Source: Sandaracinus sp.
Lineage (GTDB): Bacteria; Myxococcota_A; Polyangia; Polyangiales; Houyiibacteriaceae
DNA length: 64,000 nt
Assembly (NCBI GenBank): GCA_002699025.1
Contig: PABA01000176.1
Span: 1-64,000 of the forward strand
Reading direction: 5' to 3'
A model generated the notes under the pieces. That model saw only the letters and a program-made list of their open reading frames with translations, had not been told where the DNA came from and did no database searches. Below are positions 1 through 64,000 of this stretch, in pieces; the stretch's first letter is position 1, and each line of letters begins with the position of its first letter. The translations under genes were made by a program, and so were the position numbers.

Positions 1-91
1 AGGCGGAACGAAGAGGCGGAACGAAGAGGCGGAACGAAGAGGCGGAACGAAGAGGCGGAACGAAGAGGCGGAACGAAGAGGCGGAACGACG
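1..91. repeat. 13-bp tandem repeat, seven copies, cut by window start
   Basis: Seven consecutive 13-bp units (consensus AGGCGGAACGAAG) fill positions 1-91; only the last unit differs, ending in ACG. The array probably continues to the left of the window. The unit length is not a multiple of three, and no gene is visible across it. It lies downstream of the lipoprotein gene at 154-834 and beyond that gene's terminator hairpin. Confidence 0.95.
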
Positions 92-100
92 TCCCCAATT

Positions 101-135
101 GACGAGGCCCCAGCGGACATCCGCCGGGGCCTCGT
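101..135 (-). terminator. Hairpin terminator of the 154-834 gene
   Basis: GACGAGGCCCC at 101-111 pairs with GGGGCCTCGTT ending near 136, and inside it GCGG at 113-116 pairs with CCGC at 121-124. This gives a long GC-rich hairpin 20-50 bases beyond the stop codon at 154. Only a short AATT follows on the minus strand, so it is a weak-tailed intrinsic terminator or an mRNA-end hairpin. Confidence 0.6.
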
Positions 136-153
136 TCGTTCGACGCGCGGTCG

Positions 154-834
154 TCAGATCTGGAACGACGCGATGTCGATGCGCTGATCCGGGTTGATGA
201 CGTAGCTGTAGGACCCGAGGATCTGACCGCCGACGGCGATCGAGAGGGTCATGTTCGTCGGCCCGGAGCTCGTGCTGCAGCTCGAGCCCGCCCAGTAGTG
301 GACCTGCACGTTGTACACGCCGTTCGGCGGGTTCTGCTGGTCCCAGTAGACGTTCTCGATGGTGTTGTTCGCCTGGTTCGGGTTGCACTGGCCGCGGGCG
401 TCCTGGTCGAGGTGACCGCCCGAGGAGGCGCGCGTGTGGCTGTAGGAGAGCGTCTCGCCGCCCGGGTCGCGGACGTAGAGGTCCAGGTCGGCGCCGCTGT
501 TCCAGGCGAGCGTGATCTGGATGTTGCCCGACTGGTAGCCGCAGCCCTCGTCGATCTGGCCGTTGCAGTTGTCGTCGAGGCCGTTGCAGACCTCCTGGGC
601 GCCCTGCGTGCAGCTCGCCTCCACGACGGTCACGCCGCTGGCGACCTGCGGGCTCGAGGCCTGCACGGTCACCGTCGCGTTCCCGGACGGCGGCGGGGGC
701 GGGGTCGGCGCGTTGGCGCGGACCCGCACGGTCGCGCGGGCGGGCCGGGCGTTCGTGCGGACGACGCAGCCGGACGCCACCAGCATGCTGAGCGTCGTGG
801 CCGTCATCACGGCACCGTTGAGTACTCGGTTCAT
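154..834 (-). CDS. Lipoprotein with MopE-type motif and YfaP/DUF2135-like domain
   Basis: The 226-aa product starts at ATG 834, chosen because AGGAGGG lies about 9 bases upstream; the frame is open further upstream but without a signal peptide. Residues 1-22 form a signal peptide ending in a lipobox (ASGC, Cys23), so a lipid-anchored envelope protein is expected. A Pro-rich linker is followed at about 83-98 by CNGLDDNCNG..DEGC, the Asp/Asn/Cys-rich putative metal-binding motif common in myxobacterial surface proteins. From about 103 to the end is a beta-rich domain with LAWNSGADLDLYVRDPGGE, typical of the YfaP/DUF2135 family of secreted proteins. The exact role is unknown. The gene stands alone, with a hairpin after its stop. 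Confidence 0.85.
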   Translation of the reverse strand: MNRVLNGAVMTATTLSMLVASGCVVRTNARPARATVRVRANAPTPPPPPSGNATVTVQASSPQVASGVTVVEASCTQGAQEVCNGLDDNCNGQIDEGCGYQSGNIQITLAWNSGADLDLYVRDPGGETLSYSHTRASSGGHLDQDARGQCNPNQANNTIENVYWDQQNPPNGVYNVQVHYWAGSSCSTSSGPTNMTLSIAVGGQILGSYSYVINPDQRIDIASFQI

Positions 835-1169
835 CGAAGAGCCCTCCTGTCGTCCTTCTCTCGGGAAGCAGCCGGCGGCGCGCGTCGACTCGTCCCTCGC
901 ATCACAAGCTGCCCGGCACCCGGGCGATTTCATCGCGGCCCCCTCGGCCACGACATCGAGACCACCGGGGCCCCGCGCGCCTTGGACGGCGCTCTGCCGC
1001 CCGTCTTCATACCTTCATTGCCTCCGCATGACCACCGCCACGGCAAGCTCGCGCCGAAGCGTCTGAAATCATGCGTCTTTTCGCGCGTCACCGTCGGCGT
1101 CGCACACCCCAGGAACGCGCGGCCGCAGCGGAGACTTACACCCACGAGCGGCTTTCTCGCCGCCGGGGC
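835..1169. other. Gap without a recognisable gene
   Basis: This 335-bp stretch separates two minus-strand genes. It should hold the leader and promoter of the lipoprotein gene at 154-834, but no convincing -35/-10 pair was found. ORFs crossing it have no family signal. Confidence 0.5.
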
Positions 1170-1493
1170 TCAATCGCGCGCGCCGAAGTCGATGGCCCCG
1201 GAGCGCGAGCGATCGCGTGGGCGCACGGAGCCGCCGAGGCCCGCGAGGGCGACCATCAGGAAGGCGAGGCCGCCGACGAGGATGGTGACCCCGGCGAGGC
1301 GGGCGTCGTCGAGGCCGAAGGCGAAGGCCGCCGCGCCCGCCGCGGTCGCGATCGGGATCGCGATCATCGCGCGCCGTCGCCGCTGCGCCCGTTCGGCGGC
1401 CAGCGCCGCCAGCTCCGCCTCACGCTGCTTGTCGGCCTCACGGCGCGCCTTCCGGCTCTCCCGCTTCGCCTTGCCCCGCCCCTTCTTGCCCAT
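1170..1493 (-). CDS. Small membrane protein with a basic cytoplasmic N-terminus
   Basis: This 107-aa protein begins with a very basic, predicted helical/coiled segment (about 1-42, rich in Lys, Arg, Glu, Ala). Two hydrophobic segments follow (about 43-60 and 66-85), then a short basic tail. The pattern suggests a small two-pass inner-membrane protein with both ends in the cytoplasm. The ATG at 1493 lies 56 bp inside the 3' end of the upstream GH5 gene, an unusually long overlap, so either this start or the GH5 stop may be shifted. No family was recognised. The hydrophobic pattern supports a real gene, but length and start are uncertain. Confidence 0.55.
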   Translation of the reverse strand: MGKKGRGKAKRESRKARREADKQREAELAALAAERAQRRRRAMIAIPIATAAGAAAFAFGLDDARLAGVTILVGGLAFLMVALAGLGGSVRPRDRSRSGAIDFGARD

Positions 1494-3258
1494 GACCGCT
1501 CACGGTAGCAGCGGTCGCCCCGGGAAGGCGAACCTCGAGGGCGTAGAGGGCGAGGCCGCGCGCGTCCGCCTCGAGGCGGAGCCGGCGCACGGGGCGCCCG
1601 GCGAGGAGCCGCCGGAGCCGCGCCGGGTCGTCCACCTCCCAGCGCACGACGCTCCCGCGGCCGTCGTCGGGCGGGCTCGGCCGCGCGCCCAGCGAGGCGC
1701 CGTCCCAGTGGAGCACCACCTCCCCCGCGTCGCCCGGGCCGCCGCCCCCGAGGCCCGGGAGCTCGGTCGAGAGGCGCGCCTCGATCACGAGCCGCTCCGC
1801 CGCCTCGGGCCCCGCGGGCAGGCGAAGGCGGTAGTCGACCGCGCCCTCCCCGGCGCCCCAGAGGTGGAGCGCACCGGGCCGCCCGTCCTCGGGCCGGTAC
1901 ACGCCCACGAGCTCGAACTCCGCGCGGTGGAAGCGCTCCACGGGCAGCGCGAGGACGCCGCGGGCCCAGCGGTCCTGGAGCGCGCCGGTGCCGCGGCGGA
2001 GCTGGCGCGGGTCGAAGCGCGGCGCGTCCGCGGGCGGCAGGGGGCGCCTCGGACGCGGCCGGCGCCAGGCCCGCGCCTCGCGCCGGAGGAGCGCGCGGAC
2101 GTCCCGCGCGTGGCCCGGCCGATCGAAGTGGATGGCGTAGCGGGAGGGACGCCCGGCGGCGCGGTAGATCCAGACCAGCGCCCCGGCGACGCCGTCCCGG
2201 CGCCCGCGCGCCAGGAAGGCCCGGAGCCAGCCGGCGCGCGCCCGGCCCCGGACCCGGCGCGCGTCGAGGGGCACGCCCACCTCACCGAAGACGAGGGGCT
2301 TGCCGAGGGCGCGCGCGACCTGGACGCGCGTGTCGACCCAGGCGCGGAGATCGGCGAGCGAGCGCACGCGCGGATCGCGATGGGGGTAGGCGTGGCTGTC
2401 CGCGTAGTCGATCTCCTCGAGGCCGACGACGCGCGCCCAGACCGCCCGGCCCCGGCGGAGGCGCCAGCCGATGTGGCCGGCGGAGATCAGGTGGTGCGGG
2501 TCGAGGGCGCGGACGGCGCGGGCGTGGCGGCGCACCCAGGCGACGAGGGCCTCTTCGCCGGCCTCCGAGTGGGCCGCGACCTCGTTGGCGAGCTCCCAGG
2601 CGAGGAGGGTCGGGTCGTCCCGGTAGGCGACGCCGGTGAGCGCGTTGGTGCGCCCGACGACACGCCGGAGGTGCGCCGCGAAGGCCTCGTCGCAGGGGGC
2701 GCAGCGGAAGAAGGCGGCGAGCTCGGCCGGCCGGAGATCGGGGAGGCGTCCGTCGCTTCCGTCTCCGCTGGCGTCCGGGTCGAGCAGCCCGCCCCACGCG
2801 GCGTAGCGACTGAAGCCACCGTGGTCGGCCCAGCGGTTGGAGAGCACGAGCACCACGCGCAGCCCCCGCTCCCGCGCGGCGACGAGCACGCGATCGAGGT
2901 GCCGGAAGCTCGCCTCGACCCAGCCCTCGGGGCCGAGGCGGAAGGCGAAGTCGCGGCGCCAGGCCTCGCCCCCGGCGGGGCCCTCACCGAGGGCCCAGAC
3001 GCGGATGACCCGGTGGCCGTCGGCGGCGACGGCGTCGAGGGTGGCCTCGAGCGCATCGCGGTGCCGCGGCCCGTGCATGACGGCGACGTTCGCGCCGAGG
3101 AAGGCGAAGGGGGCGCCGTCCAGCACGAAGCGCTCGCCCTCCACGCGGACGAAGCCCTCCGGAGCCTGGGCGCCGACGGGCGGCGGCGAGGCGAGGAGCG
3201 ACAGGAGCAAGGCCGCGAAACGCGCGCGCACGGCCGGCAGTGTAGACTCCCGGGCCAT
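1438..3258 (-). CDS. GH5 beta-mannanase-like secreted glycoside hydrolase
   Basis: The 606-aa protein has a cleavable signal peptide (about 1-31). A (beta/alpha)8 glycoside hydrolase family 5 domain covers roughly 35-390. The segment SNRWADHGGFSRYAAWGG (140-157) resembles the Trp/Gly-rich loop of GH5_7 beta-mannanases. Glu226 in WELANEV fits the acid/base and Glu326 in LVFGEVGVP fits the nucleophile. The remaining ~200 residues are beta-rich and may bind carbohydrate. A secreted or periplasmic endo-acting mannanase or related glucan hydrolase is likely; the substrate is inferred from motif resemblance only. The ATG at 3258 shares bases with the ATG of the divergent gene at 3257, so a GTG nine codons downstream is an alternative start. 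The last ~30 residues (Gly/Glu-rich) look like run-on beyond the natural domain end. Confidence 0.8.
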   Translation of the reverse strand: MARESTLPAVRARFAALLLSLLASPPPVGAQAPEGFVRVEGERFVLDGAPFAFLGANVAVMHGPRHRDALEATLDAVAADGHRVIRVWALGEGPAGGEAWRRDFAFRLGPEGWVEASFRHLDRVLVAARERGLRVVLVLSNRWADHGGFSRYAAWGGLLDPDASGDGSDGRLPDLRPAELAAFFRCAPCDEAFAAHLRRVVGRTNALTGVAYRDDPTLLAWELANEVAAHSEAGEEALVAWVRRHARAVRALDPHHLISAGHIGWRLRRGRAVWARVVGLEEIDYADSHAYPHRDPRVRSLADLRAWVDTRVQVARALGKPLVFGEVGVPLDARRVRGRARAGWLRAFLARGRRDGVAGALVWIYRAAGRPSRYAIHFDRPGHARDVRALLRREARAWRRPRPRRPLPPADAPRFDPRQLRRGTGALQDRWARGVLALPVERFHRAEFELVGVYRPEDGRPGALHLWGAGEGAVDYRLRLPAGPEAAERLVIEARLSTELPGLGGGGPGDAGEVVLHWDGASLGARPSPPDDGRGSVVRWEVDDPARLRRLLAGRPVRRLRLEADARGLALYALEVRLPGATAATVSGHGQEGAGQGEAGEPEGAP

Positions 3259-3505
3259 GGCCGACGGCCCCCGGAGCCCGCTCTTCCACGCGATCGTGAT
3301 CGCCGGCGCGGCCCTGGGCGCCGCGCCCGGCTGCGCGAAGCACCACCGCGTCGAGCCCCGGCCCGAGCTGGACGCGGGCCGGGACGCCGGCGCGCGCGAC
3401 GCGGGGACCGACGCGGGGCGACCCGACGCAGGCTGCCCGGCCGACTGCGAGGACTTCTGCGACCCGCGGCCCGAGTGCGCGCCTTGCTCCCCCTGCATCC
3501 TCTGA
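3257..3505 (+). CDS. Small Cys-rich lipoprotein with DAG repeats
   Basis: The predicted 82-aa product has a short N-terminus, a hydrophobic segment and a lipobox-like ALGAAPGC, then an Asp-Ala-Gly-rich linker (DAGRDAG, DAGTDAG) of the kind common in myxobacterial lipoproteins. The C-terminus has seven cysteines within the last ~25 residues (CPADCEDFCDP and later). It starts on the plus strand of the same CCATGG that holds the GH5 start on the minus strand, so neither gene has its own leader. No ribosome binding site is visible. The lipoprotein architecture makes it plausible, but it overlaps low-complexity sequence and could be spurious. Confidence 0.5.
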   Translation: MADGPRSPLFHAIVIAGAALGAAPGCAKHHRVEPRPELDAGRDAGARDAGTDAGRPDAGCPADCEDFCDPRPECAPCSPCIL

Positions 3506-3947
3506 GCGGGCTCGCCGGGCGCCGAGCCCGGATGACGCGCCGGGCGGGTCGCGGGTCGGGGCGGTGGGCCCACGGACGGCTGCGCGATGGGCGGCTGCGC
3601 GATGGGCGGCTGCGCGATGGGCGGCTGCGCGATGGGCGGCTGCGCGATGGGCGGCCGCGCGATGGGCGGATGCGCGATGGGGATCGGGAGAGCGAGACGC
3701 TCGGCAGGGGGCGTGGTGACCGCTCACGCTCGGAGAGACCGTCGAACGCCGAGCGATGGGGGACCGGGAACCGAGGCCCGTCGGGCGATCGGGTGACGGC
3801 CGCGCATCGTGGTGCTCGGGCTCGGCCGGGTCGGCGTCGGCCATCTCCGGGCGGCCTCGAGACCGCGCTCGCCTCGGGCAGGTCGCCAGCGCGCGTGGGG
3901 CGCGCGACGCCCGGGCGCGCGGCCGCGCGCGACCGAACGGCGGGCGC
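3506..3947. other. Non-coding gap containing a minisatellite
   Basis: This 442-bp stretch between the small lipoprotein gene and the ferritin-like gene holds the seven-unit 15-bp array at 3578-3682. The remaining sequence is open in several frames but has no family signal or ribosome binding site. The promoter of the ferritin-like gene is expected near its 3' end but was not identified. Confidence 0.5.
3578..3682. repeat. 15-bp tandem repeat, seven copies
   Basis: Seven units of GGCTGCGCGATGGGC run head to tail. The first five are identical; the sixth has GGCCGC and the seventh GGATGC with a final G change. On the plus strand the array would read as Met-Gly-Gly-Cys-Ala repeats, but nothing supports translation. 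The array is intergenic. Confidence 0.95.
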
Positions 3948-4688
3948 ATGAGCGACGCCCCGTCGATCCCGCGCCGGCTCGGGGCGCTCGCGCTCCCCGA
4001 CGACCCGACCCTGGAGGCGGCGCCGTCGGGGACGCGCGCCCTCGTCGCGCGGGTCTGGGGCGAGCGGGTGCGCTCGGAGCTCGCCGCGGCGCAGGCCTTC
4101 ACCCGGGTCGCCCAGCGGGCCATCGCCGCCGGGCTCCCGCGCGAGGTGCAGTACCTCGCCGCCCGCGCGGTGGCCGACGAGGTCCGCCACGCGGCCCTCT
4201 GCGCCGCCCTCGCCGAGCGCGCTGGCGCCGCGCCCTCCTGGCCGAGCCCGCCGCCACCGCGCGACGCCGGGGACGACACGGCGCTCTTCGTCTCGAGCGG
4301 CTGCATCCAGGAGACGCTCGGGAGCGCGTTCTTGCAGGCGACCCTCGAGCGGGCCGAGAGCCCGGCCGCGCGCTTCGTCGCGCGCGCCCTCCTCGCCGAC
4401 GAGGTCGACCACGCGCGCATCGGCTGGGCCTGGGTCGCCGGCCTGGACGAGACCGGGAAGGTGACGCTCGGTGCGCGCCTGCACGGCCTGCTCGCGGCCT
4501 GCCTCGGGCCCTGGCGCGCGCGCCTCGACGCCCTGCCCGCGGCGGGCGCGCCGGCCTTTGGCGTGCTCGCGCCGGCCACCATTCGGGCCGAGATGCGCCG
4601 CGCGCTGGAGGAGCTGGTGCTCCCCGGCTTCGCTCACCTCGGCGTCCCCACCGGGGACGCGGCCCGCGCGATCGACGCGCTCGGTTGA
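3948..4688 (+). CDS. Ferritin-like diiron protein
   Basis: The 246-aa product (ATG 3948) is alpha-helical with two E-x-x-H elements: DEVRHA near residue 77-82 and DEVDHARIGW near 157-166. It also has helix glutamates at ERVRSE (~39-44) and SGCIQETLG (~118-126). This four-helix arrangement of Glu and His ligands is typical of ferritin-like/diiron-carboxylate proteins such as rubrerythrin relatives and N-oxygenases. A dinuclear iron or manganese site with oxidase or oxygenase chemistry is likely, but the substrate cannot be read from the sequence. It is cytoplasmic, with no signal peptide. The gene is monocistronic and convergent with the operon ending at 4861. Confidence 0.7.
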   Translation: MSDAPSIPRRLGALALPDDPTLEAAPSGTRALVARVWGERVRSELAAAQAFTRVAQRAIAAGLPREVQYLAARAVADEVRHAALCAALAERAGAAPSWPSPPPPRDAGDDTALFVSSGCIQETLGSAFLQATLERAESPAARFVARALLADEVDHARIGWAWVAGLDETGKVTLGARLHGLLAACLGPWRARLDALPAAGAPAFGVLAPATIRAEMRRALEELVLPGFAHLGVPTGDAARAIDALG

Positions 4689-4714
4689 GCCGGCGCGCCG
4701 GGCCCGTCGACCTG

Positions 4715-4860
4715 GCGCAGAGCTCGTCAGAGAGCGAGAGCGAAGGCGAAGGCGGGCCGGTCGCGGCCCATCGGCCCGACGTCGAGCTCGTCCGGCAGAG
4801 AGGGCGGAGGCGCTCGCGCCGCGGGGCAGGTCGCGGCCCATCGGCCGGAGGCCGAGCCCC
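4715..4860. repeat. Two decayed copies of the adjacent gene's 3' end
   Basis: The 18-bp block GGCAGGTCGCGGCCCATC near the end of the methyltransferase gene (4901-4918) recurs at 4825-4842 and, with two changes, at 4754-4772, at intervals of about 76 and 70 bp. The flanks are similar too. In the first copy the minus strand would read MGRDLPRGASASALS, against MGRDLPCGTSVFALA at the real C-terminus. These look like tandem duplications of the last ~20 codons that have since diverged. Confidence 0.75.
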
Positions 4861-5757
4861 TCAGACCGCGCGGGCGAGGGCGAAGACGCTCGTGCCGCAG
4901 GGCAGGTCGCGGCCCATCAGCCAGCGCGCCTCGAGCTCGAGCAGGCGGAGCGCCGCCGCGTTCAGGGCCGGGTTCGTCTTCGCCTCGAGGAGCTCGTCGA
5001 AGGCCACGGGCGCCGGCCGCCCGAGGACCTTGCTCCGGAGCTCGCGGAGGAGCTTCACCCCGCCCGCCGCGAAGAAGAGCGGGAAGAAGAAGTAGGTCAG
5101 GCGCTCGAGGGCGAAGCCGCTCTCCTCGGCCAGCGCGCGCGCCGACTCGAGCGTGTAGCGACGCTTGTGCTTCTGCGTGTCGTCCCAGGGCGACCAGAGC
5201 ATCTGGAAGGCGGGCACGGTGAAGACCACGTGCGCCCCGGGCCGCAGGTGCCTGCGCACGTGCCGCAGCGTCGCCTGATCGTCGGGCAGGTGCTCGAGCA
5301 CGTCGAAGAGGAGCACGGCGTCGTAGCCGTCCGCGCGCCGGTCCCCGTCGAGGTCCGGCGCCGGCGGGAACTGGCGCGTGATGTCGAGGCGCACGTAGCG
5401 CCGGTGCCGCGCCGCGCCGAGGTGCGCCGCCACGCGTCGGGCCGCCGCCTCGAGCCCCTCCCGGTGCACGTCGCCGTAGTCGACCACGTAGCCGTGCCGG
5501 TTCAGGTGCGTGGCCACGTTCCCCGTGCCGCAGCCGAGCTCGATGGCCCGCGTCCCCGGCCCGAGATGCACGTCCATGAGCCGCCGGATGAGCTCGCGCC
5601 GATAGACGTGCCAGTAGTGCGTCGTCTCGAGCGTCTCGCGGAACGCGAACTCGCGCGGATCGAAGTACGCGGCGAGGTCGATGCCCGCGTCGTCCTCCGC
5701 GAGCAGGTCCAGGATCTCGGCGTCCCCGGGCGGGGTCGACGGCTTCGGCATCGACAT
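4861..5757 (-). CDS. Class I SAM-dependent methyltransferase
   Basis: The 298-aa enzyme carries SAM-binding motif I (AIELGCGTGNVATHL), a post-I acidic segment and the DVLEHLPDD element typical of Methyltransf_11/23 families. Its C-terminal third is hydrophobic (YFFFPLFFAAGG), as in methyltransferases acting on lipids or polyprenyl-linked sugars. It is the last gene of the minus-strand run that starts at 10941, 35 bp after the YbhN-like gene. The context suggests methylation of a glycan or glycolipid made by the operon; the acceptor is unknown. Two ATGs two codons apart (5757, 5751) are possible starts. Decayed copies of its last ~20 codons lie just downstream. Confidence 0.8.
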   Translation of the reverse strand: MSMPKPSTPPGDAEILDLLAEDDAGIDLAAYFDPREFAFRETLETTHYWHVYRRELIRRLMDVHLGPGTRAIELGCGTGNVATHLNRHGYVVDYGDVHREGLEAAARRVAAHLGAARHRRYVRLDITRQFPPAPDLDGDRRADGYDAVLLFDVLEHLPDDQATLRHVRRHLRPGAHVVFTVPAFQMLWSPWDDTQKHKRRYTLESARALAEESGFALERLTYFFFPLFFAAGGVKLLRELRSKVLGRPAPVAFDELLEAKTNPALNAAALRLLELEARWLMGRDLPCGTSVFALARAV

Positions 5758-5792
5758 GGGCCGGCTCGGCGTACGAGCCGCCCCCGCGCCGG

Positions 5793-6767
5793 TCAAGCGC
5801 CGGCGCCCTCCTCGCTCGGCCCGGTCGGCTCGCTCGGCTCGGCGGGCTCGGCGAGCGCGCGCGTGCCGGCGGGCGTGAAGGCCAGGCCGACGACGACCTG
5901 TCCGATCATCGACGCCACCGTCCAGGCGGCCCCGGCCGCGACGATGGCCGCCTGCCCGTCGTCCTCCGGCGCCCAGGGGGCGAGGAGCTCGATGGCGACC
6001 AGCTCGCGGGCGCCGAGCCCCTGCGGCGTGATGGGGAGCGCCGAGACCAGGAGGATGATCGGCATCAGCACGCAGGTCGGGCCGAAGGGGAGCGTCACGT
6101 CGAAGAAGGCGTAGGCGCCCCAGAGGCCGGCCACGAGGCCGACGACGTAGGGGAGGCGCCAGAGGAGGAGCGTGACGTGGCGGAGCGGGCCGGCGTCGAA
6201 GAGGGGCTTCAGGAAGGCGCGCGCCGCGAGGAGCCCGGGGCGCAGGCGGAGGACGGCGAGGTAGACGACCCCCGCGACGAGGAGCGGCAGGACGTAGCCC
6301 GTGATCCAGGGCGCGCTCTCGTGGCTGAAGGGGAGCGAGACGGCGGTGACGGCGATCACGCCGCCGAAGAAGGTCGCGTAGGAGAGGAGCGTCGCCCCGG
6401 CGACGCTGACCACCGGGGCGCCGTGGCGCCGGCTGAGGAGGAAGGTGAGGTAGGCCTGGCCGACGTGGAAGTTGATGGTGCCGGGCAGGTAGGAGGCGCC
6501 GCGCACGACGAGGAGATCGCGGAAGCGCAGCGTGGGGGCGACGAGCCGGTAGACGCGCCAGCTCGCGAGCGAGTCGAGGCTCAGGTTCACGGCGAGGCAG
6601 GCGCCGACGAACGCCGCGTAGGCGGGGAGGGAGACGCGGCCCAGGTGCCGGGCGACCTCCCCCGGGTCGACGCGCCAGAGGGCGAGGGCGAGGAAGAGGA
6701 CCGCGACGAGCCACGGCAACAGGCGCCGCCAGAGGGGCGGCGCGGCGCCGCCGGAGGGAGCGCTCAC
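5793..6767 (-). CDS. YbhN/LPG-synthase-type integral membrane protein
   Basis: The 324-aa protein has about eight hydrophobic helices and the sequence pattern of the lysylphosphatidylglycerol synthase TM region/UPF0104 family. This includes SYLPGTINFHVGQAY in an early helix pair and ALPITPQGLGARELV near the end, where the family has PGGlG. Members are proposed flippases or accessory proteins for lipid-linked sugars and aminoacyl lipids; none of the soluble transferase domain is present. It starts with GTG that overlaps the stop of the upstream epimerase gene (GTGA at 6764-6767), so the two are translationally coupled. A role in moving the operon's lipid-linked product across the inner membrane is an inference. 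Confidence 0.78.
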   Translation of the reverse strand: MSAPSGGAAPPLWRRLLPWLVAVLFLALALWRVDPGEVARHLGRVSLPAYAAFVGACLAVNLSLDSLASWRVYRLVAPTLRFRDLLVVRGASYLPGTINFHVGQAYLTFLLSRRHGAPVVSVAGATLLSYATFFGGVIAVTAVSLPFSHESAPWITGYVLPLLVAGVVYLAVLRLRPGLLAARAFLKPLFDAGPLRHVTLLLWRLPYVVGLVAGLWGAYAFFDVTLPFGPTCVLMPIILLVSALPITPQGLGARELVAIELLAPWAPEDDGQAAIVAAGAAWTVASMIGQVVVGLAFTPAGTRALAEPAEPSEPTGPSEEGAGA

Positions 6768-7696
6768 GGGGCTTCGCTCTTCAGCCAGGCGAGCTCCTCG
6801 GCCATGCCCTCCTCGAGGGGGACGGCGGGAGCGAAGGCGAGCTCGGCGCGGGCGCGCTCGATGGACATGTGGAAGTCGCGGCGGCGCTTCTCGCGCGGGG
6901 CGGGCTCGGGGGCGCCGGGGAGGCCGGCGACCTTCATGGCGACGCGGGCGAGCTCGGCGACACTGTGGGGGGCGCCATCGGCGACGTTGTAGGGGCCGCG
7001 GCCGCGCTCGAGGGCGGCGGCGAGGGCGGCGGCGGCGTCGCGCACGTGGAGCTGGTCCCGCTGGTCGAGGCCGTCGCCGAAGATCACCGGACGCTCGCCG
7101 GCGGCGACGCGGCGGAGGAAGTTCGGGAGGGCACGGGAGGTGGTCTCCCCCGGGCCGTAGACGGCGGGCATGCGGAGCGAGACGCTGCGGATGCCCTCCT
7201 CGTCGGTGAAGGCCTGGGCGTGGTGCTCGCCGGCGAGCTTGGTCGCGCCGTAGTCGCTCAGCGGGTAGGTGCGCGCGGCCTCGCTGACCGGGGCCTCGCG
7301 GGGCTCGCCGTAGACCTCGAAGCTCGAGGCGTAGACGACGACGGAGGCGCCGGCCTTCCGGGCGGCGTCGAGGGCGCGCATGGTGCCAAGGACGTTCACG
7401 TCGACGAGGCGCCGGCGGTCCTCGGCGGTGGTGTGGGCGGTGCTCGGCGGGTGCCAGGCGGCGAGGTGCACGAGGCCGACGGTGGGGCCGAGCTCGGCGG
7501 CGAGGGCGTCGACGGCGGCGTCCTCGGAGAGGTCGAGGGCGAGCGCGCGGATCCCCTCGCCGGCGGCCTCGCCGAAGAGGGGCGCCGGGAGCCGGCCGCT
7601 CCGGGAGGCGGCGACGACCTCGTGGCCGGCGCGCGCGAAGGCGTGGCAGGCGGCGCGGCCGAGATGACCCGTGCCGCCGGTGACGACGAGCTTCAC
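6764..7696 (-). CDS. NAD-dependent epimerase/dehydratase (extended SDR)
   Basis: The 310-aa protein (GTG start at 7696) has the Rossmann glycine motif VTGGTGHLG at the N-terminus, the catalytic YGATK segment and a Ser-rich ASSFEVYGE element before it, all typical of extended SDR sugar-nucleotide epimerases/dehydratases. The C-terminal third holds the usual substrate-binding region (PYNVADGAPHSVAEL). The likely substrate is a nucleotide-activated sugar. It is coupled on both sides by GTGA overlaps, to the homologous epimerase upstream and the membrane protein downstream. Two non-identical epimerase-like genes in tandem suggest sequential steps in making one unusual sugar. Confidence 0.85.
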   Translation of the reverse strand: MKLVVTGGTGHLGRAACHAFARAGHEVVAASRSGRLPAPLFGEAAGEGIRALALDLSEDAAVDALAAELGPTVGLVHLAAWHPPSTAHTTAEDRRRLVDVNVLGTMRALDAARKAGASVVVYASSFEVYGEPREAPVSEAARTYPLSDYGATKLAGEHHAQAFTDEEGIRSVSLRMPAVYGPGETTSRALPNFLRRVAAGERPVIFGDGLDQRDQLHVRDAAAALAAALERGRGPYNVADGAPHSVAELARVAMKVAGLPGAPEPAPREKRRRDFHMSIERARAELAFAPAVPLEEGMAEELAWLKSEAP

Positions 7697-8718
7697 GGCG
7701 TGCCCTCCCCTTCGGCGCCGTCCGTCAGGCCGAAGCGCCAGGTCTCCGCCGGGTCGGCGCCGGCGCGCATCCAGCGGAGCTGCGCCCGGAGGCCCTCCTT
7801 CAGCGGCGTCGGCGCGTAGCCGAGGCGCTCCCGCGCGCTCCCGAGGTCGAAGCGCTGGTCGATCCACCACTTCGGCGTCTTCGCCCGGTCGAGGAGCGGC
7901 TCGACGTCGGCCACGCCCTCCTCCCGCGCCACCTCGCAGGCCAGGGCCGCCACCTCGGCGATGGTGCGGCTCTTCTCGCCGGCGCCGTGGTAGGCGCCGG
8001 TCGCGCCGCGGAGCGCCGCCTCGACCATCAGCCAGCAGAGGTCCGGCGCGAAGACGTCGTCGCGCACGCTCGCGCCCGCGCCGTAGACGGTCGGCCGCCC
8101 GCCCTCGAGGAGCGCCGCGAGGAAGCGCGGGATGGCGTTCTTCGCGTGCTGGCCCGGCCCGTAGATGCAGCTCGGGCGCACCACGGCGAAGCGGTAGCCG
8201 GCGCGCTCGGCGCTCAGCTCGAGGAGGCGCTCGGCGAGGAACTTGGCCGAGCCGTAGCTGTGTGGGTCCGGGCGCTGGGGCGGGTCCGCGGGGTCGATGG
8301 CGCCCTCCGCCGTCTCGCGCTCGGGGCGGCTCGGGCCGTACATCTTGAAGGTCGAGCAGGCGACCAGGTGCGGGCGCTGGCCGGCGGCGAGGAAGGCCTC
8401 CATGAGCCGCGGCGGCGCTTCGGCGATGGCGCGCAGGTTCGCGCGCGCCTCGGCGTCCACGCTCGAGCCCCGGGTGATGCGCGCGGCCATGTAGAGGACG
8501 GCGTCGATGGCCCCCGCCTCGGCGACGAGGCCCGCCGGGTCGAGGTCTCGCGCGCCGAGGTCCCGTTCGATCTCGGCGCCGCTCCCGGGCACGTCCACGC
8601 CCACGCATTCGCAGCCGCGGAGCCCGAGCGCGTGGCGCAGGTGCGTCCCCACGAAGCCCTGGCTCCCGGTCACGAGGATCCGCGCGCCCTCCCGGCGCGT
8701 CCGCGGCGGCGCCGTCAT
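7693..8718 (-). CDS. NAD-dependent epimerase/dehydratase (extended SDR)
   Basis: The 341-aa protein shows VTGSQGFVGTHL near residues 16-27, an Asp after the second strand (VGVDVPGSG) that would bind the NAD ribose, a CSTFKMYGP segment and catalytic YGSAK. It resembles UDP-glucose 4-epimerase/GDP-mannose dehydratase relatives. ATG 8718 lies 6 bp after the stop of the fusion gene, and its own stop overlaps the next GTG. It therefore sits in the middle of the glycan-type operon. The substrate is not deducible; divergence from the neighbouring epimerase suggests different reactions rather than a recent duplication. Confidence 0.85.
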   Translation of the reverse strand: MTAPPRTRREGARILVTGSQGFVGTHLRHALGLRGCECVGVDVPGSGAEIERDLGARDLDPAGLVAEAGAIDAVLYMAARITRGSSVDAEARANLRAIAEAPPRLMEAFLAAGQRPHLVACSTFKMYGPSRPERETAEGAIDPADPPQRPDPHSYGSAKFLAERLLELSAERAGYRFAVVRPSCIYGPGQHAKNAIPRFLAALLEGGRPTVYGAGASVRDDVFAPDLCWLMVEAALRGATGAYHGAGEKSRTIAEVAALACEVAREEGVADVEPLLDRAKTPKWWIDQRFDLGSARERLGYAPTPLKEGLRAQLRWMRAGADPAETWRFGLTDGAEGEGTP

Positions 8719-8724
8719 CCCGCC

Positions 8725-10941
8725 CTACCCCTCGGCCCGCGTCTTCACCGACTCGCTCCGCTCGGGCGCGCCCGATTGGAAGTCGATGGCCAGCTTGCTC
8801 ACGCTCGCCATGCGCTTGCCGGTCCGCACCATCTCGACCTTCTGCACGAACTCCGTATGGATGCGCAGGTCGTCGCCGAGGTGGCGCCGGATCACGGCCT
8901 TCACCTCCTCGAGGGCGTCCTGGGAGAAGCGCCCGCCCTTCACGACCAAGAAGCGGATCGCCCCCGGCTCGTCCTGCACGATCTGGAAGCGCTCGATGGC
9001 GTAGTCGTAGTCCTTGAGCAGGTGCGGGAAGAAGGTGCCGGGGACGTAGCGCCCGTCCGTGCCCTGGATGATCGACTGCACGCGGCCGTGGATCTCGCCG
9101 ATGCGCGGCGCGGCCCGCCCGCAGGCGCAGACGCCCTCCTCCATCGCCACGGCGAGGTCGCCGATGCGGTAGCGGATGAAGGGCATGGCGTAGTTGTTCA
9201 GGTCGGTGACGACCACCTCACCGGTCTCGCCCGGCTTCGCGGGGCGCCCGTCGACGAGGATCTCCACGAGGTAGCCCTCGCTGACGACGTGGTGGCCGGC
9301 GTGGGCCTCGCACTCGTAGGCGATGCCGCTGAACTCGCGGCTGCCGTACTTGTCGAAGGCGGCGCAGCCGAAGGCGTCCTCGATGATCGCGCGGCTGTGG
9401 TCGGGGAGGCTCTGCGCGCTCGACATGATCGCACGCGGCTGGTGGCTCATGCGGCCGACCTTCTTCAGGTAGCGCGCGAGGAAGTCGAAGGCCTCGGCGT
9501 AGCCGTCGATGAGCACGGGCTCCTTCTCCTCGATGAGGCGGACCATCTCGTCGAGGCCGTCCTCCTTCATCTCGAAGATGGGCACGAACCAGCGGTTCGA
9601 GAGGCGCGCGTCGGCCCGCTCCTTGAACGCCTGGCTCTTCGACATGCCGAGGGTCTGGTGCCAGAGGCGCACGCTCGGGTCGCCCCAGACGTAGCCGGTC
9701 CACTCCTGCGCGCGGAGCGTGGCCGCCCAGCGGAACTCGAGCTGCTCCCGGTCGGCGAAGCAGACGAAGGGGCGCCCGGTGCTGCCGCTCGTCGTGATGC
9801 GCAGCACCTCCGCGTGGTCGATGTTCTCGGCGCGGATGTCGAAGTAGATGTGGCGGCGGACGTCGTCCTTCGTGAGGAAGGGGAGCTTGTGCAGGTCGGC
9901 CTGGCCGCGGATGTCCTCGGGGCGGAGGCCCGCCTCGCGCAGGCGCTGCCGGTAGTAGGGGACGTTGCGCCAGGCGTGGCGGACGAGGCGGCGGAGCTTC
10001 TCGTCCTGGAGCTCGCGCATCTGGTCGGCCGGGAGCCACTGGGTCTGGTGGAGCGTCTCGTAGTGCTGCTCGACCCGGCGCGTGATCATCCAGTGCGTGC
10101 GCTCGAAGGTGCGCATGTAGGTGCGCCAGCGGAGCGGGTGCTTGCGCGGCGAGGGGGCCGGGTCGCAGTCGACCGGGTGGCGCGCGAGGAAGCGCTCGGC
10201 GACGTCGCGGGGCGGCGCCTTCACGCGGTACTCGAGGGTGGCCTTGGCGAGGTCGACGAGGCTCTCGGCGCTGACCTGGAGGGTCTTGGCGCCGTCGAGG
10301 AAGGAGGTGCCGGCCTTGCGCGGCTCGAAGAGGGTCTCGACCTCGCGGTACTCGTAGCCCTTCGCGTGGGCGGCGACCATGATGAACGACTGCCAGTAGG
10401 CGTAGTCGCCCTCGTAGGTGAGGATGTCGGCGAAGACCTCGCGCGAGCAGCAGATGAAGCCGCTCTTGTTGTCCTCGAGGTCCATCCCGAAGGTGCGGTT
10501 GAGCAGCGTGTTGAAGGCGCGGCTCACCCAGTAGCGGTTGCCGCGCTCGCGGCCGACCGGGGAGCGCCAGCCCTGCACGACGTCGACCTGGTACTCCTGG
10601 AGCGTGCGGTAGAGGCGGAGCACGTCCTCGGGCTGGTACTGGAGGTCGGCGTCGATGATGGCGACGAAGGCGCCCGAGGAGGCCTCGAGGCCCGTGCCCC
10701 AGGCGGCGGAGATGCCGCGGTTGACGCCGTGGTAGGCGCCGGTGATGCGCGGGTGCTGCTCGGCGAGCTCGCGGATCACCTCGGCCGTGCGGTCGGCGGA
10801 GCCGTCGTCGACGAGGACGAGCTCGCCGGCGATCTCGCCGTGGTCGAAGGTGCCGAGGACGCGCCGGGCCAGCTCCGGGAGGTTCAGCTCCTCGTTGAAG
10901 CAGGGGACGATGACGGAGATCTCGGGCGTCGCGGCGGTCAT
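8725..10941 (-). CDS. Glycosyltransferase family 2 fused to a PaaK/CapK-type adenylate-forming domain
   Basis: The 738-aa protein has two clear domains. Residues ~6-235 form a GT2 (polyprenyl-phosphate mannosyl/glucosyltransferase-like) domain with VPCFNEELNLP, VDDGSAD (44-50) and the metal-binding DADLQ (97-101). After a ~60-residue linker, residues ~300-735 match the phenylacetate-CoA ligase/CapK family: the phosphate loop ITTSGSTGRP (382-391), KYGSREFSG, and YAMPFIRYRIGDLA with a following Cys pair (CACG). Such domains activate carboxylates as acyl adenylates. It is the first gene of the minus-strand operon (ATG 10941). The fusion suggests that the enzyme both transfers a sugar and activates or attaches an acyl group to the same carrier, which is inference. 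The domains are usually separate proteins. Confidence 0.85.
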   Translation of the reverse strand: MTAATPEISVIVPCFNEELNLPELARRVLGTFDHGEIAGELVLVDDGSADRTAEVIRELAEQHPRITGAYHGVNRGISAAWGTGLEASSGAFVAIIDADLQYQPEDVLRLYRTLQEYQVDVVQGWRSPVGRERGNRYWVSRAFNTLLNRTFGMDLEDNKSGFICCSREVFADILTYEGDYAYWQSFIMVAAHAKGYEYREVETLFEPRKAGTSFLDGAKTLQVSAESLVDLAKATLEYRVKAPPRDVAERFLARHPVDCDPAPSPRKHPLRWRTYMRTFERTHWMITRRVEQHYETLHQTQWLPADQMRELQDEKLRRLVRHAWRNVPYYRQRLREAGLRPEDIRGQADLHKLPFLTKDDVRRHIYFDIRAENIDHAEVLRITTSGSTGRPFVCFADREQLEFRWAATLRAQEWTGYVWGDPSVRLWHQTLGMSKSQAFKERADARLSNRWFVPIFEMKEDGLDEMVRLIEEKEPVLIDGYAEAFDFLARYLKKVGRMSHQPRAIMSSAQSLPDHSRAIIEDAFGCAAFDKYGSREFSGIAYECEAHAGHHVVSEGYLVEILVDGRPAKPGETGEVVVTDLNNYAMPFIRYRIGDLAVAMEEGVCACGRAAPRIGEIHGRVQSIIQGTDGRYVPGTFFPHLLKDYDYAIERFQIVQDEPGAIRFLVVKGGRFSQDALEEVKAVIRRHLGDDLRIHTEFVQKVEMVRTGKRMASVSKLAIDFQSGAPERSESVKTRAEG

Positions 10942-11141
10942 GATGAAGCGGGCGGCAGCCTGTCACGCGGGCCGCGGCGGTTCCAGTGGCGGCGGGAGCG
11001 TGCGCTTGCCCCCGACCTGGGGGGCGCCGCCAGGGGCGCGCGCGGGGTATGCCGAGAGGTCCGGGGAGCGCCCGACGCGGGAGCAGGCTGCTTGCGCGTG
11101 CGCGATCCGCCGTCCAGCGTCCCCCGCCGACGAGTCCTCCC

Positions 11142-11756
11142 ATGGCCCGCCTGCTCCCGCTCTCGCTCGCGCTCCTCGCCCTCTCCGCCTGCGGCGGCGA
11201 GGAGGCGCCCGCCGCCACGACCGACCCCTCCGCGGAGGCCTCGGCCGGCGGAGAGGAGACCGCGCCGCCCCCCGCGCCGCCGGGCCCGCTCGGCGACGAC
11301 GCCTTCCTCGGGCGCGTCCCGCCGGGCTTCCGGCCGGCCGAGATCCCGGACCGGGTCGGCTTCGTGCGATCGGAGCGGCCGGCGCCCGACGGGCACCTCG
11401 GCTCGATCGTCGTCTCGACCCCCGCGTACGCGACGCCGGACCAGCGGGTGCTGCTCACGAGCGCCGACCGCTGCCGCGACGCCGGCGAAGCCTCGGCCCA
11501 CGCGCTCCGCCGGGACCACCAGGTCGAGCCGCAGTACGTGCGCTACGCCGTGATCGAGCTGCCGGCCGGGGAGGCCTGCCAGTACGAGCTGCGGATCGTC
11601 GGCGCGGAGCGGCCGCACTCGGTGGTCGGCACGGTGCTCCAGTCGGAGGGCGCGGACCGGGTCGTCCTCTGCACGATCGGCGAGGGCGACGCGGTGGCGC
11701 GGGAGGGCTGCGAGGCCTTCCTCGAGAGCTGGCGCTGGGCGCCCGGCGAGCGCTGA
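11142..11756 (+). CDS. Lipoprotein of unknown function
   Basis: The 204-aa product (ATG 11142) has a signal peptide ending in LLALSACGG with the lipidated Cys at 17. An Ala/Pro/Glu-rich linker to about residue 50 follows, then a mixed alpha/beta globular part with three cysteines. No family was recognised. It is transcribed away from the glycan operon, sharing a ~200-bp divergent intergenic region, and converges on the minus-strand gene ending at 11869. Start choice rests on the signal peptide; upstream in-frame sequence is Arg/Gly-rich and not signal-like. Confidence 0.75.
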   Translation: MARLLPLSLALLALSACGGEEAPAATTDPSAEASAGGEETAPPPAPPGPLGDDAFLGRVPPGFRPAEIPDRVGFVRSERPAPDGHLGSIVVSTPAYATPDQRVLLTSADRCRDAGEASAHALRRDHQVEPQYVRYAVIELPAGEACQYELRIVGAERPHSVVGTVLQSEGADRVVLCTIGEGDAVAREGCEAFLESWRWAPGER

Positions 11757-11868
11757 GCGGACGCTCGGAGGGCGAGAGCCGAGCGCGCGCTGGCTCGAGG
11801 TGGCTCCCGCACCCGCTCCCGCTCGCGCGATGCGAGGACGCGCCGGATCGGGTCGCGGGCGCGCACGC

Positions 11869-14016
11869 CTACTCGGCGGGCTCCTCCGCGAAGAGGGTCG
11901 CGCCCCAGCAGAAGTGGCGGGCGCCGTCCTCGGGGGCGCTGACGCGGAAGGTCACGCGGCGGGGCGCGTCGCTCGGGGGGATGGTCCAGGCGAAGGTCGC
12001 GTAGCCGGGCTCGGCGCCGGCCTCGATGGCGTCCACGGGCCGGCCGTCGACGCGGAGAGCGAGGCGGACGTCGGGGCCCCCGCGGGCCGCCGCCGCGTCG
12101 AGGACGCCCGCGAAGCCCGCCACCCGGCGCCCCTCGGGCGGGACGTTCTCGAAGACCACGTCGAGGGGGCGCCCGTCCGGCAGCGGGTGGGTCCAGGTGC
12201 AGGGCATGCGCACGCGCCCGAGCTCGCCCTCGGTGGGGCCGACCCAGGTCCACTCGGCATGCGGGCACTCGAGGCGCTCGCCATCCCAGGGGGCGCAGGC
12301 CTCGCGCTCGCCGCCGGGCGCGCCCTCGTAGGCGGCGGCGCGGTGCACGTTCTCGCGGAAGCTGTAGACGACCGTCCGGCGCGGGGCGGTGTTGCGCCAG
12401 AGGCTCCAGGCGCCGGCCTCGGCGACCTCCTCGATGCCCTCGCCGGCGCCGATGCGGGCGGCGAGGTTCCCGCCGCGGCGGGTGAGGAAGTAGTCGTAGA
12501 AGTCGCCGTAGAGGTCGTAGCGGAAGCGGCGGTGCTCCCACTCGCCGCGCCGACCCGGGTAGGGGCTCGAGCCGAGGGTGCGGAGCGAGAGCGGGATGGT
12601 CGAGCTGTTGATGAAGGTGAAGCCGACGAGGCCGCCACGCTCCACCATGTAGTAGGCCGGGTAGTGGAGGAAGACGGCGTGCGAGAGCGCGTCGGCGCGG
12701 GAGGCGTAGACCATCCCGTAGAGGCGCCGACCGGGCTCGGCGGCCTCGAGGACCGTGGCGAGGTCCTCGGCCTCCTCGTCGACGCTCGTGAGCTTCTCGT
12801 GGACCACCCAGCCGGTCCACGCGGCGAGGGCCAGGGCGGGGGCGTGGACGAGGAGCGGGAGCCAGGGCTTGGCGGACGGGGCGACGGCGAGGGGCAGGAG
12901 GAGCGCGAGGCCGCAGATGCCGAGGATCACCATGCGGGGCGAGATGGCCCAGATGTTCGCGGCGCTCATGGGGGCGCCCCAGTAGAGGCCGGCGAGGAGG
13001 AGGCCGACGAGCCAGGCGCGCCAGGGGACGGCGGGGCGGCCCTCGCGGCGCCAGCGGAGGACGAGGCCGACGAGGCCGGCGAGGAGGAGCCAGCCGAGCA
13101 CGGCGGCGAAGCCGAGGCGGAGCTGCTGGTCGGCGTCGTCGTGGAAGGCCTCGTTGAACCACTGCGGGAGGCCGATCCACTTCTCCTCGAGGGAGCGCAT
13201 CTCGAGCTCGCCGCCGGACTGGGCGTGGACCGTGGCGGTGGCGGCGCCGAGCCGGTCGGCCTGATCGGTGACGAAGCTGGAGCCGAACCAGATGCCGAAG
13301 CAGGCGAGGCTCGGGACGAGGGCGAGGAAGAGGCGAACCAGGCGGCGCCAGCGGCGCCAGTGGTGGAAGAGGGCGGCGGCGACGCCGGCGACGAGGAGAG
13401 CGACGCCGTAGGCGAGCGCGTGGGTGAAGAAGAGGAGGGAGGAGGCGAGGACGACCTCGCCGACGCGGCGGGCCGGGGCGCCCTCGAGGTCGCCGAGGCG
13501 GAAGAGCGCGGCGAGGGTCCACAGGGCGAGGGGCACGGCCATCACGTAGGCGCCGAAGCCGAGGTAGAGGGGCCAGCTCCAGACGGCGCCGAAGGCGAGG
13601 AGCGCGGGCCAGGGGGAGCGGCCGAGGACGCGGAGGAGGTGGGCGAGCGCGAGGGGGGTGCCGGCGACGTAGAGGGCGAGGAGGAGGCGGAGCGCCACGT
13701 CGACGCCGACGATCTTCCCGAGGAGGGCGCCGCCCAGGTAGAAGCCGAGGTAGGTGCTGATCTGCGGGTGGAGCTCGTAGTAGAGGTCGAAGCCGCGGGC
13801 GGGGTCGCCGTGGTGGGCGAGGACGGAGACCATCGCGGCGTGCTGCGGGTAGTCGAGGAGCGGCAGCCGGAGCGGGGTGAAGAGGGGGATGGCGACGCAG
13901 AGCGCGCCGAAGGCCCAGGCGGCCCAGAAGGTGGGCCCGAACGGGGGGAGCGGGTTCGGCTCGGCGGGCGGCTCGGGCTCGTCGCTCGGCGCCCCGGTGC
14001 GGCGCGGGCGCCTCAC
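11869..14016 (-). CDS. Large multi-pass membrane protein, GT-C glycosyltransferase-like
   Basis: The 715-aa protein has a Pro/Glu-rich cytoplasmic N-terminus, about 11-12 hydrophobic helices between ~30 and ~420, and a C-terminal soluble region of ~290 residues that should face the periplasm. The first extracytoplasmic loop has LPLLDYPQHAAM, an acidic loop position like that of GT-C transferases using polyprenyl-phosphate sugars. The overall plan matches GT39/GT83-type proteins, though no classical DE pair was found. It starts with GTG inside the stop of the upstream hydrolase-like gene (GTGA, 14013-14016), implying coupled translation. The C-terminal domain is beta-rich and unassigned. The function is inferred from architecture only. 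Confidence 0.72.
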   Translation of the reverse strand: MRRPRRTGAPSDEPEPPAEPNPLPPFGPTFWAAWAFGALCVAIPLFTPLRLPLLDYPQHAAMVSVLAHHGDPARGFDLYYELHPQISTYLGFYLGGALLGKIVGVDVALRLLLALYVAGTPLALAHLLRVLGRSPWPALLAFGAVWSWPLYLGFGAYVMAVPLALWTLAALFRLGDLEGAPARRVGEVVLASSLLFFTHALAYGVALLVAGVAAALFHHWRRWRRLVRLFLALVPSLACFGIWFGSSFVTDQADRLGAATATVHAQSGGELEMRSLEEKWIGLPQWFNEAFHDDADQQLRLGFAAVLGWLLLAGLVGLVLRWRREGRPAVPWRAWLVGLLLAGLYWGAPMSAANIWAISPRMVILGICGLALLLPLAVAPSAKPWLPLLVHAPALALAAWTGWVVHEKLTSVDEEAEDLATVLEAAEPGRRLYGMVYASRADALSHAVFLHYPAYYMVERGGLVGFTFINSSTIPLSLRTLGSSPYPGRRGEWEHRRFRYDLYGDFYDYFLTRRGGNLAARIGAGEGIEEVAEAGAWSLWRNTAPRRTVVYSFRENVHRAAAYEGAPGGEREACAPWDGERLECPHAEWTWVGPTEGELGRVRMPCTWTHPLPDGRPLDVVFENVPPEGRRVAGFAGVLDAAAARGGPDVRLALRVDGRPVDAIEAGAEPGYATFAWTIPPSDAPRRVTFRVSAPEDGARHFCWGATLFAEEPAE

Positions 14017-15059
14017 GTGCGCGCCTCGTCGTCCGCGACCTTGGCCGCCTCGCCGCCCTCGCCGCCCTCGCCGCGGAGCCCGACCCAGAATGCGTGGGTG
14101 GCCTCGGCGACCTGCTCCGGGCGCTCCTCGAGGGGGGCGCCGCGGCAGCCGTCGAGCATCGCCGTCCGCCCGTCGGCGAGCGCGCGGGCGAAGCGGGCGG
14201 CGTTCTCCGGCTCGCTCCCGCGGTCGTGCTGGCCCCAGACGACGAGGGCGGGCGCCTTCACGGCGGCGAGCGCGGAGGCCGGTCCGAAGGCGTCGGGGGC
14301 GAGGTCGCCGGCGAGGTGGCGGAGGCAGGCATGGGCGGCGGCGTCGAGGTCGTCGGCGGCGCGGAGGGCGAGGCCCTCGCCGGCCCAGCTCGGGCGCTTG
14401 GGGAGGCCCCGGAGCCAGTCGCCGGCGACCTCGGCGGGCGGCAGGACGGCGTCGAGGTCCCCGTCGAGCCAGGCCTGCTCCTCTTCCGAGGGGGCGTCCG
14501 GGCGGAGGCCCATGGGGCGGACGAGGACGAGGGAGGCGACGCGCTCGGGGTGCGCGGCGGCGTAGCGCCAGGCGAAGAGGGCGAAGCCGTCGGCGGCGGC
14601 GAGGTGGGCGCGGCGGACGTCGAGGGCGTCGAGGAGCTCGCCGAGGCGGGCGACCTGGGTGGCGACGTCGTAGCGCGCCTTCGGGTCGTAGGCGGCGAGG
14701 CCCGGGAAGGCGACGAGGAGGACGCGCTCGCCGTCCTCGAGGGGGAGCGCGCGGCCCCACTCGACGAGGGTCGGGCCGAGGACGACGCGGGCCTCGCCGG
14801 GCGGGAGGGCGTCGCCGGGGCGCTCGCGGACGGCGACGAGGTGCCCGTCGGCGAGCTCGACCGGGCGCGACGCGAGCTCGTCCCAGCCCTCGCGGAGGAG
14901 GCGGCGGGCGCGGGGCGGCGGGCGGAGGAGGCGGAGGAGCAGGCCCCCGCCGATGGCCACGGCGAGGCCGATCAGCGTGAAGCGCAGCAGGAAATCGAGG
15001 TCGAGCGTGCCGGGCTCCACGATGGGCGAGGCGTACGCGGCGGGCCCGGGGGTCCGCAA
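14013..15059 (-). CDS. Membrane-anchored alpha/beta-hydrolase-fold protein with a degenerate active site
   Basis: The 348-aa protein has one N-terminal transmembrane segment (about 25-44) followed by an alpha/beta-hydrolase fold. Strand-turn-helix landmarks are present (VLLVAFPGLAAYD; VRRAHLAAADGFALFAWRY; ALVVWGQHD). The nucleophile elbow reads A-A-D157-G-F instead of G-x-S-x-G, and where the catalytic His is expected (after LDGC) there is Arg296. Asp269 in GQHD is kept. It is therefore probably not a serine hydrolase; a non-catalytic role or altered chemistry is possible. It is coupled to the GT-C-like gene by GTGA. TTG 15059 is the longest start; GTG 15020 is an alternative, and neither has a clear ribosome binding site. 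Confidence 0.68.
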   Translation of the reverse strand: MRTPGPAAYASPIVEPGTLDLDFLLRFTLIGLAVAIGGGLLLRLLRPPPRARRLLREGWDELASRPVELADGHLVAVRERPGDALPPGEARVVLGPTLVEWGRALPLEDGERVLLVAFPGLAAYDPKARYDVATQVARLGELLDALDVRRAHLAAADGFALFAWRYAAAHPERVASLVLVRPMGLRPDAPSEEEQAWLDGDLDAVLPPAEVAGDWLRGLPKRPSWAGEGLALRAADDLDAAAHACLRHLAGDLAPDAFGPASALAAVKAPALVVWGQHDRGSEPENAARFARALADGRTAMLDGCRGAPLEERPEQVAEATHAFWVGLRGEGGEGGEAAKVADDEART

Positions 15060-15193
15060 GAGAAACCGGGCGGCGCGGGCGCGACCCGAACGGCGACACC
15101 GCCTCGAGGCTCTCGCCTCGGACCGTTCCCGATCGGGGCCAGGCCGGGCTTCTTCCCTTGGCGACGAAGGGCAGCGGGCAGGAGACTGGGCCC

Positions 15194-15952
15194 ATGCGCG
15201 CCGGCCGACGGTACACCTGTCCCCGCTGCGGGGAGCAGTCGACCCACGCGGTCCGCTGCTTCCGCTGCGCGGTCTTGCCCCTCGACGAGCACGGCCACCC
15301 GCCGCCGCCGCTCTTCGAGCGCCAGATGCTCTTCCGCTCCCAGCCGCCCTCCGAGATCGGCAACGACACGCTGGCCCTCGTGACGGGGGTCGCGGCCGGG
15401 ACCGGCTACTTCTTCACGCGGCTCAGACGGGAGATCCGCGCGCACCGAGAGCGCCGGCGACGCCGCCGGCGGATCGAGGCGCTGAGGCCCGGCCCGATCG
15501 CCGAGGTCCGCGCCGAGGAGGCGCGCGTGCGAGGGCACGTCGAGCTACTCCGCGCCGCGGCGGGGGGGCCGATCGACGCTGCCGCCTACCTGACGCGCCA
15601 GCGCGACGCGCCGAAGGGCGGTGACGTCACGGTCGAGACGCGGATCGGCTGTGGGCGCTTCCTGGTGCGCGACGACAGCGGCGCCGCGCTCGTGGACGAC
15701 GACTTCCTGGCCGTGCTCGCGCCGCCCGGGGCGTCGCTGCCCGCCTCGGGTGACGCGGAGGTGGTCATTCGCCACGGGGACCGGATCGAGGTCACGGGGC
15801 CGGTGGCCTGGCGGGCCGTTCCGGATCTCCAGCAGCTCGGTCGCGGCGAGGGGTTCCGAAGCGCCCCGCGGGTGCTCTGCTTCGACGGACGACCCGACGC
15901 GCTGCTCCTGCTGCGGCCGCTGCCGACCGGCGAAGGAGCGCGAGAGGGGTGA
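15194..15952 (+). CDS. Zinc-ribbon membrane protein with GIDE/BAM-like domain
   Basis: The 252-aa protein (ATG 15194, GGAG about 9 bases upstream) begins with a zinc ribbon, CPRCGEQSTHAVRCFRC, at about 8-24. A short hydrophobic stretch (~58-70) and an Arg-rich helix (~75-95) follow. The C-terminal half has VETRIGCGRFLVRDDSG, a beta pattern reminiscent of the GIDE/BAM domain seen in MULAN-type E3 ligases and in bacterial envelope proteins. No RING is present. A role at the cytoplasmic membrane is likely; anything further is unknown. It is divergent from the hydrolase-like gene and lies 31 bp upstream of the deaminase gene, probably in one transcript. Confidence 0.68.
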   Translation: MRAGRRYTCPRCGEQSTHAVRCFRCAVLPLDEHGHPPPPLFERQMLFRSQPPSEIGNDTLALVTGVAAGTGYFFTRLRREIRAHRERRRRRRRIEALRPGPIAEVRAEEARVRGHVELLRAAAGGPIDAAAYLTRQRDAPKGGDVTVETRIGCGRFLVRDDSGAALVDDDFLAVLAPPGASLPASGDAEVVIRHGDRIEVTGPVAWRAVPDLQQLGRGEGFRSAPRVLCFDGRPDALLLLRPLPTGEGAREG

Positions 15953-15983
15953 CAGGCGCGGGCGCAGATGCGAGATCCGAGAG

Positions 15984-16463
15984 GTGAAGGAAAAGCACGT
16001 CCGCATCCGCATCGAGCAGTGCCTGGCGCTCTCCAAGGCCTCGAACTGCCCGCGGCGCAAGTTCGGGGCGCTGCTCCTCGACCCGGCGCGCAACGTCGTC
16101 CTGATGGACGGCTACAACGGGGGGCCGCGCGGCGGGGGCGAGCTCTGCGGGGGCGAGGTCTGCCTGCGCGACACGATGGGCGTGAAGTCCGGGACGCGCA
16201 TGGAGATCGGCTGCCACCACGCCGAGATGAACGTGATCTGCAACGCGGCGGCGAACGGGGTGGGCTGCAAGGGGGCGTGGCTGATCGTCACCGGCGAGCC
16301 CTGCATCCTCTGCGCGAAGCTGATCCACCACGCGGGCATCGAGCGGGTGCTGATCGTGGAGGGGGGCTACCTCGGGGCGAACGGGGTGGACTACCTGAAA
16401 GGGCACGGCGTCGAGGTGGTGGCCGTGGAGGGGCCGAAGGATCCGCGGCTGGCAGAGGTCTAG
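15984..16463 (+). CDS. dCMP/cytidine deaminase-family zinc enzyme
   Basis: The 159-aa product starts at GTG 15984. It carries the zinc-site motifs of the cytidine and deoxycytidylate deaminase family: CHHAEMN (His and catalytic Glu) and GEPCILCAKL (PCxxC). An insert between the first strand and the HAE motif contains further Cys residues (GGELCGGEVCL), as in many ComEB/dCMP deaminases that bind a second zinc. The likely reaction is dCMP to dUMP, feeding dTMP synthesis. It is cytoplasmic and follows the zinc-ribbon gene by 31 bp. Start uncertainty is small because the conserved N-terminal helix begins right after GTG. A strong hairpin follows the stop. Confidence 0.82.
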   Translation: MKEKHVRIRIEQCLALSKASNCPRRKFGALLLDPARNVVLMDGYNGGPRGGGELCGGEVCLRDTMGVKSGTRMEIGCHHAEMNVICNAAANGVGCKGAWLIVTGEPCILCAKLIHHAGIERVLIVEGGYLGANGVDYLKGHGVEVVAVEGPKDPRLAEV

Positions 16464-16510
16464 GCCTCGGTCCCGCGCTTCGCGCGCACTCGGGGCCTCA
16501 CGTCGTTCAT

Positions 16511-16535
16511 GAGGGGCCTTTCGCAAAGGCCCCTC
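16511..16535 (+). terminator. Perfect 11-bp hairpin after the deaminase gene
   Basis: GAGGGGCCTTT (16511-16521) and AAAGGCCCCTC (16525-16535) are perfect inverted repeats around a CGC loop, about 48 bp beyond the stop codon at 16463. There is no T-run after it, so termination would depend on the stem or on Rho. The position fits the end of the 15194-16463 transcript. Confidence 0.65.
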
Positions 16536-16902
16536 GGGGCCGGGAGTGAGTCCCGCCCCCTTCACCCGAGGACGACGCGCCTCGGGCGCGCTGCCCCTTC
16601 CAACCAGGCACTTCCTCGCGGAAGCGCTCGATTGGGGTCCAGAAGAGGGCTCGAGCCCGCCCCCCGTTCGTTCCGTGCCCCCCGTGCGAGGGGCGGGACA
16701 CCCGAACGCGCCGACTCCGGCGACCGGCCACGGCAGCGCGTGGCAGGGGAGCGACGCTTCGCGTCGAGGTTCGTCGAGCCCGTTCCCGAGTCCGGCACGC
16801 GCGATGCAGACCCGACCTCGTCCACCTCGCGCGCGGCCCGTTCGCGCGCGCTTTGCGCCGCGTCGCGCGCGGCGCGCACGATCCGCGTCCCCCGGAGGAG
16901 CC
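16536..16902. other. Gap without a recognisable gene
   Basis: A 367-bp stretch between the deaminase hairpin and the CBS-protein gene. ORFs on both strands here have Arg/Ser/Pro-rich, low-information translations. The only clear signal is the ribosome binding site GGAGGAG immediately before ATG 16903. Confidence 0.5.
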
Positions 16903-17355
16903 ATGCAAGCCCGCGTCCCCATGACCCGCCGCGTCCTCGTCGTCCCGCCCGAGCTCTCCCAACGCGAAGCCTGGGCGCTCCTGCAGCGCGAACGCATCCG
17001 GCACCTCCCCGTGGCGAAGGGCGGCCTGCTCCTGGGCATCGTCTCGGATCGGGATCTCCTCCTCCGCGGCACGAGGAAGGGCGAGGGCGTCGCCCTCCCC
17101 GACGACCCGATCGCCGAGGCCATGACCATGGCGCCCTTCGTCGCCTCCCCCGACTCGAGCGTCGACGAGCTCGTCCGCGTGATGACCGAGCGGAAGATCG
17201 ACGCCATCCCGATCCTGAACGCCGCCGACCAGCTCGTCGGGCTCGTCACCTCGACCGATCTGCTGCTCCTGCTGATCCAGCTCGACGAGGCGAAGCCGCC
17301 GCCCTTCGAGTGGGAGCTCGTCGAGCACGCCGGAGCCCAGGCCGCCTACGCCTGA
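16903..17355 (+). CDS. CBS-domain pair protein
   Basis: The 150-aa protein is essentially one Bateman module of two CBS motifs. The first ends with LLLGIVSDRDLLL (~43-56). The second runs from MTMAPFVASPDSSVDELV to DQLVGLVTSTDLLLLL (~70-125). Such modules bind adenine nucleotides or related ligands and usually sense energy state; no effector domain is attached, so it may act on a partner. The start is firm: ATG 16903 follows GGAGGAG with a 4-6 base gap. It is cytoplasmic and converges with the minus-strand operon ending at 17375 (19 bp between stops), with no obvious operon partner. Confidence 0.85.
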   Translation: MQARVPMTRRVLVVPPELSQREAWALLQRERIRHLPVAKGGLLLGIVSDRDLLLRGTRKGEGVALPDDPIAEAMTMAPFVASPDSSVDELVRVMTERKIDAIPILNAADQLVGLVTSTDLLLLLIQLDEAKPPPFEWELVEHAGAQAAYA

Positions 17356-17374
17356 GCCGCGCGCTCACCGACCC

Positions 17375-20035
17375 CTACTCGCGGGCTCGGGCGACGCACT
17401 GGGCCGGCTCCCCGCCCGCCTCGGCTTCGATCACGTCGCCGCGAAAGCGGAGGAGGAAGGGGGCGGCGTCGAGGCCCTCGAAGCAGAGCCGGCCCTCGAC
17501 GACGGCCAGATCGGCGATGCCGAAGAGGCGGTGCTCCGAGAGGGTCCCCACCCCGACGACGACGCGCGGGGCCCCCCACGCCGGCGCCCGGAGACGGAGC
17601 GCGCGAGCCCCCTCGGCGGGGCAAGGGTGCGCGCCCAGCGGCGGCGAGAAGCGGTGGCGCGCGCGCTCCACGCCGGTGGCCGGGTCGAAGACCCGAAGCG
17701 TTCCGTCACCCACGCCGAGGGCGAGCTCGCCCGCTTCCGTCAGGCCGTGCAACCAGGGGTCGAGAAAGGGGCGCGCCGGCATCTCGTGGGTCGTGCCGTC
17801 GGCGAGCACGCGCACGAGCTGGCGACCGCGCTGGACGTGGAGCGCACGGGCCCGGCCGCGCCCGTGGAGCTGGGCGAGCGCTGCGCCGCGACCCAGGACG
17901 CGGAAGGGGACGAGGGCTCGAGGGGTCGCCACGAGGAGGCGGCCGTCGCCCTCGAACACGGCCCAGCGGCGCTCCGCGAAGACCAGGCGCAGATCGATGG
18001 GCGCCGCGACCAGGGGCGCGCGGACGGGGCGCCCTCCCCCGACGCGGACCTCGAGCACGCCGTCGCGGAAGCAATGCACGGCCCGCTCCCCACGCAGGGT
18101 CGTCGCGCGGCATCCCTCGGGAACGGCCCCCGACGGAGACGCGGGCAGCGTGGCGTCGAGGGCGCACTCCACGGTCTCGAGGCCGGGCTCGGGGGGCGCA
18201 GGCGCGGGCGGCTCCGCCGTGGCGCTCCGGCGTACGAGGGTCGCTCCACGCGGACGAAGCCGCTCGGCCGGGGGGTCCCAGAGCAGGACCAGCGGCCCGG
18301 ACGCGCAGCCAGAGGGCCCACACGCGGTGCCCCCGGGCTCGAGCCGGAGCTGTCCCGGATCCCCATCGATGGGCAGCGGCGAGCGCTCCCAGCGCCCGCC
18401 CGCCGTCGCGGAGCCCCAGACCTGAGCGCCCGTCCGTCCGAGGGCGATGGCGCGCCGACCGTCGGGGCTCGCGACGTGGACGGCGCCCTCCGGCGCGGGA
18501 TGCCAGCGAAGGCCCGCCGCCGTGCCCACCCCGATCCCCAGCGGGCGGGTCCGGACGAGGACGCGGCCCCCCTCGAGGAGGCGCCCCGCCGTGATGGTGG
18601 CCCCCTCGGGCTCGAGGGGGATGGGGCGCCAGCCCTCCTCGTGGAGGGCGACGGGCAGCCAGCGGCGCGACCGAAGAGCGAGCACGTCGACGTCTCCCTG
18701 GAAGCCGGCGGGCTCCACACCGGAACCGAAGGCGGCCGCCGGGCTCGGCTCGGGCCCGGGATCGAGGCGACGCACCTCCTCCCCGCTCGGCGCGAGAGCC
18801 AGCGCCCGCGTGCCTCGGACCGAGACGATGGGTCCGGGTGCCTCGTCCCACGCTGCCGGCGTGGCGTCGCGGCCGGCGAGGTCGCGCAGGCGGCAGGGGG
18901 CGAGGTCGTCGCGCAGCCCGATCCCCCGGCCGGCGCACTCGAGGGCGTGACGCGGGCCGGCGGGCAGGGCGGTGGGCTCCCAGGGCCAGGGCTGGAGCTC
19001 GACGCCGTCCGGCGTGGTGAAGACCCGGAGGTCCCCGCTCTCCGGATCCTCGCAGTCGAGACGCGCCTCGCCAGGGTGCAGGTCGAGCAGGCTACAGCCC
19101 TCGGGCAAGGCGACCTCCCGACCGCGGCGCAGGTCGAAGAGCGCGTCGCCGACCTCGGCGAGGGCTGCGTCCACGCCGGCGCCGGTGAAGGCATGCAGGG
19201 GCTCGGCGCGCGCCCAGGCCTCGGCGAGCGGCGTGGCGAAGCGGGCTTCGTGGGGCGGCGAGGGCTCGGGCGAGGGGGCCGCCTCGAGGAGCCCGGCGGG
19301 GCCGTAGGCGAGCTCTCCGAAGACGAGCGCGTCCCTGACGAGGCGGGGCCGGAGCGCGCGCGGTGGGGGCTCGATCGCCGTCGGCCCGGCGCCGCCCCCG
19401 AGCGCGAAGAGCCGGCCGCCATCCACCCAGACCCGGGAGCGCGCGGGGAGCGGACCCGCTCCGAGGAAGGTGTGGCAACCGAGCGCCCGCTCCCCATCGA
19501 CGGGCGCCCTGCCCTCCCCGGGCCGCTGTCCCTCGAGCAGGTGGAGGGCGCCCCCCAGGTCGACGACGCAGAGGCCGCCGGGCGCGCGCTGGAACGGCGC
19601 GGGGGCGGGGCGGCGCGGGAGGTCACCGAGCCGCTCGAGGGGGCCGAGGAAGGACTCGCTCCGCGCCACGACGCCCGCCGCGTCGACGAAGAGCCAACCG
19701 TCGGGGAGGCGCGAGGCGCCGCGGAGCGGCTCGAGGAAGCGGTCCGCCGCGAAGCGCACGGCGTCGCCCTCGAGCTCCGCCCGGACGCCGCCCCAGGCCA
19801 CCCGCCGGACTCCCGCGCGCGACTCGACGAGGCGCAGCGGAGAGGTGGCGGCGCGGACGGAGACGAAGAGCGGAAGACGGGAGGGCGGAAGACGGGAGGG
19901 CGAAGGACGCGAGGGCGGAGGTGCGGGCTCGGACCGTGACGCGGGCTCGGGCCGGGGCCCGTGCCGGCCCCCGCAGCCGCCGAGGAGGAGGAGCGTCGAG
20001 AGCGTCGCGGGGAGCCAGCGGGAGGTGGGGCTCAC
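17375..20035 (-). CDS. Large lipoprotein, probable beta-propeller-like repeats
   Basis: The 886-aa product starts with GTG at 20035 and has a signal peptide with lipobox LLLLGGC (Cys21). A Pro/Ser/Arg linker follows, encoded by a short DNA repeat, and then ~800 residues of short beta-strand patterns with many Gly/Asp turns and phrases such as GGRLFALGGG, FVDAAGVVARSE and GDGTLRVFDPATGVERARH. This looks like stacked WD/PQQ-like blades, but no single family was recognised. It would be an outer- or inner-membrane-anchored periplasmic or surface protein. It is coupled to the LMW phosphatase gene by a GTGA overlap (20032-20035), an unusual pairing. Cysteines are scattered, possibly forming disulphides. 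Confidence 0.7.
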   Translation of the reverse strand: MSPTSRWLPATLSTLLLLGGCGGRHGPRPEPASRSEPAPPPSRPSPSRLPPSRLPLFVSVRAATSPLRLVESRAGVRRVAWGGVRAELEGDAVRFAADRFLEPLRGASRLPDGWLFVDAAGVVARSESFLGPLERLGDLPRRPAPAPFQRAPGGLCVVDLGGALHLLEGQRPGEGRAPVDGERALGCHTFLGAGPLPARSRVWVDGGRLFALGGGAGPTAIEPPPRALRPRLVRDALVFGELAYGPAGLLEAAPSPEPSPPHEARFATPLAEAWARAEPLHAFTGAGVDAALAEVGDALFDLRRGREVALPEGCSLLDLHPGEARLDCEDPESGDLRVFTTPDGVELQPWPWEPTALPAGPRHALECAGRGIGLRDDLAPCRLRDLAGRDATPAAWDEAPGPIVSVRGTRALALAPSGEEVRRLDPGPEPSPAAAFGSGVEPAGFQGDVDVLALRSRRWLPVALHEEGWRPIPLEPEGATITAGRLLEGGRVLVRTRPLGIGVGTAAGLRWHPAPEGAVHVASPDGRRAIALGRTGAQVWGSATAGGRWERSPLPIDGDPGQLRLEPGGTACGPSGCASGPLVLLWDPPAERLRPRGATLVRRSATAEPPAPAPPEPGLETVECALDATLPASPSGAVPEGCRATTLRGERAVHCFRDGVLEVRVGGGRPVRAPLVAAPIDLRLVFAERRWAVFEGDGRLLVATPRALVPFRVLGRGAALAQLHGRGRARALHVQRGRQLVRVLADGTTHEMPARPFLDPWLHGLTEAGELALGVGDGTLRVFDPATGVERARHRFSPPLGAHPCPAEGARALRLRAPAWGAPRVVVGVGTLSEHRLFGIADLAVVEGRLCFEGLDAAPFLLRFRGDVIEAEAGGEPAQCVARARE

Positions 20036-20502
20036 GGCGCGAGGGACTCGTCGAGCTCGGGGAGGCGGGCTTCGAGGGCGTCGGCGGCGGCGCGGACGCG
20101 GGCGAGGAGGAGCTCGCGGCGCTGGTCGTCGCTGCCGGGCGGGAGCGGGTCGGGGATCGGCCAGGCGCGGCGGGGGAGCGCGGCGAGGCGTGGGGGGAGA
20201 CGCACGGCGTCCGGATCGGCGTGGAGGAGCACGACGAGGTGGAGCGTGCTCGGGTCGACGTGGGCGGCGCGGCGGGTGTGGGGCGCGAGGGGCGCGAGGC
20301 CACGCTCGGCGAGGACGGCCTCGGTATAGGGGCTGAGGGGCGCGTCGGGGACGGCGTCCGTGCCGGCGCTCGCGAAGCGGGCGCGGCCAGCGAAGCGGGC
20401 GGCGGCGAGGGCGGCGGCCAGCGGGCTCCGCGCCCGGTTCGCCCGGCAGACGAAGAGCACGCCGCGCACGGCGCGCCCGCCCCCCCTTTCGCCCCGCACC
20501 AT
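20032..20502 (-). CDS. Low-molecular-weight protein-tyrosine-phosphatase family protein
   Basis: The 156-aa protein has the phosphatase loop near its N-terminus, VLFVCRANRARSPLA, which fits C-x5-R-S-P (Cys19, Arg25), and a late WPIPDPLPPG segment with the general-acid Asp of the LMW-PTP/arsenate reductase fold. The loop is slightly unusual: the common Gly-Asn after Cys is Ala-Asn, and the Cys usually found before the Arg is Ala. Phosphotyrosine dephosphorylation, possibly of a polysaccharide-export kinase, is the family role; an arsenate-reductase role is less likely. It is the first gene of a two-gene minus-strand operon with the large lipoprotein. The cytoplasmic location contrasts with that partner. 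Confidence 0.8.
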   Translation of the reverse strand: MVRGERGGGRAVRGVLFVCRANRARSPLAAALAAARFAGRARFASAGTDAVPDAPLSPYTEAVLAERGLAPLAPHTRRAAHVDPSTLHLVVLLHADPDAVRLPPRLAALPRRAWPIPDPLPPGSDDQRRELLLARVRAAADALEARLPELDESLAP

Positions 20503-20551
20503 GGGCGCCAGCGTAGCGCGGCCCGAGGTCGGGAGGCGACGGGCGACGGAA

Positions 20552-20671
20552 AGCGCGCGGCAGGGAACCGCGCGGCGAGGAAGCGCGCGGCCGGGAAGCG
20601 CGCGGCGAGGAAGCGCGCGGCGGGGAAGCGCGCGGCAGGGAACCGCGCGGCAGGGAACCGCGCGGCAGGGA
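20552..20671. repeat. 15-bp tandem repeat, eight copies
   Basis: Eight imperfect units of AGCGCGCGGCAGGGA lie head to tail; variants change AG to AC at the start and the second half to GAGGA, CGGGA or GGGGA. The array sits between the divergent LMW phosphatase and methyltransferase genes and so occupies most of their shared promoter region. Confidence 0.92.
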
Positions 20672-20771
20672 AAGTCGCGCCGTCCTCACGCCCCGCGCGC
20701 GGCGCTCGCCCGCGTCCGTCACGGAGGCCTCGCTTGACCGACCGGGTGCGCTGCCCAACGGTCGTGGCTCC

Positions 20772-21368
20772 ATGAGCGCCCGCCACGCCCCCGCCACGCT
20801 GCGCAACCGCGAGCCGATCCTCGCGGTGCTCCGGCGCGTCCTCCCGGCGGAGGGCACGGTGCTCGAGGTGGCGAGCGGCACGGGCGAGCACGGCGTCTTC
20901 TTCGCGCGGCAGCTCCCCGGCATCCGCTGGCAGCCGACCGACGTGCAGCCCGAGGCGCTGGCGAGCATCGAGGCGCATCGGGCCGCGGCCGGCGAGGAGC
21001 GGGTGCTGCCGCCGCTCGCGCTCGACGCGACGCGGGACGAATGGCCGGTCGAGCGCGCCGACGCGATCTTCTGCGCCAACATGATCCACATCGCGCCCTT
21101 CGCGGCCTGCGAAGGGCTGATGCGCGGCGCCGGCCGCGTGCTCGAGGCGGGCGCGCCGCTCCTCACCTACGGGCCCTACGCGATCGACGGGGCGCAGACC
21201 GCGCCGAGCAACGCGCGCTTCGACGCCTCGCTCCGCCAGCGGGACCCGCGCTGGGGCGTCCGCGATCTCGCCGACGTCGTGCGCGTGGCCGAGGCGGCGG
21301 GGCTCCGGCTGGAGGAGCGGGTCCCCATGCCCGCGAACAACTTCACGCTGGTGTTCCGGAAGACGTGA
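20772..21368 (+). CDS. DUF938-family SAM-dependent methyltransferase
   Basis: The 198-aa protein matches the DUF938 methyltransferase family in size and landmarks: SARHAPATLRNREPIL at the start, motif I LEVASGTGEHGVFFARQ (~31-47), WQPTDVQPEAL, and CANMIHIAPF followed by LLTYGPYAIDG. The C-terminal MPANNFTLVFRK is also typical. Family members are soluble and have no established substrate. ATG 20772 is chosen because the conserved N-terminus begins directly there. The gene is divergent from the phosphatase gene across the 15-bp minisatellite and may be cotranscribed with the downstream DMT exporter (~196-bp gap). Confidence 0.88.
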   Translation: MSARHAPATLRNREPILAVLRRVLPAEGTVLEVASGTGEHGVFFARQLPGIRWQPTDVQPEALASIEAHRAAAGEERVLPPLALDATRDEWPVERADAIFCANMIHIAPFAACEGLMRGAGRVLEAGAPLLTYGPYAIDGAQTAPSNARFDASLRQRDPRWGVRDLADVVRVAEAAGLRLEERVPMPANNFTLVFRKT

Positions 21369-21564
21369 GCCCGGCCGACCACCGGGGGTCCGGCCCGCGA
21401 CGGCGTCGCGGGGGCGGCGAGCTGCGCCCCCGGCGGGAGGCCGCGCGGGAGCCGGACCGCCCCGCACAGCGAGCGACCCGGTGCTCGGCGAGCGTGAAGG
21501 CGGCCCGAGCGCGGCGGGCCCGCCTCCGGACCGCGGCGAAGACGGCGCCGCGCTCGGGGCGCGC

Positions 21565-22419
21565 GTGACGCGGCCGCGCAAGGGGCCGGCGCTCATGCTG
21601 CTGGCGACGGCCATGTTCACGGCGATGGTCGCCTGCGTGAAGGTGGCGCGGGACGAGATGGGCCCGCTCGAGGTGATCGTCTGGCGCGCCGTCTTCAGCG
21701 TGCCGCTCACGCTCCTCCTCGTCCGAAAGATCGGCTTCCGCGTGAAGGCGAAGAAGGTGCTCGCGCTGCGCATCCTCCTCGGCTTCGGCGCCATGGTCTG
21801 CTTCTTCACCTCGACGCGCGGGCTGAACCTCGGCGACCTCTCGATCATCTCGCGGCTCCAGCCCATCGTCGTCGCCTTCCTCGCGCCGATCGCGCTGGGC
21901 TCGGCGGAGAAGGCGAGCGGGAAGATCTGGGGCCTGCTGCTCCTCGGGCTGCTCGGCTGCGCGCTCATCATCGGGCCCGGGCTGCAGGTGGGGAACGTCT
22001 ACGGGCTCTGGGCGCTGGCGGCGACGATGTTCTCGGCGGGCGCGCACCTCGCCGTGCGCAAGCTCGGGGCCACGGACGACCCGCGGAAGGTGGTGCTCTA
22101 TTTCCAGGCGGGCGCATGCGTCTTGGCCCTCGGCGCGCACGCGGGGATGACGGGCGAGCTCCTCCCGCTGCCGCCCGCGCATCTCTGGTGGGCGCTCGGC
22201 GGCGTGGGCCTCTTCGCGACGCTCGGGCAGGTGGCCATGACCTACGCCTACCAGGCCGAGCGCGCGTCGGTGGTGGCGGCGGCGAGCTACGCCGCGCCCG
22301 TCTTCGGCATGGTCGCCGACGTGCTCTTCTTCGACGGCTGGCCGACGGGCACGGCGCTCCTCGGCGGCGCGATCGTCGTCGGCGCGGGGCTGGTGCTGGT
22401 CTTCGGCAAGGAGCGCTGA
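21565..22419 (+). CDS. EamA/DMT-superfamily transporter
   Basis: About ten transmembrane helices in 284 residues, arranged as two five-helix halves, match the EamA drug/metabolite transporter family. Typical elements are DEMGPLEVIVWRAVFSVP (helices 1-2 border) and TYAYQAERASVVAAASYAAPVF in the second half. These proteins usually export small metabolites; the substrate is unknown. I chose GTG 21565 because it gives the usual short basic N-terminus before helix 1. An in-frame GTG at 21481 would add 28 residues without a membrane segment. It follows the DUF938 gene on the same strand. Confidence 0.82.
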   Translation: MTRPRKGPALMLLATAMFTAMVACVKVARDEMGPLEVIVWRAVFSVPLTLLLVRKIGFRVKAKKVLALRILLGFGAMVCFFTSTRGLNLGDLSIISRLQPIVVAFLAPIALGSAEKASGKIWGLLLLGLLGCALIIGPGLQVGNVYGLWALAATMFSAGAHLAVRKLGATDDPRKVVLYFQAGACVLALGAHAGMTGELLPLPPAHLWWALGGVGLFATLGQVAMTYAYQAERASVVAAASYAAPVFGMVADVLFFDGWPTGTALLGGAIVVGAGLVLVFGKER

Positions 22420-22510
22420 GGCGCTCCTCAGAGCCTCCGAGGCGGAGCCGCCCGAGGACCCGGCGGCAGGACGAGAGCGACGCTCGGCGGGCACCGAAGC
22501 CCTCCGAGGC

Positions 22511-23008
22511 TCAACGTCGGTCGAGGTCGGGCTGCGCGACCTGGCCGTCGTAGAGGAGGCCCGGGTGCTCGTGGGGGGCATTGCCCACCACCTCCTGGCG
22601 CCAGTGGGGGAGCCCGTTCTCGTCCTCCATGACGATGTGGCGGCTCATGTCGAGGAGGCCCTCCCCCCAGCGCAGCGCCGCCGACCAGCGGATGCGCCCG
22701 TCGAAGCCGACGGCGGCCGCGCCCTCGGGTCCGGCGAGGAAGAGGCCGCCGGGGATCGCGATGCCCGCGGAGGCGGAGAAGGGGAGCTCGACGGTGAGGG
22801 TGAGCTCCCCCGTGTCGAGGCGGAGGACCTGGAGCCCGTCGCCCTGGACCAGGGCGACGTGCTCGCCGACGGCGAAGAGGCGCTTCACCAGGCCGTCGAC
22901 CGAGTGCCGCCAGCGGAGATCGCCGGTGGCGGGGTCGACGGCGAGGACGGCGCCCTTGACGGTCCAGACGAGCGGAGGCGTGGGAGCGGCGCGGTAGGGC
23001 TCGGACAT
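22511..23008 (-). CDS. Small PQQ/outer-membrane-assembly-like beta-propeller fragment protein
   Basis: The 165-aa protein contains three PQQ-like propeller repeat signatures: VLAVDPATGDLRWRHSVDG, LQVLRLDTGELTLTVELP and AAVGFDGRIRWSAALRWG. It has no signal peptide and is too short for a full eight-blade propeller, so it may oligomerise or be a partial domain. Its C-terminus carries charged, His-containing sequence. It is the last gene of a minus-strand cluster (25112 to 22511), 74 bp after the hydrolase gene, and converges with the DMT transporter. Function is unknown. Confidence 0.7.
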   Translation of the reverse strand: MSEPYRAAPTPPLVWTVKGAVLAVDPATGDLRWRHSVDGLVKRLFAVGEHVALVQGDGLQVLRLDTGELTLTVELPFSASAGIAIPGGLFLAGPEGAAAVGFDGRIRWSAALRWGEGLLDMSRHIVMEDENGLPHWRQEVVGNAPHEHPGLLYDGQVAQPDLDRR

Positions 23009-23082
23009 GGGCCCGAGGGTAGCGGAGCCCGAGCCGCGTGGTTCTCCTTCCCCCGGCCCATGGGCTCGAGCCCGGCCCCGCC

Positions 23083-24150
23083 CTACCCGTCGTGGTCCAC
23101 GCACCACTCGAGCACGCTCGGCCACACCTCCCGCGCCGCGCGCCGCCCCATCACCAGGTCGAAGTGCCCGTACTCGTCCTCGTGCCCATGCGCCTCCCCG
23201 AAGGCCGTCAGCTCGGTCGCATGCCGCGCCGCCGCCTCGGGCGCGCACTGCGTATCCGCGCTCCCCGCCAGCGAGCGCACGGGCACGCCCTCCGGCAGCG
23301 CCTCGATCACCGTCCGCCCGTCCGCCAGCCGCAGCCCCCCGGGCTCGAACGCCTGCGCCAGCGTCCGCAGCACCGGCACGCTGATCGGGTGGAAGGCCGT
23401 CGCCACCAGCCGCCGGTAGAGCCGCCGGTCCACGTTCGAGGCGTGCACGTTGATCCGATCGATGGCGTTGTCGAAGGCCAGCGCGAAGGGCGCCATCAGC
23501 GCCGCCGCCGGCCCCATCGGCAGCACCGGCGGCCAGATCAGCCAGCTCGCCCACACGAGCTTCTTCGCCAGGTGGAAGATGCTCTTCGTCCCGCTGTAGT
23601 CGAGCGCCGAGCCCACCGTCACCGCGCTCCGGATCCGCGCGTCCCCCTCCGCCAGACGCCGCCCGGTCAGGATGCCGCCCATGGAGTGCCCGACCGCATG
23701 CACCCCCGGCGCGCCGGTCACCTCGAGCACCGCCTCGAGCGCCGCCGGCACGTCCACCGTCGCGTACTCCTCGATGCTCCAGCCCCAGTCCTTCGGGTCG
23801 AAGAGGCGCGGCTTCTCGCTCCGCCCGTGCCCGCGCAGGTCCAGCGAGAACACGTCGAAGCCCCGCCGCGCCAGCCAGCTCGCGAGCGACACCTCGGGCC
23901 CGAGATCCCACGCCAGCCGGTTCGCCCCCAGCCCGTGGATCAGCAGCACCGGGTGCCGCCGCGTGACCTGCGTCCGGTAGCGCGAGAGCGCCACGTGCCA
24001 GCCGTCGTCGGTGCGCGCGAAGAGCACCTCGTCGGCGGTCTCGGTGACGTCCCAGCGCCGCAGGTGCGCCCGCCGCCGCCGCGAGAGGAAGCGGTCCGGG
24101 TCCAGGCGCACGACGCGCGACCCCTTCGGCGGCTCCCCCCGCGCCCGCAC
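23083..24150 (-). CDS. Alpha/beta hydrolase
   Basis: The 355-aa enzyme has all the landmarks of an active alpha/beta hydrolase. The oxyanion segment is LLIHGLGANRLAWD (~69-82), LDLRGHGRS follows, the nucleophile elbow is VGHSMGG (Ser ~155), and an Asp in a GSADTQ loop and His in YGHFDLV near the end complete the triad. The strand order and HGLG motif resemble lipases/PHA-depolymerase-like hydrolases. There is no signal peptide; the basic N-terminus suggests the cytoplasm or membrane surface. It starts with GTG 24150, 3 bp after the stop of the small upstream gene, inside a minus-strand operon. The substrate is unknown. Confidence 0.85.
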   Translation of the reverse strand: MRARGEPPKGSRVVRLDPDRFLSRRRRAHLRRWDVTETADEVLFARTDDGWHVALSRYRTQVTRRHPVLLIHGLGANRLAWDLGPEVSLASWLARRGFDVFSLDLRGHGRSEKPRLFDPKDWGWSIEEYATVDVPAALEAVLEVTGAPGVHAVGHSMGGILTGRRLAEGDARIRSAVTVGSALDYSGTKSIFHLAKKLVWASWLIWPPVLPMGPAAALMAPFALAFDNAIDRINVHASNVDRRLYRRLVATAFHPISVPVLRTLAQAFEPGGLRLADGRTVIEALPEGVPVRSLAGSADTQCAPEAAARHATELTAFGEAHGHEDEYGHFDLVMGRRAAREVWPSVLEWCVDHDG

Positions 24151-24153
24151 GCC

Positions 24154-24429
24154 CTAGCCCCCGTGCTCCTCGATCCACGCGAGGAGCTGGCGCACGACGC
24201 CCTTCGGCGCGTCCTCCATCGTGGCCGGCGGCCCGATCTCGACGAAGGCCGCGTGCGTCTGCAGGACCTCCCCGTGCGCGCCGCCGTCCTCCATCTCGTG
24301 CGACCAGCGGTACCAGCGCAGCGACGTCGCCGTCGCCTCCACGGCCGTGTAGGCCCCCGGGTCGCCCCGGTTCCAGCGCCAGGTCCGCCGCGGCCCCGCG
24401 AGCCAGGCCTCGAGCTTCGAGCGATCCAT
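24154..24429 (-). CDS. Small hypothetical protein
   Basis: The 91-aa product is acidic and rich in Trp (six residues), with no signal peptide or membrane segment. No family was recognised. Support for a real gene comes from context: it starts 11 bp after the stop of the 24441 gene and ends 3 bp before the hydrolase start, so all three are packed as one operon. Its composition (Trp, Tyr, His-rich core) is not that of a random GC-rich ORF. Confidence 0.65.
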   Translation of the reverse strand: MDRSKLEAWLAGPRRTWRWNRGDPGAYTAVEATATSLRWYRWSHEMEDGGAHGEVLQTHAAFVEIGPPATMEDAPKGVVRQLLAWIEEHGG

Positions 24430-24440
24430 GGCGGCGCCCC

Positions 24441-25112
24441 TCAGCCCTCGTCCTCGCCCTTCGCGTCGTCCACGGCCGCCGGCAGCGCGAGCTCGTGGTT
24501 CGTGATCCGATCCCAGGTCGGCACGAGCACGTTCGGCGAGACGGTCACGACGTGGAGCCGCAGCACGACGCGGGTGACGGTCGAGGTGCGGCTGAAGTTC
24601 CCCCGCGTCCCCTGCGGCTGCTCGAAGACCGCCTCCGTGCCCGGCCGGGGGTAGGGGTAGCTGATCTCGAAGCTGTGTCCGTCGCGGTGCTGCCCACCGA
24701 CGAGCTTGTAGCCGAGGAAGGGGTGGCTCGGGTCGGCCTTGCCGCTCGCCCGGTCGGCGACGCCCACGCAGAAGAGCTGCGGGTCGAGCGTGTAGATGCG
24801 GTTCTGCGTCCAGATCTCGAGCGTCTGCGGCGGCTGCTCCACGCGCGGCGCCGGGCCGTGCTGGTGCACCACCTCGACCTCGACCAGCGGCTGCGCGTCG
24901 TGGATGGAGCGCTTCGGGGTCGACGCGGCCTGCGGGGGCTTCAGCTCGCCGGTGGGCTCCGCCTCGTGCTCGGGCTGGCCTTCGTCGATGACGGTCTCGT
25001 CGTCGAACATGCCGGCGCCGCGCTTCTTCTCGGCCTCGACGTCGGGCGTCGCGTAGCCCCGGTAGGTCTTCTGGGAGGGGCGCGAGCCGTCTCCGCCTTT
25101 CTCGCCGCTCAT
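24441..25112 (-). CDS. Uncharacterised protein, paralogous to the 50102-50470 gene
   Basis: The 223-aa protein has a disordered, acidic N-terminal ~90 residues followed by a beta-rich domain with IWTQNRIYTLDPQLFCVGV, ADRASGK, a His-containing stretch, YPYPRPGTEAVFE and SRTSTVTRVV. The order of these elements is matched in the 122-aa product of 50102-50470 (VTRNSEYLMRGDVCVGVRD, HSFTPRVGSALYF, LTSSVRAV). The two appear to share one undescribed domain. No signal peptide is present. It is the first gene of the cluster running to 22511. Function is unknown. Confidence 0.7.
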   Translation of the reverse strand: MSGEKGGDGSRPSQKTYRGYATPDVEAEKKRGAGMFDDETVIDEGQPEHEAEPTGELKPPQAASTPKRSIHDAQPLVEVEVVHQHGPAPRVEQPPQTLEIWTQNRIYTLDPQLFCVGVADRASGKADPSHPFLGYKLVGGQHRDGHSFEISYPYPRPGTEAVFEQPQGTRGNFSRTSTVTRVVLRLHVVTVSPNVLVPTWDRITNHELALPAAVDDAKGEDEG

Positions 25113-25254
25113 GGGGCGCGAGCGTAGCAGGCGCCGCCGCCGACCGGGACGCCGCTTCCTCACAGCCGGCCTTCGCGAGGGCCGCCCTTCGCGGGAGCCG
25201 GCCTTCCTCACAGCCGGCGCCGGCCGGCCCCCGGCCCTGTGGTAAGAGGCGCGC

Positions 25255-26061
25255 ATGGGCAACAGCGACACGGGCGAGAGCGGCGTCGAGAGGAACGTGG
25301 AGAGGAACACCGGGCGGCGGCTCGAAGGGAAGGTCGCCATCGTCACCGGCGCGAGCCGGGGCATCGGGGCGGCCATCGCCACGCGGCTGGCCACCGAGGG
25401 GGCGAAGGTGGTCCTCGCCTCCCGGAAGATCGAGGGGCTGAAGGCCGTGGCCGAGCAGATCGGGGACGCGGCGCTCCCCATCGCCTGCCACACGGGCAAG
25501 GAGGAGCAGGTCGACGGCCTGATCGCCGAGACCGTCGCCACCCTGGGCAAGGTCGACGTGCTGGTGAACAACGCCGCGACCAACCCCTACTTCGGCCCGA
25601 TGATGAACGTCGAGTGGGGCGCCTGGGACAAGACCTTCGAGGTCAACCTCAAGGGCTACTTCGCCTGCGCGCGCGCCGTCGCCCGCCACCTCCTCGAGCG
25701 CAAGGCGGCCGGCTCGATCGTCAACGTGACCTCCGTGCTCGGCCAGATGGCCGCGCCGCTCCAGGGCGTCTACGGCATGACCAAGGCCGGGGTGATCTCG
25801 ATGACGCAGACCCTCGCCGCCGAGCTCGGCCCCTCGGGCATCCGGGTGAACGCCATCGCGCCCGGCCTCGTGGAGACCCGCTTCGCCTCGGCGCTCACGG
25901 GCAACCCGGAGATCAAACAGATGGTGCTCGACCGCACGACGCTGAAGCGCATCGCCCAGCCCGAGGACATCGCCGGCACGGCCGCGTTCCTCGCGAGCGA
26001 CGACGCCGCCTACGTCACGGGCCAGACGATCGCCGTCGACGGCGGCTGGACGGTGACCTGA
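25255..26061 (+). CDS. Short-chain dehydrogenase/reductase
   Basis: The 268-aa enzyme is a classical SDR with a ~20-residue N-terminal extension. The cofactor motif is [13 protein letters not shown] (~30-42), then NNAATNP, the catalytic Ser in VTSVLGQ, and YGMTK (Tyr/Lys). A C-terminal [17 protein letters not shown] is typical of the family. It probably oxidises or reduces a small alcohol/ketone with NAD(P)(H); Arg in ASRK after strand 2 hints at NADP use. Its stop codon overlaps the start of the histidine ammonia-lyase gene (TGATG at 26059), so the two are cotranscribed. Confidence 0.88.
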
Positions 26062-27647
26062 TGAGCCAGGACCTGATGAGCCCCGACCTCCACGACGCGC
26101 CCCGTACGCTCCCGCTCGGCGCCGGCTGGTCCCTCGAGGACCTCTGGGCGCTGGCGCATCGCCGCGCGCGCCTCCACTTCGGCGACGACGCCCGGGCGGC
26201 CGTCGAGGCGGCCCACGACTACGTCGCGCGCCTCGCCGCGGAGGGCGACGAGGCCCCGAACGTCTACGGCGTGAACACGGGCTTCGGCGCCCTCGCGGAG
26301 ACGCGCATCGCCGCCGATCAGATCCGCCAGCTCCAGCACAACCTCCTGCGGAGCCACGCCTGCGGCGTCGGCCCGGAGCTCCCGGCGCCGGCCGTGCGGG
26401 CGATGATCGCTCTCCGCGCCCAGGTGCTCGCCCTCGGCTGCTCGGGCGTGCGCCCGGTGCTCGTCGAGCGGCTCCTCGACCTGCTCGAGCACGACATCCT
26501 CCCCTGCATCCCTTCCCAGGGGTCCGTCGGCGCGAGCGGCGATCTCGCTCCCCTCGCGCACCTCGCGCTGGTGCTCGTCGGCGAGGGCGAGGCCATCGTG
26601 GACGGCGCGCGCATGCCCGGCGCCGACGCGCTCGCGCGCCACGGGCTGAAGCCGCTCGCCCTCGAGGCGAAGGAGGGGCTCGCGCTCATCAACGGCACGC
26701 AGATGATGCTCGCCGTGGGCGGGCTGGCGGTGGTCGAGGCGCAGCGGCTCTGCACGCTCGCGGACGTGATCGGGGCCATGAGCCTCGACGCCCTCGAGGG
26801 CTCCGGGCGCCCCTTCGACCCGCGCATCCAGGCCGTGCGCCCGCACCCGGGGCAGGCCCAGAGCGCCGGCAACCTCCGCGCGCTCCTCGCCGACTCGGAG
26901 ATCATGGAGAGCCACCGGGACTGCCACAAGGTGCAGGACCCCTACTCGCTCCGCTGCATGCCCCAGGTGCACGGCGCCTCCCGGGACACGCTCGCCTTCG
27001 CGCGCCAGGTGCTCGAGCGCGAGCTGGTGGCAGCGACGGACAACCCGCTGATCTTCGTCGCCGAGGACGGCACGGCGGACGTGATCAGCGGCGGCAACTT
27101 CCACGGGCAGCCCCTGGCGCTCGCCCTCGACGCGGCGACCATGGCCGTGGCCGAGCTCGCGAACGTGGCCGAGCGGCGCCTCGAGCAGCTCGTGAACCCG
27201 GCCATGTCGAGCGGCCTGCCGCCCTTCCTCGGGCCGCGCTCGGGGCTCGACTCGGGATTCATGATGGCGCAGGTCACGGCGGCCGCGCTGGTCAGCGAGA
27301 ACAAGGTGCTCTGCCACCCCTCGAGCGTGGACTCGATCCCCTCGTCGGCGGGCAAGGAGGACCACGTCTCGATGGGCTCGATCTCCTCGCGCAAGCTCGG
27401 CCAGGTCGTCGACCACGTGCGGAAGGTGCTCGCGATCGAGGCGATGGTGGCGGCCCAGGGGATCGACCTGCGCGGTCCGCTCCAGCCCGGGGCGGGGGTG
27501 CGGGCAGCGCACGGGAAGCTGCGGGAGAGCGTGCCGACGCTCGAGGGCGACCGGACGCTGCACCACGACATGGCGCGCGCCGAGTCGCTGCTCGCGAGCG
27601 GCGCGCTGCGCGAAGCCGTCGAGGCGGCGATCGGCCCCCTGAGCTGA
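26061..27647 (+). CDS. hutH: Histidine ammonia-lyase
   Basis: The 528-aa enzyme belongs to the MIO-dependent aromatic amino acid lyase family. Ala-Ser-Gly in [17 protein letters not shown] forms the MIO electrophile. The catalytic Tyr lies in [10 protein letters not shown], and GGNFHGQ and [13 protein letters not shown] are further active-site signatures. Ser-His in [10 protein letters not shown] at the selectivity position indicates histidine (to urocanate) rather than phenylalanine or tyrosine. Length fits HutH with ~20 extra N-terminal residues; ATG 26076 is an alternative start. It is coupled to an SDR, and no hutU, hutI or hutG is nearby, which is unusual for histidine catabolism. Confidence 0.9.
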
Positions 27648-27811
27648 CGCTTCGACCTGGTCGATCCCGTCGGTCGGACCCGTCGAAATTCCGTCATTTC
27701 TACCATTTCTCATTCTCAGAGGTTGACGAAGACGAGGTCGAACACCACATCTGGGTGACCGTCGTTGGAGACGGTGGAGAAAGCGTGCTGGGGGGTGCGC
27801 TCTGAGAGCCC

Positions 27812-29005
27812 ATGAGCCCCATCAGTGAGCTTCGACAGCTGGCGAGCGGCGCCGAGACCGGCGAGTTCGTCTGCGCAGGCCAGACCGCCGAGGTCCACGT
27901 CCACCTCCAATCCGGGCGCGTGGCGTGGGCCACCTCCTCCGCGGCCCGGGTCGGTCTCGCCCAGCTCCTCCAGGACTTCTGCGCCCTCGACGGCAAGGCG
28001 CTCGGCGAGGTCGTCCGGAGCTGTCAGCGCGAGCGGCGCCCCCTCGGCGAGACCCTCGTGCAGCGCGGGCTGGCGGCCCCGGCACAGATCCGCGCCGCCC
28101 TCCGGGCGCAGATCGAGGACGCGCTGGCGACCCTTCCGGGGGAGGCTCGGACCGAGTCGGTCTTCCTCCCCCGCGGACCGCGCTACCGCAGCTACGACCT
28201 GACCTACACGTTCGCCTTCGACGACCTCTGCCGCCGCCGTCGGCGCGACTCGGCCAAGCGCCTCCCCGCCATCCCGGGCCCGGCGCCAGCCGCGTCGGAG
28301 CAGCTCGCCCGCCGCCTCCAGGCGCTGGACCGGGAGCAGCCCGACGTGCGCTGGATCGAGCGGCGGCACGCGAGCGCACGAGGCGACGGCCAGCGGGTTC
28401 CCGACGGGACGCCGCTCGAGAGCGACGCGGAGCTGGTCGTCGTGCGCGGCGGGCGGCAGAGCCTGCTCGGTGCCGCCCTCGACGAGGAGCGGGTCTGGTG
28501 CGGCGTCCACCCGGACGCGATCGTCGGCGCCATGGTCCCCGTTCTCCGTCGCCACCTCGGCGTCGCGAGCCTGGGGAAGCCGCAGGCCCCGCCGGCGCCC
28601 CCGACCGGGCCCGCGCGGATCGGTGGCTCGGCCTTCGTGGGGGCGTTGCTGGAGCGGAGCCGGGAGGTCTGGGCGGTCGTGGCGGTGGATCACCGCGACG
28701 GGGTGGAAGTGCTGGGCGAGCGCCCGCCGGCGGGCGAGGAGGCGGCGGACGCCGTCCTCCAGGCGTCGCGCTTCATGGACGCCGTCCGGCCCCTGGTGGC
28801 TGCCGAGGGCGCGGCGGCGAGCGCGAAGCTGCTCGCGAGCGGCCCCTCCCGCGCGCTCTTCGGCGGACAGGTCGATGGCCACCCGCGGCTGGCGCAGCTC
28901 TGGCTCGTGGTCGACCCGGCCGAAGAGCACGGGCTCGGCTGGGCGCTCCTGGATGCCCTCCTGCGCGAGCCGGCCGAGGCCCTGGGCCTCGACGCGCCCG
29001 GATGA
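27812..29005 (+). CDS. PATAN/DUF4388-like and Roadblock-like signalling protein
   Basis: The 397-aa protein starts with a small beta domain (TGEFVCAGQTAEVHVHLQSGR... truncated here; ~16-45) resembling PATAN/DUF4388 regulators. A helical RPLGETLVQRGLAAPAQIRA segment follows that matches the T2SSE/MshEN N-terminal pattern. The C-terminal ~110 residues (from about FVGALLERSREVWAVVAVDH) have the alternating strand-helix pattern of Roadblock/LC7 domains. PATAN and Roadblock modules work with small GTPases and gliding/polarity systems in myxobacteria. It is soluble. It lies ~120 bp upstream of a stand-alone Roadblock gene, its probable partner. ATG 27812 was chosen because the conserved domain begins there. 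Confidence 0.68.
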   Translation: MSPISELRQLASGAETGEFVCAGQTAEVHVHLQSGRVAWATSSAARVGLAQLLQDFCALDGKALGEVVRSCQRERRPLGETLVQRGLAAPAQIRAALRAQIEDALATLPGEARTESVFLPRGPRYRSYDLTYTFAFDDLCRRRRRDSAKRLPAIPGPAPAASEQLARRLQALDREQPDVRWIERRHASARGDGQRVPDGTPLESDAELVVVRGGRQSLLGAALDEERVWCGVHPDAIVGAMVPVLRRHLGVASLGKPQAPPAPPTGPARIGGSAFVGALLERSREVWAVVAVDHRDGVEVLGERPPAGEEAADAVLQASRFMDAVRPLVAAEGAAASAKLLASGPSRALFGGQVDGHPRLAQLWLVVDPAEEHGLGWALLDALLREPAEALGLDAPG

Positions 29006-29127
29006 ACGGCGCCGGAGGAGCGGGGCTGGAGGAGCGGCGCTGGATCAGATGATGCGCGGCGAGGAGCCGCGGGAGCTCGCTCCCCTTCGGAGCGAGGCAC
29101 GGACCCATGGGGTCCCGAGGAGAACGA

Positions 29128-29490
29128 ATGGCCAACGTGAAGGAATCGCTCGCTCGCATTCTCGAGGTCGATGGCGCGCTGGGCGCGTGCATCGTGGACA
29201 GCGACAGCGGGATGATGCTCGGCGCCGAGGGCGGCGGGCCCGTGAACCTGGAGATCGCCGCGGCGGGGAACACCGAGGTGGTGCGCGCGAAGCGAAAGAC
29301 GATGGCGGCGCTCGAGCTCTCCGACGAGATCGAGGACATCCTCATCACGCTCGGCGACCAGTACCACATCATCCGCCCGACCCAGGGCAACCGCGCCCTC
29401 TTCATCTACGCGGTGATCGATCGGAAGCGAGGCAACCTCGCCCTCGCCCGTCACAAGCTCGCGGCGATCGACGCCGAGCTGGTGATCTGA
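29128..29490 (+). CDS. Roadblock/LC7-domain protein (MglB-like class)
   Basis: The 120-aa protein is a single Roadblock/LC7 domain: KESLARILEVDGALGACIVD, GNTEVVRAKRKTM, the ILITLGDQYHIIRP strand pair and LALARHKLAAIDAEL as the last helix. This family includes MglB, the GTPase-activating partner of MglA in Myxococcus motility and polarity, but also many orphan regulators; no GTPase is visible in the window. ATG 29128 is preferred because GAGGAG lies 6-10 bases before it. It probably functions with the larger Roadblock-containing protein encoded upstream. Confidence 0.85.
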   Translation: MANVKESLARILEVDGALGACIVDSDSGMMLGAEGGGPVNLEIAAAGNTEVVRAKRKTMAALELSDEIEDILITLGDQYHIIRPTQGNRALFIYAVIDRKRGNLALARHKLAAIDAELVI

Positions 29491-29898
29491 GCCCGCGCGG
29501 CGGCGGCGCGCGGAGCCGGGCGGGCGCCGGACGGGGCCTCCCCGGTGGCCGGCCGGGCGCCCCGCCGGGAGCCCCCCGAGAGCGGCGGCGGCGGCGCATG
29601 CACGGCCCGGGGAGGCGCGGCGGCGGGCGCTCCTCGGCGCGCTCCTCCGCGGGCGGACACGTCGCGCGCCGAGGGTCGCGACGGCCGACCGGCTCCAGGG
29701 CCTCGCCAGGCCGCTGCGGGGGAGGCCCCCGAGCCTTCCACCGACCGCTCCTTCGCGCGGGGGAAGGAGGGCCGGGAACGCCTGGAATCATGGTTCAAAC
29801 CTCCGGGCGCCTCTGCTACCGTCGCCGAACGTGTCCGTCCTCCGGGGGACGCCGGAGGCGGTCGCCGCGGCCGAGCCCGCGCACCGCGTAGCCCCTGC
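29491..29898. other. Gap without a recognisable gene
   Basis: A 408-bp GC-rich stretch between the Roadblock gene and the first giant TPR gene. It is open in several frames but the translations are Arg/Gly/Pro-rich with no family signal. The terminator of the Roadblock gene and the promoter of the long TPR operon should be here; neither could be pinpointed. Confidence 0.5.
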
Positions 29899-32800
29899 AT
29901 GGTCAAGCCCCCCTCCATCCCCGCCGACGCCCGCGCCGAGGCCCCCTCACCGACCCCGGGCGCCGATCCGGCGACCGCCCCGAGCCTGGAAGAGCGCGCC
30001 GCGACGCTGATGGACGAGCTCGCGCAGGTCGAGCGCAAGGAGCACCGCGCCGTGCTCCAGTGGGAGCTCGGCCGGCTCGCCGAGAAGGCGGGCGACACCG
30101 CCGGCGCCGTGAAGGCGTATCTCACGGCGTACAACCACGCGCCGCAGTTCCGACCGCCGCTCTTCGACCTCATCCGCATCTTCGAGCGGCGGCGCTCCTT
30201 CAAGAACCTGACGCGGCTCTACGACGCGGAGCTGAAGAGCGCGCGCTCGGAGGGCGACCGGGCCTCCGCCGAGGCGGACCTCGCCGCGATCCTCGAAGAT
30301 CGGCAGGGCGACCCCGGCGCCGCCCTCGAGCACCTCGAGCGCGCGACGCGGCGGGAGGACGGGCCGGCCGTGGCGACGGCGGGGCTCTTCCTCGAGCGGA
30401 GCGCGCGCCGGGCGGCGGACGGGGCGCTCGTGGCCCAGGCCCTGGCGGCGCGGGCGCGTTCGGCGACCGATCCGGTCTGGAAGGCGCTGCTGCTGGTGGA
30501 CCTGGCGGCCGAGCGCGCGGAGGGGGTCGAGGAGGGCGCCCTCGACGCCGCCATGGCCGCCCTGGACGAGGCCCTCGGGCTCGGCGTCGTGCGCTTCCGG
30601 GTGCTCTCGGCGATGGAGCGCCTCGCCCGGGCGCACGACCGGCCGGCGGACCTGGTGCGGGCCCTCGAGGGGCTCGCCGAGCTCGCCGCCCAGGCCGCCC
30701 GGGGCGAAGAGGGCGAGGGCTCCGGGGCCTTCTCCGTACAGCGCTTCGCCGACGAGCAGCGGGCGGCCGGTCGCGCCGCCGCGCTCCACCTCGAAGCGGC
30801 GACGCTGCGCCTCCACCGGCTCGAGGACGCCGCGGGGGCCGCCGAGCAGCTCGGCCTGGCCGTCGCACTCCGGCCCGACGACGCCTTCCTCCGGCTGGCG
30901 CTGGTCGAGGCGGCGGCCCGCGCCGAGCAGAACGAGCGGGTCGAGGAGCAGGCGGAGGCGCTCCTCGCGAAGGCCGAGCCGAGCGAAGGGGAAGAAGAAG
31001 AGGGCGCGAGGGAGAGCCCGCTCGGGCCCGACGTCTCGGCCGCGCTCCTCTACCACGCGGCCCGCGCCGCGGCGCAGCGGGGAGACGAGGAGGCGGCCCT
31101 CGCCCGGCTCCGCGAGGTGCTCGAGCGCGCGCCCGAGTCGACGACGGCCCGGGTGACGGCCGACGCCTGGCACCTGGCCGGCGGTCACCTCGACGGGTGG
31201 GTCGACGTGCTCGCCGCCCGCTCCGGCCCGGACGAGGATCGGGCCGCTGCCCTCTGGCGCGCCGCGACCCTCGCCGCCCAGGAGCTCGGCGACTTCGGCC
31301 GGGCCAAGCCGCTCTACGAGCAGGCCTCGCTCCACGCCCCGGACCCGACGCCCATCCTCCGCTCGCTTCACGAGGCGGCGCGCGAGGCGGGCGACGACGC
31401 CGCCGCCGCCGACGCGATCGCGGCGCTCCTCGGCCGCGAGGTGGATCCCGAGGAGCGCTCGGCGCTGCTCCACGAGCGGGTCGGGCTCCTGAAGGCGAGC
31501 GGCGAGGACGAGGCCGGGCGCGATCCGACGAAGGCCGCGCTCACCCACGCGCTCGGCGTCGAGGCAGCCCGCGCCTGGGCCGCCGACGCGGCGCGGGTCC
31601 ACGCGGCCGAAGCGGGGGACCACGCGCTCCTGGCGAAGGCCCACCTGGCGCTCGCCGAACGGGCCGTCGAGGAGGAGCTGGCGGCGGCCCATCGCGTGGC
31701 CGCGGCGCGCGCGCTGGCGAGGGGCGGCGACGACGAGGCCGCCATCGAGGAGCTCCGGGGCGCCCTGGAGCGCTCTCCGGGCCACCCCTACGCCGTCGCC
31801 CTCCTCGAGCAGATCTACCGCTCCCGCGGCGAGGCCGACGAGGTCGTCCGCCTCCTCCGCGAGGCCGCCGCCGCCCACACGGGGAGCCGCGCGGCGCTCG
31901 TCGAGCTGCTCCTCGCCGGGGCCGCCGCCGAGGCCGCCGGCGACGCCTCGGTCGCCGCCGAGACCTACGAGGAGGCCGCGGACCTCGCGCCGGAGGCCGT
32001 CTCGCCGCTCTGGGCGCTCGAGCGCCTGGCCTCCAAGACCGGCGACGACGAGCTGCTCCTCCGCGCCCGCGAGGGGCTCTCGGAGCGGGAGATCGCGGAG
32101 GACGCGCCGGCCCGGGCGACGCTGGAGCTCGGCGAGCACTACGCCCACGTCGACAAACCGGAGCTGGCGGAGGGGCCTCTCCGGGGCGCCCTCGAGAGCC
32201 CGGTCGGGCCCGAGGCGGCGGCCTCGCTGGCGCTCCTCCCGGAAGATCGCGCCGACCCCATGGCGCGGCTCGCGGGCCTGCGCGTGCTCGCCGCCCTCCC
32301 CGAAGACGGCGCGCGCCTCTCGCGCGAGCTGGGCGCCACCGCGGAGATCGACGCGCTCGATCCGGCCGTGGCCGAAGACGCGGCGAAGGCGCTGCTCGCG
32401 CGGAGCGACGACGAGGAGGCGGAGGACGACCTCTGGGCGCTGCTCAGCCGCATCGCCTCGGCCACCGCGGACGGCGACTTCGCCACGCGCGCCGAGCTCC
32501 TGCTGCGGCTGGCGGGTCGGACGCGGGACCCGGCGGCGGGCTCGGACCTCACCCTCCACGCGCTCCGCGCGAAGATCGTCGCGGAGGGCGCCGAGGCGAC
32601 CGACGACGCCTTCCTCCTGGCGCAGGAGCTCGCCTACGACGCGCACGGGACCGCCGTGGGCGCCGTCGCGGCGGACGAGACGCTCGAGGCCGGCGACGAC
32701 CCGGACACGCGGGCGGACGCGCTCCTCGGACGCCTCGTCCACACGGCCGACGCCACGCGGAGCAGCCTGGTCGCCGCGGCCGGGCGCGCGCTGGCGGCTG

Positions 32801-34773
32801 CGCGGCGCCCCGAGGCCGTCGCGCGCCTCCGCGAGGTGCTCGAGAGCGACCCCCACGACCTCGCCTCCTGGGAGGCGCTCCGCGTCGCCGCCCGGGACCA
32901 GGGCGAGTGGGAGGACGTGGTGCGCGCCTGCGACACGCTCGCCGACGCCCTCGAGGGGGCGGACCGGCACGAGATGCGCGAGGAAGCGGCGGCCGCGCTG
33001 ATGGACCACCTGGACCGCCCGGACGAGGCCGAGCAGCGCCTCCGCGAGGTGGTCGAGGCCGACCGGAGCCGCCCGAACGCCTACTTCCGGCTGCACGATC
33101 TGCTCGTGGACCGGGGCGACGAGGACGCGCTCCTCGAGCTGGTCGAGAAGCGCATCCACGCGATCGACGACGGCGCCCAGCTCGAGCGGCTCTTCTACGA
33201 GAAGGCGCGCCTGCATCGCTCGCGGGGCGAGCTCGACGCGGCCCTCGAGGCCATCGAGAACCTGGTGATGCTCGACGAGCAGCACGTGGGCGGCATCGCC
33301 CTCGCCGTCGAGATCCACGTCTCGCGGGAGGACTGGCGGGCCGCCGTCGAGGGGCTGCGGCAGATCGCGGCCGCGGACGTGCCGGCGAAGCAGAAGCGGA
33401 TCTCCCTGCTCGGCGCGGCGGACTTCCTCGAGCACAAGCTCGACGACGCGAGCGGAGCCCTGGACCAGCTCCGCGAGGTGGAGCGGCTCGGCCTCGCGGA
33501 CGGCGCCCTCTACCGGCGCATGGCGGACGTGGCGGTGCGGGCCGGGCGCGCGGCGGACGCCGCGGACGTGATGGTGAAGGCCGCCGAGCAGTCCGAGGGG
33601 GAGCGGCGCGCGGCGCTCTTCAAGCGCGCCGGACAGCTCCAGGCGGAGGCCCTCTCGCTCCCGCAGGCGGCCGTCCAGAGCTACGAGGCGGCGCTCGCCG
33701 TGGACCCGACGGACCTGGACGCGGCCCGGGCCGTGGCCGAGCTGCTCGACGACCCGGCCCGGCGCGAGCGCCACGCGCGCCAGTTCGAGCATGCGGTCCG
33801 CGAGCGCGTCGCCCACGAAGGCCTCGCGCTCGGGCACCTGCGCATGCTCCTGCCCGCAGCGCGCTGGGCGGGGGACGCCGGCCTCGAACGCGCCGTGCTG
33901 CAGGCGCTGGTGGCGCTCGGGGAGGCGAACGAGGAGGAGCGCCGCGCCTCGGAGGAGGACACGGCGATCCTGGCGCGCCCGAACCTCGGGCAGCTCGGCG
34001 AGGAGCGAATGGCCATGCTGCGGGCGCCGGCGGACGGCGGGCCCGAGCTGGAGCTCGCACGCCTGGTCGACGAGAGCCTCTGCGGGGCGCTCGGGCTCGA
34101 GCCGGGCAGCCTCGGCGCCGGGCGCGGAGAGATCCTCTCGCCGCGGAAGCCGCACCCGCTCCGGAGCGAGCTCGAGGTGCTGGCGGGCTTCTTCGGCGTG
34201 GAGGTGGGCGACGTCTACCACGGCGGGGACGACGCGGGGCGCATCCTCGGGCTCCCGGGCAAGAAGGGGCGCGCGAGCTGGGTCGTCGGGAGCGGCGTGC
34301 GGGCGCCCCTCGATCCGCTGCGGCGCTTCCTCGCGGGCCAGCAGGCCTACGGGCTCCACCGCGGGGTCAGCGCCTTGCTCCGGCGCGCCCCGCAGGACGG
34401 CGCCACCCTCCTCTTCGCGGCGGCCGCCGCCGCGGACGTGCCCCTCGCCGCGGGCCGCGAACGTCACGGCGTGGTGGAGTGGGCGCGCCGGCTGACGAAG
34501 GCCATGCCGCGGAAGGTCCGCAAGGCCGTGGCGCAGCTCGCGCCGACGCTCGCCGACGGGGGCGCGGGCCTCGAGCCGCTCTGCCGCGACGTCCGCCGGA
34601 GCGCCATGCGCTCGGGGCTCCTCGTCGGTGGAGAGCTCGGCCTGGTGCTCGAGGCGCTCCTCGACGAGCCGCCGCGGGTCGGCACCGTGCGCGCCGCGCC
34701 GGAGGCCTACGACCTGCTCCTCTTCTCTCTCTCGCCGGCGATGATCGAGCTTCGCCGAGGGTTGGGCGCGTGA
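29899..34773 (+). CDS. Giant TPR-repeat protein 1
   Basis: The 1624-aa protein is almost entirely alpha-helical. A ~30-residue disordered start is followed by many tetratricopeptide-like pairs (for example LGRLAEKAGDTAGAVKAYL, DLAAILEDRQGDPGAALEHL) to about residue 1360. The last ~260 residues form a separate alpha/beta domain beginning around MAMLRAPADGG and including HPLRSELEVLAGFFGVEVGD and RRLTKAMPRKVRKAVAQLAP; the same domain ends the next protein. No signal peptide is seen, so it is probably a cytoplasmic scaffold. Its stop overlaps the GTG of the second TPR gene (GTGA, 34770-34773). Start ATG 29899 gives a short leader before the first helix; function is unknown. Confidence 0.8.
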   Translation: MVKPPSIPADARAEAPSPTPGADPATAPSLEERAATLMDELAQVERKEHRAVLQWELGRLAEKAGDTAGAVKAYLTAYNHAPQFRPPLFDLIRIFERRRSFKNLTRLYDAELKSARSEGDRASAEADLAAILEDRQGDPGAALEHLERATRREDGPAVATAGLFLERSARRAADGALVAQALAARARSATDPVWKALLLVDLAAERAEGVEEGALDAAMAALDEALGLGVVRFRVLSAMERLARAHDRPADLVRALEGLAELAAQAARGEEGEGSGAFSVQRFADEQRAAGRAAALHLEAATLRLHRLEDAAGAAEQLGLAVALRPDDAFLRLALVEAAARAEQNERVEEQAEALLAKAEPSEGEEEEGARESPLGPDVSAALLYHAARAAAQRGDEEAALARLREVLERAPESTTARVTADAWHLAGGHLDGWVDVLAARSGPDEDRAAALWRAATLAAQELGDFGRAKPLYEQASLHAPDPTPILRSLHEAAREAGDDAAAADAIAALLGREVDPEERSALLHERVGLLKASGEDEAGRDPTKAALTHALGVEAARAWAADAARVHAAEAGDHALLAKAHLALAERAVEEELAAAHRVAAARALARGGDDEAAIEELRGALERSPGHPYAVALLEQIYRSRGEADEVVRLLREAAAAHTGSRAALVELLLAGAAAEAAGDASVAAETYEEAADLAPEAVSPLWALERLASKTGDDELLLRAREGLSEREIAEDAPARATLELGEHYAHVDKPELAEGPLRGALESPVGPEAAASLALLPEDRADPMARLAGLRVLAALPEDGARLSRELGATAEIDALDPAVAEDAAKALLARSDDEEAEDDLWALLSRIASATADGDFATRAELLLRLAGRTRDPAAGSDLTLHALRAKIVAEGAEATDDAFLLAQELAYDAHGTAVGAVAADETLEAGDDPDTRADALLGRLVHTADATRSSLVAAAGRALAAARRPEAVARLREVLESDPHDLASWEALRVAARDQGEWEDVVRACDTLADALEGADRHEMREEAAAALMDHLDRPDEAEQRLREVVEADRSRPNAYFRLHDLLVDRGDEDALLELVEKRIHAIDDGAQLERLFYEKARLHRSRGELDAALEAIENLVMLDEQHVGGIALAVEIHVSREDWRAAVEGLRQIAAADVPAKQKRISLLGAADFLEHKLDDASGALDQLREVERLGLADGALYRRMADVAVRAGRAADAADVMVKAAEQSEGERRAALFKRAGQLQAEALSLPQAAVQSYEAALAVDPTDLDAARAVAELLDDPARRERHARQFEHAVRERVAHEGLALGHLRMLLPAARWAGDAGLERAVLQALVALGEANEEERRASEEDTAILARPNLGQLGEERMAMLRAPADGGPELELARLVDESLCGALGLEPGSLGAGRGEILSPRKPHPLRSELEVLAGFFGVEVGDVYHGGDDAGRILGLPGKKGRASWVVGSGVRAPLDPLRRFLAGQQAYGLHRGVSALLRRAPQDGATLLFAAAAAADVPLAAGRERHGVVEWARRLTKAMPRKVRKAVAQLAPTLADGGAGLEPLCRDVRRSAMRSGLLVGGELGLVLEALLDEPPRVGTVRAAPEAYDLLLFSLSPAMIELRRGLGA

Positions 34774-37700
34774 TCCCGGAAGACGACGACCTCGAGCTCG
34801 ACGAGCTCGACCTCGACTCGGCGCTCGACGCCTGGGAGGCCGACTTCGAAGGGACGGCGCGGGCCGAGTCGGCGCCGATGCCCCAGAGTTCCGCCGGGGA
34901 CGTGCCGGCTCCGGAGCCCCCGCCGCCCGCTGCCCCGAAGGCGCCGCCCGCGCCGAAGCCCCAGCCGAAGGCGCCCGCTGCTGGCGGGAGGCCGCTCTAT
35001 CGACCGGACCCGGAGCTCGAGCGACGCTCCGCCGGAGCCGCCCCGCCACCCGAGCCGGCGGCCGTGCCGGTCGATCTCCCCTCCTTCGACGACGACGAGG
35101 AGGAAGAGGCGACGCGCATCGCCGCGATCCCGAAGGAGCTGATCGCGTCGCTGCAGAGCCTCGAAGAGGAGCGGGCCGCGAAGGCGGCCGCGAAGGCGGC
35201 GCCCGAGCCGGCCGGCGACACGCCGACGAAGCCTCCGCCCGCGGCGGACGTGGAGCTGGACCTCGACGACCTCCTCGACGGCCTCGAGAACGCCGAGACG
35301 CGGATGTCGGACCTGCCGGCGCCGCCTCCGGAGGCGTCGCGCCCGGACTCCCGGCCGGCGTCGAAGCTGGACGCCGACCCCGACCCGGAGAGCGAGGCGG
35401 CCGCGCGGGAGATCGAGTCGATCGAGCAGGACCTGCTGGACCCGTTCAGCGACGAGGTCGAGCTCGACGCGCCGGCCGCGAAGAAGCCCTTCGTCCCGCC
35501 GCCGCCAGCGGCATTCGGGCCGATCGGTGACGACGGCGAAGACGACGAGCCCGAGCTCCAGATCGCCGCCCCCGACGACGAAGAGCCCCAGCTCCAGATC
35601 GCCGCCCCCGACGACGACGCGCCCGAGCTCCAGATCGCCGCCCCCGACGACGACGAGCCCGACCTCCAGATCGCCGCCCCCGACGACGACGAGCCCGACC
35701 TCCAGATCGCCGAGCCCGACGACGACGAGCCCGAGCTCCAGATCGCCGCCCCCGACGACGACGCGCCCGACCTCCAGATCGCCGAGCCCGACGACGACGA
35801 GCCCGACCTCCAGATCGCCGAGCCCGACGACGACGCGCCCGACCTCCAGGTCGCCGCCCCCGACGACGACGCGCCCGAGCTCCAGATCGCCGCCCCCGAC
35901 GACGACGAGCCCGAGCTCCAGATCGCCGAGCCCGACGACGACGCGCCCGAGCTCCAGATCGCCGAACCCGACGACGACGAGCCCGACCTCCAGATCGCCG
36001 CCCCCGACGACGACGAGCCCGAGCTCCAGATCGCTGCCCCCGACGGCGACGACGACGACGAGCCCGACCTCGAGGTCGCCGAACCCGACGACCTCGACAC
36101 GCAGCAGACGACCGAGCTCGAGGCCTTCGAGGAGCGCGACAGCGGCCTCAGCGAGCTCGCGCCGCCGCCCACCACGGCCGAGCGCCGCGCCGCCCCCGCG
36201 CGCCGCGCCTCGGCGGCCGGGCGCACCGTCCGGCACCGCAAGCCGCGCCGGGAGCGCTACGCCTTCGTCGGGCACGACGCCGACACGGCGCGGCGGCGCT
36301 CCGCCCTGCTCCGGACCCTCGCCGAGCGGCAGAGCGGCTCCGCCCGCGCGCGCCTCCTCGTCGCCGCCGCCGAGCTCCTCGAGCGCCTCGGGGCCCACGA
36401 GGAAGCGCGCCAGGCCTACGCGGACGCGCACGAGGCCGACCCCAGCGACCTCGCCGCCCTCCGGGCGCTCCGGCGCGACGCCGTGGGCCGGTCGGACTGG
36501 AGCGAGGTCGCGCGCCTCCTCGAGGCCGAGGCCGCCCTCCCCCTCTCCTCCGAGGACAAGGGCCTCGCGCTGAGCCTGCTCGCCGAGGTCCAGCTCACCC
36601 AGCTCTCGGATCCGGAGGCCGCCGAGCGCTCCGCCCGGAGCGCCCTCGCCGCGCACGCCTCCGTCTCCGCCGGCCTCGTGCTCGTCGAGGCCTGCCGACT
36701 CCAGGACAAGAGCCTCGAGGGCGGGCTCGCCCTCCAGAAGTCGGCCGAGATCTGGCAGGACCCGGAGGGGGCCGCGCTGCTCCTCGAGACCCTCGGGCGA
36801 CGCACCGAACGCGCCGGGAACCGGGACCGGGCCGCCGCGCACTACGCGGCCGCCCTCGAGCGCGACCCGAAGTCGCTCGGCGCCGTGCTCGGGCAGGCCC
36901 GCTGCGTCGCCGACCGGGGCGAGCGAAGCCGCGCCCTCGAGCAGGCAGCCGGTGCGCTGACGGGGCCCGTGGCCCGCGAGGCCCTGCTGCGCCTCGCGGC
37001 CCGCGAGGCCCTCTTCGCGGGCGATCCCGCGCGCGCCCTGACCCTCACGGAGGGAGCGACCCGCCCGCCGACCCTGCGGCTCCGGGCTCACGCCGCGAAG
37101 CGCGCCGACGCACCGGACGTCCGCGAAGCCGCCCTGACGGCGCTCGCGGCGGCGACCGGGGGCACGGAGCGCGCGCTCGCGCTCGTCGACCTCGCCGACC
37201 TCCACGCGGAGCGCGGCGACGTCGACGCCACGGAGGCCGCGCTCACGGACGCGAGCCTGGCCGACGAGCGCCTGGACACGGTGCGGGTGGTCCGGGAGGT
37301 CGCGGCGCGCCGGCTCGGTCAGCCCCGGCTCGCGCGACCGGCGGACGTCGGCGGCGAGGGCGGCGGCGCCCTCGAGACGGCCGCGAAGCTCGCGCGCGGG
37401 GACGACCGCGCGGCGGAGGCCGAGTGGCTCGAGCGGGCGCGGCAGGAGGGCCACGCGCCCGTCGCCGCCGACCTGCTCCTCCTCGACGTGGCCGCCGAAG
37501 AGGGTCGAGGCGACGTGGTCGCCGAGGCGCTCCGGCGCCAGGCCGATCGAGCGCTGCCCGAACGCAAGCTCGGGCCCCTGCTGACCCTCGCCGAGCGGCG
37601 CGCCGACGAGCGCGAGGCGCTCTGGCGCGAGGCCCTGAAGGACGGCCCCCAGCTCCCGGCCCTGCGCGCGCTCGCGCGGCACCTGAGCGCCTCCGCCCCC

Positions 37701-40700
37701 GCGGAAGCGGCCGAGCTCTGGCTCTCGGAAGCCGATGGCGCGAGCGGCGGGCGCGCCTTCCACGCGCTCGTGCAGGCCGGCCGGGCCCTGCGCGCCGCCG
37801 GGGACGCCGACGGAGCGCGCGCGGCCTTCGATCGGGCCTTCGACGAGCTCCCCGGGCCGAGCCCGGCCGTGTGGATGCTCGAGGCCCAGCTCGTGGCCGC
37901 CGGGGACGGCGACGCGCTGACGGCGCTTCACGAGCGTCGCCTCGACGTCGCCGAGACCGCCCGCGAAGCCGCGGAGGCCGCCGTGCGGGTCGCCTTCGTG
38001 CGCGGCGGCGACGGAGCGCTCCTCGAGCAGGCTCACGAGCACCTCGAGCGCGCCGGGTTGCGAGACCCGGTGCTCGAGTCGCTCCTCGCGAGCGCGCCGG
38101 GGACGGACGCGGGCACCCGCGCCGCCATGTTCGAAGCCCAAGCGAGCGACGCCGAGCCCGGTCCGCGGCGCGTCGCGGCTCTCCGCGCCGGCCTCGCCCA
38201 CGAGCTCGCCGGCACCCCGCGCGCCGCGGCCGCGCTCTACCGGGGGCTCCTCGAGGCCCACCCCGATCCGCTCCTCGAGGCCGGCCGAGAGCGCGCCGAG
38301 CTCGCCGCGGGGGAGCACGCCCGCGTGGGTGAACGCCGCTTCGCTGCCGTGAAGGCCGCCGAGGAGGGCGAGGGCAGCAAGCTCGCCGCCATGGAAGCGC
38401 TCGTCGATCTCGACCTGCACGTGCGGGACGACGCCTCCAGCGCCGCGCTCACGCTCCAGTCCATCCTCCAGGAGGTGCCCGGGCACCTCCCGACGCTCCG
38501 CGCGCTCGAGCGCTACTACCTCGGCGCCGAGCGCGACGACGACCTGCTCCCGGTCGAGCACGCGCTCCTCGCGCACCTCGAGGGCGGCGACGCCATCGCG
38601 GCGGCCCGCTTGGCCATCCGCCTGCTCCTCGCGCGCCAGGAGGTGCCCGGAGACGCCGCCGACCCGCTGCTCCGCGAGCTCACGGCCCGCTTCGGCGAGG
38701 ACTGGCCCGAGGGCGCCGGGTGGGTCGCGCGGCGCGTCGAGCCGGCCGCCGAGGACGACGTCACCCGCGCCCGGGCGCGGCTCGCCATCGCGCGGGGCTT
38801 CGAGGGCTCGACCGAGGAGCTGGGCGCCGCCCTCCTCCACGCCGCCGACGTGGTCGAGGAGCTCGAGGGCCCCGGCGAAGCGGCCTCGCTCCTCGCGCCG
38901 GCGGTCCAGGCCCTGCCCGAGCACCCGCTCCTCGCCGAAGCCCAGGGCCGGCTGCTCGCCCGCGATGGGGAGCCCGAGGAGGCCGCGAGCGCCTTCGAGA
39001 CCGCCGCCGCGGCGTCGCGGGTGGAGCCCCATCGCGTCGAGCTCCTCTACGCCGCCGCGCGCGCTTGGGAGGACGCCGGCGCGACCGAGCAGGCGCTGGC
39101 CCGCTACGAGGAGGCCGCGCGGCTCGACGTGACCTACGCCGACCTCTTCGAGCGCGCCAAGGCGCTCCTCGAGAAGGCCGGCCAGCTCGAGCGCCTCGCG
39201 GCGCTGACTCACCTCCGGCTCGACGCCGGCACCGATCCGCGCACGGAGCTCGAGCTCCACGAGACCCAGGCGAGGCTCGCCGAGTCCATGGGCGATCGGA
39301 CCGCCGCCCGGAAGGCGCTGGAGGCCGCGCTCGAGCTGGACCCGAAGCGCGTCGAGGCGCTCCGGAGGCTCGCCCAGCTCTGCCTCGACGACGAGGACTG
39401 GCGCGCCGCCGCCGAGGCCCTGATCCGCATCGCCCGGCTCCGGCAAGACCGGGAGGAGCTGCGCTGGGTCTTCTTCACCCTCGGCGACATCTACGACCAG
39501 CGCATGCCCGATCCGCGCCGGGCCGAGGCCGCGTTCCGGCGCGTGCTCAAGCTCGTGCCCGACGACCTCGAGGCCATGGACCGGCTGGCCAGCCTCTACG
39601 AGCGCGAGGGGGCCTTCGACAAGGCCGTCGTCGTGCTGCGGGAGCTCGCCGAGAAGGAGCTCGACCCGGACGAGACGCAGCGCCACTTGCTGCGCGTCGC
39701 CCAGGCCTTCGAGAAGCACGGCGACCCGCGGAGCGCGGAGCGCGTCCTCGACGACGCGCGCAAGCAGGATCCGACCGACCTGGTGTTCCTCCGCGCCATG
39801 GCGGAGCTCTACCAGCGCCAGGGCGCCCACTCGGCGCTCTCCATGCACCTCGGGCGCGCGCTCGGGGACTTCCGGCGCGCCATCGAGGAGGCGCCGGCGC
39901 AGGTGCACCTCTGGTCGGGGCTGGTCGAGGTGCTCGACTGGAAGGATCGCAAGGACGCCGCGCGGGTCGCCGCGAGCGCCGCCTTCGGGCTCGGCGTGCA
40001 GGACGTCGAGCTCGCCAAGCGCGTCGACGAGCGCGGCGGGGTGCCCGGGGCCGGCGCCGCCGCGGCCTCGCCCGAGCTCCGCGACCTGCTCGCCCCGCGC
40101 GCCCTCTCTCTGCCCCTCTTCGAGGTCTTCCGCCTGGCGAGCGACGCCTTCGACAAGGCCCTCCCCTTCGACGCGCGCTCCTGGCGGGCGGAGAAGCTGC
40201 CCGGGCGCAACCACCCGCTCAAGGCGGAGGCCCAGCGGGTCGGCCAGTGGTTCGGCATGTCCGACGTGCAGATCCTCGTGACGGGCGCCGCGCCCCGGCT
40301 CTGCGTGCCGGTCGCCGAGAGCCCCGTGACGCTCCTCGTCGGCCGCGACCTCGCCTCGCTCACGGACGAGGCCGAGCGGGCGTTCCTCTTCGCCCGCGCC
40401 CTGGCCGTGGCCTCGGCGCACCTCACGGTCGCCCTCCGCACCCAGCCGGCGCAGCTCGCGCTCACGCTCGCGGGGCTCATCCGCTCCTACGACCCGCACT
40501 ACGCGCCGAAGGGCGTGGACGCGGGCGAGCTCGACGAGGTCGCCAAGCGCGTGGGCAAGGCGATCCCGCGGCGCGCGCGCGAGCCCCTCGGCCCGGTGAC
40601 CATCGAGATGGGCGGCGCGCCGGGCTTCGACCCGGTGCGCCTCGGCGTCGCGGCGGCCGAGCTCGGCGATCGGGTCGCCCTCCTCGCCCTCGGCACGACG

Positions 40701-40877
40701 CCGGCGGCGCTGAGCGGCCTCCTGAAGCTGGCCGGCGCCGAGGTGCCCGAGGGCGCCCCGGTGACGCGGCGGGTCAAGACGCTCCGCAAGGTCGGCGAGG
40801 CCTGGAACCTGCTGCGCTTCGCCATCTCCGACGCGCACTTCGACGCCCGGCGCCGGGCCGGAGCGGAGCGGCTCTGA
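34770..40877 (+). CDS. Giant TPR-repeat protein 2 with acidic repeat region
   Basis: The 2035-aa protein starts with GTG 34770. Residues 1-~480 are disordered and very acidic, including fifteen 12-residue repeats at 257-439. From ~490 to ~1770 it is TPR-like (helical pairs such as AEAAFRRVLKLVPDDLEAMD, SLYEREGAFDKAVVVLREL). The C-terminal ~265 residues resemble the end of the preceding TPR protein (NHPLKAEAQRVGQWFGMSD; AKRVGKAIPRRAREPLG). That domain has an M48-peptidase-like order (HPLK..., then SLTDEAERAFLFARALAV where HExxH would be) but lacks the HExxH zinc site, suggesting a non-catalytic remnant; this is an inference. No signal peptide. It probably pairs with the first TPR protein. Confidence 0.8.
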   Translation: MIPEDDDLELDELDLDSALDAWEADFEGTARAESAPMPQSSAGDVPAPEPPPPAAPKAPPAPKPQPKAPAAGGRPLYRPDPELERRSAGAAPPPEPAAVPVDLPSFDDDEEEEATRIAAIPKELIASLQSLEEERAAKAAAKAAPEPAGDTPTKPPPAADVELDLDDLLDGLENAETRMSDLPAPPPEASRPDSRPASKLDADPDPESEAAAREIESIEQDLLDPFSDEVELDAPAAKKPFVPPPPAAFGPIGDDGEDDEPELQIAAPDDEEPQLQIAAPDDDAPELQIAAPDDDEPDLQIAAPDDDEPDLQIAEPDDDEPELQIAAPDDDAPDLQIAEPDDDEPDLQIAEPDDDAPDLQVAAPDDDAPELQIAAPDDDEPELQIAEPDDDAPELQIAEPDDDEPDLQIAAPDDDEPELQIAAPDGDDDDEPDLEVAEPDDLDTQQTTELEAFEERDSGLSELAPPPTTAERRAAPARRASAAGRTVRHRKPRRERYAFVGHDADTARRRSALLRTLAERQSGSARARLLVAAAELLERLGAHEEARQAYADAHEADPSDLAALRALRRDAVGRSDWSEVARLLEAEAALPLSSEDKGLALSLLAEVQLTQLSDPEAAERSARSALAAHASVSAGLVLVEACRLQDKSLEGGLALQKSAEIWQDPEGAALLLETLGRRTERAGNRDRAAAHYAAALERDPKSLGAVLGQARCVADRGERSRALEQAAGALTGPVAREALLRLAAREALFAGDPARALTLTEGATRPPTLRLRAHAAKRADAPDVREAALTALAAATGGTERALALVDLADLHAERGDVDATEAALTDASLADERLDTVRVVREVAARRLGQPRLARPADVGGEGGGALETAAKLARGDDRAAEAEWLERARQEGHAPVAADLLLLDVAAEEGRGDVVAEALRRQADRALPERKLGPLLTLAERRADEREALWREALKDGPQLPALRALARHLSASAPAEAAELWLSEADGASGGRAFHALVQAGRALRAAGDADGARAAFDRAFDELPGPSPAVWMLEAQLVAAGDGDALTALHERRLDVAETAREAAEAAVRVAFVRGGDGALLEQAHEHLERAGLRDPVLESLLASAPGTDAGTRAAMFEAQASDAEPGPRRVAALRAGLAHELAGTPRAAAALYRGLLEAHPDPLLEAGRERAELAAGEHARVGERRFAAVKAAEEGEGSKLAAMEALVDLDLHVRDDASSAALTLQSILQEVPGHLPTLRALERYYLGAERDDDLLPVEHALLAHLEGGDAIAAARLAIRLLLARQEVPGDAADPLLRELTARFGEDWPEGAGWVARRVEPAAEDDVTRARARLAIARGFEGSTEELGAALLHAADVVEELEGPGEAASLLAPAVQALPEHPLLAEAQGRLLARDGEPEEAASAFETAAAASRVEPHRVELLYAAARAWEDAGATEQALARYEEAARLDVTYADLFERAKALLEKAGQLERLAALTHLRLDAGTDPRTELELHETQARLAESMGDRTAARKALEAALELDPKRVEALRRLAQLCLDDEDWRAAAEALIRIARLRQDREELRWVFFTLGDIYDQRMPDPRRAEAAFRRVLKLVPDDLEAMDRLASLYEREGAFDKAVVVLRELAEKELDPDETQRHLLRVAQAFEKHGDPRSAERVLDDARKQDPTDLVFLRAMAELYQRQGAHSALSMHLGRALGDFRRAIEEAPAQVHLWSGLVEVLDWKDRKDAARVAASAAFGLGVQDVELAKRVDERGGVPGAGAAAASPELRDLLAPRALSLPLFEVFRLASDAFDKALPFDARSWRAEKLPGRNHPLKAEAQRVGQWFGMSDVQILVTGAAPRLCVPVAESPVTLLVGRDLASLTDEAERAFLFARALAVASAHLTVALRTQPAQLALTLAGLIRSYDPHYAPKGVDAGELDEVAKRVGKAIPRRAREPLGPVTIEMGGAPGFDPVRLGVAAAELGDRVALLALGTTPAALSGLLKLAGAEVPEGAPVTRRVKTLRKVGEAWNLLRFAISDAHFDARRRAGAERL
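35538..36086 (+). repeat. 36-bp in-frame repeat encoding acidic DDDEPxLQIAAP units, 15 copies
   Basis: Fourteen 36-bp units and one 45-bp terminal unit lie head to tail inside the second TPR gene. Each encodes DDD(E/A)P(E/D)LQIA(A/E)P. Variation is confined to a few codons (GAG/GCG at position 4, GAG/GAC at position 6, GCC/GAG at position 11), while LQ(I/V)A is kept, apart from LEVA in the last unit. The terminal unit has an inserted run of Asp codons. Confidence 0.95.
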
Positions 40878-40914
40878 TGGGGACGGCCTCGCGGAGCGCG
40901 CAGGCGAGCGGACG

Positions 40915-41517
40915 ATGCGCATCGGGCTGATCGGACCGGCCGAGGGCGCGGACGAGGGCGTGCTCCGGGAGGCGACCGAGTTCCTCCTCGGCGACGCGGC
41001 GGTCGACCAGGCCATCTACCTGGGCGAGGACGGCGCCGCCGAGGCCATGGCGACGCGCTGGGCCGAGGAGCTCGCCGGCGAGGACGGCCGGGACTTCCTC
41101 TCGCGCGCCGCGGAGCTCGCCGTCTCCGGGAGCGCCCCCGAGATCGACGCGCTCCTCGACGCGGACGCGCAGCTCCGCCGCCTCGAGGGGCTGCGCACCC
41201 TCCCCCCGCCGCCGGCGCGCGCCGTGGAGATGGTCGAGGACCGCATCGTGCTCGTCGTGCACGACAAGAAGATCCTCGACGAGGAGGACATCGCGAACGC
41301 GACGGTCATCGTCTACGGGCGGAGCGACGCGATGCTCCTGAAGCGCTTCGGGCCACGCTACTTCTTCACGCCCGGTCCCCTCGCCGCGGGGAAGGTGGGG
41401 CTGATCGACGCCGAGGAGGACGGGCGCATCGCCGTCGCGGTCTACGCGCCCTCGGGCATGCCGCTCCATCGCGAGGTGCTCCAGGGCCGGCGCACGAAGG
41501 TGTCGGTCTCGGGATGA
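40915..41517 (+). CDS. Calcineurin-like phosphoesterase-fold protein lacking metal ligands
   Basis: The 200-aa protein follows the strand order of small YfcE-type phosphodiesterases: MRIGLIGPAEGADEGVL (where D-x-H is expected), AIYLGEDGA (where GD is expected), RIVLVVHDKK, ATVIVYGRSDAMLLKR (where GHTH is expected) and RYFFTPGPL near the end (family usually NPGS). Most metal-binding residues are replaced, so it is probably catalytically inactive or uses other residues. The assignment is from pattern alone. Its stop overlaps the start of nadD (ATGA, 41514-41517). It begins 37 bp after the TPR gene, so it belongs to the same long transcript. Confidence 0.55.
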   Translation: MRIGLIGPAEGADEGVLREATEFLLGDAAVDQAIYLGEDGAAEAMATRWAEELAGEDGRDFLSRAAELAVSGSAPEIDALLDADAQLRRLEGLRTLPPPPARAVEMVEDRIVLVVHDKKILDEEDIANATVIVYGRSDAMLLKRFGPRYFFTPGPLAAGKVGLIDAEEDGRIAVAVYAPSGMPLHREVLQGRRTKVSVSG

Positions 41518-42098
41518 GCGAGGGCGAGCGCGAGGGCGCGGGGCCCGTCGTCGCCGTCTTCGGCGGGAGCTTCGATCCGCCACACGTCGGCCACGTGCTG
41601 GTCGCCTGCTGGGCGCGGGTGGCGGCGGCCGTGGACGAGGTGCTCGTCGTGCCGACCTACGCCCACGCCTTCGGGAAGCGCTCGGCGCCCTACGCCGATC
41701 GGCGCGCCATGCTGGAGCTCGCGCTCGAGGGGCTCCGGGGCGTGCGCATCTCGGACGTGGAGCGGGACCTCGGCGGCGAGTCGAGCCGGACGCTCCACAC
41801 GCTCCAGGCGCTCGCGAAGCGGACGCCCGGGGCACGCTTCCGGCTGGTGATCGGCGCGGACATCCTGGCGGAGACACATCGGTGGCACCGCTGGGAGGAC
41901 GTGGCCGCGCTGGCGCCGCCGCTCGTCGTCGGGCGGGGCGGCTACCCGCTGCCGGACGAGTGCCCGTTCACGATGCCCGAGATCAGCTCGACGGAGGTGC
42001 GGCGCCGCCTCCAGGCCGGGGAGCGCGCCGAGGGGCTGGTCCCGCCGGCCGTGCTCGCCTACGCACGCGACCGGGGTCTCTACCGGGAGGCGCCGTGA
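41514..42098 (+). CDS. nadD: Nicotinate-nucleotide adenylyltransferase
   Basis: The 194-aa enzyme shows the nucleotidyltransferase signature FGGSFDPPHVGHVL (~16-29) with the HxGH of the NadD/NMNAT family, a middle LVIGADILAETHRW segment and the C-terminal ISSTEVRRRL motif. It transfers AMP from ATP to nicotinate mononucleotide in NAD synthesis, in the cytoplasm. It is translationally coupled to both neighbours (ATGA at 41514, GTGA at 42095). NadD is an essential enzyme in most bacteria, so the operon likely has constitutive expression. NadD is often near obgE/rsfS; here its partners are a phosphoesterase-like and a DUF2520 protein. Confidence 0.93.
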   Translation: MSEGEREGAGPVVAVFGGSFDPPHVGHVLVACWARVAAAVDEVLVVPTYAHAFGKRSAPYADRRAMLELALEGLRGVRISDVERDLGGESSRTLHTLQALAKRTPGARFRLVIGADILAETHRWHRWEDVAALAPPLVVGRGGYPLPDECPFTMPEISSTEVRRRLQAGERAEGLVPPAVLAYARDRGLYREAP

Positions 42099-42919
42099 CG
42101 GCGCACCGCCCGAAGGTCGCCGTCGTCGGGCGAGGCCGGGTGGGCCGCGGGCTCCACGGAGCGCTGGTCGCGGCGGGCGTCGACGCGGAGCTCGTGGGCG
42201 GGAGGCGCCCCGGGCGCGCGGCCCTCGGAGACGTGGAGGTCGTCATCCTCGCGGTGCCCGACGGCGCGATCGGCGAGGTCGCCGCGGCCCTCGCCCCCCG
42301 CACGCCGGAGGGCGCGGTCTTCCTTCACTGCGCGGGCTCGCTCGGCGCCGAGGCCTTCCCGCCGACGCTCGGGCGGCCCGCCGGCGCGATGCACCCGCTG
42401 GTCAGCTTCGCCCACCCGAAGAAGCCGCCCTCCCTCGCGGGCACCACCTTCGCCCTCGCCGGGCCCGCCGCCGCCCGCCGCGCCGGCCGGGCCCTCGCCG
42501 AGGCCGTCGGCGCGCGCCCCCTCGAGCGCGGCGTCGACGGTGTGCACGGGCCGGCCTACCACGCGGCGGCGGCCCTCGCGGCCAACGGCGCAGCCGCCCT
42601 GGCCACGGTCGCCGTGGAGGTCCTCGAGACGCTCGGCGCGCGACCGAAGGCGGCCCGGCGAGCCGTCGGCGCCCTGCTCCGGACCGTGGCGGAGAACGTG
42701 GAGCGCGTCGGCGTGCCGGACGCCCTGACCGGGCCGGTGATGCGCGGCGACGCGGGCACGGTGCGCCGCCACAGGGAGGCGCTCGCCGCGCGATCGGAGG
42801 CGGCGCTCGGAGCCTACGACGCCATCGCCCCGGCCATCCTCCGGACCGCCCGCGCGGTGGGGCTCCCCGAAGCCTCGGCCCGCGCCGTGCGGAGCGCGCT
42901 TCAGCGCAAGAGGAAGTAG
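42095..42919 (+). CDS. Rossmann-fold protein with DUF2520 domain
   Basis: The 274-aa protein begins with an NAD(P)-binding Rossmann motif (VAVVGRGRVGRGLHGAL, ~8-24), then DVEVVILAVPDGAI, FLHCAGS and AMHPLVSF. The C-terminal half is helical, with HGPAYHAAAALAANGAAAL. This is the layout of F420/NADP oxidoreductase-like proteins with DUF2520, a widespread family of unknown reaction often found near pantothenate or NAD genes. GTG 42095 is coupled to nadD by GTGA. It overlaps the convergent kinase gene by 19 bp at the 3' ends. Confidence 0.85.
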   Translation: MTAHRPKVAVVGRGRVGRGLHGALVAAGVDAELVGGRRPGRAALGDVEVVILAVPDGAIGEVAAALAPRTPEGAVFLHCAGSLGAEAFPPTLGRPAGAMHPLVSFAHPKKPPSLAGTTFALAGPAAARRAGRALAEAVGARPLERGVDGVHGPAYHAAAALAANGAAALATVAVEVLETLGARPKAARRAVGALLRTVAENVERVGVPDALTGPVMRGDAGTVRRHREALAARSEAALGAYDAIAPAILRTARAVGLPEASARAVRSALQRKRK

Positions 42920-44613
42920 ACGGCGAAGCCGACGGCGAGCGCCGCCGCGGCGAGGAGCGCGTACCAGGTTCCCGTGAACGGCGTCAGCGGGCCCGGCGAC
43001 GCGGGCGGCGGGCGCGACGAGGCCATCGATGGTGGCGGCGCGCCGAGCGGGCTCTCGGGCTCCGCGACGGGCGCCTCCTCCTCGCGGGCCTTCCGGCGCT
43101 CGGGCTTCGCGCTCGTCTCCGCCGCCCCCCGAGCACGTGGCGCCGACTCGTCGGGCTCGGCGGCAGAGGCCTCCGCGGCGGGGGCCTCGGAGGCCTCGTT
43201 GCCAGGGGCCTCGGCGTCCGAGCCCTTCGCGCTCTCCGCCTCCGACGGTTCGTGCGGCGCCGCCGCCTTCGCGCCATCCGCGGAGGCCTTCGGGCTCGTC
43301 GCCTTCGAAGTCGCGCGGGGCGCCTCCGCCTTCGCGCTCTTCGACCCGCCGACGCGCGGGGCGACGATCGGCTCGGGCGTCGAAGGCGGCGGAGGCGGCG
43401 CGAGGGGCGCCGCCGCGGAGGGCGGAGGCGCCAGCGCCTCGGCGGGCAAGGCGGCCGGCGGCGGCGCGCTGATCTCGGCCACCTCGCCGGCCGGGGGCGG
43501 CGCCGAGCTCGGCCCGAAGTCGCTCGGGTCCGCGTCGTCGACGACGTCCTCCGCCGCCTTCTCGCGAGCCCGGCGGAGCCCGATGATGTCGTCGGCGAAG
43601 TGATCCGTGAGGAACGCGCCGAAGCGGAGCGGCGACGCCATCAAGCCGTTGGCGATGGCGTAGCTCTCGAGCTCGTGAAGGAAGTCCGCGGCGGTCGCGA
43701 AGCGCGCGTCCGGGTCGCGCGCGAGCGCCCGCTCGAGGACCGCCTGGATCCCCGCCTGGTCCGGCAGGCCGCGCTCCGGCAGGGCCGGCACCTCGGCCGC
43801 CCGCGCCTTCGCGAGCATCTCGTCCTCGGTCCCCTTGTAGAGGCGCCGGCCCGCGCAGAGCTCCCAGAGCAGGATGCCGGCGGCGAAGACGTCCGCGCGC
43901 GCGTCGATCTCCCGCCCGGACGCATGCTCCGGCGACATGTAGGCGCTCTTGCCGACCACGCGCGGCGCCGGCTGCACGCCGGTCGCCTCACCGCTCTGCC
44001 GCGCGTCGCGCTCGGCCTGGAAGGCGCGCGCGATCCCGAAGTCGCAGAGCTTCACCTCGCCCTCGAAGCTGATGAGCACGTTCGAAGGCGAGACGTCGCG
44101 ATGCACCACCCCGAGCGCGGCGCCGTCCTCGTCGCGCGCCCGGTGGGCGTAGTCGAGGGCCCGGAGCACCTCGCGGATCACGAAGAGCGCGAACTCGGCC
44201 GGGAGCGGCACGCGCGCCTTCGAGAGGCGCCGGAGGAGCTGGTGGAGGTCGAAGCCCTCCACGTAGTCCATGGCGATGAAGAGACGGCCCTCTTCCCGCC
44301 CGAAGTCGAAGACCTGCACCACGTTCGCGTGGTTGAGCTTCGCGGCGAGCTTGGCCTCCTCGCGGAGCATGGCGCGGAAGCCCGCCTGGTCCGAGAGGTG
44401 CGGCAGGACCTGCTTGACGACGACGTTCCGGGAGCCGCCGAGTGAGGTGCGCATCTTCGCGAGGAAGATGTCCGCCATGCCGCCCCGGCCGATGTGGTCG
44501 AAGAGCACGTAGCGGCCGAAGGCGCGCGGAAGCTCGCCCGGCCCCGCGTGCGCAGGGCGCCCCTGGACGCTCGGCGGAGCCCCCTGCTCCGCGCGTTTCA
44601 CCCCCTCGACCAT
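42901..44613 (-). CDS. Membrane-anchored serine/threonine protein kinase
   Basis: The 570-aa protein (ATG 44613) has a Hanks-type kinase domain from about 30 to 300: glycine loop IGRGGMADIFLAK, VVVKQVLPH with the ATP Lys, catalytic HRDVSPSN (the DVSPSN variant typical of myxobacterial kinases), KLCDFGIAR and SAYMSPEHASG. A ~200-residue Pro/Ala/Glu-rich linker and a single C-terminal transmembrane helix (WYALLAAAALAVGFAVYFLL) follow, with only an Arg outside, so the kinase faces the cytoplasm with no sensor beyond the membrane. GTG 44634 is an alternative start. It converges with the DUF2520 gene (19-bp overlap) and is divergent from the pilin-like gene. Confidence 0.92.
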   Translation of the reverse strand: MVEGVKRAEQGAPPSVQGRPAHAGPGELPRAFGRYVLFDHIGRGGMADIFLAKMRTSLGGSRNVVVKQVLPHLSDQAGFRAMLREEAKLAAKLNHANVVQVFDFGREEGRLFIAMDYVEGFDLHQLLRRLSKARVPLPAEFALFVIREVLRALDYAHRARDEDGAALGVVHRDVSPSNVLISFEGEVKLCDFGIARAFQAERDARQSGEATGVQPAPRVVGKSAYMSPEHASGREIDARADVFAAGILLWELCAGRRLYKGTEDEMLAKARAAEVPALPERGLPDQAGIQAVLERALARDPDARFATAADFLHELESYAIANGLMASPLRFGAFLTDHFADDIIGLRRAREKAAEDVVDDADPSDFGPSSAPPPAGEVAEISAPPPAALPAEALAPPPSAAAPLAPPPPPSTPEPIVAPRVGGSKSAKAEAPRATSKATSPKASADGAKAAAPHEPSEAESAKGSDAEAPGNEASEAPAAEASAAEPDESAPRARGAAETSAKPERRKAREEEAPVAEPESPLGAPPPSMASSRPPPASPGPLTPFTGTWYALLAAAALAVGFAVYFLLR

Positions 44614-44711
44614 CGAACGACGAAGGTGTGACACGAGGGCTCACCCTTTGTCGAGCGGAGCGCGTCACGAGCGGGGTTCGCGCGGATCGCCGGCTCGGCT
44701 ATGCTCGCGGC

Positions 44712-45212
44712 GTGCGTCGCCTCGTCCAGGACAGCCGCGGGCTCTCCACCGTCGAGTACATCGTGATCATCGTGCTGGTCGCGGTGCTCGGGATCATCGC
44801 CTGGCAGCTGCTCGGCGAGTCCGTCGAGGATCGGGTGAGCGACGCGACCACCGAGATCGGTGGGATCGGCCAGGCCGGCGCGGCCGGGCGGGCTCGCGGG
44901 GGCGCCGGTGGAGAAGGGGGCGGCGGGGCCGGCGACGACGCCGAGGAGATCGGCGACGACCGCGATCCCACGAAGGCGACGAACGTGGCGAGCGGAGGGA
45001 ACGCCGGCGGCGCGGCCGCCAGCGGAGGCGGCGAGGGAACGGAGACGGCCGGCATCGTCACCCGTTCGAGCGAGGGAGGCCCGTCGGTCTACACGGTCGA
45101 GGACGACGGCGGCGGGAACGGGAACGCGATCTGGATCACGCTCGGCCTGATCGTGATCTTCATGATCGCGGGCGTGGTCGTGCTCGGGAAGCTGCGCGGC
45201 AAGGCCCGCTGA
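44712..45212 (+). CDS. Flp-type prepilin-like protein with second membrane segment
   Basis: The 166-aa product starts at GTG 44712. Residues 1-10 are a short basic leader ending in Gly10, followed by L-S-T-V-E-Y-I-V-I-I, which fits the G|xxxxEY processing site and hydrophobic helix of Flp/Tad pilins. Unlike short Flp pilins it continues with a ~95-residue Gly/Ala/Asp-rich low-complexity region and ends in a second hydrophobic segment (AIWITLGLIVIFMIAGVVVLG) with a basic tail. It may be a pseudopilin or a membrane-tethered pilin-like protein. No tad assembly genes are in the window. It is divergent from the Ser/Thr kinase gene and followed by a palindrome array. Confidence 0.65.
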   Translation: MRRLVQDSRGLSTVEYIVIIVLVAVLGIIAWQLLGESVEDRVSDATTEIGGIGQAGAAGRARGGAGGEGGGGAGDDAEEIGDDRDPTKATNVASGGNAGGAAASGGGEGTETAGIVTRSSEGGPSVYTVEDDGGGNGNAIWITLGLIVIFMIAGVVVLGKLRGKAR

Positions 45213-45769
45213 GCCCCGATCCGTCCACGCGACCGAGGGGTAGAACCGGGCCAGACGCCCGAGCCGCCCTCCGCAGGACGCCCGGGCCGCCGTCCGCAGG
45301 ACGCCCGAGCCGCCCTCCGCAGGACGCGTCCGCAGGACGCCCGAGCCACCGTCCGCAGGACGCCCGGGCCGCCGTCCGCAGGACGCCCGAGCCCCGTCCG
45401 CAGGACGCCCGAGCCACCGTCCGCAGGACGCCCGGGCCACCGTCCGCAGGTCGCCCGAGCCCCGTCCGCAGGACGTCCGAGCCCCGTCCGCAGGACGTCC
45501 GAGCCCCGTCCGCAGGACGTCCGGGCCGCCGTCCGCAGGACGGCGTCCGCAGGACGCCCGAGCCACCGTCCGCAGGACGCCCGAGCCACCGTCCGCAGGA
45601 CGCCCGAGCCACCGTCCGCAGGACGCCCGAGCCACCGTCCCGAGGACGCCCGAGCCGCCGTCTGCAGGACGCCGGAGCCGCCCTCCTCAGGACGCGTCCG
45701 CAGGGCTTCGCGCCGAGGCGCGCGTAACCTTTCCGGCCCCTCGGACGTGGTCCCGGCGAAAGGACCCCC
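45213..45769. other. Non-coding gap filled by a palindromic repeat array
   Basis: The 557-bp gap between the Flp-like gene and the FAD-oxidoreductase gene is almost entirely the tandem array at 45255-45704. ORFs across it on both strands are products of the repeat and not credible. The last ~65 bp must contain the promoter or leader for the oxidoreductase, of which only a purine-rich stretch (CGAAAGGACC) before ATG 45770 is visible. Confidence 0.6.
45255..45704. repeat. Tandem array of about 21 palindrome-bearing units of 22-23 bp
   Basis: Units follow the pattern ACGCCCGAGCCACCGTCCGCAGG (23 bp) with common variants that lose one base (22 bp) or change GAG to GGG and ACC to GCC or CCC. Each carries the 13-mer CGTCCGCAGGACG across the unit border, a 5-bp inverted repeat around GCA. 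Three units are shortened to little more than this 13-mer. The palindrome is the best conserved part; between copies only ~9-10 bases remain. Confidence 0.93.
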
Positions 45770-47041
45770 ATGCCCGAACCGACCCGCCCCTCCGCCCTCG
45801 TCGTCGGCGCCGGCCTCGCCGGCCTCACCGCCGCCCTCGAGCTCGCCCAGCGCGGCGCCTCCGTCGAGGTCTGGGACCCGGCCCCGCCCGGCGGCCGCGC
45901 CCGAAGCCGCACCCACGCCGGCGCCATCGTGGACCTCGGCCCCCACGCGCTCTACACCGCCGGCGCCGCCGCCCGGCACTTCGCCCACCTCGGCCTCACC
46001 CTCGAGGGCGGCTCCCCGGCCCCCCTCCTCCTCCGCCGAGGCGACGCGCTCCACCCCTTCCCCACCGGCGCCTGGTCCCTGCTCCGCTGCAGCGGCCTGG
46101 CCTTCCCCGCCCGCCTCGAGCTGGCAGGGGTCCTCCTCCGCCTCCCGCGCACGCGCGCGGAGGGCTCGGCCGCGGCGTGGATCGACGGCCACGACCACCC
46201 GGACACGCGCGCCTTCCTCCGCGCCCTCGCGCGCCTGAGCTGCTACGGCGGCGACCTCGGCCGCATGGACGTGGGCGCCCTCCTCGCCCAGCTCCGCCAG
46301 GCCACCGCCGGCGTCCGCTACCTCGACGGCGGCTGGCAGCGCCTCGTGGACGCGCTCTCGAACCGCGCCCGCGCCGCCGGCGTCGTCTTCGCCCGCCACG
46401 CCGCCCGAGCCCTCCGCCCGAGCGACACCGGCTGGCGGGTCGAAGCCCGGGGCGCCGTCCGCGAAGTCCCACACGTCGTCCTCGCCCTCCCCCCGAGCCG
46501 GGCCGCCGAGCTCGCCCCCGAGCCCACGCCCCACGCCGAGCTCCCCCTTCGCGCCGCCGCCGCCCGCGCCGAAGCCGTCGAGGTCGCCTCCCTCGCCGTC
46601 GTCCTCGGCGAGCTCCCGCGCCGCCGCGCCCCCTTCGCCCTCGACCTCGAGCGCCCCCTCTACGCCAGCGTCTTCTCGAACGCCGCGGAGCTCCGCCTCG
46701 ACCCCACGGACCCACGCCCCCGCCACGTGGTCCAGGTCGTCGCCTACGATCCGCCCCACCCGGTCGAGGCCCTCGAGGCGCACCTCGACCTCCTCCAGCC
46801 CGGCTGGCGCGCCCACGTGCTCTTCCGCCGCTTCGCGCCCGCCCTCACCGTGCACCACGGCTTCCCCGACCACACGCGCGGCGGGCTCGCGGGCCGCCCC
46901 CCCGTCGCCCTCGCCCCGGGCCTCGCGCTCGCAGGAGACGGCGTGGGGAGCGAGGGTCTCCTCGCCGACGCGGCCGTCGCGAGCGCCCTCGCCGCCGCCG
47001 ACCACCTCCTGCCGGCGCGCGCCCGGAGCGACGCCGCGTGA
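45770..47041 (+). CDS. FAD-dependent oxidoreductase (phytoene desaturase/amine oxidase-like)
   Basis: The 423-aa flavoprotein has an N-terminal dinucleotide-binding motif LVVGAGLAGLTAALELA (~9-25), then PGGRARSRTHAGAIVDLGPH (the GGR and D-x-GPH elements of the phytoene desaturase/protoporphyrinogen oxidase group), and near the C-terminus LALAGDGVGSEGLLADAAVAS, the FAD-contacting end motif. It is soluble with no signal peptide. Its stop overlaps the GTG of an ECF41-type sigma factor gene. In ECF41 systems the partner is often a carboxymuconolactone decarboxylase, oxidoreductase or epimerase, so it may be the sigma factor's conserved partner. The substrate is unknown. Confidence 0.83.
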   Translation: MPEPTRPSALVVGAGLAGLTAALELAQRGASVEVWDPAPPGGRARSRTHAGAIVDLGPHALYTAGAAARHFAHLGLTLEGGSPAPLLLRRGDALHPFPTGAWSLLRCSGLAFPARLELAGVLLRLPRTRAEGSAAAWIDGHDHPDTRAFLRALARLSCYGGDLGRMDVGALLAQLRQATAGVRYLDGGWQRLVDALSNRARAAGVVFARHAARALRPSDTGWRVEARGAVREVPHVVLALPPSRAAELAPEPTPHAELPLRAAAARAEAVEVASLAVVLGELPRRRAPFALDLERPLYASVFSNAAELRLDPTDPRPRHVVQVVAYDPPHPVEALEAHLDLLQPGWRAHVLFRRFAPALTVHHGFPDHTRGGLAGRPPVALAPGLALAGDGVGSEGLLADAAVASALAAADHLLPARARSDAA

Positions 47042-47979
47042 GCGCTATGCTCGAGACCATGGGCGAGCTCGCGGACGTCTTCGAGGCCCACCGGCGCCGG
47101 CTCTGGGGCCTCTGCTACCGGCTCACGGGCAGCGGCGCCGACGCCGACGAGCTCGTCCAGGAGACCTTCGCCCGCGCCCTCGAGCGACCGCCGCCCGACC
47201 GCAGCCGGCCCTGGGGGCCGTGGCTGACCCGCGTGGCCGCGAACCTCGCCCGGGACGCGCTCCGCAAGCGCCGCCGTCGAGGGTACGTCGGCCCCTGGCT
47301 CCCCGAGCCGGTCGAGACCCGCGACGGCCCCGACCCGCTCGTCGAGGGGCCGCTCCCGCCGGACGCCCGCTACGAGCAGCGCGAGAGCGCCACCCTCGCC
47401 TTCCTCGTGGCCCTGGAAGCGCTCACCCCGAAGCAGCGCGCCGTGCTCCTGCTGCGCGACGTCTACGACCTGAGCACGCGCGAGACCGCCGCCGCCCTCG
47501 AGCTGAAGGAGGGCGCCGTGAAGGTGTTGCTCCATCGCGCCCGCGCCGCCCTCGAAGGCTACGACGCCCGCCGACCCCGCTCGCTCGACGCGGAGGCGGC
47601 GGCGACGCGGCATCTCCTCGAGCGGCTGCTCCTCGCCCTCGGCCGCGGGGAGGTCGAGCCCATCCGGGCGCTCCTCCACGAGGACGTCGTGTCCATCAAC
47701 GACGGCGCCGGGTCGTACCACGCGGCTCGCCGGCCCGTCGGCGGCGTGGACCGGGTCGCCCTCTTCCTCCACAAGACGCGCGGCCGGGCGCTCCACGCGC
47801 TGCGCCCCGTGCAGCTCAACGGGCTGCCGGCCGTGCTCGTCGAGCAGGAGCCCCGGCGCCCGGGTTGGCCCCCGCGGGCGGCGCTCCTGCTCGAAGTCGA
47901 GGGGGAGCGCATCCGGCGGCTGCTCGGGATCGTGGCCGACGCCAAGCTCGCCCGGCTGCCCTTCGACGCGGCGGCCTGA
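47038..47979 (+). CDS. ECF41-type RNA polymerase sigma factor with C-terminal SnoaL-like domain
   Basis: The 313-aa protein has sigma region 2 (YRLTGSGADADELVQETFARALE), region 4 (LTPKQRAVLLLRDVYDLSTR, then KVLLHRARAALEG) and, between them, YVGPWLPEPV, the WLPEP-type linker of the ECF41/SigJ group. The last ~110 residues form the extra NTF2/SnoaL-like domain that in ECF41 proteins controls sigma activity. The conserved DGGGK element appears here as DGAGSYHAA. No anti-sigma factor gene is adjacent, as expected for this group. GTG 47038 overlaps the oxidoreductase stop (GTGA); ATG 47047 is also possible. It probably autoregulates expression of the upstream flavoprotein gene. Confidence 0.88.
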   Translation: MSAMLETMGELADVFEAHRRRLWGLCYRLTGSGADADELVQETFARALERPPPDRSRPWGPWLTRVAANLARDALRKRRRRGYVGPWLPEPVETRDGPDPLVEGPLPPDARYEQRESATLAFLVALEALTPKQRAVLLLRDVYDLSTRETAAALELKEGAVKVLLHRARAALEGYDARRPRSLDAEAAATRHLLERLLLALGRGEVEPIRALLHEDVVSINDGAGSYHAARRPVGGVDRVALFLHKTRGRALHALRPVQLNGLPAVLVEQEPRRPGWPPRAALLLEVEGERIRRLLGIVADAKLARLPFDAAA

Positions 47980-48195
47980 GCGCGCCGGCGAGCGCGACAC
48001 CGGTCGCGCGGAGGCGCGCCGGCGGAGGCGGGCGGGTGTCGCGAGGAGGCGCGCGGGTCCTCGCGCAGGCGGCGTCGGTCGCTCACCGCCCGGGGCCCCG
48101 CTCCCCGCGGCGTCCGCCCTCCCCCCTCGACGGGCGCGGCGGGATCGGCGACACTCGCTCGGACCTCAGGCTTTAGCCCCCGCTGCTCCTCGAAC

Positions 48196-48888
48196 GTGGC
48201 TGCCGAAACCGAAGCCAACCGCTCCGCCCCGCCCGCCTCCGGGCCGCCTCCGACGCCCGAGCAGGCCGACACGGCGTTCCTCGATCATCTGCGCCAGGCC
48301 GGGCTCGTCCACGAGCTGACCGACTCGCTGCGCGGCATCCTCCTCGAGCGGCTCGAGCCGCGGGACGACGAGGACGCCCGCCGGCTCGACCTCCTGGCGC
48401 TCTACTACGGCACCGAGGATCCGGAGGTGCGCGCGCGGCGCATGCAGAAGGATCGGTGGGTCCTCCACGACGACCAGGACCGCGTCTCCGCCCACGACCT
48501 CGTCCGGCGCCTCACGGAGCTCGCCCCCGAGCTCGGCGAGGTCAGCCTCGAGCGCATCGGCAGCGACGACGGCCCCCTGGTCCTCCGCGCCGGCGAGCAC
48601 CTCAGCGCCGTGACCGACGTCGAAGAGGACGACGACGACCTGGACACGGGGCAGATCGACCTCTCCGAGATCGAGGAGCAGGTCTCGGTGACCGTGCGCA
48701 GCCTGGTCCGGGCCGTGAACGTGCTCCTCGACCGCCACGGCGTGCGCGAGCGCTTCGTGCCGCTCCGGGGCGACGGCCGGCGCGAAGCCTTCCTGGCGGC
48801 GGGCGTCTCCGAGGCGCTCAGCCTGTGCAACGGCGCCTGCCTCGAAGAGGACTCGCCCGAGCGCTTGATGGAATTCGCGGCCTGGTGA
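48196..48888 (+). CDS. Acidic protein of unknown function
   Basis: The 230-aa product (GTG 48196) is strongly acidic, with an Asp-rich stretch VEEDDDDLDTGQIDLSE at about 137-153 between two helical parts. The last ~70 residues (SVTVRSLVRAVNVLLDRHGV, then FVPLRGDGRREAFLAAGV) look like a small alpha/beta domain. No signal peptide or membrane segment; no family recognised. It ends 7 bp before the next gene, so the two form an operon. Confidence 0.65.
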   Translation: MAAETEANRSAPPASGPPPTPEQADTAFLDHLRQAGLVHELTDSLRGILLERLEPRDDEDARRLDLLALYYGTEDPEVRARRMQKDRWVLHDDQDRVSAHDLVRRLTELAPELGEVSLERIGSDDGPLVLRAGEHLSAVTDVEEDDDDLDTGQIDLSEIEEQVSVTVRSLVRAVNVLLDRHGVRERFVPLRGDGRREAFLAAGVSEALSLCNGACLEEDSPERLMEFAAW

Positions 48889-48895
48889 GCGGGCC

Positions 48896-49954
48896 GTGAC
48901 GCCCACGCGCAGCGGGAGCGTCCCCTTCGAGCGCCAGTGGGCGCCGCTGGACGCCCTGCGCGCCCGCCTGATCCGCGCCCTCGGCGCCCCCGGTCGGCGC
49001 CTGGTGGTCGACCGGGAGCTCCGCGTCGGCCTCGGCGCCACGCTCGCCGTCGGCGTCGCTCTCCTCGGCGCGTCCACGCTCCCGATGTGGATGCTGGCGC
49101 TCGGGCCGATCCTCCTCGGCGTCCCCCACGTGCTCGGCGACCTGCGCTACCTCGTCGTCCGCCGGGGCCTCCACCGCCGCAAGGCGCTCATCGTGCTCGC
49201 CGGGGGCCCGCTCCTGGCGGCCGCCGCCACCGCCACCGTGCTGCCCGCGCTCCTCGGCTGCGCCGGCGCCCTCCTGGTCGCGCGCACCACCCCCACGCGC
49301 CGCTTCGTCGGCCTCGCCATCGTCAGCGCGCTCGTCGCGGCCGCCATCGAAGCCGGCTGGTGGGCCGACCTCGTCTTCGCCCACGCCCACAACCTCGTCG
49401 CCGTCCTCCTCTGGCTCACCTGGCGCCCTCGCCGCGGGCGCTGGCACTGGCTGCCCGTCGTCGCCTACGGCCTCGCGCTCGCGGCCCTCGCCCTCGGCTG
49501 GACCGACCCGCTCCTCGAGGCGAGCGGCGGCCTCTGGACGGCCTGGGAGGGCCTCGACGTCGACACGATGCAGTGGAGCCTCGCGGGCCCGCTCGACCCG
49601 GACCTCGGCCTCCGCCTCGTGCTGACCTTCGCCTTCGCCCAGTCGATCCACTACGCCGTCTGGCTGCGGCTCGTCCCCGAGGAGGACCGCGCGCGCCCGA
49701 CCCCGCGCACCTTCCGGGCGAGCTGGCACGCGCTCTACCGCGACCTCGGCCCGGTCGTCCTCGGCCTCGCCGGCGTCGCCGCGCTCGGCGTAGCGCTCTG
49801 GGCCCTCGTGGGCCTCGCCGACGCGCGGATGGGCTACCTGCGCATGGCCATCACGCACGGCCACCTCGAGCTCGTGGCGCTCGCGCTCCTCTTCACCGAG
49901 GGGCGCCCGGGGAGCCGCGACGGCGCGTCCGAGGCCGCGGCCCAGCGCGGTTGA
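48896..49954 (+). CDS. Polytopic membrane protein with Brp/Blh-like histidine motifs
   Basis: The 352-aa protein (GTG 48896) has about eight to nine hydrophobic helices. Histidines fall within or at the edge of helices: GVPHVLGDLRY (~80-90), DLVFAHAHNLVAVLLW (~157-172), FAQSIHYAVWLRL (~245-257) and MAITHGHLELVALALL near the end. The GxPHxxxD spacing is the same as in the Brp/Blh family of beta-carotene-cleaving membrane dioxygenases, where histidines bind iron. Overall similarity was not tested, so assignment is tentative; an unrelated His-rich membrane enzyme is the alternative. It follows the acidic protein gene by 7 bp and is ~1 kb from a phytoene-desaturase-like flavoprotein. Confidence 0.55.
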   Translation: MTPTRSGSVPFERQWAPLDALRARLIRALGAPGRRLVVDRELRVGLGATLAVGVALLGASTLPMWMLALGPILLGVPHVLGDLRYLVVRRGLHRRKALIVLAGGPLLAAAATATVLPALLGCAGALLVARTTPTRRFVGLAIVSALVAAAIEAGWWADLVFAHAHNLVAVLLWLTWRPRRGRWHWLPVVAYGLALAALALGWTDPLLEASGGLWTAWEGLDVDTMQWSLAGPLDPDLGLRLVLTFAFAQSIHYAVWLRLVPEEDRARPTPRTFRASWHALYRDLGPVVLGLAGVAALGVALWALVGLADARMGYLRMAITHGHLELVALALLFTEGRPGSRDGASEAAAQRG

Positions 49955-50101
49955 GCGAGCGCGCGCGATGAAGGCGCTCGGTCACCGCCGCTCCTCGGTC
50001 ATCCACCCGCCGTCATTCGCGCGCGCCGCAGCGCGCCGGCTCGCGCGGGCCGCCCCGGGCGCGAGCCCGCCTGCTCGGAGCGACGCCCCTCCGCGGCGGC
50101 C

Positions 50102-50470
50102 TCACTCGGCGGCGACGGGGAGCGAATCGATGGCCCGGCGCCAGTCGTCGTAGGTCGCCCGGTCGGGTCGGCGCACGGCCCGCACGGAGCTGGTGAGCAC
50201 GGGACCCCGCGCGAAGTAGAGCGCGCTCCCGACCCGCGGCGTGAAGCTGTGCATGCGCACGCGCTCGCCCTGCCGGTGGACCATCGTCGCGACCACCTGG
50301 GTGACCGCCTCGTGGTCGATGCTCCAGGTCCCGCTCCGCCGGTCGCGCACGCCCACGCAGACGTCGCCGCGCATCAGGTACTCGCTGTTGCGCGTCACGA
50401 AGAGCTTGTAGATTCGCCGCTCGCGGTCCCTACGCACCTTCGCCCTACGCGCCGTGTCCCTACGCACCAT
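50102..50470 (-). CDS. Small protein sharing a domain with the 24441-25112 product
   Basis: The 122-aa protein (ATG 50470, GGAAGG ~12 bases upstream) has a very basic N-terminal ~20 residues (VRRDTARRAKVRRDRERR) and then a beta-rich domain: FVTRNSEYLMRGDVCVGVRD, a WSIDHEAV stretch with His, SFTPRVGSALYFARG and LTSSVRAVRRPDRATY. The same ordered elements occur in the 223-aa protein encoded at 24441-25112. No known family was recognised. The basic tail suggests nucleic acid or membrane-surface contact. It is divergent from the SDR gene at 50778. Confidence 0.65.
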   Translation of the reverse strand: MVRRDTARRAKVRRDRERRIYKLFVTRNSEYLMRGDVCVGVRDRRSGTWSIDHEAVTQVVATMVHRQGERVRMHSFTPRVGSALYFARGPVLTSSVRAVRRPDRATYDDWRRAIDSLPVAAE

Positions 50471-50777
50471 GGCCTCACCCGTTCCTTCCACCCCGTCCGA
50501 GGGGAGGAAGAGCAGGGCGCGTGCCAGATGGGCCGCTTCACGAAAAGTGCAGCAATTTCGAATGTCCGGTCTTCGCCGGACACGCGAAGGACACACGAGT
50601 GGCGACTCGAGCCGCCAGCCGCGGTCGCCACCGGCCGCTCGAGCGGCCCCTCCTCAACTGGGGACGCCACCCCCGAATGAACCACGATTCATCTTTACGC
50701 CACCGGCCCCTCGCCCCATCCTTCGCCGCGACACGAAGCAGGACGCCGCCGTCGAGGCGGCGCGAGAAGGAGCGAGC
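50471..50777. other. Divergent intergenic region
   Basis: These 307 bp separate the minus-strand small protein gene and the plus-strand SDR gene. A less GC-rich patch at about 50536-50570 (AAAAGTGCAGCAATTTCG) could hold a promoter, but no -35/-10 pair of good quality was found. A ribosome binding site (AAGGAG) precedes ATG 50778. Confidence 0.5.
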
Positions 50778-51602
50778 ATGGCATCTCTCGAGGGCAAGAC
50801 CCTGTTCATCACCGGCGCGAGCCGGGGCATCGGCAAGGCCATCGCGCTGCGCGCGGCGCAGGACGGCGCGAACGTGGTGGTCGCGGCGAAGACCGCCGAG
50901 CCGCACCCGAAGCTGGAGGGGACGATCTACACGGCCGCGGAGGAGATCGAGAAGGCCGGCGGCAAGGCGCTCCCCTGCGTGGTGGACATCCGCTTCGAGG
51001 AGAAGATCCAGGCGGCCATCGACCAGGCCATCGAGAAGTTCGGAGGCATCGACATCTGCGTGAACAACGCGAGCGCGATCAACCTCGCCGACACGGCGAG
51101 CGTCTCCATGAAGCGCTTCGACCTGATGCACTCGGTGAACCTCCGCGGCACCTTCCTCACGGGGAAGCTCTGCCTGCCGCACCTGAAGCAGGCCGAGAAC
51201 CCGCACATCCTGAACCTCTCGCCGCCGCTCAACATGGAGGAGCGCTGGTTCGCGCCGCACGTCGCCTACACGATGGCGAAGTTCGGCATGAGCATGTGCG
51301 TGCTCGGCTGGGCCGGCGAGCTCCGGGACGCGGGCATCGCGGCGAACGCGCTCTGGCCGAAGACCACGATCGCGACCGCGGCGGTGAACAACCTCCTCGG
51401 CGGCGACGCGCTCATGAAGCGCAGCCGCACGCCGGAGATCATGGGCGACGCGGCCCACTGGATCCTCACGCAGCCGAGCCGCGAGTGCAGCGGCAACTTC
51501 TTCATCGACGAGGACATCCTCATGGAGAAGATGGGCGTGAAGGACCTGACGAAGTACGCGGTCGATCCGAGCCAGGATCTGCAGGCCGACTTCTTCGTCT
51601 GA
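50778..51602 (+). CDS. Short-chain dehydrogenase, HSDL2-like
   Basis: The 274-aa SDR has [16 protein letters not shown] (~11-26), NNASAINL, a Ser in LNLSPPLN, and YTMAKFGMS with the Tyr/Lys pair. The unusual long insertion after strand 2 (KTAEPHPKLEGTIYTAAEEI), the NLSPPLN segment and WPKTTIATAA fit the HSDL2/peroxisomal short-chain reductase group rather than FabG. There is no SCP2 domain, so it is shorter than eukaryotic HSDL2. It probably acts on fatty acyl or hydroxysteroid-like substrates in the cytoplasm. The start is firm: ATG with AAGGAG 7 bases upstream. It appears monocistronic. Confidence 0.88.
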   Translation: MASLEGKTLFITGASRGIGKAIALRAAQDGANVVVAAKTAEPHPKLEGTIYTAAEEIEKAGGKALPCVVDIRFEEKIQAAIDQAIEKFGGIDICVNNASAINLADTASVSMKRFDLMHSVNLRGTFLTGKLCLPHLKQAENPHILNLSPPLNMEERWFAPHVAYTMAKFGMSMCVLGWAGELRDAGIAANALWPKTTIATAAVNNLLGGDALMKRSRTPEIMGDAAHWILTQPSRECSGNFFIDEDILMEKMGVKDLTKYAVDPSQDLQADFFV

Positions 51603-51655
51603 GCACGCACGCGACGAGCGCAGCACGGGGCGGGCCGCGAATGGCCTGCCCCGTC

Positions 51656-51697
51656 GCGTTCCGTCCGCGGCGCTCCGTCCGCGGCGTTCCGGCCGTC
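51656..51697. repeat. 14-bp tandem repeat, three copies
   Basis: Three adjacent 14-bp units of GCGTTCCGTCCGCG, with one or a few changes in units 2 and 3, lie between the SDR stop and the convergent PAPS reductase gene. Further shorter echoes of GTTCCGTCC continue to about 51740. No terminator hairpin with a T-run was seen in this 255-bp gap. Confidence 0.7.
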
Positions 51698-51857
51698 TCG
51701 TCCGTCCCGCCCGTCGCGTTCGAGCCGCCGCGCTCCGTCCCCCACGCGGCCGTCCGGCGGCGCCCCGGGGTCCTCTCCGCTCTCGCGTGCCCGGCATGTC
51801 CCGGAGACTCCCCCGACGGCCTCCCCGGCCCTCGCTTCGCGCGACGGGAGCGACGGC

Positions 51858-52625
51858 CTACAGGCCCGACGACTTCAGGCTCTGGTTCTGCTCGTCCGTG
51901 AGCGGCAGGTGCAGCCCGCACTCGCGCTTTCGCCCGAGGATGCGTCCGTCCCGCGGATCCATGTCCGGCGTCGTCGGCAGCGTGGAGTGCACGTCGCCGA
52001 TGGAGCGATAGCCCTCCGCGTAGAGCGGGTGGTAGGGCAGGTCGTGGGCGTCGAGGTAGGCCTCGACCTCCTCCGTGGTCCACGGGAGGATCGGGTGGAC
52101 CTTCACCCGCCCATCCTGGATCGCGACCCGCCGCAGCCCGCTCCGATGGGCCGTCTGCCCCCCGCGGAGCCCCGCCATCCATCCGCGCGCCCCCAGCTCG
52201 CGCAGCGCGCGCTGCATCGGCTCGACCTTGTTGCGCCGCAGGTACTCGGCGACCCCCTCCTCGCCCTGCTCCCAGAGCTGACCGTGGAGCGCCTCCTGCC
52301 GGGCCGGCGTCATGGCCGGTCCGTACACCTGCAGGTTCAGATCGAAGCGCCGCTGGAGCGCGTCGGCGAAGCGGTAGGTCTCGGGGAAGAGGTAGCCCGT
52401 GTCCACGAAGATGACGGGCGTGCCCGGCGCCACCCGGTGCACGAGGTGCAGCATCACCGCCGAGTGCGCGCCGAAGCTCGACGACATCACGAGCCCCGCG
52501 CCGAAGACCTCGGCGGCCCAGGCGATCACCGTCTCGGCGTCGGCCTCTTCCAGGGTGGCGTTGGCTTGCTCGACCCAGGAGGCGTCGAGGGCGGGCGACG
52601 GGGCAGGTGCCGGCATGGCTCGCAT
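51858..52625 (-). CDS. cysH: Phosphoadenosine phosphosulfate reductase
   Basis: The 255-aa enzyme has the PP-motif-like loop MSSSFGAHSAVMLHL (~47-61), VIFVDTGYLFPETYRF, GLRGGQTAHR and the C-terminal active-site KRECGLH with the single catalytic Cys. The cysteine pairs that bind the 4Fe-4S cluster in APS reductases are absent; this is the only Cys, as in thioredoxin-dependent PAPS reductase of the E. coli type. It makes sulfite in assimilatory sulfate reduction. No other cys genes are adjacent. A second ATG three codons in (52616) is possible. The upstream 160 bp is AT-rich compared with surroundings and divergent with the DUF4139 gene. Confidence 0.92.
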   Translation of the reverse strand: MRAMPAPAPSPALDASWVEQANATLEEADAETVIAWAAEVFGAGLVMSSSFGAHSAVMLHLVHRVAPGTPVIFVDTGYLFPETYRFADALQRRFDLNLQVYGPAMTPARQEALHGQLWEQGEEGVAEYLRRNKVEPMQRALRELGARGWMAGLRGGQTAHRSGLRRVAIQDGRVKVHPILPWTTEEVEAYLDAHDLPYHPLYAEGYRSIGDVHSTLPTTPDMDPRDGRILGRKRECGLHLPLTDEQNQSLKSSGL

Positions 52626-52787
52626 ACGTTGACGCTCATCCCCGACCTTCGCAACGTAGAATCCGATCTCATCGCGATACGCACGACATCACACGAGCAA
52701 TTCCAAACACTTATCAACACCCATGAACCCGACTAAAAAGGTATGCAATGAACCTCTGTTCGCCAACGGGGGAACGCGCGTACCCTC

Positions 52788-54946
<2,159 letters not shown>

Positions 54947-54950
<4 letters not shown>

Positions 54951-56491
54951 GCCCGAAGAGCGCGCGCCGGACCCTCGACGCGCCCGTGCGGCGCGTGACC
55001 GTGATGGAGGACCGGGCCTTCGTGCGCCGCGAGGTGCACCTCGACGCCGAGCCGGGGCCGCTGAAGCTGCGAGTCGACGTCGCGCCGGTGCTCGTGGACA
55101 AGACGCTCGACGTGCGCGCCGAGGGGGCGACCCTCGCCGAGGCGCGCGTGCGGCGGGAGCGCCTCCATCGCCACACCGAGCGCGGCGACGTCGGGCTCCG
55201 GGAGAAGCTCCGCGAAGCGATCGACGCGCTGAAGGATCTCGAGGAGGCGATGGCGCGCGACACGGCCGAGCTGGCCGACATCCGCCGCGCCCGCGAGCTC
55301 CTCGTCTCGGAGATCGGCGAGGAGGTCGCCTGGGGCCAGGGCGATCCGGCGCGCTGGACGAGCGACTTCGAGGCCGCGACCGAGCGCGCGGAGGCGCTCC
55401 GCGTCGCCCTCGCCGAAGCCCACGCCGAGCGCGACCGCCTCCGCCGAGAGCGCGACGACCTCTCCGCGCGGGTCCGCGCCGTCGCCACGCCCGCCCGCGA
55501 CGAGGCCGCCTGGCTCGACCTCGACCTGCACCTCGAGGCCGCCGGATCCGTCGCGATCACCATCGGCTACCTCGTCCCCAACGCGCTCTGGCGCCCGCAG
55601 CACCGCGCGACGCACGTCCCGGGCGAGGGGGCCAAGGTGCGCCTCGAGACCCACGCCTGCGTCTGGCAGAACACGGGCGAGGATTGGGAGGACGCCGAGC
55701 TGGCCTTCTCCACCGAGCGCCCTTCCCTCGGCGTCGAGCCGCCGCCCCTCGAGACCGACCGGCTGACCGTGAAGCGCAAGGCCGAGCACGTGGAGGTGGA
55801 GGCGCGCGAGCAGGTCGTCGCGACGAGCGGGCTCGGCCGGGCAGAGGCGGAGGCCCCCGAGGTGCCGGGCGTGGACGACGGCGGCGAAGCCCTCGAGCTC
55901 CGCGCGGCGCATCCGGCGAACGTGCCGAGCGATGGGCGACCGCATCGCGTGCGGCTCTCCGAGGCGGAGCTCGACGCGGAGGAGGCGCTGGTGCTCGTCC
56001 CGGAGCTCGAGCCGGTGGCGGTGCGGCGGACGCGCCAGACGCACGAGGGCGAGGCGCCGCTCCTCGCGGGCCCCGTCGAGCTGGTGCGCGACGGGGGCCC
56101 GGCCGGGCGCACGAAGGTGCTCTTCGTGGCCCCTCGCGAGCGCTTCGAGCTCGGCTGGGGCCCGGAGCCGAGCGTGCGCGTGAAGCGCCACGCCGAGGCG
56201 GCGAAGGAGGAGAGCAAGCTCCTGAGCAGCTGGCTGACGCGCGAGCACACGGTGGAGCTGAAGCTCAGCAACCTCGCCGCGGCGCCGCGCGAGGTCGAGG
56301 TGGTCGAGCGCGTCCCCGTCTCCGAGCTGAAGGAGGTGAAGGTCGAGGTCGACGCCGAGGCGACCACCGACGGCGCCCGCCCGGATCGGGACGGCTTCGT
56401 GCGCTGGACCGTCGAGCTCCCGCCCCGCGGCCGCCGCACGCTCACGCTCGTCTACACGGTCTCGCGCAAGAGCGACGTCCGCGGCCTCTGA
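54947..56491 (+). CDS. DUF4139 (mucoidy-inhibitor-like) protein 2
   Basis: The 514-aa paralogue of the preceding protein has RVTVMEDRAFVRREVHLD (~16-33), a coiled coil (~80-180), then VAITIGYLVPNALWRPQHRA and NTGEDWEDAELAFSTERPS, followed by HPANVPSDGRPHRVRL and a C-terminal VELKLSNLAAAPREVEVVER. It lacks the disordered insert found in the first copy. No signal peptide. Coupled translation with its paralogue (ATGA) suggests the two form a complex through the coiled coils. It converges with the uracil-DNA-glycosylase gene 24 bp downstream. Confidence 0.82.
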
Positions 56492-56515
56492 GGGCGCCGA
56501 GGCGAGCGGCGCCCG

Positions 56516-57121
56516 TCAGTCTTCGAGAAGCGAGCGCCACATGGCGTAGTCCCGCCGCTGCTCGCCCCAGGTCCGGTGGATCATCGCGCGCGGCCCCGGG
56601 TGGTAGAGCGGCAGGAGCCAGCGCGCCATCCAGCGGACCGGCCGCCCCGCGTCCCGCGCGAGCGTGAGCCCATGCGGCGCGAGCTGCTCGAGCGCGGCGA
56701 GGGCCGTCGAGCCGAGCGTCACGACGAGCGCCGGCGCGAGCTGCACGATGAGCCCGGAGACGAAGCGCGAGCAGTTGCGGAGCTCCTCCCGGCGCGGTCG
56801 ACGGGAGCGCCCGGCCTCCGTCCGCGGCGGGCAGAGGAGCGCGTTCGTGATGAAGAGCCGCTCCCGCCGCACGCCCGCCGAGGCGAGGAGCCTCTCGAAG
56901 TTCGTGCCGGCCCGATCCCCGCGAAGCGGCACCCCCGTCGCCGCCGACCCCTCGACCCCCGGCGCCGTCGCGATGACGAGGCAGCGCGCCTCCACCGATC
57001 CGTTCTGCGGGCCGAGCGTCTTCGGGTGCCCGGGCATGCGCGAGCACGCCGTGCAGGCCTCCGCCTCCGCGAAGAGGGTGGCCAGCTTCCGCCGTCGCTC
57101 CGTGGGATCCCCGCTGCCCAT
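56516..57121 (-). CDS. Uracil-DNA glycosylase superfamily protein (family 4/5-like)
   Basis: The 201-aa protein (ATG 57121) has C-x2-C at residues 23-26 (EACTACSRM), with Cys97 and Cys117 completing a likely 4Fe-4S set as in family 4/5 uracil-DNA glycosylases. The active-site segment reads TAPGVEGSAATGVPLRGDRA (family usually EAPG..ED..G.PF.G), followed by FITNALLCPP and, late, LYHPGPRAMI where the HPS/HPA motif is expected. It should excise uracil or deaminated bases, though the loop differs from standard members. In-frame ATG 57163 is an alternative start. It lies 203 bp downstream of the glutathione-reductase-like gene on the same strand. Confidence 0.8.
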   Translation of the reverse strand: MGSGDPTERRRKLATLFAEAEACTACSRMPGHPKTLGPQNGSVEARCLVIATAPGVEGSAATGVPLRGDRAGTNFERLLASAGVRRERLFITNALLCPPRTEAGRSRRPRREELRNCSRFVSGLIVQLAPALVVTLGSTALAALEQLAPHGLTLARDAGRPVRWMARWLLPLYHPGPRAMIHRTWGEQRRDYAMWRSLLED

Positions 57122-57288
57122 GACGAGCCGCCGAGAGTACCGGAAGCCCCCCCCGCGCCGCATCACCCGCTCGAACCAGGCGAGCGTCGGCTCCCCACGA
57201 GGACGCTCCGGCGGATCGCCCGGCGACACGAGCACGTGCCGGGCCTCGTGGAATCCACGACGGCGCGTCCACCCGGGGCGCCCCCATG

Positions 57289-57324
57289 GCAGACGCTCGG
57301 GCAGACGCTCGGGCAGACGCTCGC
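57289..57324. repeat. 12-bp tandem repeat, three copies
   Basis: GCAGACGCTCGG is present three times in a row (last base C in the third) and ends directly at the stop codon of the flavoprotein gene at 57325. Any transcript extending beyond that stop would carry it. Confidence 0.85.
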
Positions 57325-58716
57325 TCAGTCGCCGTCGGTCGGGTCGAGCGGGTGCGGGCTGACGGGCTCGCGCATCGTCACGAGCTCCTCGGCCGCCGTC
57401 GGGTGGATGCCGACCGTCGCGTCGAGCTGCGCCTTCGTCGCGCCCCCCTTCAGCGCCACCGCGAAGCCCTGCACGATCTCGCCTGCGTCCGGCCCCACGA
57501 CGTGCACGCCGAGCACCCGGTCCGTCTTCGCGCAGACCACGAGCTTCATCAGCATCTTCTCGTGCCGGTCGGCGAGCGTGTACTTCATGGGCCGGAAGAC
57601 CGAGCGGTAGATCAGGCACTCCTCGCCTCGATGCCACGCCGCCTCCTCCCCGAGGCCGACCGTCCCGACCTGCGGCACGGAGAAGACCGCCGTCGGGATC
57701 GACTCGTAGTCCACCGCCGCCTCCGGCTCGCCCCCGAACTGCGCCCGCGCGAAGGCCATGCCCTCGCCCAGCGCCACCGGCGTGAGCGCGACCCGATCGA
57801 TCACGTCCCCGAGCGCGAAGACGTGCGGCTGGCTCGTCCGGAAGCCGTCGTCCACGACGATCCCGCCCCGCCCGGCCGCGACCTCCACGCCCGCCGCCTC
57901 GAGGTTCAGCCCGTCCGTGTTCGGCACTCGCCCCACGGCCGCCATCTGGAGGTCCGCCGCGAGCTCGGTCCCGTCGTCGAGCACGGCCACGAGCTCTGCG
58001 CCCCGCTTCTCGACGCGCTCGACCGTGTGGTCGTGGTGCACGTGCACGCCCTTCAACCGGACCTGCTCGGTCACGTGCCGGCGCACGTCTCCGTCGAAGG
58101 CGTTCAGCAGGTAGCTGTCCTTGTGGACGAGGTGCGTCTCGACGCCCAGCAGGTTGAAGAGGCTCGCGAACTCGAGGCCGATGTAGCCGCCGCCGGCGAT
58201 CACGATGCGCTTCGGGAGCGCGTCGAGGGAGAACGCCTCGTTCGAGGTGATGGCGAGCTCGTGCCCGGGGATGGGGATGACCTTCGGCTTCCCGCCCGTG
58301 GCGACGAGGATCTTCGCCGCCCGGACCGTCCGATCCCCGATCCGCACCGTATGCGGATCCTCGAAACGCGCCCAGCCGCGGAGGATGTCGACGCCGGCCC
58401 GGCCGAGGATCCCCTGGTAGACCTCGTTGAGCCGCGCGATCTCGCGATCCTTGTTGGCGATCAGCGTCGGCCAGTCGAAGCGGGGCGCGCCGGGCAGGCT
58501 CCAGCCGAAGCCGCGCGCGTCGCGGAACTCGTCGGCGAAGGAGGCCGCGTAGACCAGCAGCTTCTTCGGCACGCAGCCGACGTTGACGCAGGTGCCGCCG
58601 AGCGGCCCCCCCTCGACGAGCGCGACCTTCGCTCCGAAGCCCGCGCTCATCCGGGCGGCGCGCACGCCCCCCGAGCCGCCGCCGATCACCAGAAGGTCGT
58701 AGTCCCAGCTCGCCAT
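57325..58716 (-). CDS. gor: Glutathione-reductase-like pyridine nucleotide-disulfide oxidoreductase
   Basis: The 463-aa flavoprotein has the FAD motif VIGGGSGGVRAAR (~10-22), the redox-active pair in GGTCVNVGCVPKK (~40-52), the NAD(P) motif IAGGGYIGLEFASLF, the second FAD motif FALGDVIDRV and the C-terminal GIHPTAAEELVTMR with the catalytic His-Glu. The end motif and VNVGCVPKK match glutathione reductase rather than dihydrolipoamide dehydrogenase. The two arginines that give E. coli Gor its NADPH preference (FVRKHAPLRSFD) are Lys and Asn here (LVHKDSYLLNAFD), so coenzyme use is uncertain. The start is firm (GAGGAG 8 bases upstream of ATG 58716). Confidence 0.85.
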   Translation of the reverse strand: MASWDYDLLVIGGGSGGVRAARMSAGFGAKVALVEGGPLGGTCVNVGCVPKKLLVYAASFADEFRDARGFGWSLPGAPRFDWPTLIANKDREIARLNEVYQGILGRAGVDILRGWARFEDPHTVRIGDRTVRAAKILVATGGKPKVIPIPGHELAITSNEAFSLDALPKRIVIAGGGYIGLEFASLFNLLGVETHLVHKDSYLLNAFDGDVRRHVTEQVRLKGVHVHHDHTVERVEKRGAELVAVLDDGTELAADLQMAAVGRVPNTDGLNLEAAGVEVAAGRGGIVVDDGFRTSQPHVFALGDVIDRVALTPVALGEGMAFARAQFGGEPEAAVDYESIPTAVFSVPQVGTVGLGEEAAWHRGEECLIYRSVFRPMKYTLADRHEKMLMKLVVCAKTDRVLGVHVVGPDAGEIVQGFAVALKGGATKAQLDATVGIHPTAAEELVTMREPVSPHPLDPTDGD

Positions 58717-59308
58717 CGATCACTCCTCACGGTCTGGCCCGCCATGTAGCACGCGGGCCGGCCGGGGATGGAACGGGCGAGCCGCCTCACCGTTACCCGA
58801 ACCGACTCGGGCCGACCACTCGCGCCGAGCGACATCCCGCACGAGCGAAGACGCCCGTCGATCGGACGGCTTCCAGCCAGCCGGTGCCGGCGACGCCCGC
58901 GCGCCCTGCCGACTCGAGCAGGCGGCGAGCTCCATCCCCCCAGCTCGAGAGCGGCACGCTCGACGACGGCACGTTCGAGGACGGCACGACCGAGCACGGC
59001 ACGACAGGGATCGGCACGACCGGGATCGGCACGATCGAGAACGCCCCGGGCGACGTCGCGAAGGACGTGCTCCAGGGCGCTCTCGAGTGCCCGTCCCCGC
59101 GTCGGAGGAGGCACACGCTCGGACTGAATGTCGATGGGCCGCGCAAAGCACCGGGCTCTGCGCGTTCCCCGCTCTCCCCGACCGAGGCCGGGATGGCGAT
59201 CGCGAGGACGAGGCCCTTCCGAGGGTGGTTCGCGGGTGGGCTCACCCACGAGCGACCGACGGACCATGCAGTCCGCTGCGGTTCACGCGGCGGACGGGCC
59301 CCCCGACC
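58717..59308. other. Long gap with a minisatellite, no gene recognised
   Basis: These 592 bp lie between the flavoprotein start and the end of the H1-like gene. They contain the six-unit 15-bp array at 58953-59042; the rest is open in several frames without any family signal or ribosome binding site. The promoter of the flavoprotein gene should lie in the first ~150 bp. Confidence 0.5.
58953..59042. repeat. 15-bp tandem repeat, six copies
   Basis: Six units share the core GGCACGA(C/T) followed by a variable half, for example GGCACGACCGAGCAC and GGCACGACCGGGATC. The first six bases are invariant and the last half drifts. It is intergenic. Confidence 0.88.
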
Positions 59309-59734
59309 TCACTTCTTCTTGGCGGCCTTCTTCGTCGTGCGCTTCTTCGTCGCACGCTTCTTGGTCGCCTTCTTGGCCGTCTTCTTCGTCGCGCGCTTCT
59401 TGGTCGCCTTCTTGGCCGGCTTCTTCGTCGCGCGCTTCTTGGTCGCCTTCTTGGCCGTCTTCTTCGTCGCGCGCTTCTTGGTCGCCTTCTTGGCGGTCTT
59501 CTTCGTCGCGCGCTTCTTCGTGGCCTTCTTGGCCGTCTTCTTCGTCGCGCGCTTCTTGGTCGCCTTCTTCGCCGGCTTCTTCGTTGCGCGCTTCTTCGTG
59601 GCCTTCTTGGCCGTCTTCTTCGTCGCGCGCCTCTTGGTCGCCTTCTTCGCAGGCTTCTTCGTCGCGCGCTTCTTGGTGGTCTTCTTGGCGGCCTTCTTGG
59701 TGGTCCGCTTCTTGGTTGCCTTCTTGGTAGCCAT
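59309..59734 (-). CDS. Histone H1-like Lys/Ala/Thr-repeat protein
   Basis: The 141-aa protein is nearly half lysine and made of K-K-x-x-K-K blocks; a 13-residue unit (KKRATKKTAKKAT) is repeated about eight times with Thr/Pro alternation (TAKKA, PAKKA). It has no acidic residues and no other domain. The composition resembles the C-terminal tails of eukaryotic histone H1 and bacterial H1-like proteins (AlgP, Hc1), so DNA compaction or nucleoid binding is the likely role. A strong ribosome binding site, GGAGGAGGT, lies before ATG 59734. The upstream region contains AT-rich sequence with repeated elements and a -10-like TATAAAT. Confidence 0.88.
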   Translation of the reverse strand: MATKKATKKRTTKKAAKKTTKKRATKKPAKKATKRRATKKTAKKATKKRATKKPAKKATKKRATKKTAKKATKKRATKKTAKKATKKRATKKTAKKATKKRATKKPAKKATKKRATKKTAKKATKKRATKKRTTKKAAKKK

Positions 59735-59777
59735 GGGTGACCTCCTCCGATGGGGTCTCGGGACCGTGGTACCGTAT

Positions 59778-59841
59778 TGTCACGTCACGTCACGTGTCAA
59801 GCCGAGAGCAACCTAATTTATACCTAACTTTGCCTAATTTG
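59778..59841 (-). promoter_or_regulatory. AT-rich control region with GTCAC and CCTAA repeats
   Basis: Two repeat groups sit 45-105 bp upstream of the H1-like gene: overlapping GTCAC units at 59778-59799 that end in the palindrome CACGTG, and three CCTAA(T/C)TT units starting at 59812, 59823 and 59833, i.e. 11 and 10 bp apart. On the minus strand 59822-59816 reads TATAAAT, a good -10 element; no matching -35 was seen. The helical-turn spacing suggests a regulator binding the same face of the DNA. Confidence 0.5.
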
Positions 59842-59965
59842 CGCGAACTATGAGCATACTCAGGGTCAAATCCACGAAATTGCTGGTGAAATCCGCTCCG
59901 GCCGAATCCCCCGGTTTTCTGCCCGGGGTAGCCCGGACAGGCGATCGGCGGCGATCTCCGTTGCG

Positions 59966-59995
59966 TTGACACCCCAGTCGGCGCCCTTCTACGGT
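59966..59995 (+). promoter_or_regulatory. Sigma-70-type promoter of the OmpA-like lipoprotein gene
   Basis: TTGACA at 59966-59971 is a perfect -35 element. TACGGT at 59990-59995, after an 18-bp spacer, is an acceptable -10. Transcription would begin near 60002, leaving a ~20-base leader with the GAGGAGGTG ribosome binding site before ATG 60024. Confidence 0.6.
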
Positions 59996-60023
59996 CCCGT
60001 CGCATGCACCGAGGAGGTGTCCG

Positions 60024-60839
60024 ATGACCGCCCGTTCGCTTTCGCTTTCGCTCTCTCTGATCACCGCCCTCGCGGCCGCCTGCGGCCCCAGCCAAGAGGA
60101 GCTGGACACCGCCAACGCCCGCATCGCCGAGCTCGAAGGGGAGCTCGACGAAGCCCGCAGCGAGAACACCGACCTCAACGAGCGGCTCGGCGAGGTCGAA
60201 GCGCAGAACGGCCAGCTCGCCAACCGGCTCCGCGCCCTCGGTGAGAACGTCGAGCAGCTCGAGGGCGAGCGCAGCAACCTCGCCGCCACCCTGGAGGAGC
60301 GCGAGCGCGCCCTCGCCGAGCTCCGCGAGCGCCAGCGCCAGGCCGAGGAGCGGCTCCAGACCTTCCGCAACCTCATGCAGCGCTTCCAGTCGATGATCGA
60401 CAGCGGCCAGCTCCGCGTGCGCATCGTCCGCAACCGCATGGTCGTGGAGCTCCCCGAGGGCGTCCTCTTCGACTCCGGCCGCGCGCGCATCAAGGACGAC
60501 GGCGAGGCCACCCTCTCGGAGGTCGCCACGGTCCTCGCCGAGGTGCCCGATCGCGAGTTCCAGATCGCCGGCCACACGGACAACGTCCCGGTCGGGCGGC
60601 GCTCCCGCTTCGACAGCAACTGGGAGCTCTCCGCGCAGCGCGCCGTCAACGTGGCCCGCTTCCTCGTGACCCAGGGCATGCCGGCCAACCGCATCTCGGC
60701 CGCTGGCTACGCCGACACCCAGCCCGTGGCCTCCAACGACAGCGACGAGGGCCGAGCGCAGAACCGGCGCATCGAGATCGTCCTCGTGCCGAGCCTCGAC
60801 GAGCTGCCGGACCTCAGCTCGCTCACCCAGGACGGCTGA
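60024..60839 (+). CDS. OmpA-family lipoprotein with coiled coil
   Basis: The 271-aa protein has a signal peptide ending in lipobox ALAAAC (Cys20). A long coiled coil spans ~25-120 (heptads such as ELEGELDEARSENTDLNERL). The C-terminal OmpA/MotB-type peptidoglycan-binding domain covers ~125-255, with VLFDSGRARIKDDG, IAGHTDNVPVG and the final RAQNRRIEIVL. It probably links the outer membrane to peptidoglycan across the periplasm, with the coiled coil as spacer or trimerisation element. GAGGAGGTG precedes ATG 60024. It has its own promoter upstream and a GC hairpin downstream. Confidence 0.92.
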   Translation: MTARSLSLSLSLITALAAACGPSQEELDTANARIAELEGELDEARSENTDLNERLGEVEAQNGQLANRLRALGENVEQLEGERSNLAATLEERERALAELRERQRQAEERLQTFRNLMQRFQSMIDSGQLRVRIVRNRMVVELPEGVLFDSGRARIKDDGEATLSEVATVLAEVPDREFQIAGHTDNVPVGRRSRFDSNWELSAQRAVNVARFLVTQGMPANRISAAGYADTQPVASNDSDEGRAQNRRIEIVLVPSLDELPDLSSLTQDG

Positions 60840-60896
60840 GCGCCAACTCGGAACCCGCTTGTTTCGACCGACGAGAGCGGCCCCTCGACCCCGTGC

Positions 60897-60916
60897 GGCC
60901 CCCCGCGCGGGGGGCC
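60897..60916 (+). terminator. GC-rich hairpin after the OmpA-like gene
   Basis: GGCCCCCC and GGGGGGCC form an 8-bp perfect stem around GCGC, ~58 bp after the stop codon at 60839. No T-run follows, so it may act as an mRNA-end hairpin or assist Rho-dependent termination. Confidence 0.55.
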
Positions 60917-60956
60917 GGGGAGCCCCGTCATCTGGGCCGGGATCAGACGGACGGGT

Positions 60957-60985
60957 TTGACCCCCTGGGGCCCCTCCACTAGACT
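60957..60985 (+). promoter_or_regulatory. Sigma-70-type promoter upstream of cdnL
   Basis: TTGACC (60957-60962) and TAGACT (60980-60985) are separated by exactly 17 bp and each deviate from consensus by one or two bases. The next gene downstream is cdnL, whose start would be ~320 bases from the predicted transcription start. Confidence 0.55.
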
Positions 60986-61051
60986 GCTGTGACCTCGGAT
61001 GCCACCCAGCGCATCCGGGGCGGCCAAAGCGGCACGCAACCCCTCGAAAAT

Positions 61052-61083
61052 ACACGGCTCGGGAATACTCCCCCGGGCCGTGT
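61052..61083 (+). promoter_or_regulatory. Hairpin in the cdnL leader
   Basis: ACACGGCTCGGG and CCCGGGCCGTGT form a 12-bp stem (one G-U in RNA) around an eight-base loop. It lies ~60 bases after the predicted transcription start and 230 bases before the cdnL ATG, so it could be an attenuator or a stabilising leader structure. Confidence 0.45.
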
Positions 61084-61311
61084 GTTCACCAGGGAGCGGG
61101 TTCGTTCGGCCCGTGAAAACGCAAGTGTTCGACCCCGGCGCGCTCCCGCCCGCACCCCTCGCTGACGACCCGCACGACGCGGCCGCGCGGGGTGCTCGGC
61201 GCGACCTCCGGGGCCTCCGGCTCGCCAGGCGAGCCACATATCGGCCGCGAGCTCTGCGCTCCGTGGCCGCGGGCGACCGAGGTCGCCCGGCACAAGGAAC
61301 AAGGAGTCCTG

Positions 61312-61815
61312 ATGCAGGCGGGTGAGCACCAGTTCAAGGTCGGTGACAAGGCGGTCTACCCGGCGCAAGGCGTCGCCGAGGTCGTTTCCATCGAGGAGAA
61401 GGAGATCGCCGGGAATCCTCAGAAGTTCTACGTTCTGAAGATCCTGGACACCGACCGGAAGATCATGGTCCCGGTCAGCAACGCCGAAAACGTCGGCCTT
61501 CGTCCGCCCATCTCCGAGGAGGACATCCGCGAGATCTTCGTGATCCTCAAGGAGCAGACGATCGCCTTCGACAACCAGACGTGGAACCGCCGCTACCGCG
61601 GGTTCATGGACAAGATCAAGACCGGCTCCGTCTTCGACGTGGCCGAGGTGATGCGGGATCTCTACCGTTTGAAGGCGGAGAAGTCCCTCTCGTTCGGCGA
61701 GCGCAAGATGCTCGAGACGGCGCGCAACCTGATCGTCAAGGAGATCGCGGTCGCCCGTCGAAAGAGCGAGGAGAAGGTCACCGCGGAGATCGAGAAGATC
61801 TTCGAGACCAACTGA
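61312..61815 (+). CDS. cdnL: CarD-family transcription regulator CdnL
   Basis: The 167-aa protein has the CarD/CdnL layout: an N-terminal RNA-polymerase-binding beta domain (FKVGDKAVYPAQGVAEVVSI, ~8-27; FYVLKILDTDRKIMVPVSNA), then a helical DNA-binding domain (RDLYRLKAEKSLSFGERKML and a long last helix). Length and sequence match Myxococcus CdnL, which binds the RNA polymerase beta subunit and stabilises open complexes at rRNA and other sigma-A promoters. It is essential in myxobacteria. The start is firm (AAGGAG before ATG 61312). It has its own promoter and a long leader; a perfect hairpin follows the stop. Confidence 0.93.
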   Translation: MQAGEHQFKVGDKAVYPAQGVAEVVSIEEKEIAGNPQKFYVLKILDTDRKIMVPVSNAENVGLRPPISEEDIREIFVILKEQTIAFDNQTWNRRYRGFMDKIKTGSVFDVAEVMRDLYRLKAEKSLSFGERKMLETARNLIVKEIAVARRKSEEKVTAEIEKIFETN

Positions 61816-61821
61816 GCGCCC

Positions 61822-61855
61822 GTCGATCCATCCGGCGCGCGCTGGATGGATCGAC
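61822..61855 (+). terminator. Perfect 12-bp hairpin after cdnL
   Basis: GTCGATCCATCC (61822-61833) and GGATGGATCGAC (61844-61855) are perfect inverted repeats around a ten-base loop, only 7 bp after the cdnL stop. It probably ends the cdnL mRNA, though no T-run follows. The next ~280 bp up to the RNase G gene contain no recognised gene. Confidence 0.7.
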
Positions 61856-62136
61856 CGGCTTCACGACGGGGAGACCGGCTTCGGAGAGGGGCGTGGGCGC
61901 GCGGGTTCGCGCCGCGTCCCCCCACCGGCGACCCGAGCGAAGGTTTCCGCGCGGAAACCGGAACGTCGTCGCGGGCCGCTCGCCCCGGCGGCTTCTCGCG
62001 TTCTCGCCGGGACCTCCGGACCGGGCCGTGGCGCCCGCTCGCCCTCGGGGCGAGGCTGGCGCCCCCGCTCGGAGCCGCCCGTCGCCCCGTCAGCCCGCCC
62101 CCCCAACGCGGAGCCTCCGGCCCGCGAGAGAGTGCC

Positions 62137-63690
62137 ATGGCGAACAGCAGCTTGGTGATCAACGTCGACGTCGGAGAGACGCGCGTCGGCCTGATCCAGG
62201 ATGGAATCCTCGGCGAGCTCTACGTCGAGCGAAAGCGAGACCGCTCCCCCGTCGGCAACGTCTACCTCGGCAAGGTCACCCGCGTGCTCCCGGGCATGCA
62301 GGCGGCCTTCATCGACGTGGGCCTCGATCGGGCGGCCTTCCTCCACGTCGAGGATCTGAAGCCGGCTCCGAGCGACGACGACGACAAGGGCGGCGACGAC
62401 GGGAACGGCAACAAGGGCGGCAAGCGCCGAAGCGGCGGCCGTCGCAAGCGCGCCTCCCGCAGCACGCCCATCCGGGACCTCCTCAAGGAGGGCCAGGAGG
62501 TCGTGGTGCAGGTCTCGAAGGGGCCGATCAGCACCAAGGGCGCCCGCGTCACCAGCCACATCTCGCTCCCCGGCCGCTACGTCGTCTACCTCCCGCAGGG
62601 GGACAGCGTCGGCGTCTCCAAGCGCATCGGCGGCTCGAAGGAGCGCGCGCGCCTGAAGGAGGCGATCGAGTCGATCAAGCCGCCCTCCGGCGGCGTCGTC
62701 GTCCGGACGCTCGCGCAGGGGCTCACGAAGAAGAAGCTCAAGGCCGACATCGGCTACCTCGTGAAGTCCTGGGAGCGCTGCCAGGAGACGCTCGAGGCGA
62801 ACAAGAAGAGCCGCAAGAAGAAGCTCAAGGCGCCCTGCCTGGTCCACGAGGAGCCGGACATCGTGCTCCGCGTCGCGCGGGACATGTTCAACGAGGACGT
62901 CGACGAGATCGTCATCGACGATCCGAAGGAGTTCGCGCGGCTCAAGGAGTTCCTCGAGAGCTTCCTGCCGGAGCGCGCGAACGACGTGCGGCTCTACGAA
63001 GGCTTCGAGCCGCTCTTCGACGAGTACGGCATCGAGGACGAGATCGCGCGGGCGCTCTCACGGAAGGTGCCGCTGAAGTCGGGCGGCTACCTGATCATCG
63101 ACCAGGCCGAGGCGCTCACGGCCATCGACGTGAACACGGGCCGCTTCACCGGAAAGGGCAAGGACGTCGAGCAGACGATCCTCCAGACCAACCTCGAGGC
63201 GGTGAAGGAGATCTGCTACCAGCTCCGCTTCCGGAACATCGGCGGGCTGATCGTCCTCGACTTCATCGACATGGAGAAGGGCGGCAACAGGGACCGGGTC
63301 TACAAGGCGCTCCTGAAGGAGCTGAAGAAGGACAAGGCCCGGACCACCGCCGTGCGCATCAGCGAGCTCGGCCTGGTGGAGATGACGCGGAAACGCACGC
63401 ACGAGTCGCTCGGCCGCCTGCTCTACGAGCCCTGCTTCTACTGCGACGGCACGGGCCACCTGAAGTCGAAGACGACGATCTGCCACGAGATCTTCCGGCA
63501 GATGCGGCGCGAGAAGGACAGCCTCCCCGGCTACAAGATCGTGATCAGCGCCCACCCGGCCGTCTGCGACGCGCTCGAGCGGGAGGAGAAGGGCGCGCTC
63601 GCCGAGGCGGCCAAGCGCTTCCAGCGGCGCATCGAGCTCCAACCGCGCAACGACTACCACCTCGAGCAGTTCGACCTGACCGGCGGCTGA
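62137..63690 (+). CDS. rng: Ribonuclease E/G family endonuclease
   Basis: The 517-aa enzyme has the RNase E/G catalytic core. The S1 domain (GNVYLGKVTRVLPGMQAAFI, ~40-59) carries a ~45-residue acidic and Lys/Arg-rich insert (~78-110). The DNase-I-like subdomain has the catalytic Asp residues in TAIDVNTGRF and IVLDFIDM, and the zinc-link is CFYCDGTGH (CxxC). The C-terminal small domain is present but the long RNase E degradosome tail is not, so it is RNase G-sized. It matures 5' ends of 16S rRNA and starts mRNA decay in the cytoplasm. ATG 62137 has a purine-rich GAGAGAG upstream. It is likely transcribed separately from cdnL. Confidence 0.93.
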   Translation: MANSSLVINVDVGETRVGLIQDGILGELYVERKRDRSPVGNVYLGKVTRVLPGMQAAFIDVGLDRAAFLHVEDLKPAPSDDDDKGGDDGNGNKGGKRRSGGRRKRASRSTPIRDLLKEGQEVVVQVSKGPISTKGARVTSHISLPGRYVVYLPQGDSVGVSKRIGGSKERARLKEAIESIKPPSGGVVVRTLAQGLTKKKLKADIGYLVKSWERCQETLEANKKSRKKKLKAPCLVHEEPDIVLRVARDMFNEDVDEIVIDDPKEFARLKEFLESFLPERANDVRLYEGFEPLFDEYGIEDEIARALSRKVPLKSGGYLIIDQAEALTAIDVNTGRFTGKGKDVEQTILQTNLEAVKEICYQLRFRNIGGLIVLDFIDMEKGGNRDRVYKALLKELKKDKARTTAVRISELGLVEMTRKRTHESLGRLLYEPCFYCDGTGHLKSKTTICHEIFRQMRREKDSLPGYKIVISAHPAVCDALEREEKGALAEAAKRFQRRIELQPRNDYHLEQFDLTGG

Positions 63691-63759
63691 GCCACGAGGG
63701 GGGCGAGGCCATCGCGCCGGCGGCTTCGGCCGCGGTATGCTCCCCGCAGGAGCGAGGTC

Positions 63760-64000
63760 ATGAGCGACGACGACGACGCCGAGGATCAGCGCGAGGGTGC
63801 GCGCGTCACGATCAACAAGGAGTTCGAGTCCTTCGACGCCTTCATCCACGAGTACGTGACCAACATCTCGCGGACCGGCGCCTTCGTGAAGTCGAAGCAG
63901 CCGCTCCCGGTGGGCACGCGCGTGGACTTGCGGTTCACGGTCGTCATGGACGACATCGAGACCATCGAGGGCATCGGCGAGGTGGTGCGCGTGCAGAAGG
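63760..64000 (+). CDS. PilZ-domain protein (3' end outside the window)
   Basis: The first 80 codons are present. After an acidic start the protein shows the c-di-GMP-binding signatures of PilZ: R-E-G-A-R (RxxxR) at about 11-15 and NISRTG (N/D-x-S-x-x-G) at about 36-41, then LPVGTRVDLRFTV as the next beta strands. It is probably a small, single-domain c-di-GMP receptor affecting motility or exopolysaccharide, but a further domain could follow beyond 64000. ATG 63760 is preceded by GGAG. It begins 69 bp after the rng stop and may be cotranscribed with it. Confidence 0.85.
   Translation, partial: MSDDDDAEDQREGARVTINKEFESFDAFIHEYVTNISRTGAFVKSKQPLPVGTRVDLRFTVVMDDIETIEGIGEVVRVQK

Follow-up and report, generated by a model that had tools for sequence, protein, structure and literature searches.

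The window (the whole 64,000-nucleotide stretch analyzed here) carries on its minus strand five genes that encode, in order, a GT2–CapK/PaaK fusion protein, two extended SDRs (P2 and P3), a UPF0104/YbhN membrane protein (P4) and a class I SAM methyltransferase (P5) (Table 1). The fusion gene and P2 are separated by 6 bp, the P2–P3 and P3–P4 junctions are GTGA overlaps, and 35 bp lie between P4 and P5. To resolve competing reading frames in DNA of 76% GC, a codon log-odds scan was run with the fusion gene as training set, and all five ORFs beat their rival frames (scores 379, 118, 125, 136 and 121). The source genome, a 9.24-Mb draft in 238 contigs, has a single full-length copy of the fusion. 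The junctions are exactly those described in the original prediction. Its term "five-gene operon" is apt for this genome and not for a fixed unit, since many relatives have the fusion by itself or with different partner genes.

Table 1. Positions of the genes, domains and flanking features in the window.
Feature	Position	Strand	Details
Fusion gene, GT2 + CapK/PaaK	8725..10941	-	738 aa, ATG start
N-terminal GT2 domain, residues 1-245	10207..10941	-	DPMS/ArnC/GtrB-like; Pfam, phmmer, AF2 model, VIA-align
C-terminal PaaK/CapK-type AMP-ligase domain, ~residues 262-714	8800..10158	-	phmmer to PaaK structures, Foldseek, VIA-align
P2, extended SDR (NDP-sugar epimerase/dehydratase type)	7693..8718	-	341 aa; Pfam Epimerase
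P3, extended SDR	6764..7696	-	310 aa; GTG start overlaps P2 stop; Pfam Epimerase
P4, UPF0104/YbhN (PF03706) membrane flippase candidate	5793..6767	-	324 aa; GTG start overlaps P3 stop; Pfam, hydropathy
P5, class I SAM methyltransferase	4861..5757	-	298 aa; ATG 5757, alternative ATG 5751; Pfam
Upstream divergent intergenic stretch	10942..11141	.	200 bp; likely promoter region, from gene layout
Lipoprotein gene facing the fusion across the intergenic stretch	11142..11756	+	
Multi-TM protein, possible acceptor-side partner	11869..14016	-	715 aa; GT-C-like in general character only

Pfam matches were obtained for the fusion (Glycos_transf_2, E = 1e-30), P2 and P3 (Epimerase), P4 (LPG_synthase_TM) and P5 (Methyltransf_23), and the last of these agrees with the methyltransferase expected as the fifth gene. 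P4 scored 57.2 bits against PF03706, where the gathering cut-off is 33.4, and hydropathy indicated six TM segments; it is thus a UPF0104/YbhN family member, as had been proposed, and a putative flippase. Proteins of this family have been proposed as flippases for lipids and lipid-linked sugars (PMC5898192, PMC12713373). P2 and P3 had been called epimerases: they do belong to the extended-SDR family, but the name epimerase reflects the family only and they could be dehydratases or reductases. The PDB relatives of P2 are dTDP-glucose 4,6-dehydratase and MoeE5. The 715-aa multi-TM protein had no match in Pfam, and its AF2 model (pLDDT 50) was too poor for use. Within the five-gene operon, no acyltransferase or acyl acceptor was identified.

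The two halves of the fusion protein

The AF2 model of the fusion protein (mean pLDDT 83, pTM 0.78) divides into two parts, residues 3–245 and 262–714. Compared with known structures using VIA-align, the first part matched DPMS (5mlz; Z 25.8, 226 residues aligned at 2.5 A), ArnC (9bhe; Z 25.3) and GtrB (9nyd; Z 23.8), while the nearest other GT2 enzymes reached only Z 19. The DADLQ motif lies at residues 97–101. Among 23 fusion proteins, a set that includes the Elusimicrobial, Roseobacter and L150 proteins, D97, D99, L100 and Q101 of this motif are invariant, and so is the acceptor-loop residue R208. In PfDPMS, Arg117, Arg131 and Ser135 hold the acceptor (dolichyl) phosphate and Asp91 and Gln93 hold the metal (PMC5526996). 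In the phmmer alignment R126, R136 and S140 are the equivalents of the three phosphate ligands, D99 and Q101 align to the two metal residues, and all five are invariant in the 23 fusions.

On the basis of sequence and model, the GT2 half is a polyprenyl-phosphate (lipid-linked) sugar synthase by class, and it would be expected to transfer a sugar. This supports and sharpens the original assignment to glycosyltransferase family 2. The domain resembles DPMS, ArnC and GtrB in fold (Z 24–26), in the DADLQ motif, in the lipid-phosphate residues and in the acceptor-loop arginine; it differs from them in being fused to an AMP-ligase, and identity to them is 24–28%. ArnC, GtrB and PfDPMS have TM helices, whereas hydropathy predicted none in the window's fusion protein. 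Soluble DPM1-type polyprenyl-phosphate sugar synthases exist, so this difference does not decide the matter.

The second part of the protein folds best like PaaK1 (Z 29.1) and BT_0428 (Z 29.0), as judged by Foldseek and VIA-align with the AF2 model. It contains the ligase motifs TSGSTG (384–389), YGSRE (532–536), YRIGD (591–595) and TGK709, which are invariant in the 23 fusions as TSGSTG, YG..E, YR.GD and TGK. The Pfam AMP-binding match (20.4 bits) fell under the cut-off of 29.9, in that the family diverges from the Pfam model; the PaaK assignment rests on phmmer matches to PaaK structures in the PDB and on the fold comparison, and together with the invariant motifs these confirm the adenylate-forming PaaK/CapK-type domain that had been predicted. 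The phenylacetate-CoA ligase equivalog was rejected (NCBIfam TIGR02155, 117 bits against a cut-off of 646).

The domain shares its fold (Z 23–29) and all four motifs with the PaaK/CapK AMP-ligases PaaK1, BT_0428, NatL2, AjiA1 and ClxA, and a Cys/His set is also common to most of the sequences. It is distinguished from them by the GT2 fusion and by its score far under the PaaK equivalog cut-off. From its conserved sequence, the CapK half looks catalytically intact; since the metal, lipid-phosphate and ligase motifs are invariant in the 23 fusions, both active sites of the protein look intact. CapK-type ligases are frequent in polysaccharide gene clusters. In the open-access literature we found no published reaction for one.

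Distribution of the fusion and its partner genes

Of 377 Myxococcota genomes sampled, 22 (the window's own among them) carry a full-length homologue of the fusion; identity outside that genome is 60–69%, and a search of relatives yielded two more genomes (77% and 62%). Others are carried by an Endomicrobiales genome (51%), by a genome from the phylum of "Deltaproteobacteria bacterium BM525" (52%) and by the Roseobacter litoralis plasmid pROLI127 (47%), on which the gene is annotated just as "glycosyltransferase". Identity over all full-length homologues is 46–77%. Nearly all of them, from more than 20 other genomes, are free of internal stops; L132 and L138 are reported with stops inside the matched range.

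In a tree of 77 CapK domains (FastTree, midpoint-rooted, built on local matches), all 27 fused domains formed one clade with support of 1.0, to the exclusion of 50 unfused domains. Together with the full-length homologues in many genomes, this single clade excludes a sequencing error that joined two ORFs, the case named in the original prediction as able to overturn it, and GT2 and PaaK/CapK are truly fused in one chain. The same clade suggests that the fusion probably arose once and later spread between phyla. The neighborhood comparison that had been proposed, of proteins with both domains in one chain, showed that the same fusion and gene set recur across phyla.

The recurring neighbors of the fusion are a GalE-like SDR, a class I methyltransferase family, P5-type methyltransferases, a DUF362 protein, UPF0104-type flippases and multi-TM proteins. 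At six loci (L116, L119, L124, L126, L130 and L131) the fusion gene makes up the whole, or nearly the whole, of its transcription unit. UPF0104-type flippase genes lie near it in the window and at L113, L117, L118, L121, L135 and, by hydropathy, probably L123; those at L113, L117, L118 and L121 are P4 homologues of 37–41% identity. P5-type methyltransferases (45–46%) directly overlap the fusion stop at L114 and L128. Clusters and tblastn placed homologues of the 715-aa protein near the fusion at L114, L120, L132, L134 and L135. The adjacent 643-aa membrane protein of L016 was considered as a further homologue and rejected, as it has no detectable similarity. The P2–P3 pair recurs at L133/L015 (P3 homologue 56%) and at L127 (55%, at a contig end), and a P2 homologue at L134 runs to the contig end.

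To profile the partners we used 80 genomes, 24 fusion-positive and 56 fusion-negative, the latter a convenience pick. The GalE-like SDR (query, the L135 SDR) and the class I methyltransferase were each found in 13 of the 80, all of them fusion-positive and even if unlinked (Fisher p = 8e-9 in both cases, by tests that ignore shared ancestry: 17 of the 24 positives belong to one family, of which only four fusion-negative members are among the 80). P2 homologues occur in four of the 80 (G000, G009, G051 and G366), each time in a fusion-positive genome and beside the fusion (Fisher p = 0.007). Close DUF362 homologues (at least 56%) occur in 10 of the 377 genomes, nine of them fusion-positive (Fisher p = 1e-11), and at several loci, L132 included, the DUF362 gene overlaps or closely follows the fusion stop. 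The window's own genome gave no DUF362 match.

All 24 fusion-positive genomes carry the GalE-like SDR, DUF362 or P2. The SDR (at least 43% identity) and DUF362 are found together in only one of them (p = 0.005), and G397 has DUF362 alongside an SDR of 37%. In the window's own family, the fusion, the SDR and the methyltransferase are all present in one genome (G019) and all absent from its sampled congeners, which speaks for their having been gained or lost together. DUF362 has a second, separate association: at L023, L026 and L028 it follows CapK genes that do not belong to the fusion clade. A pattern search for DADLQ-type GT2 genes near CapK genes outside that clade found none; unfused pairs therefore give coupling of the two activities no support.

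On pROLI127 an SDR, 42% identical to the Myxococcota SDR, precedes the fusion with a 4-bp overlap. Genes for a class I methyltransferase and for an LPG_synthase_TM protein flank the fusion as well, and the four lie side by side. The flippase and the methyltransferase are only distantly similar to those in the window. By predicted function this locus is the same as the window's, in Alphaproteobacteria.

A proposed pathway and its alternatives

We propose, with moderate confidence, that the fusion is an acid-activating polyprenyl-phosphate sugar synthase and that, together with a UPF0104-type flippase, it yields a lipid-linked sugar carrying a modification; which sugar, acid and acceptor take part, and that acylation occurs at all, is inferred. 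The operon would then cover the cytoplasmic part of the pathway and the flipping step. P2 and P3, or the GalE-like SDR in relatives, would prepare the NDP-sugar. The GT2 half would move the sugar onto undecaprenyl phosphate, in the way that DPMS, ArnC and GtrB each use a polyprenyl phosphate of their own. The PaaK/CapK half would convert a small carboxylic acid, probably an aryl or hydroxy acid, into an acyl-AMP, and the acyl group would be handed on either to CoA or directly to the sugar in the partner domain, at one of its hydroxyls or amines. P5 could methylate the sugar or the acid, and P4, given its family, may carry the lipid-linked product across the membrane. A GT-C-type transferase, conceivably the 715-aa protein, might then attach it to a glycan or a protein of the envelope. 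The original prediction, that the operon could build and export a lipid-linked sugar with an acyl or amide group, is upheld in part: the GT2 class, the ligase motifs, the flippase family and the cross-phylum gene set support it, the acyl or amide group itself is hypothetical, and the product may be a glycolipid or a donor for a glycan or protein.

One alternative is that the product is itself a membrane glycolipid, with the GT2 half loading a lipid, the ligase acylating it and the flippase exposing it on the outer leaflet without later transfer; a comparable route has been proposed for GlcN-phosphatidylglycerol in Pseudomonas aeruginosa. The five-gene operon has no GT-C gene inside it, and gpgF, the third gene of the glycolipid-making gpgSDF operon, encodes a UPF0104/YbhN protein (PMC12713373). 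However, GpgS is of GT4 type (PMC12713373) while the window's GT2 is of the polyprenyl-phosphate class, and multi-TM proteins recur near the fusion. We consider this reading unlikely. Another possibility, to which we give the same low credence, is that the halves are joined but chemically separate: the ligase would make an acyl- or aryl-CoA for use elsewhere, and the fusion would serve co-expression or localization. In its favor, PaaK relatives are CoA ligases and the operon lacks an acyltransferase; on the other hand, the fusion probably had a single origin, and its retention by four or more bacterial groups, in which neither active site varies while the neighbors change, favors coupling.

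It could also be speculated that the ligase half forms an amide, by adenylating the uronic-acid carboxyl of a lipid-linked sugar and joining it to an amine, so that the sugar is the acid. The AMP-ligase motifs are kept in the fusion, extended SDRs could provide uronic or keto sugars, and NatL2, of the PaaK family, needs no CoA to join the adenylate it forms to a second substrate, a direct coupling (PMC7204872). However, the NatL2 product is an ester and not an amide (PMC7204872), and by Pfam none of the five genes encodes a UDP-sugar dehydrogenase, a transaminase or an amine-forming enzyme; we rate this reading improbable. Finally, adenylylation of a hydroxyl without acid activation, as by coenzyme F390 synthetase, is very improbable: the NCBIfam F390 synthetase model did match (E = 1.7e-18), but far below its cut-off, and PaaK acyl/aryl ligases are better matches in sequence and fold.

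The acid-activating sugar synthase can be extended, tentatively, to an undescribed bifunctional enzyme class that loads a sugar on undecaprenyl phosphate and attaches an activated acid, with a single origin, a presence in several phyla and interchangeable partner modules (GalE-like SDR, DUF362 or P2–P3) that would set the sugar or the acid. If true, this would give the DUF362 subfamily its first pathway context; the partner pattern is in any case a concrete context for it. Because the ligase is naturally joined to a lipid-sugar synthase whose lipid-phosphate residues are intact, it can be assigned to a single step and a single class of substrate, which makes its chemistry directly testable.

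Comparison with known systems

As the original prediction had it, no characterized pathway with this gene set, or one that combines DUF362 with CapK, was found in the open-access literature searched, nor any homologous operon with a defined product, the second finding that the prediction had named as able to overturn it. Two known systems are similar in part. In three-component periplasmic glycosylation (GtrA/GtrB/Gtr-X and the pentofuranose systems, PMC11127046), a polyprenyl-phosphate sugar synthase gene and a flippase gene likewise share one operon. The flippases of those systems are of the SMR/GtrA or MATE type, in contrast to the PF03706 protein P4, and the window adds ligase, SDR and methyltransferase genes while its GT-C partner is a candidate only. 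The gpgSDF operon, for glucosaminyl-PG in Pseudomonas aeruginosa, also combines a glycosyltransferase gene with a downstream UPF0104/YbhN flippase gene. It differs in using another glycosyltransferase family, in having a deacetylase where the window has the ligase, and in its acceptor, phosphatidylglycerol.

DUF362 proteins within and beyond the fusion clade

A second group of DUF362 proteins, sharing 35-46% identity with those encoded at or just after the stop of the GT2-CapK fusion gene in some relatives, was found in Myxococcota genomes (families f31 and f42, and others), where it is common among genomes without a fusion match. CapK and DUF362 genes also occur together outside the fusion clade, at loci L023, L026 and L028, whose hosts belong to the Nitrospirota, Bacteroidales and Deltaproteobacteria. 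In the tree of CapK domains, the CapK genes of these loci form a separate clade of their own. The pairing of CapK with DUF362 may be widespread.

Gene sets at the compared loci, with positions in each locus
Locus	Positions	Genes	Remark
L023	10127-11537	CapK, DUF362	DUF362 directly after CapK
L026	4902-6319	CapK, DUF362	DUF362 directly after CapK
L028	6617-8987	CapK, GT2, DUF362	one GT2 gene intervenes
L156	6907-11888	GtrA, GT2, two large hypotheticals	Roseobacter litoralis pROLI127

Direct repeats at the end of the methyltransferase gene

Window positions 4701-4922 contain a degenerate direct repeat in three copies, each 47-48 nt long, with spacings of 70 and 76. The copies cover the 3' end of P5, the methyltransferase gene, and continue past it, an arrangement that resembles two partial duplications of the end of the gene.

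The region upstream of the fusion on pROLI127

On the Roseobacter litoralis plasmid, which carries the fusion, the GtrA-containing gene set lies upstream of the fusion locus, at a distance of ~3 kb. The first of its large hypothetical proteins is membrane-like (549 aa) and has a WIDE motif. The plasmid has a classic three-component set next to the fusion system.
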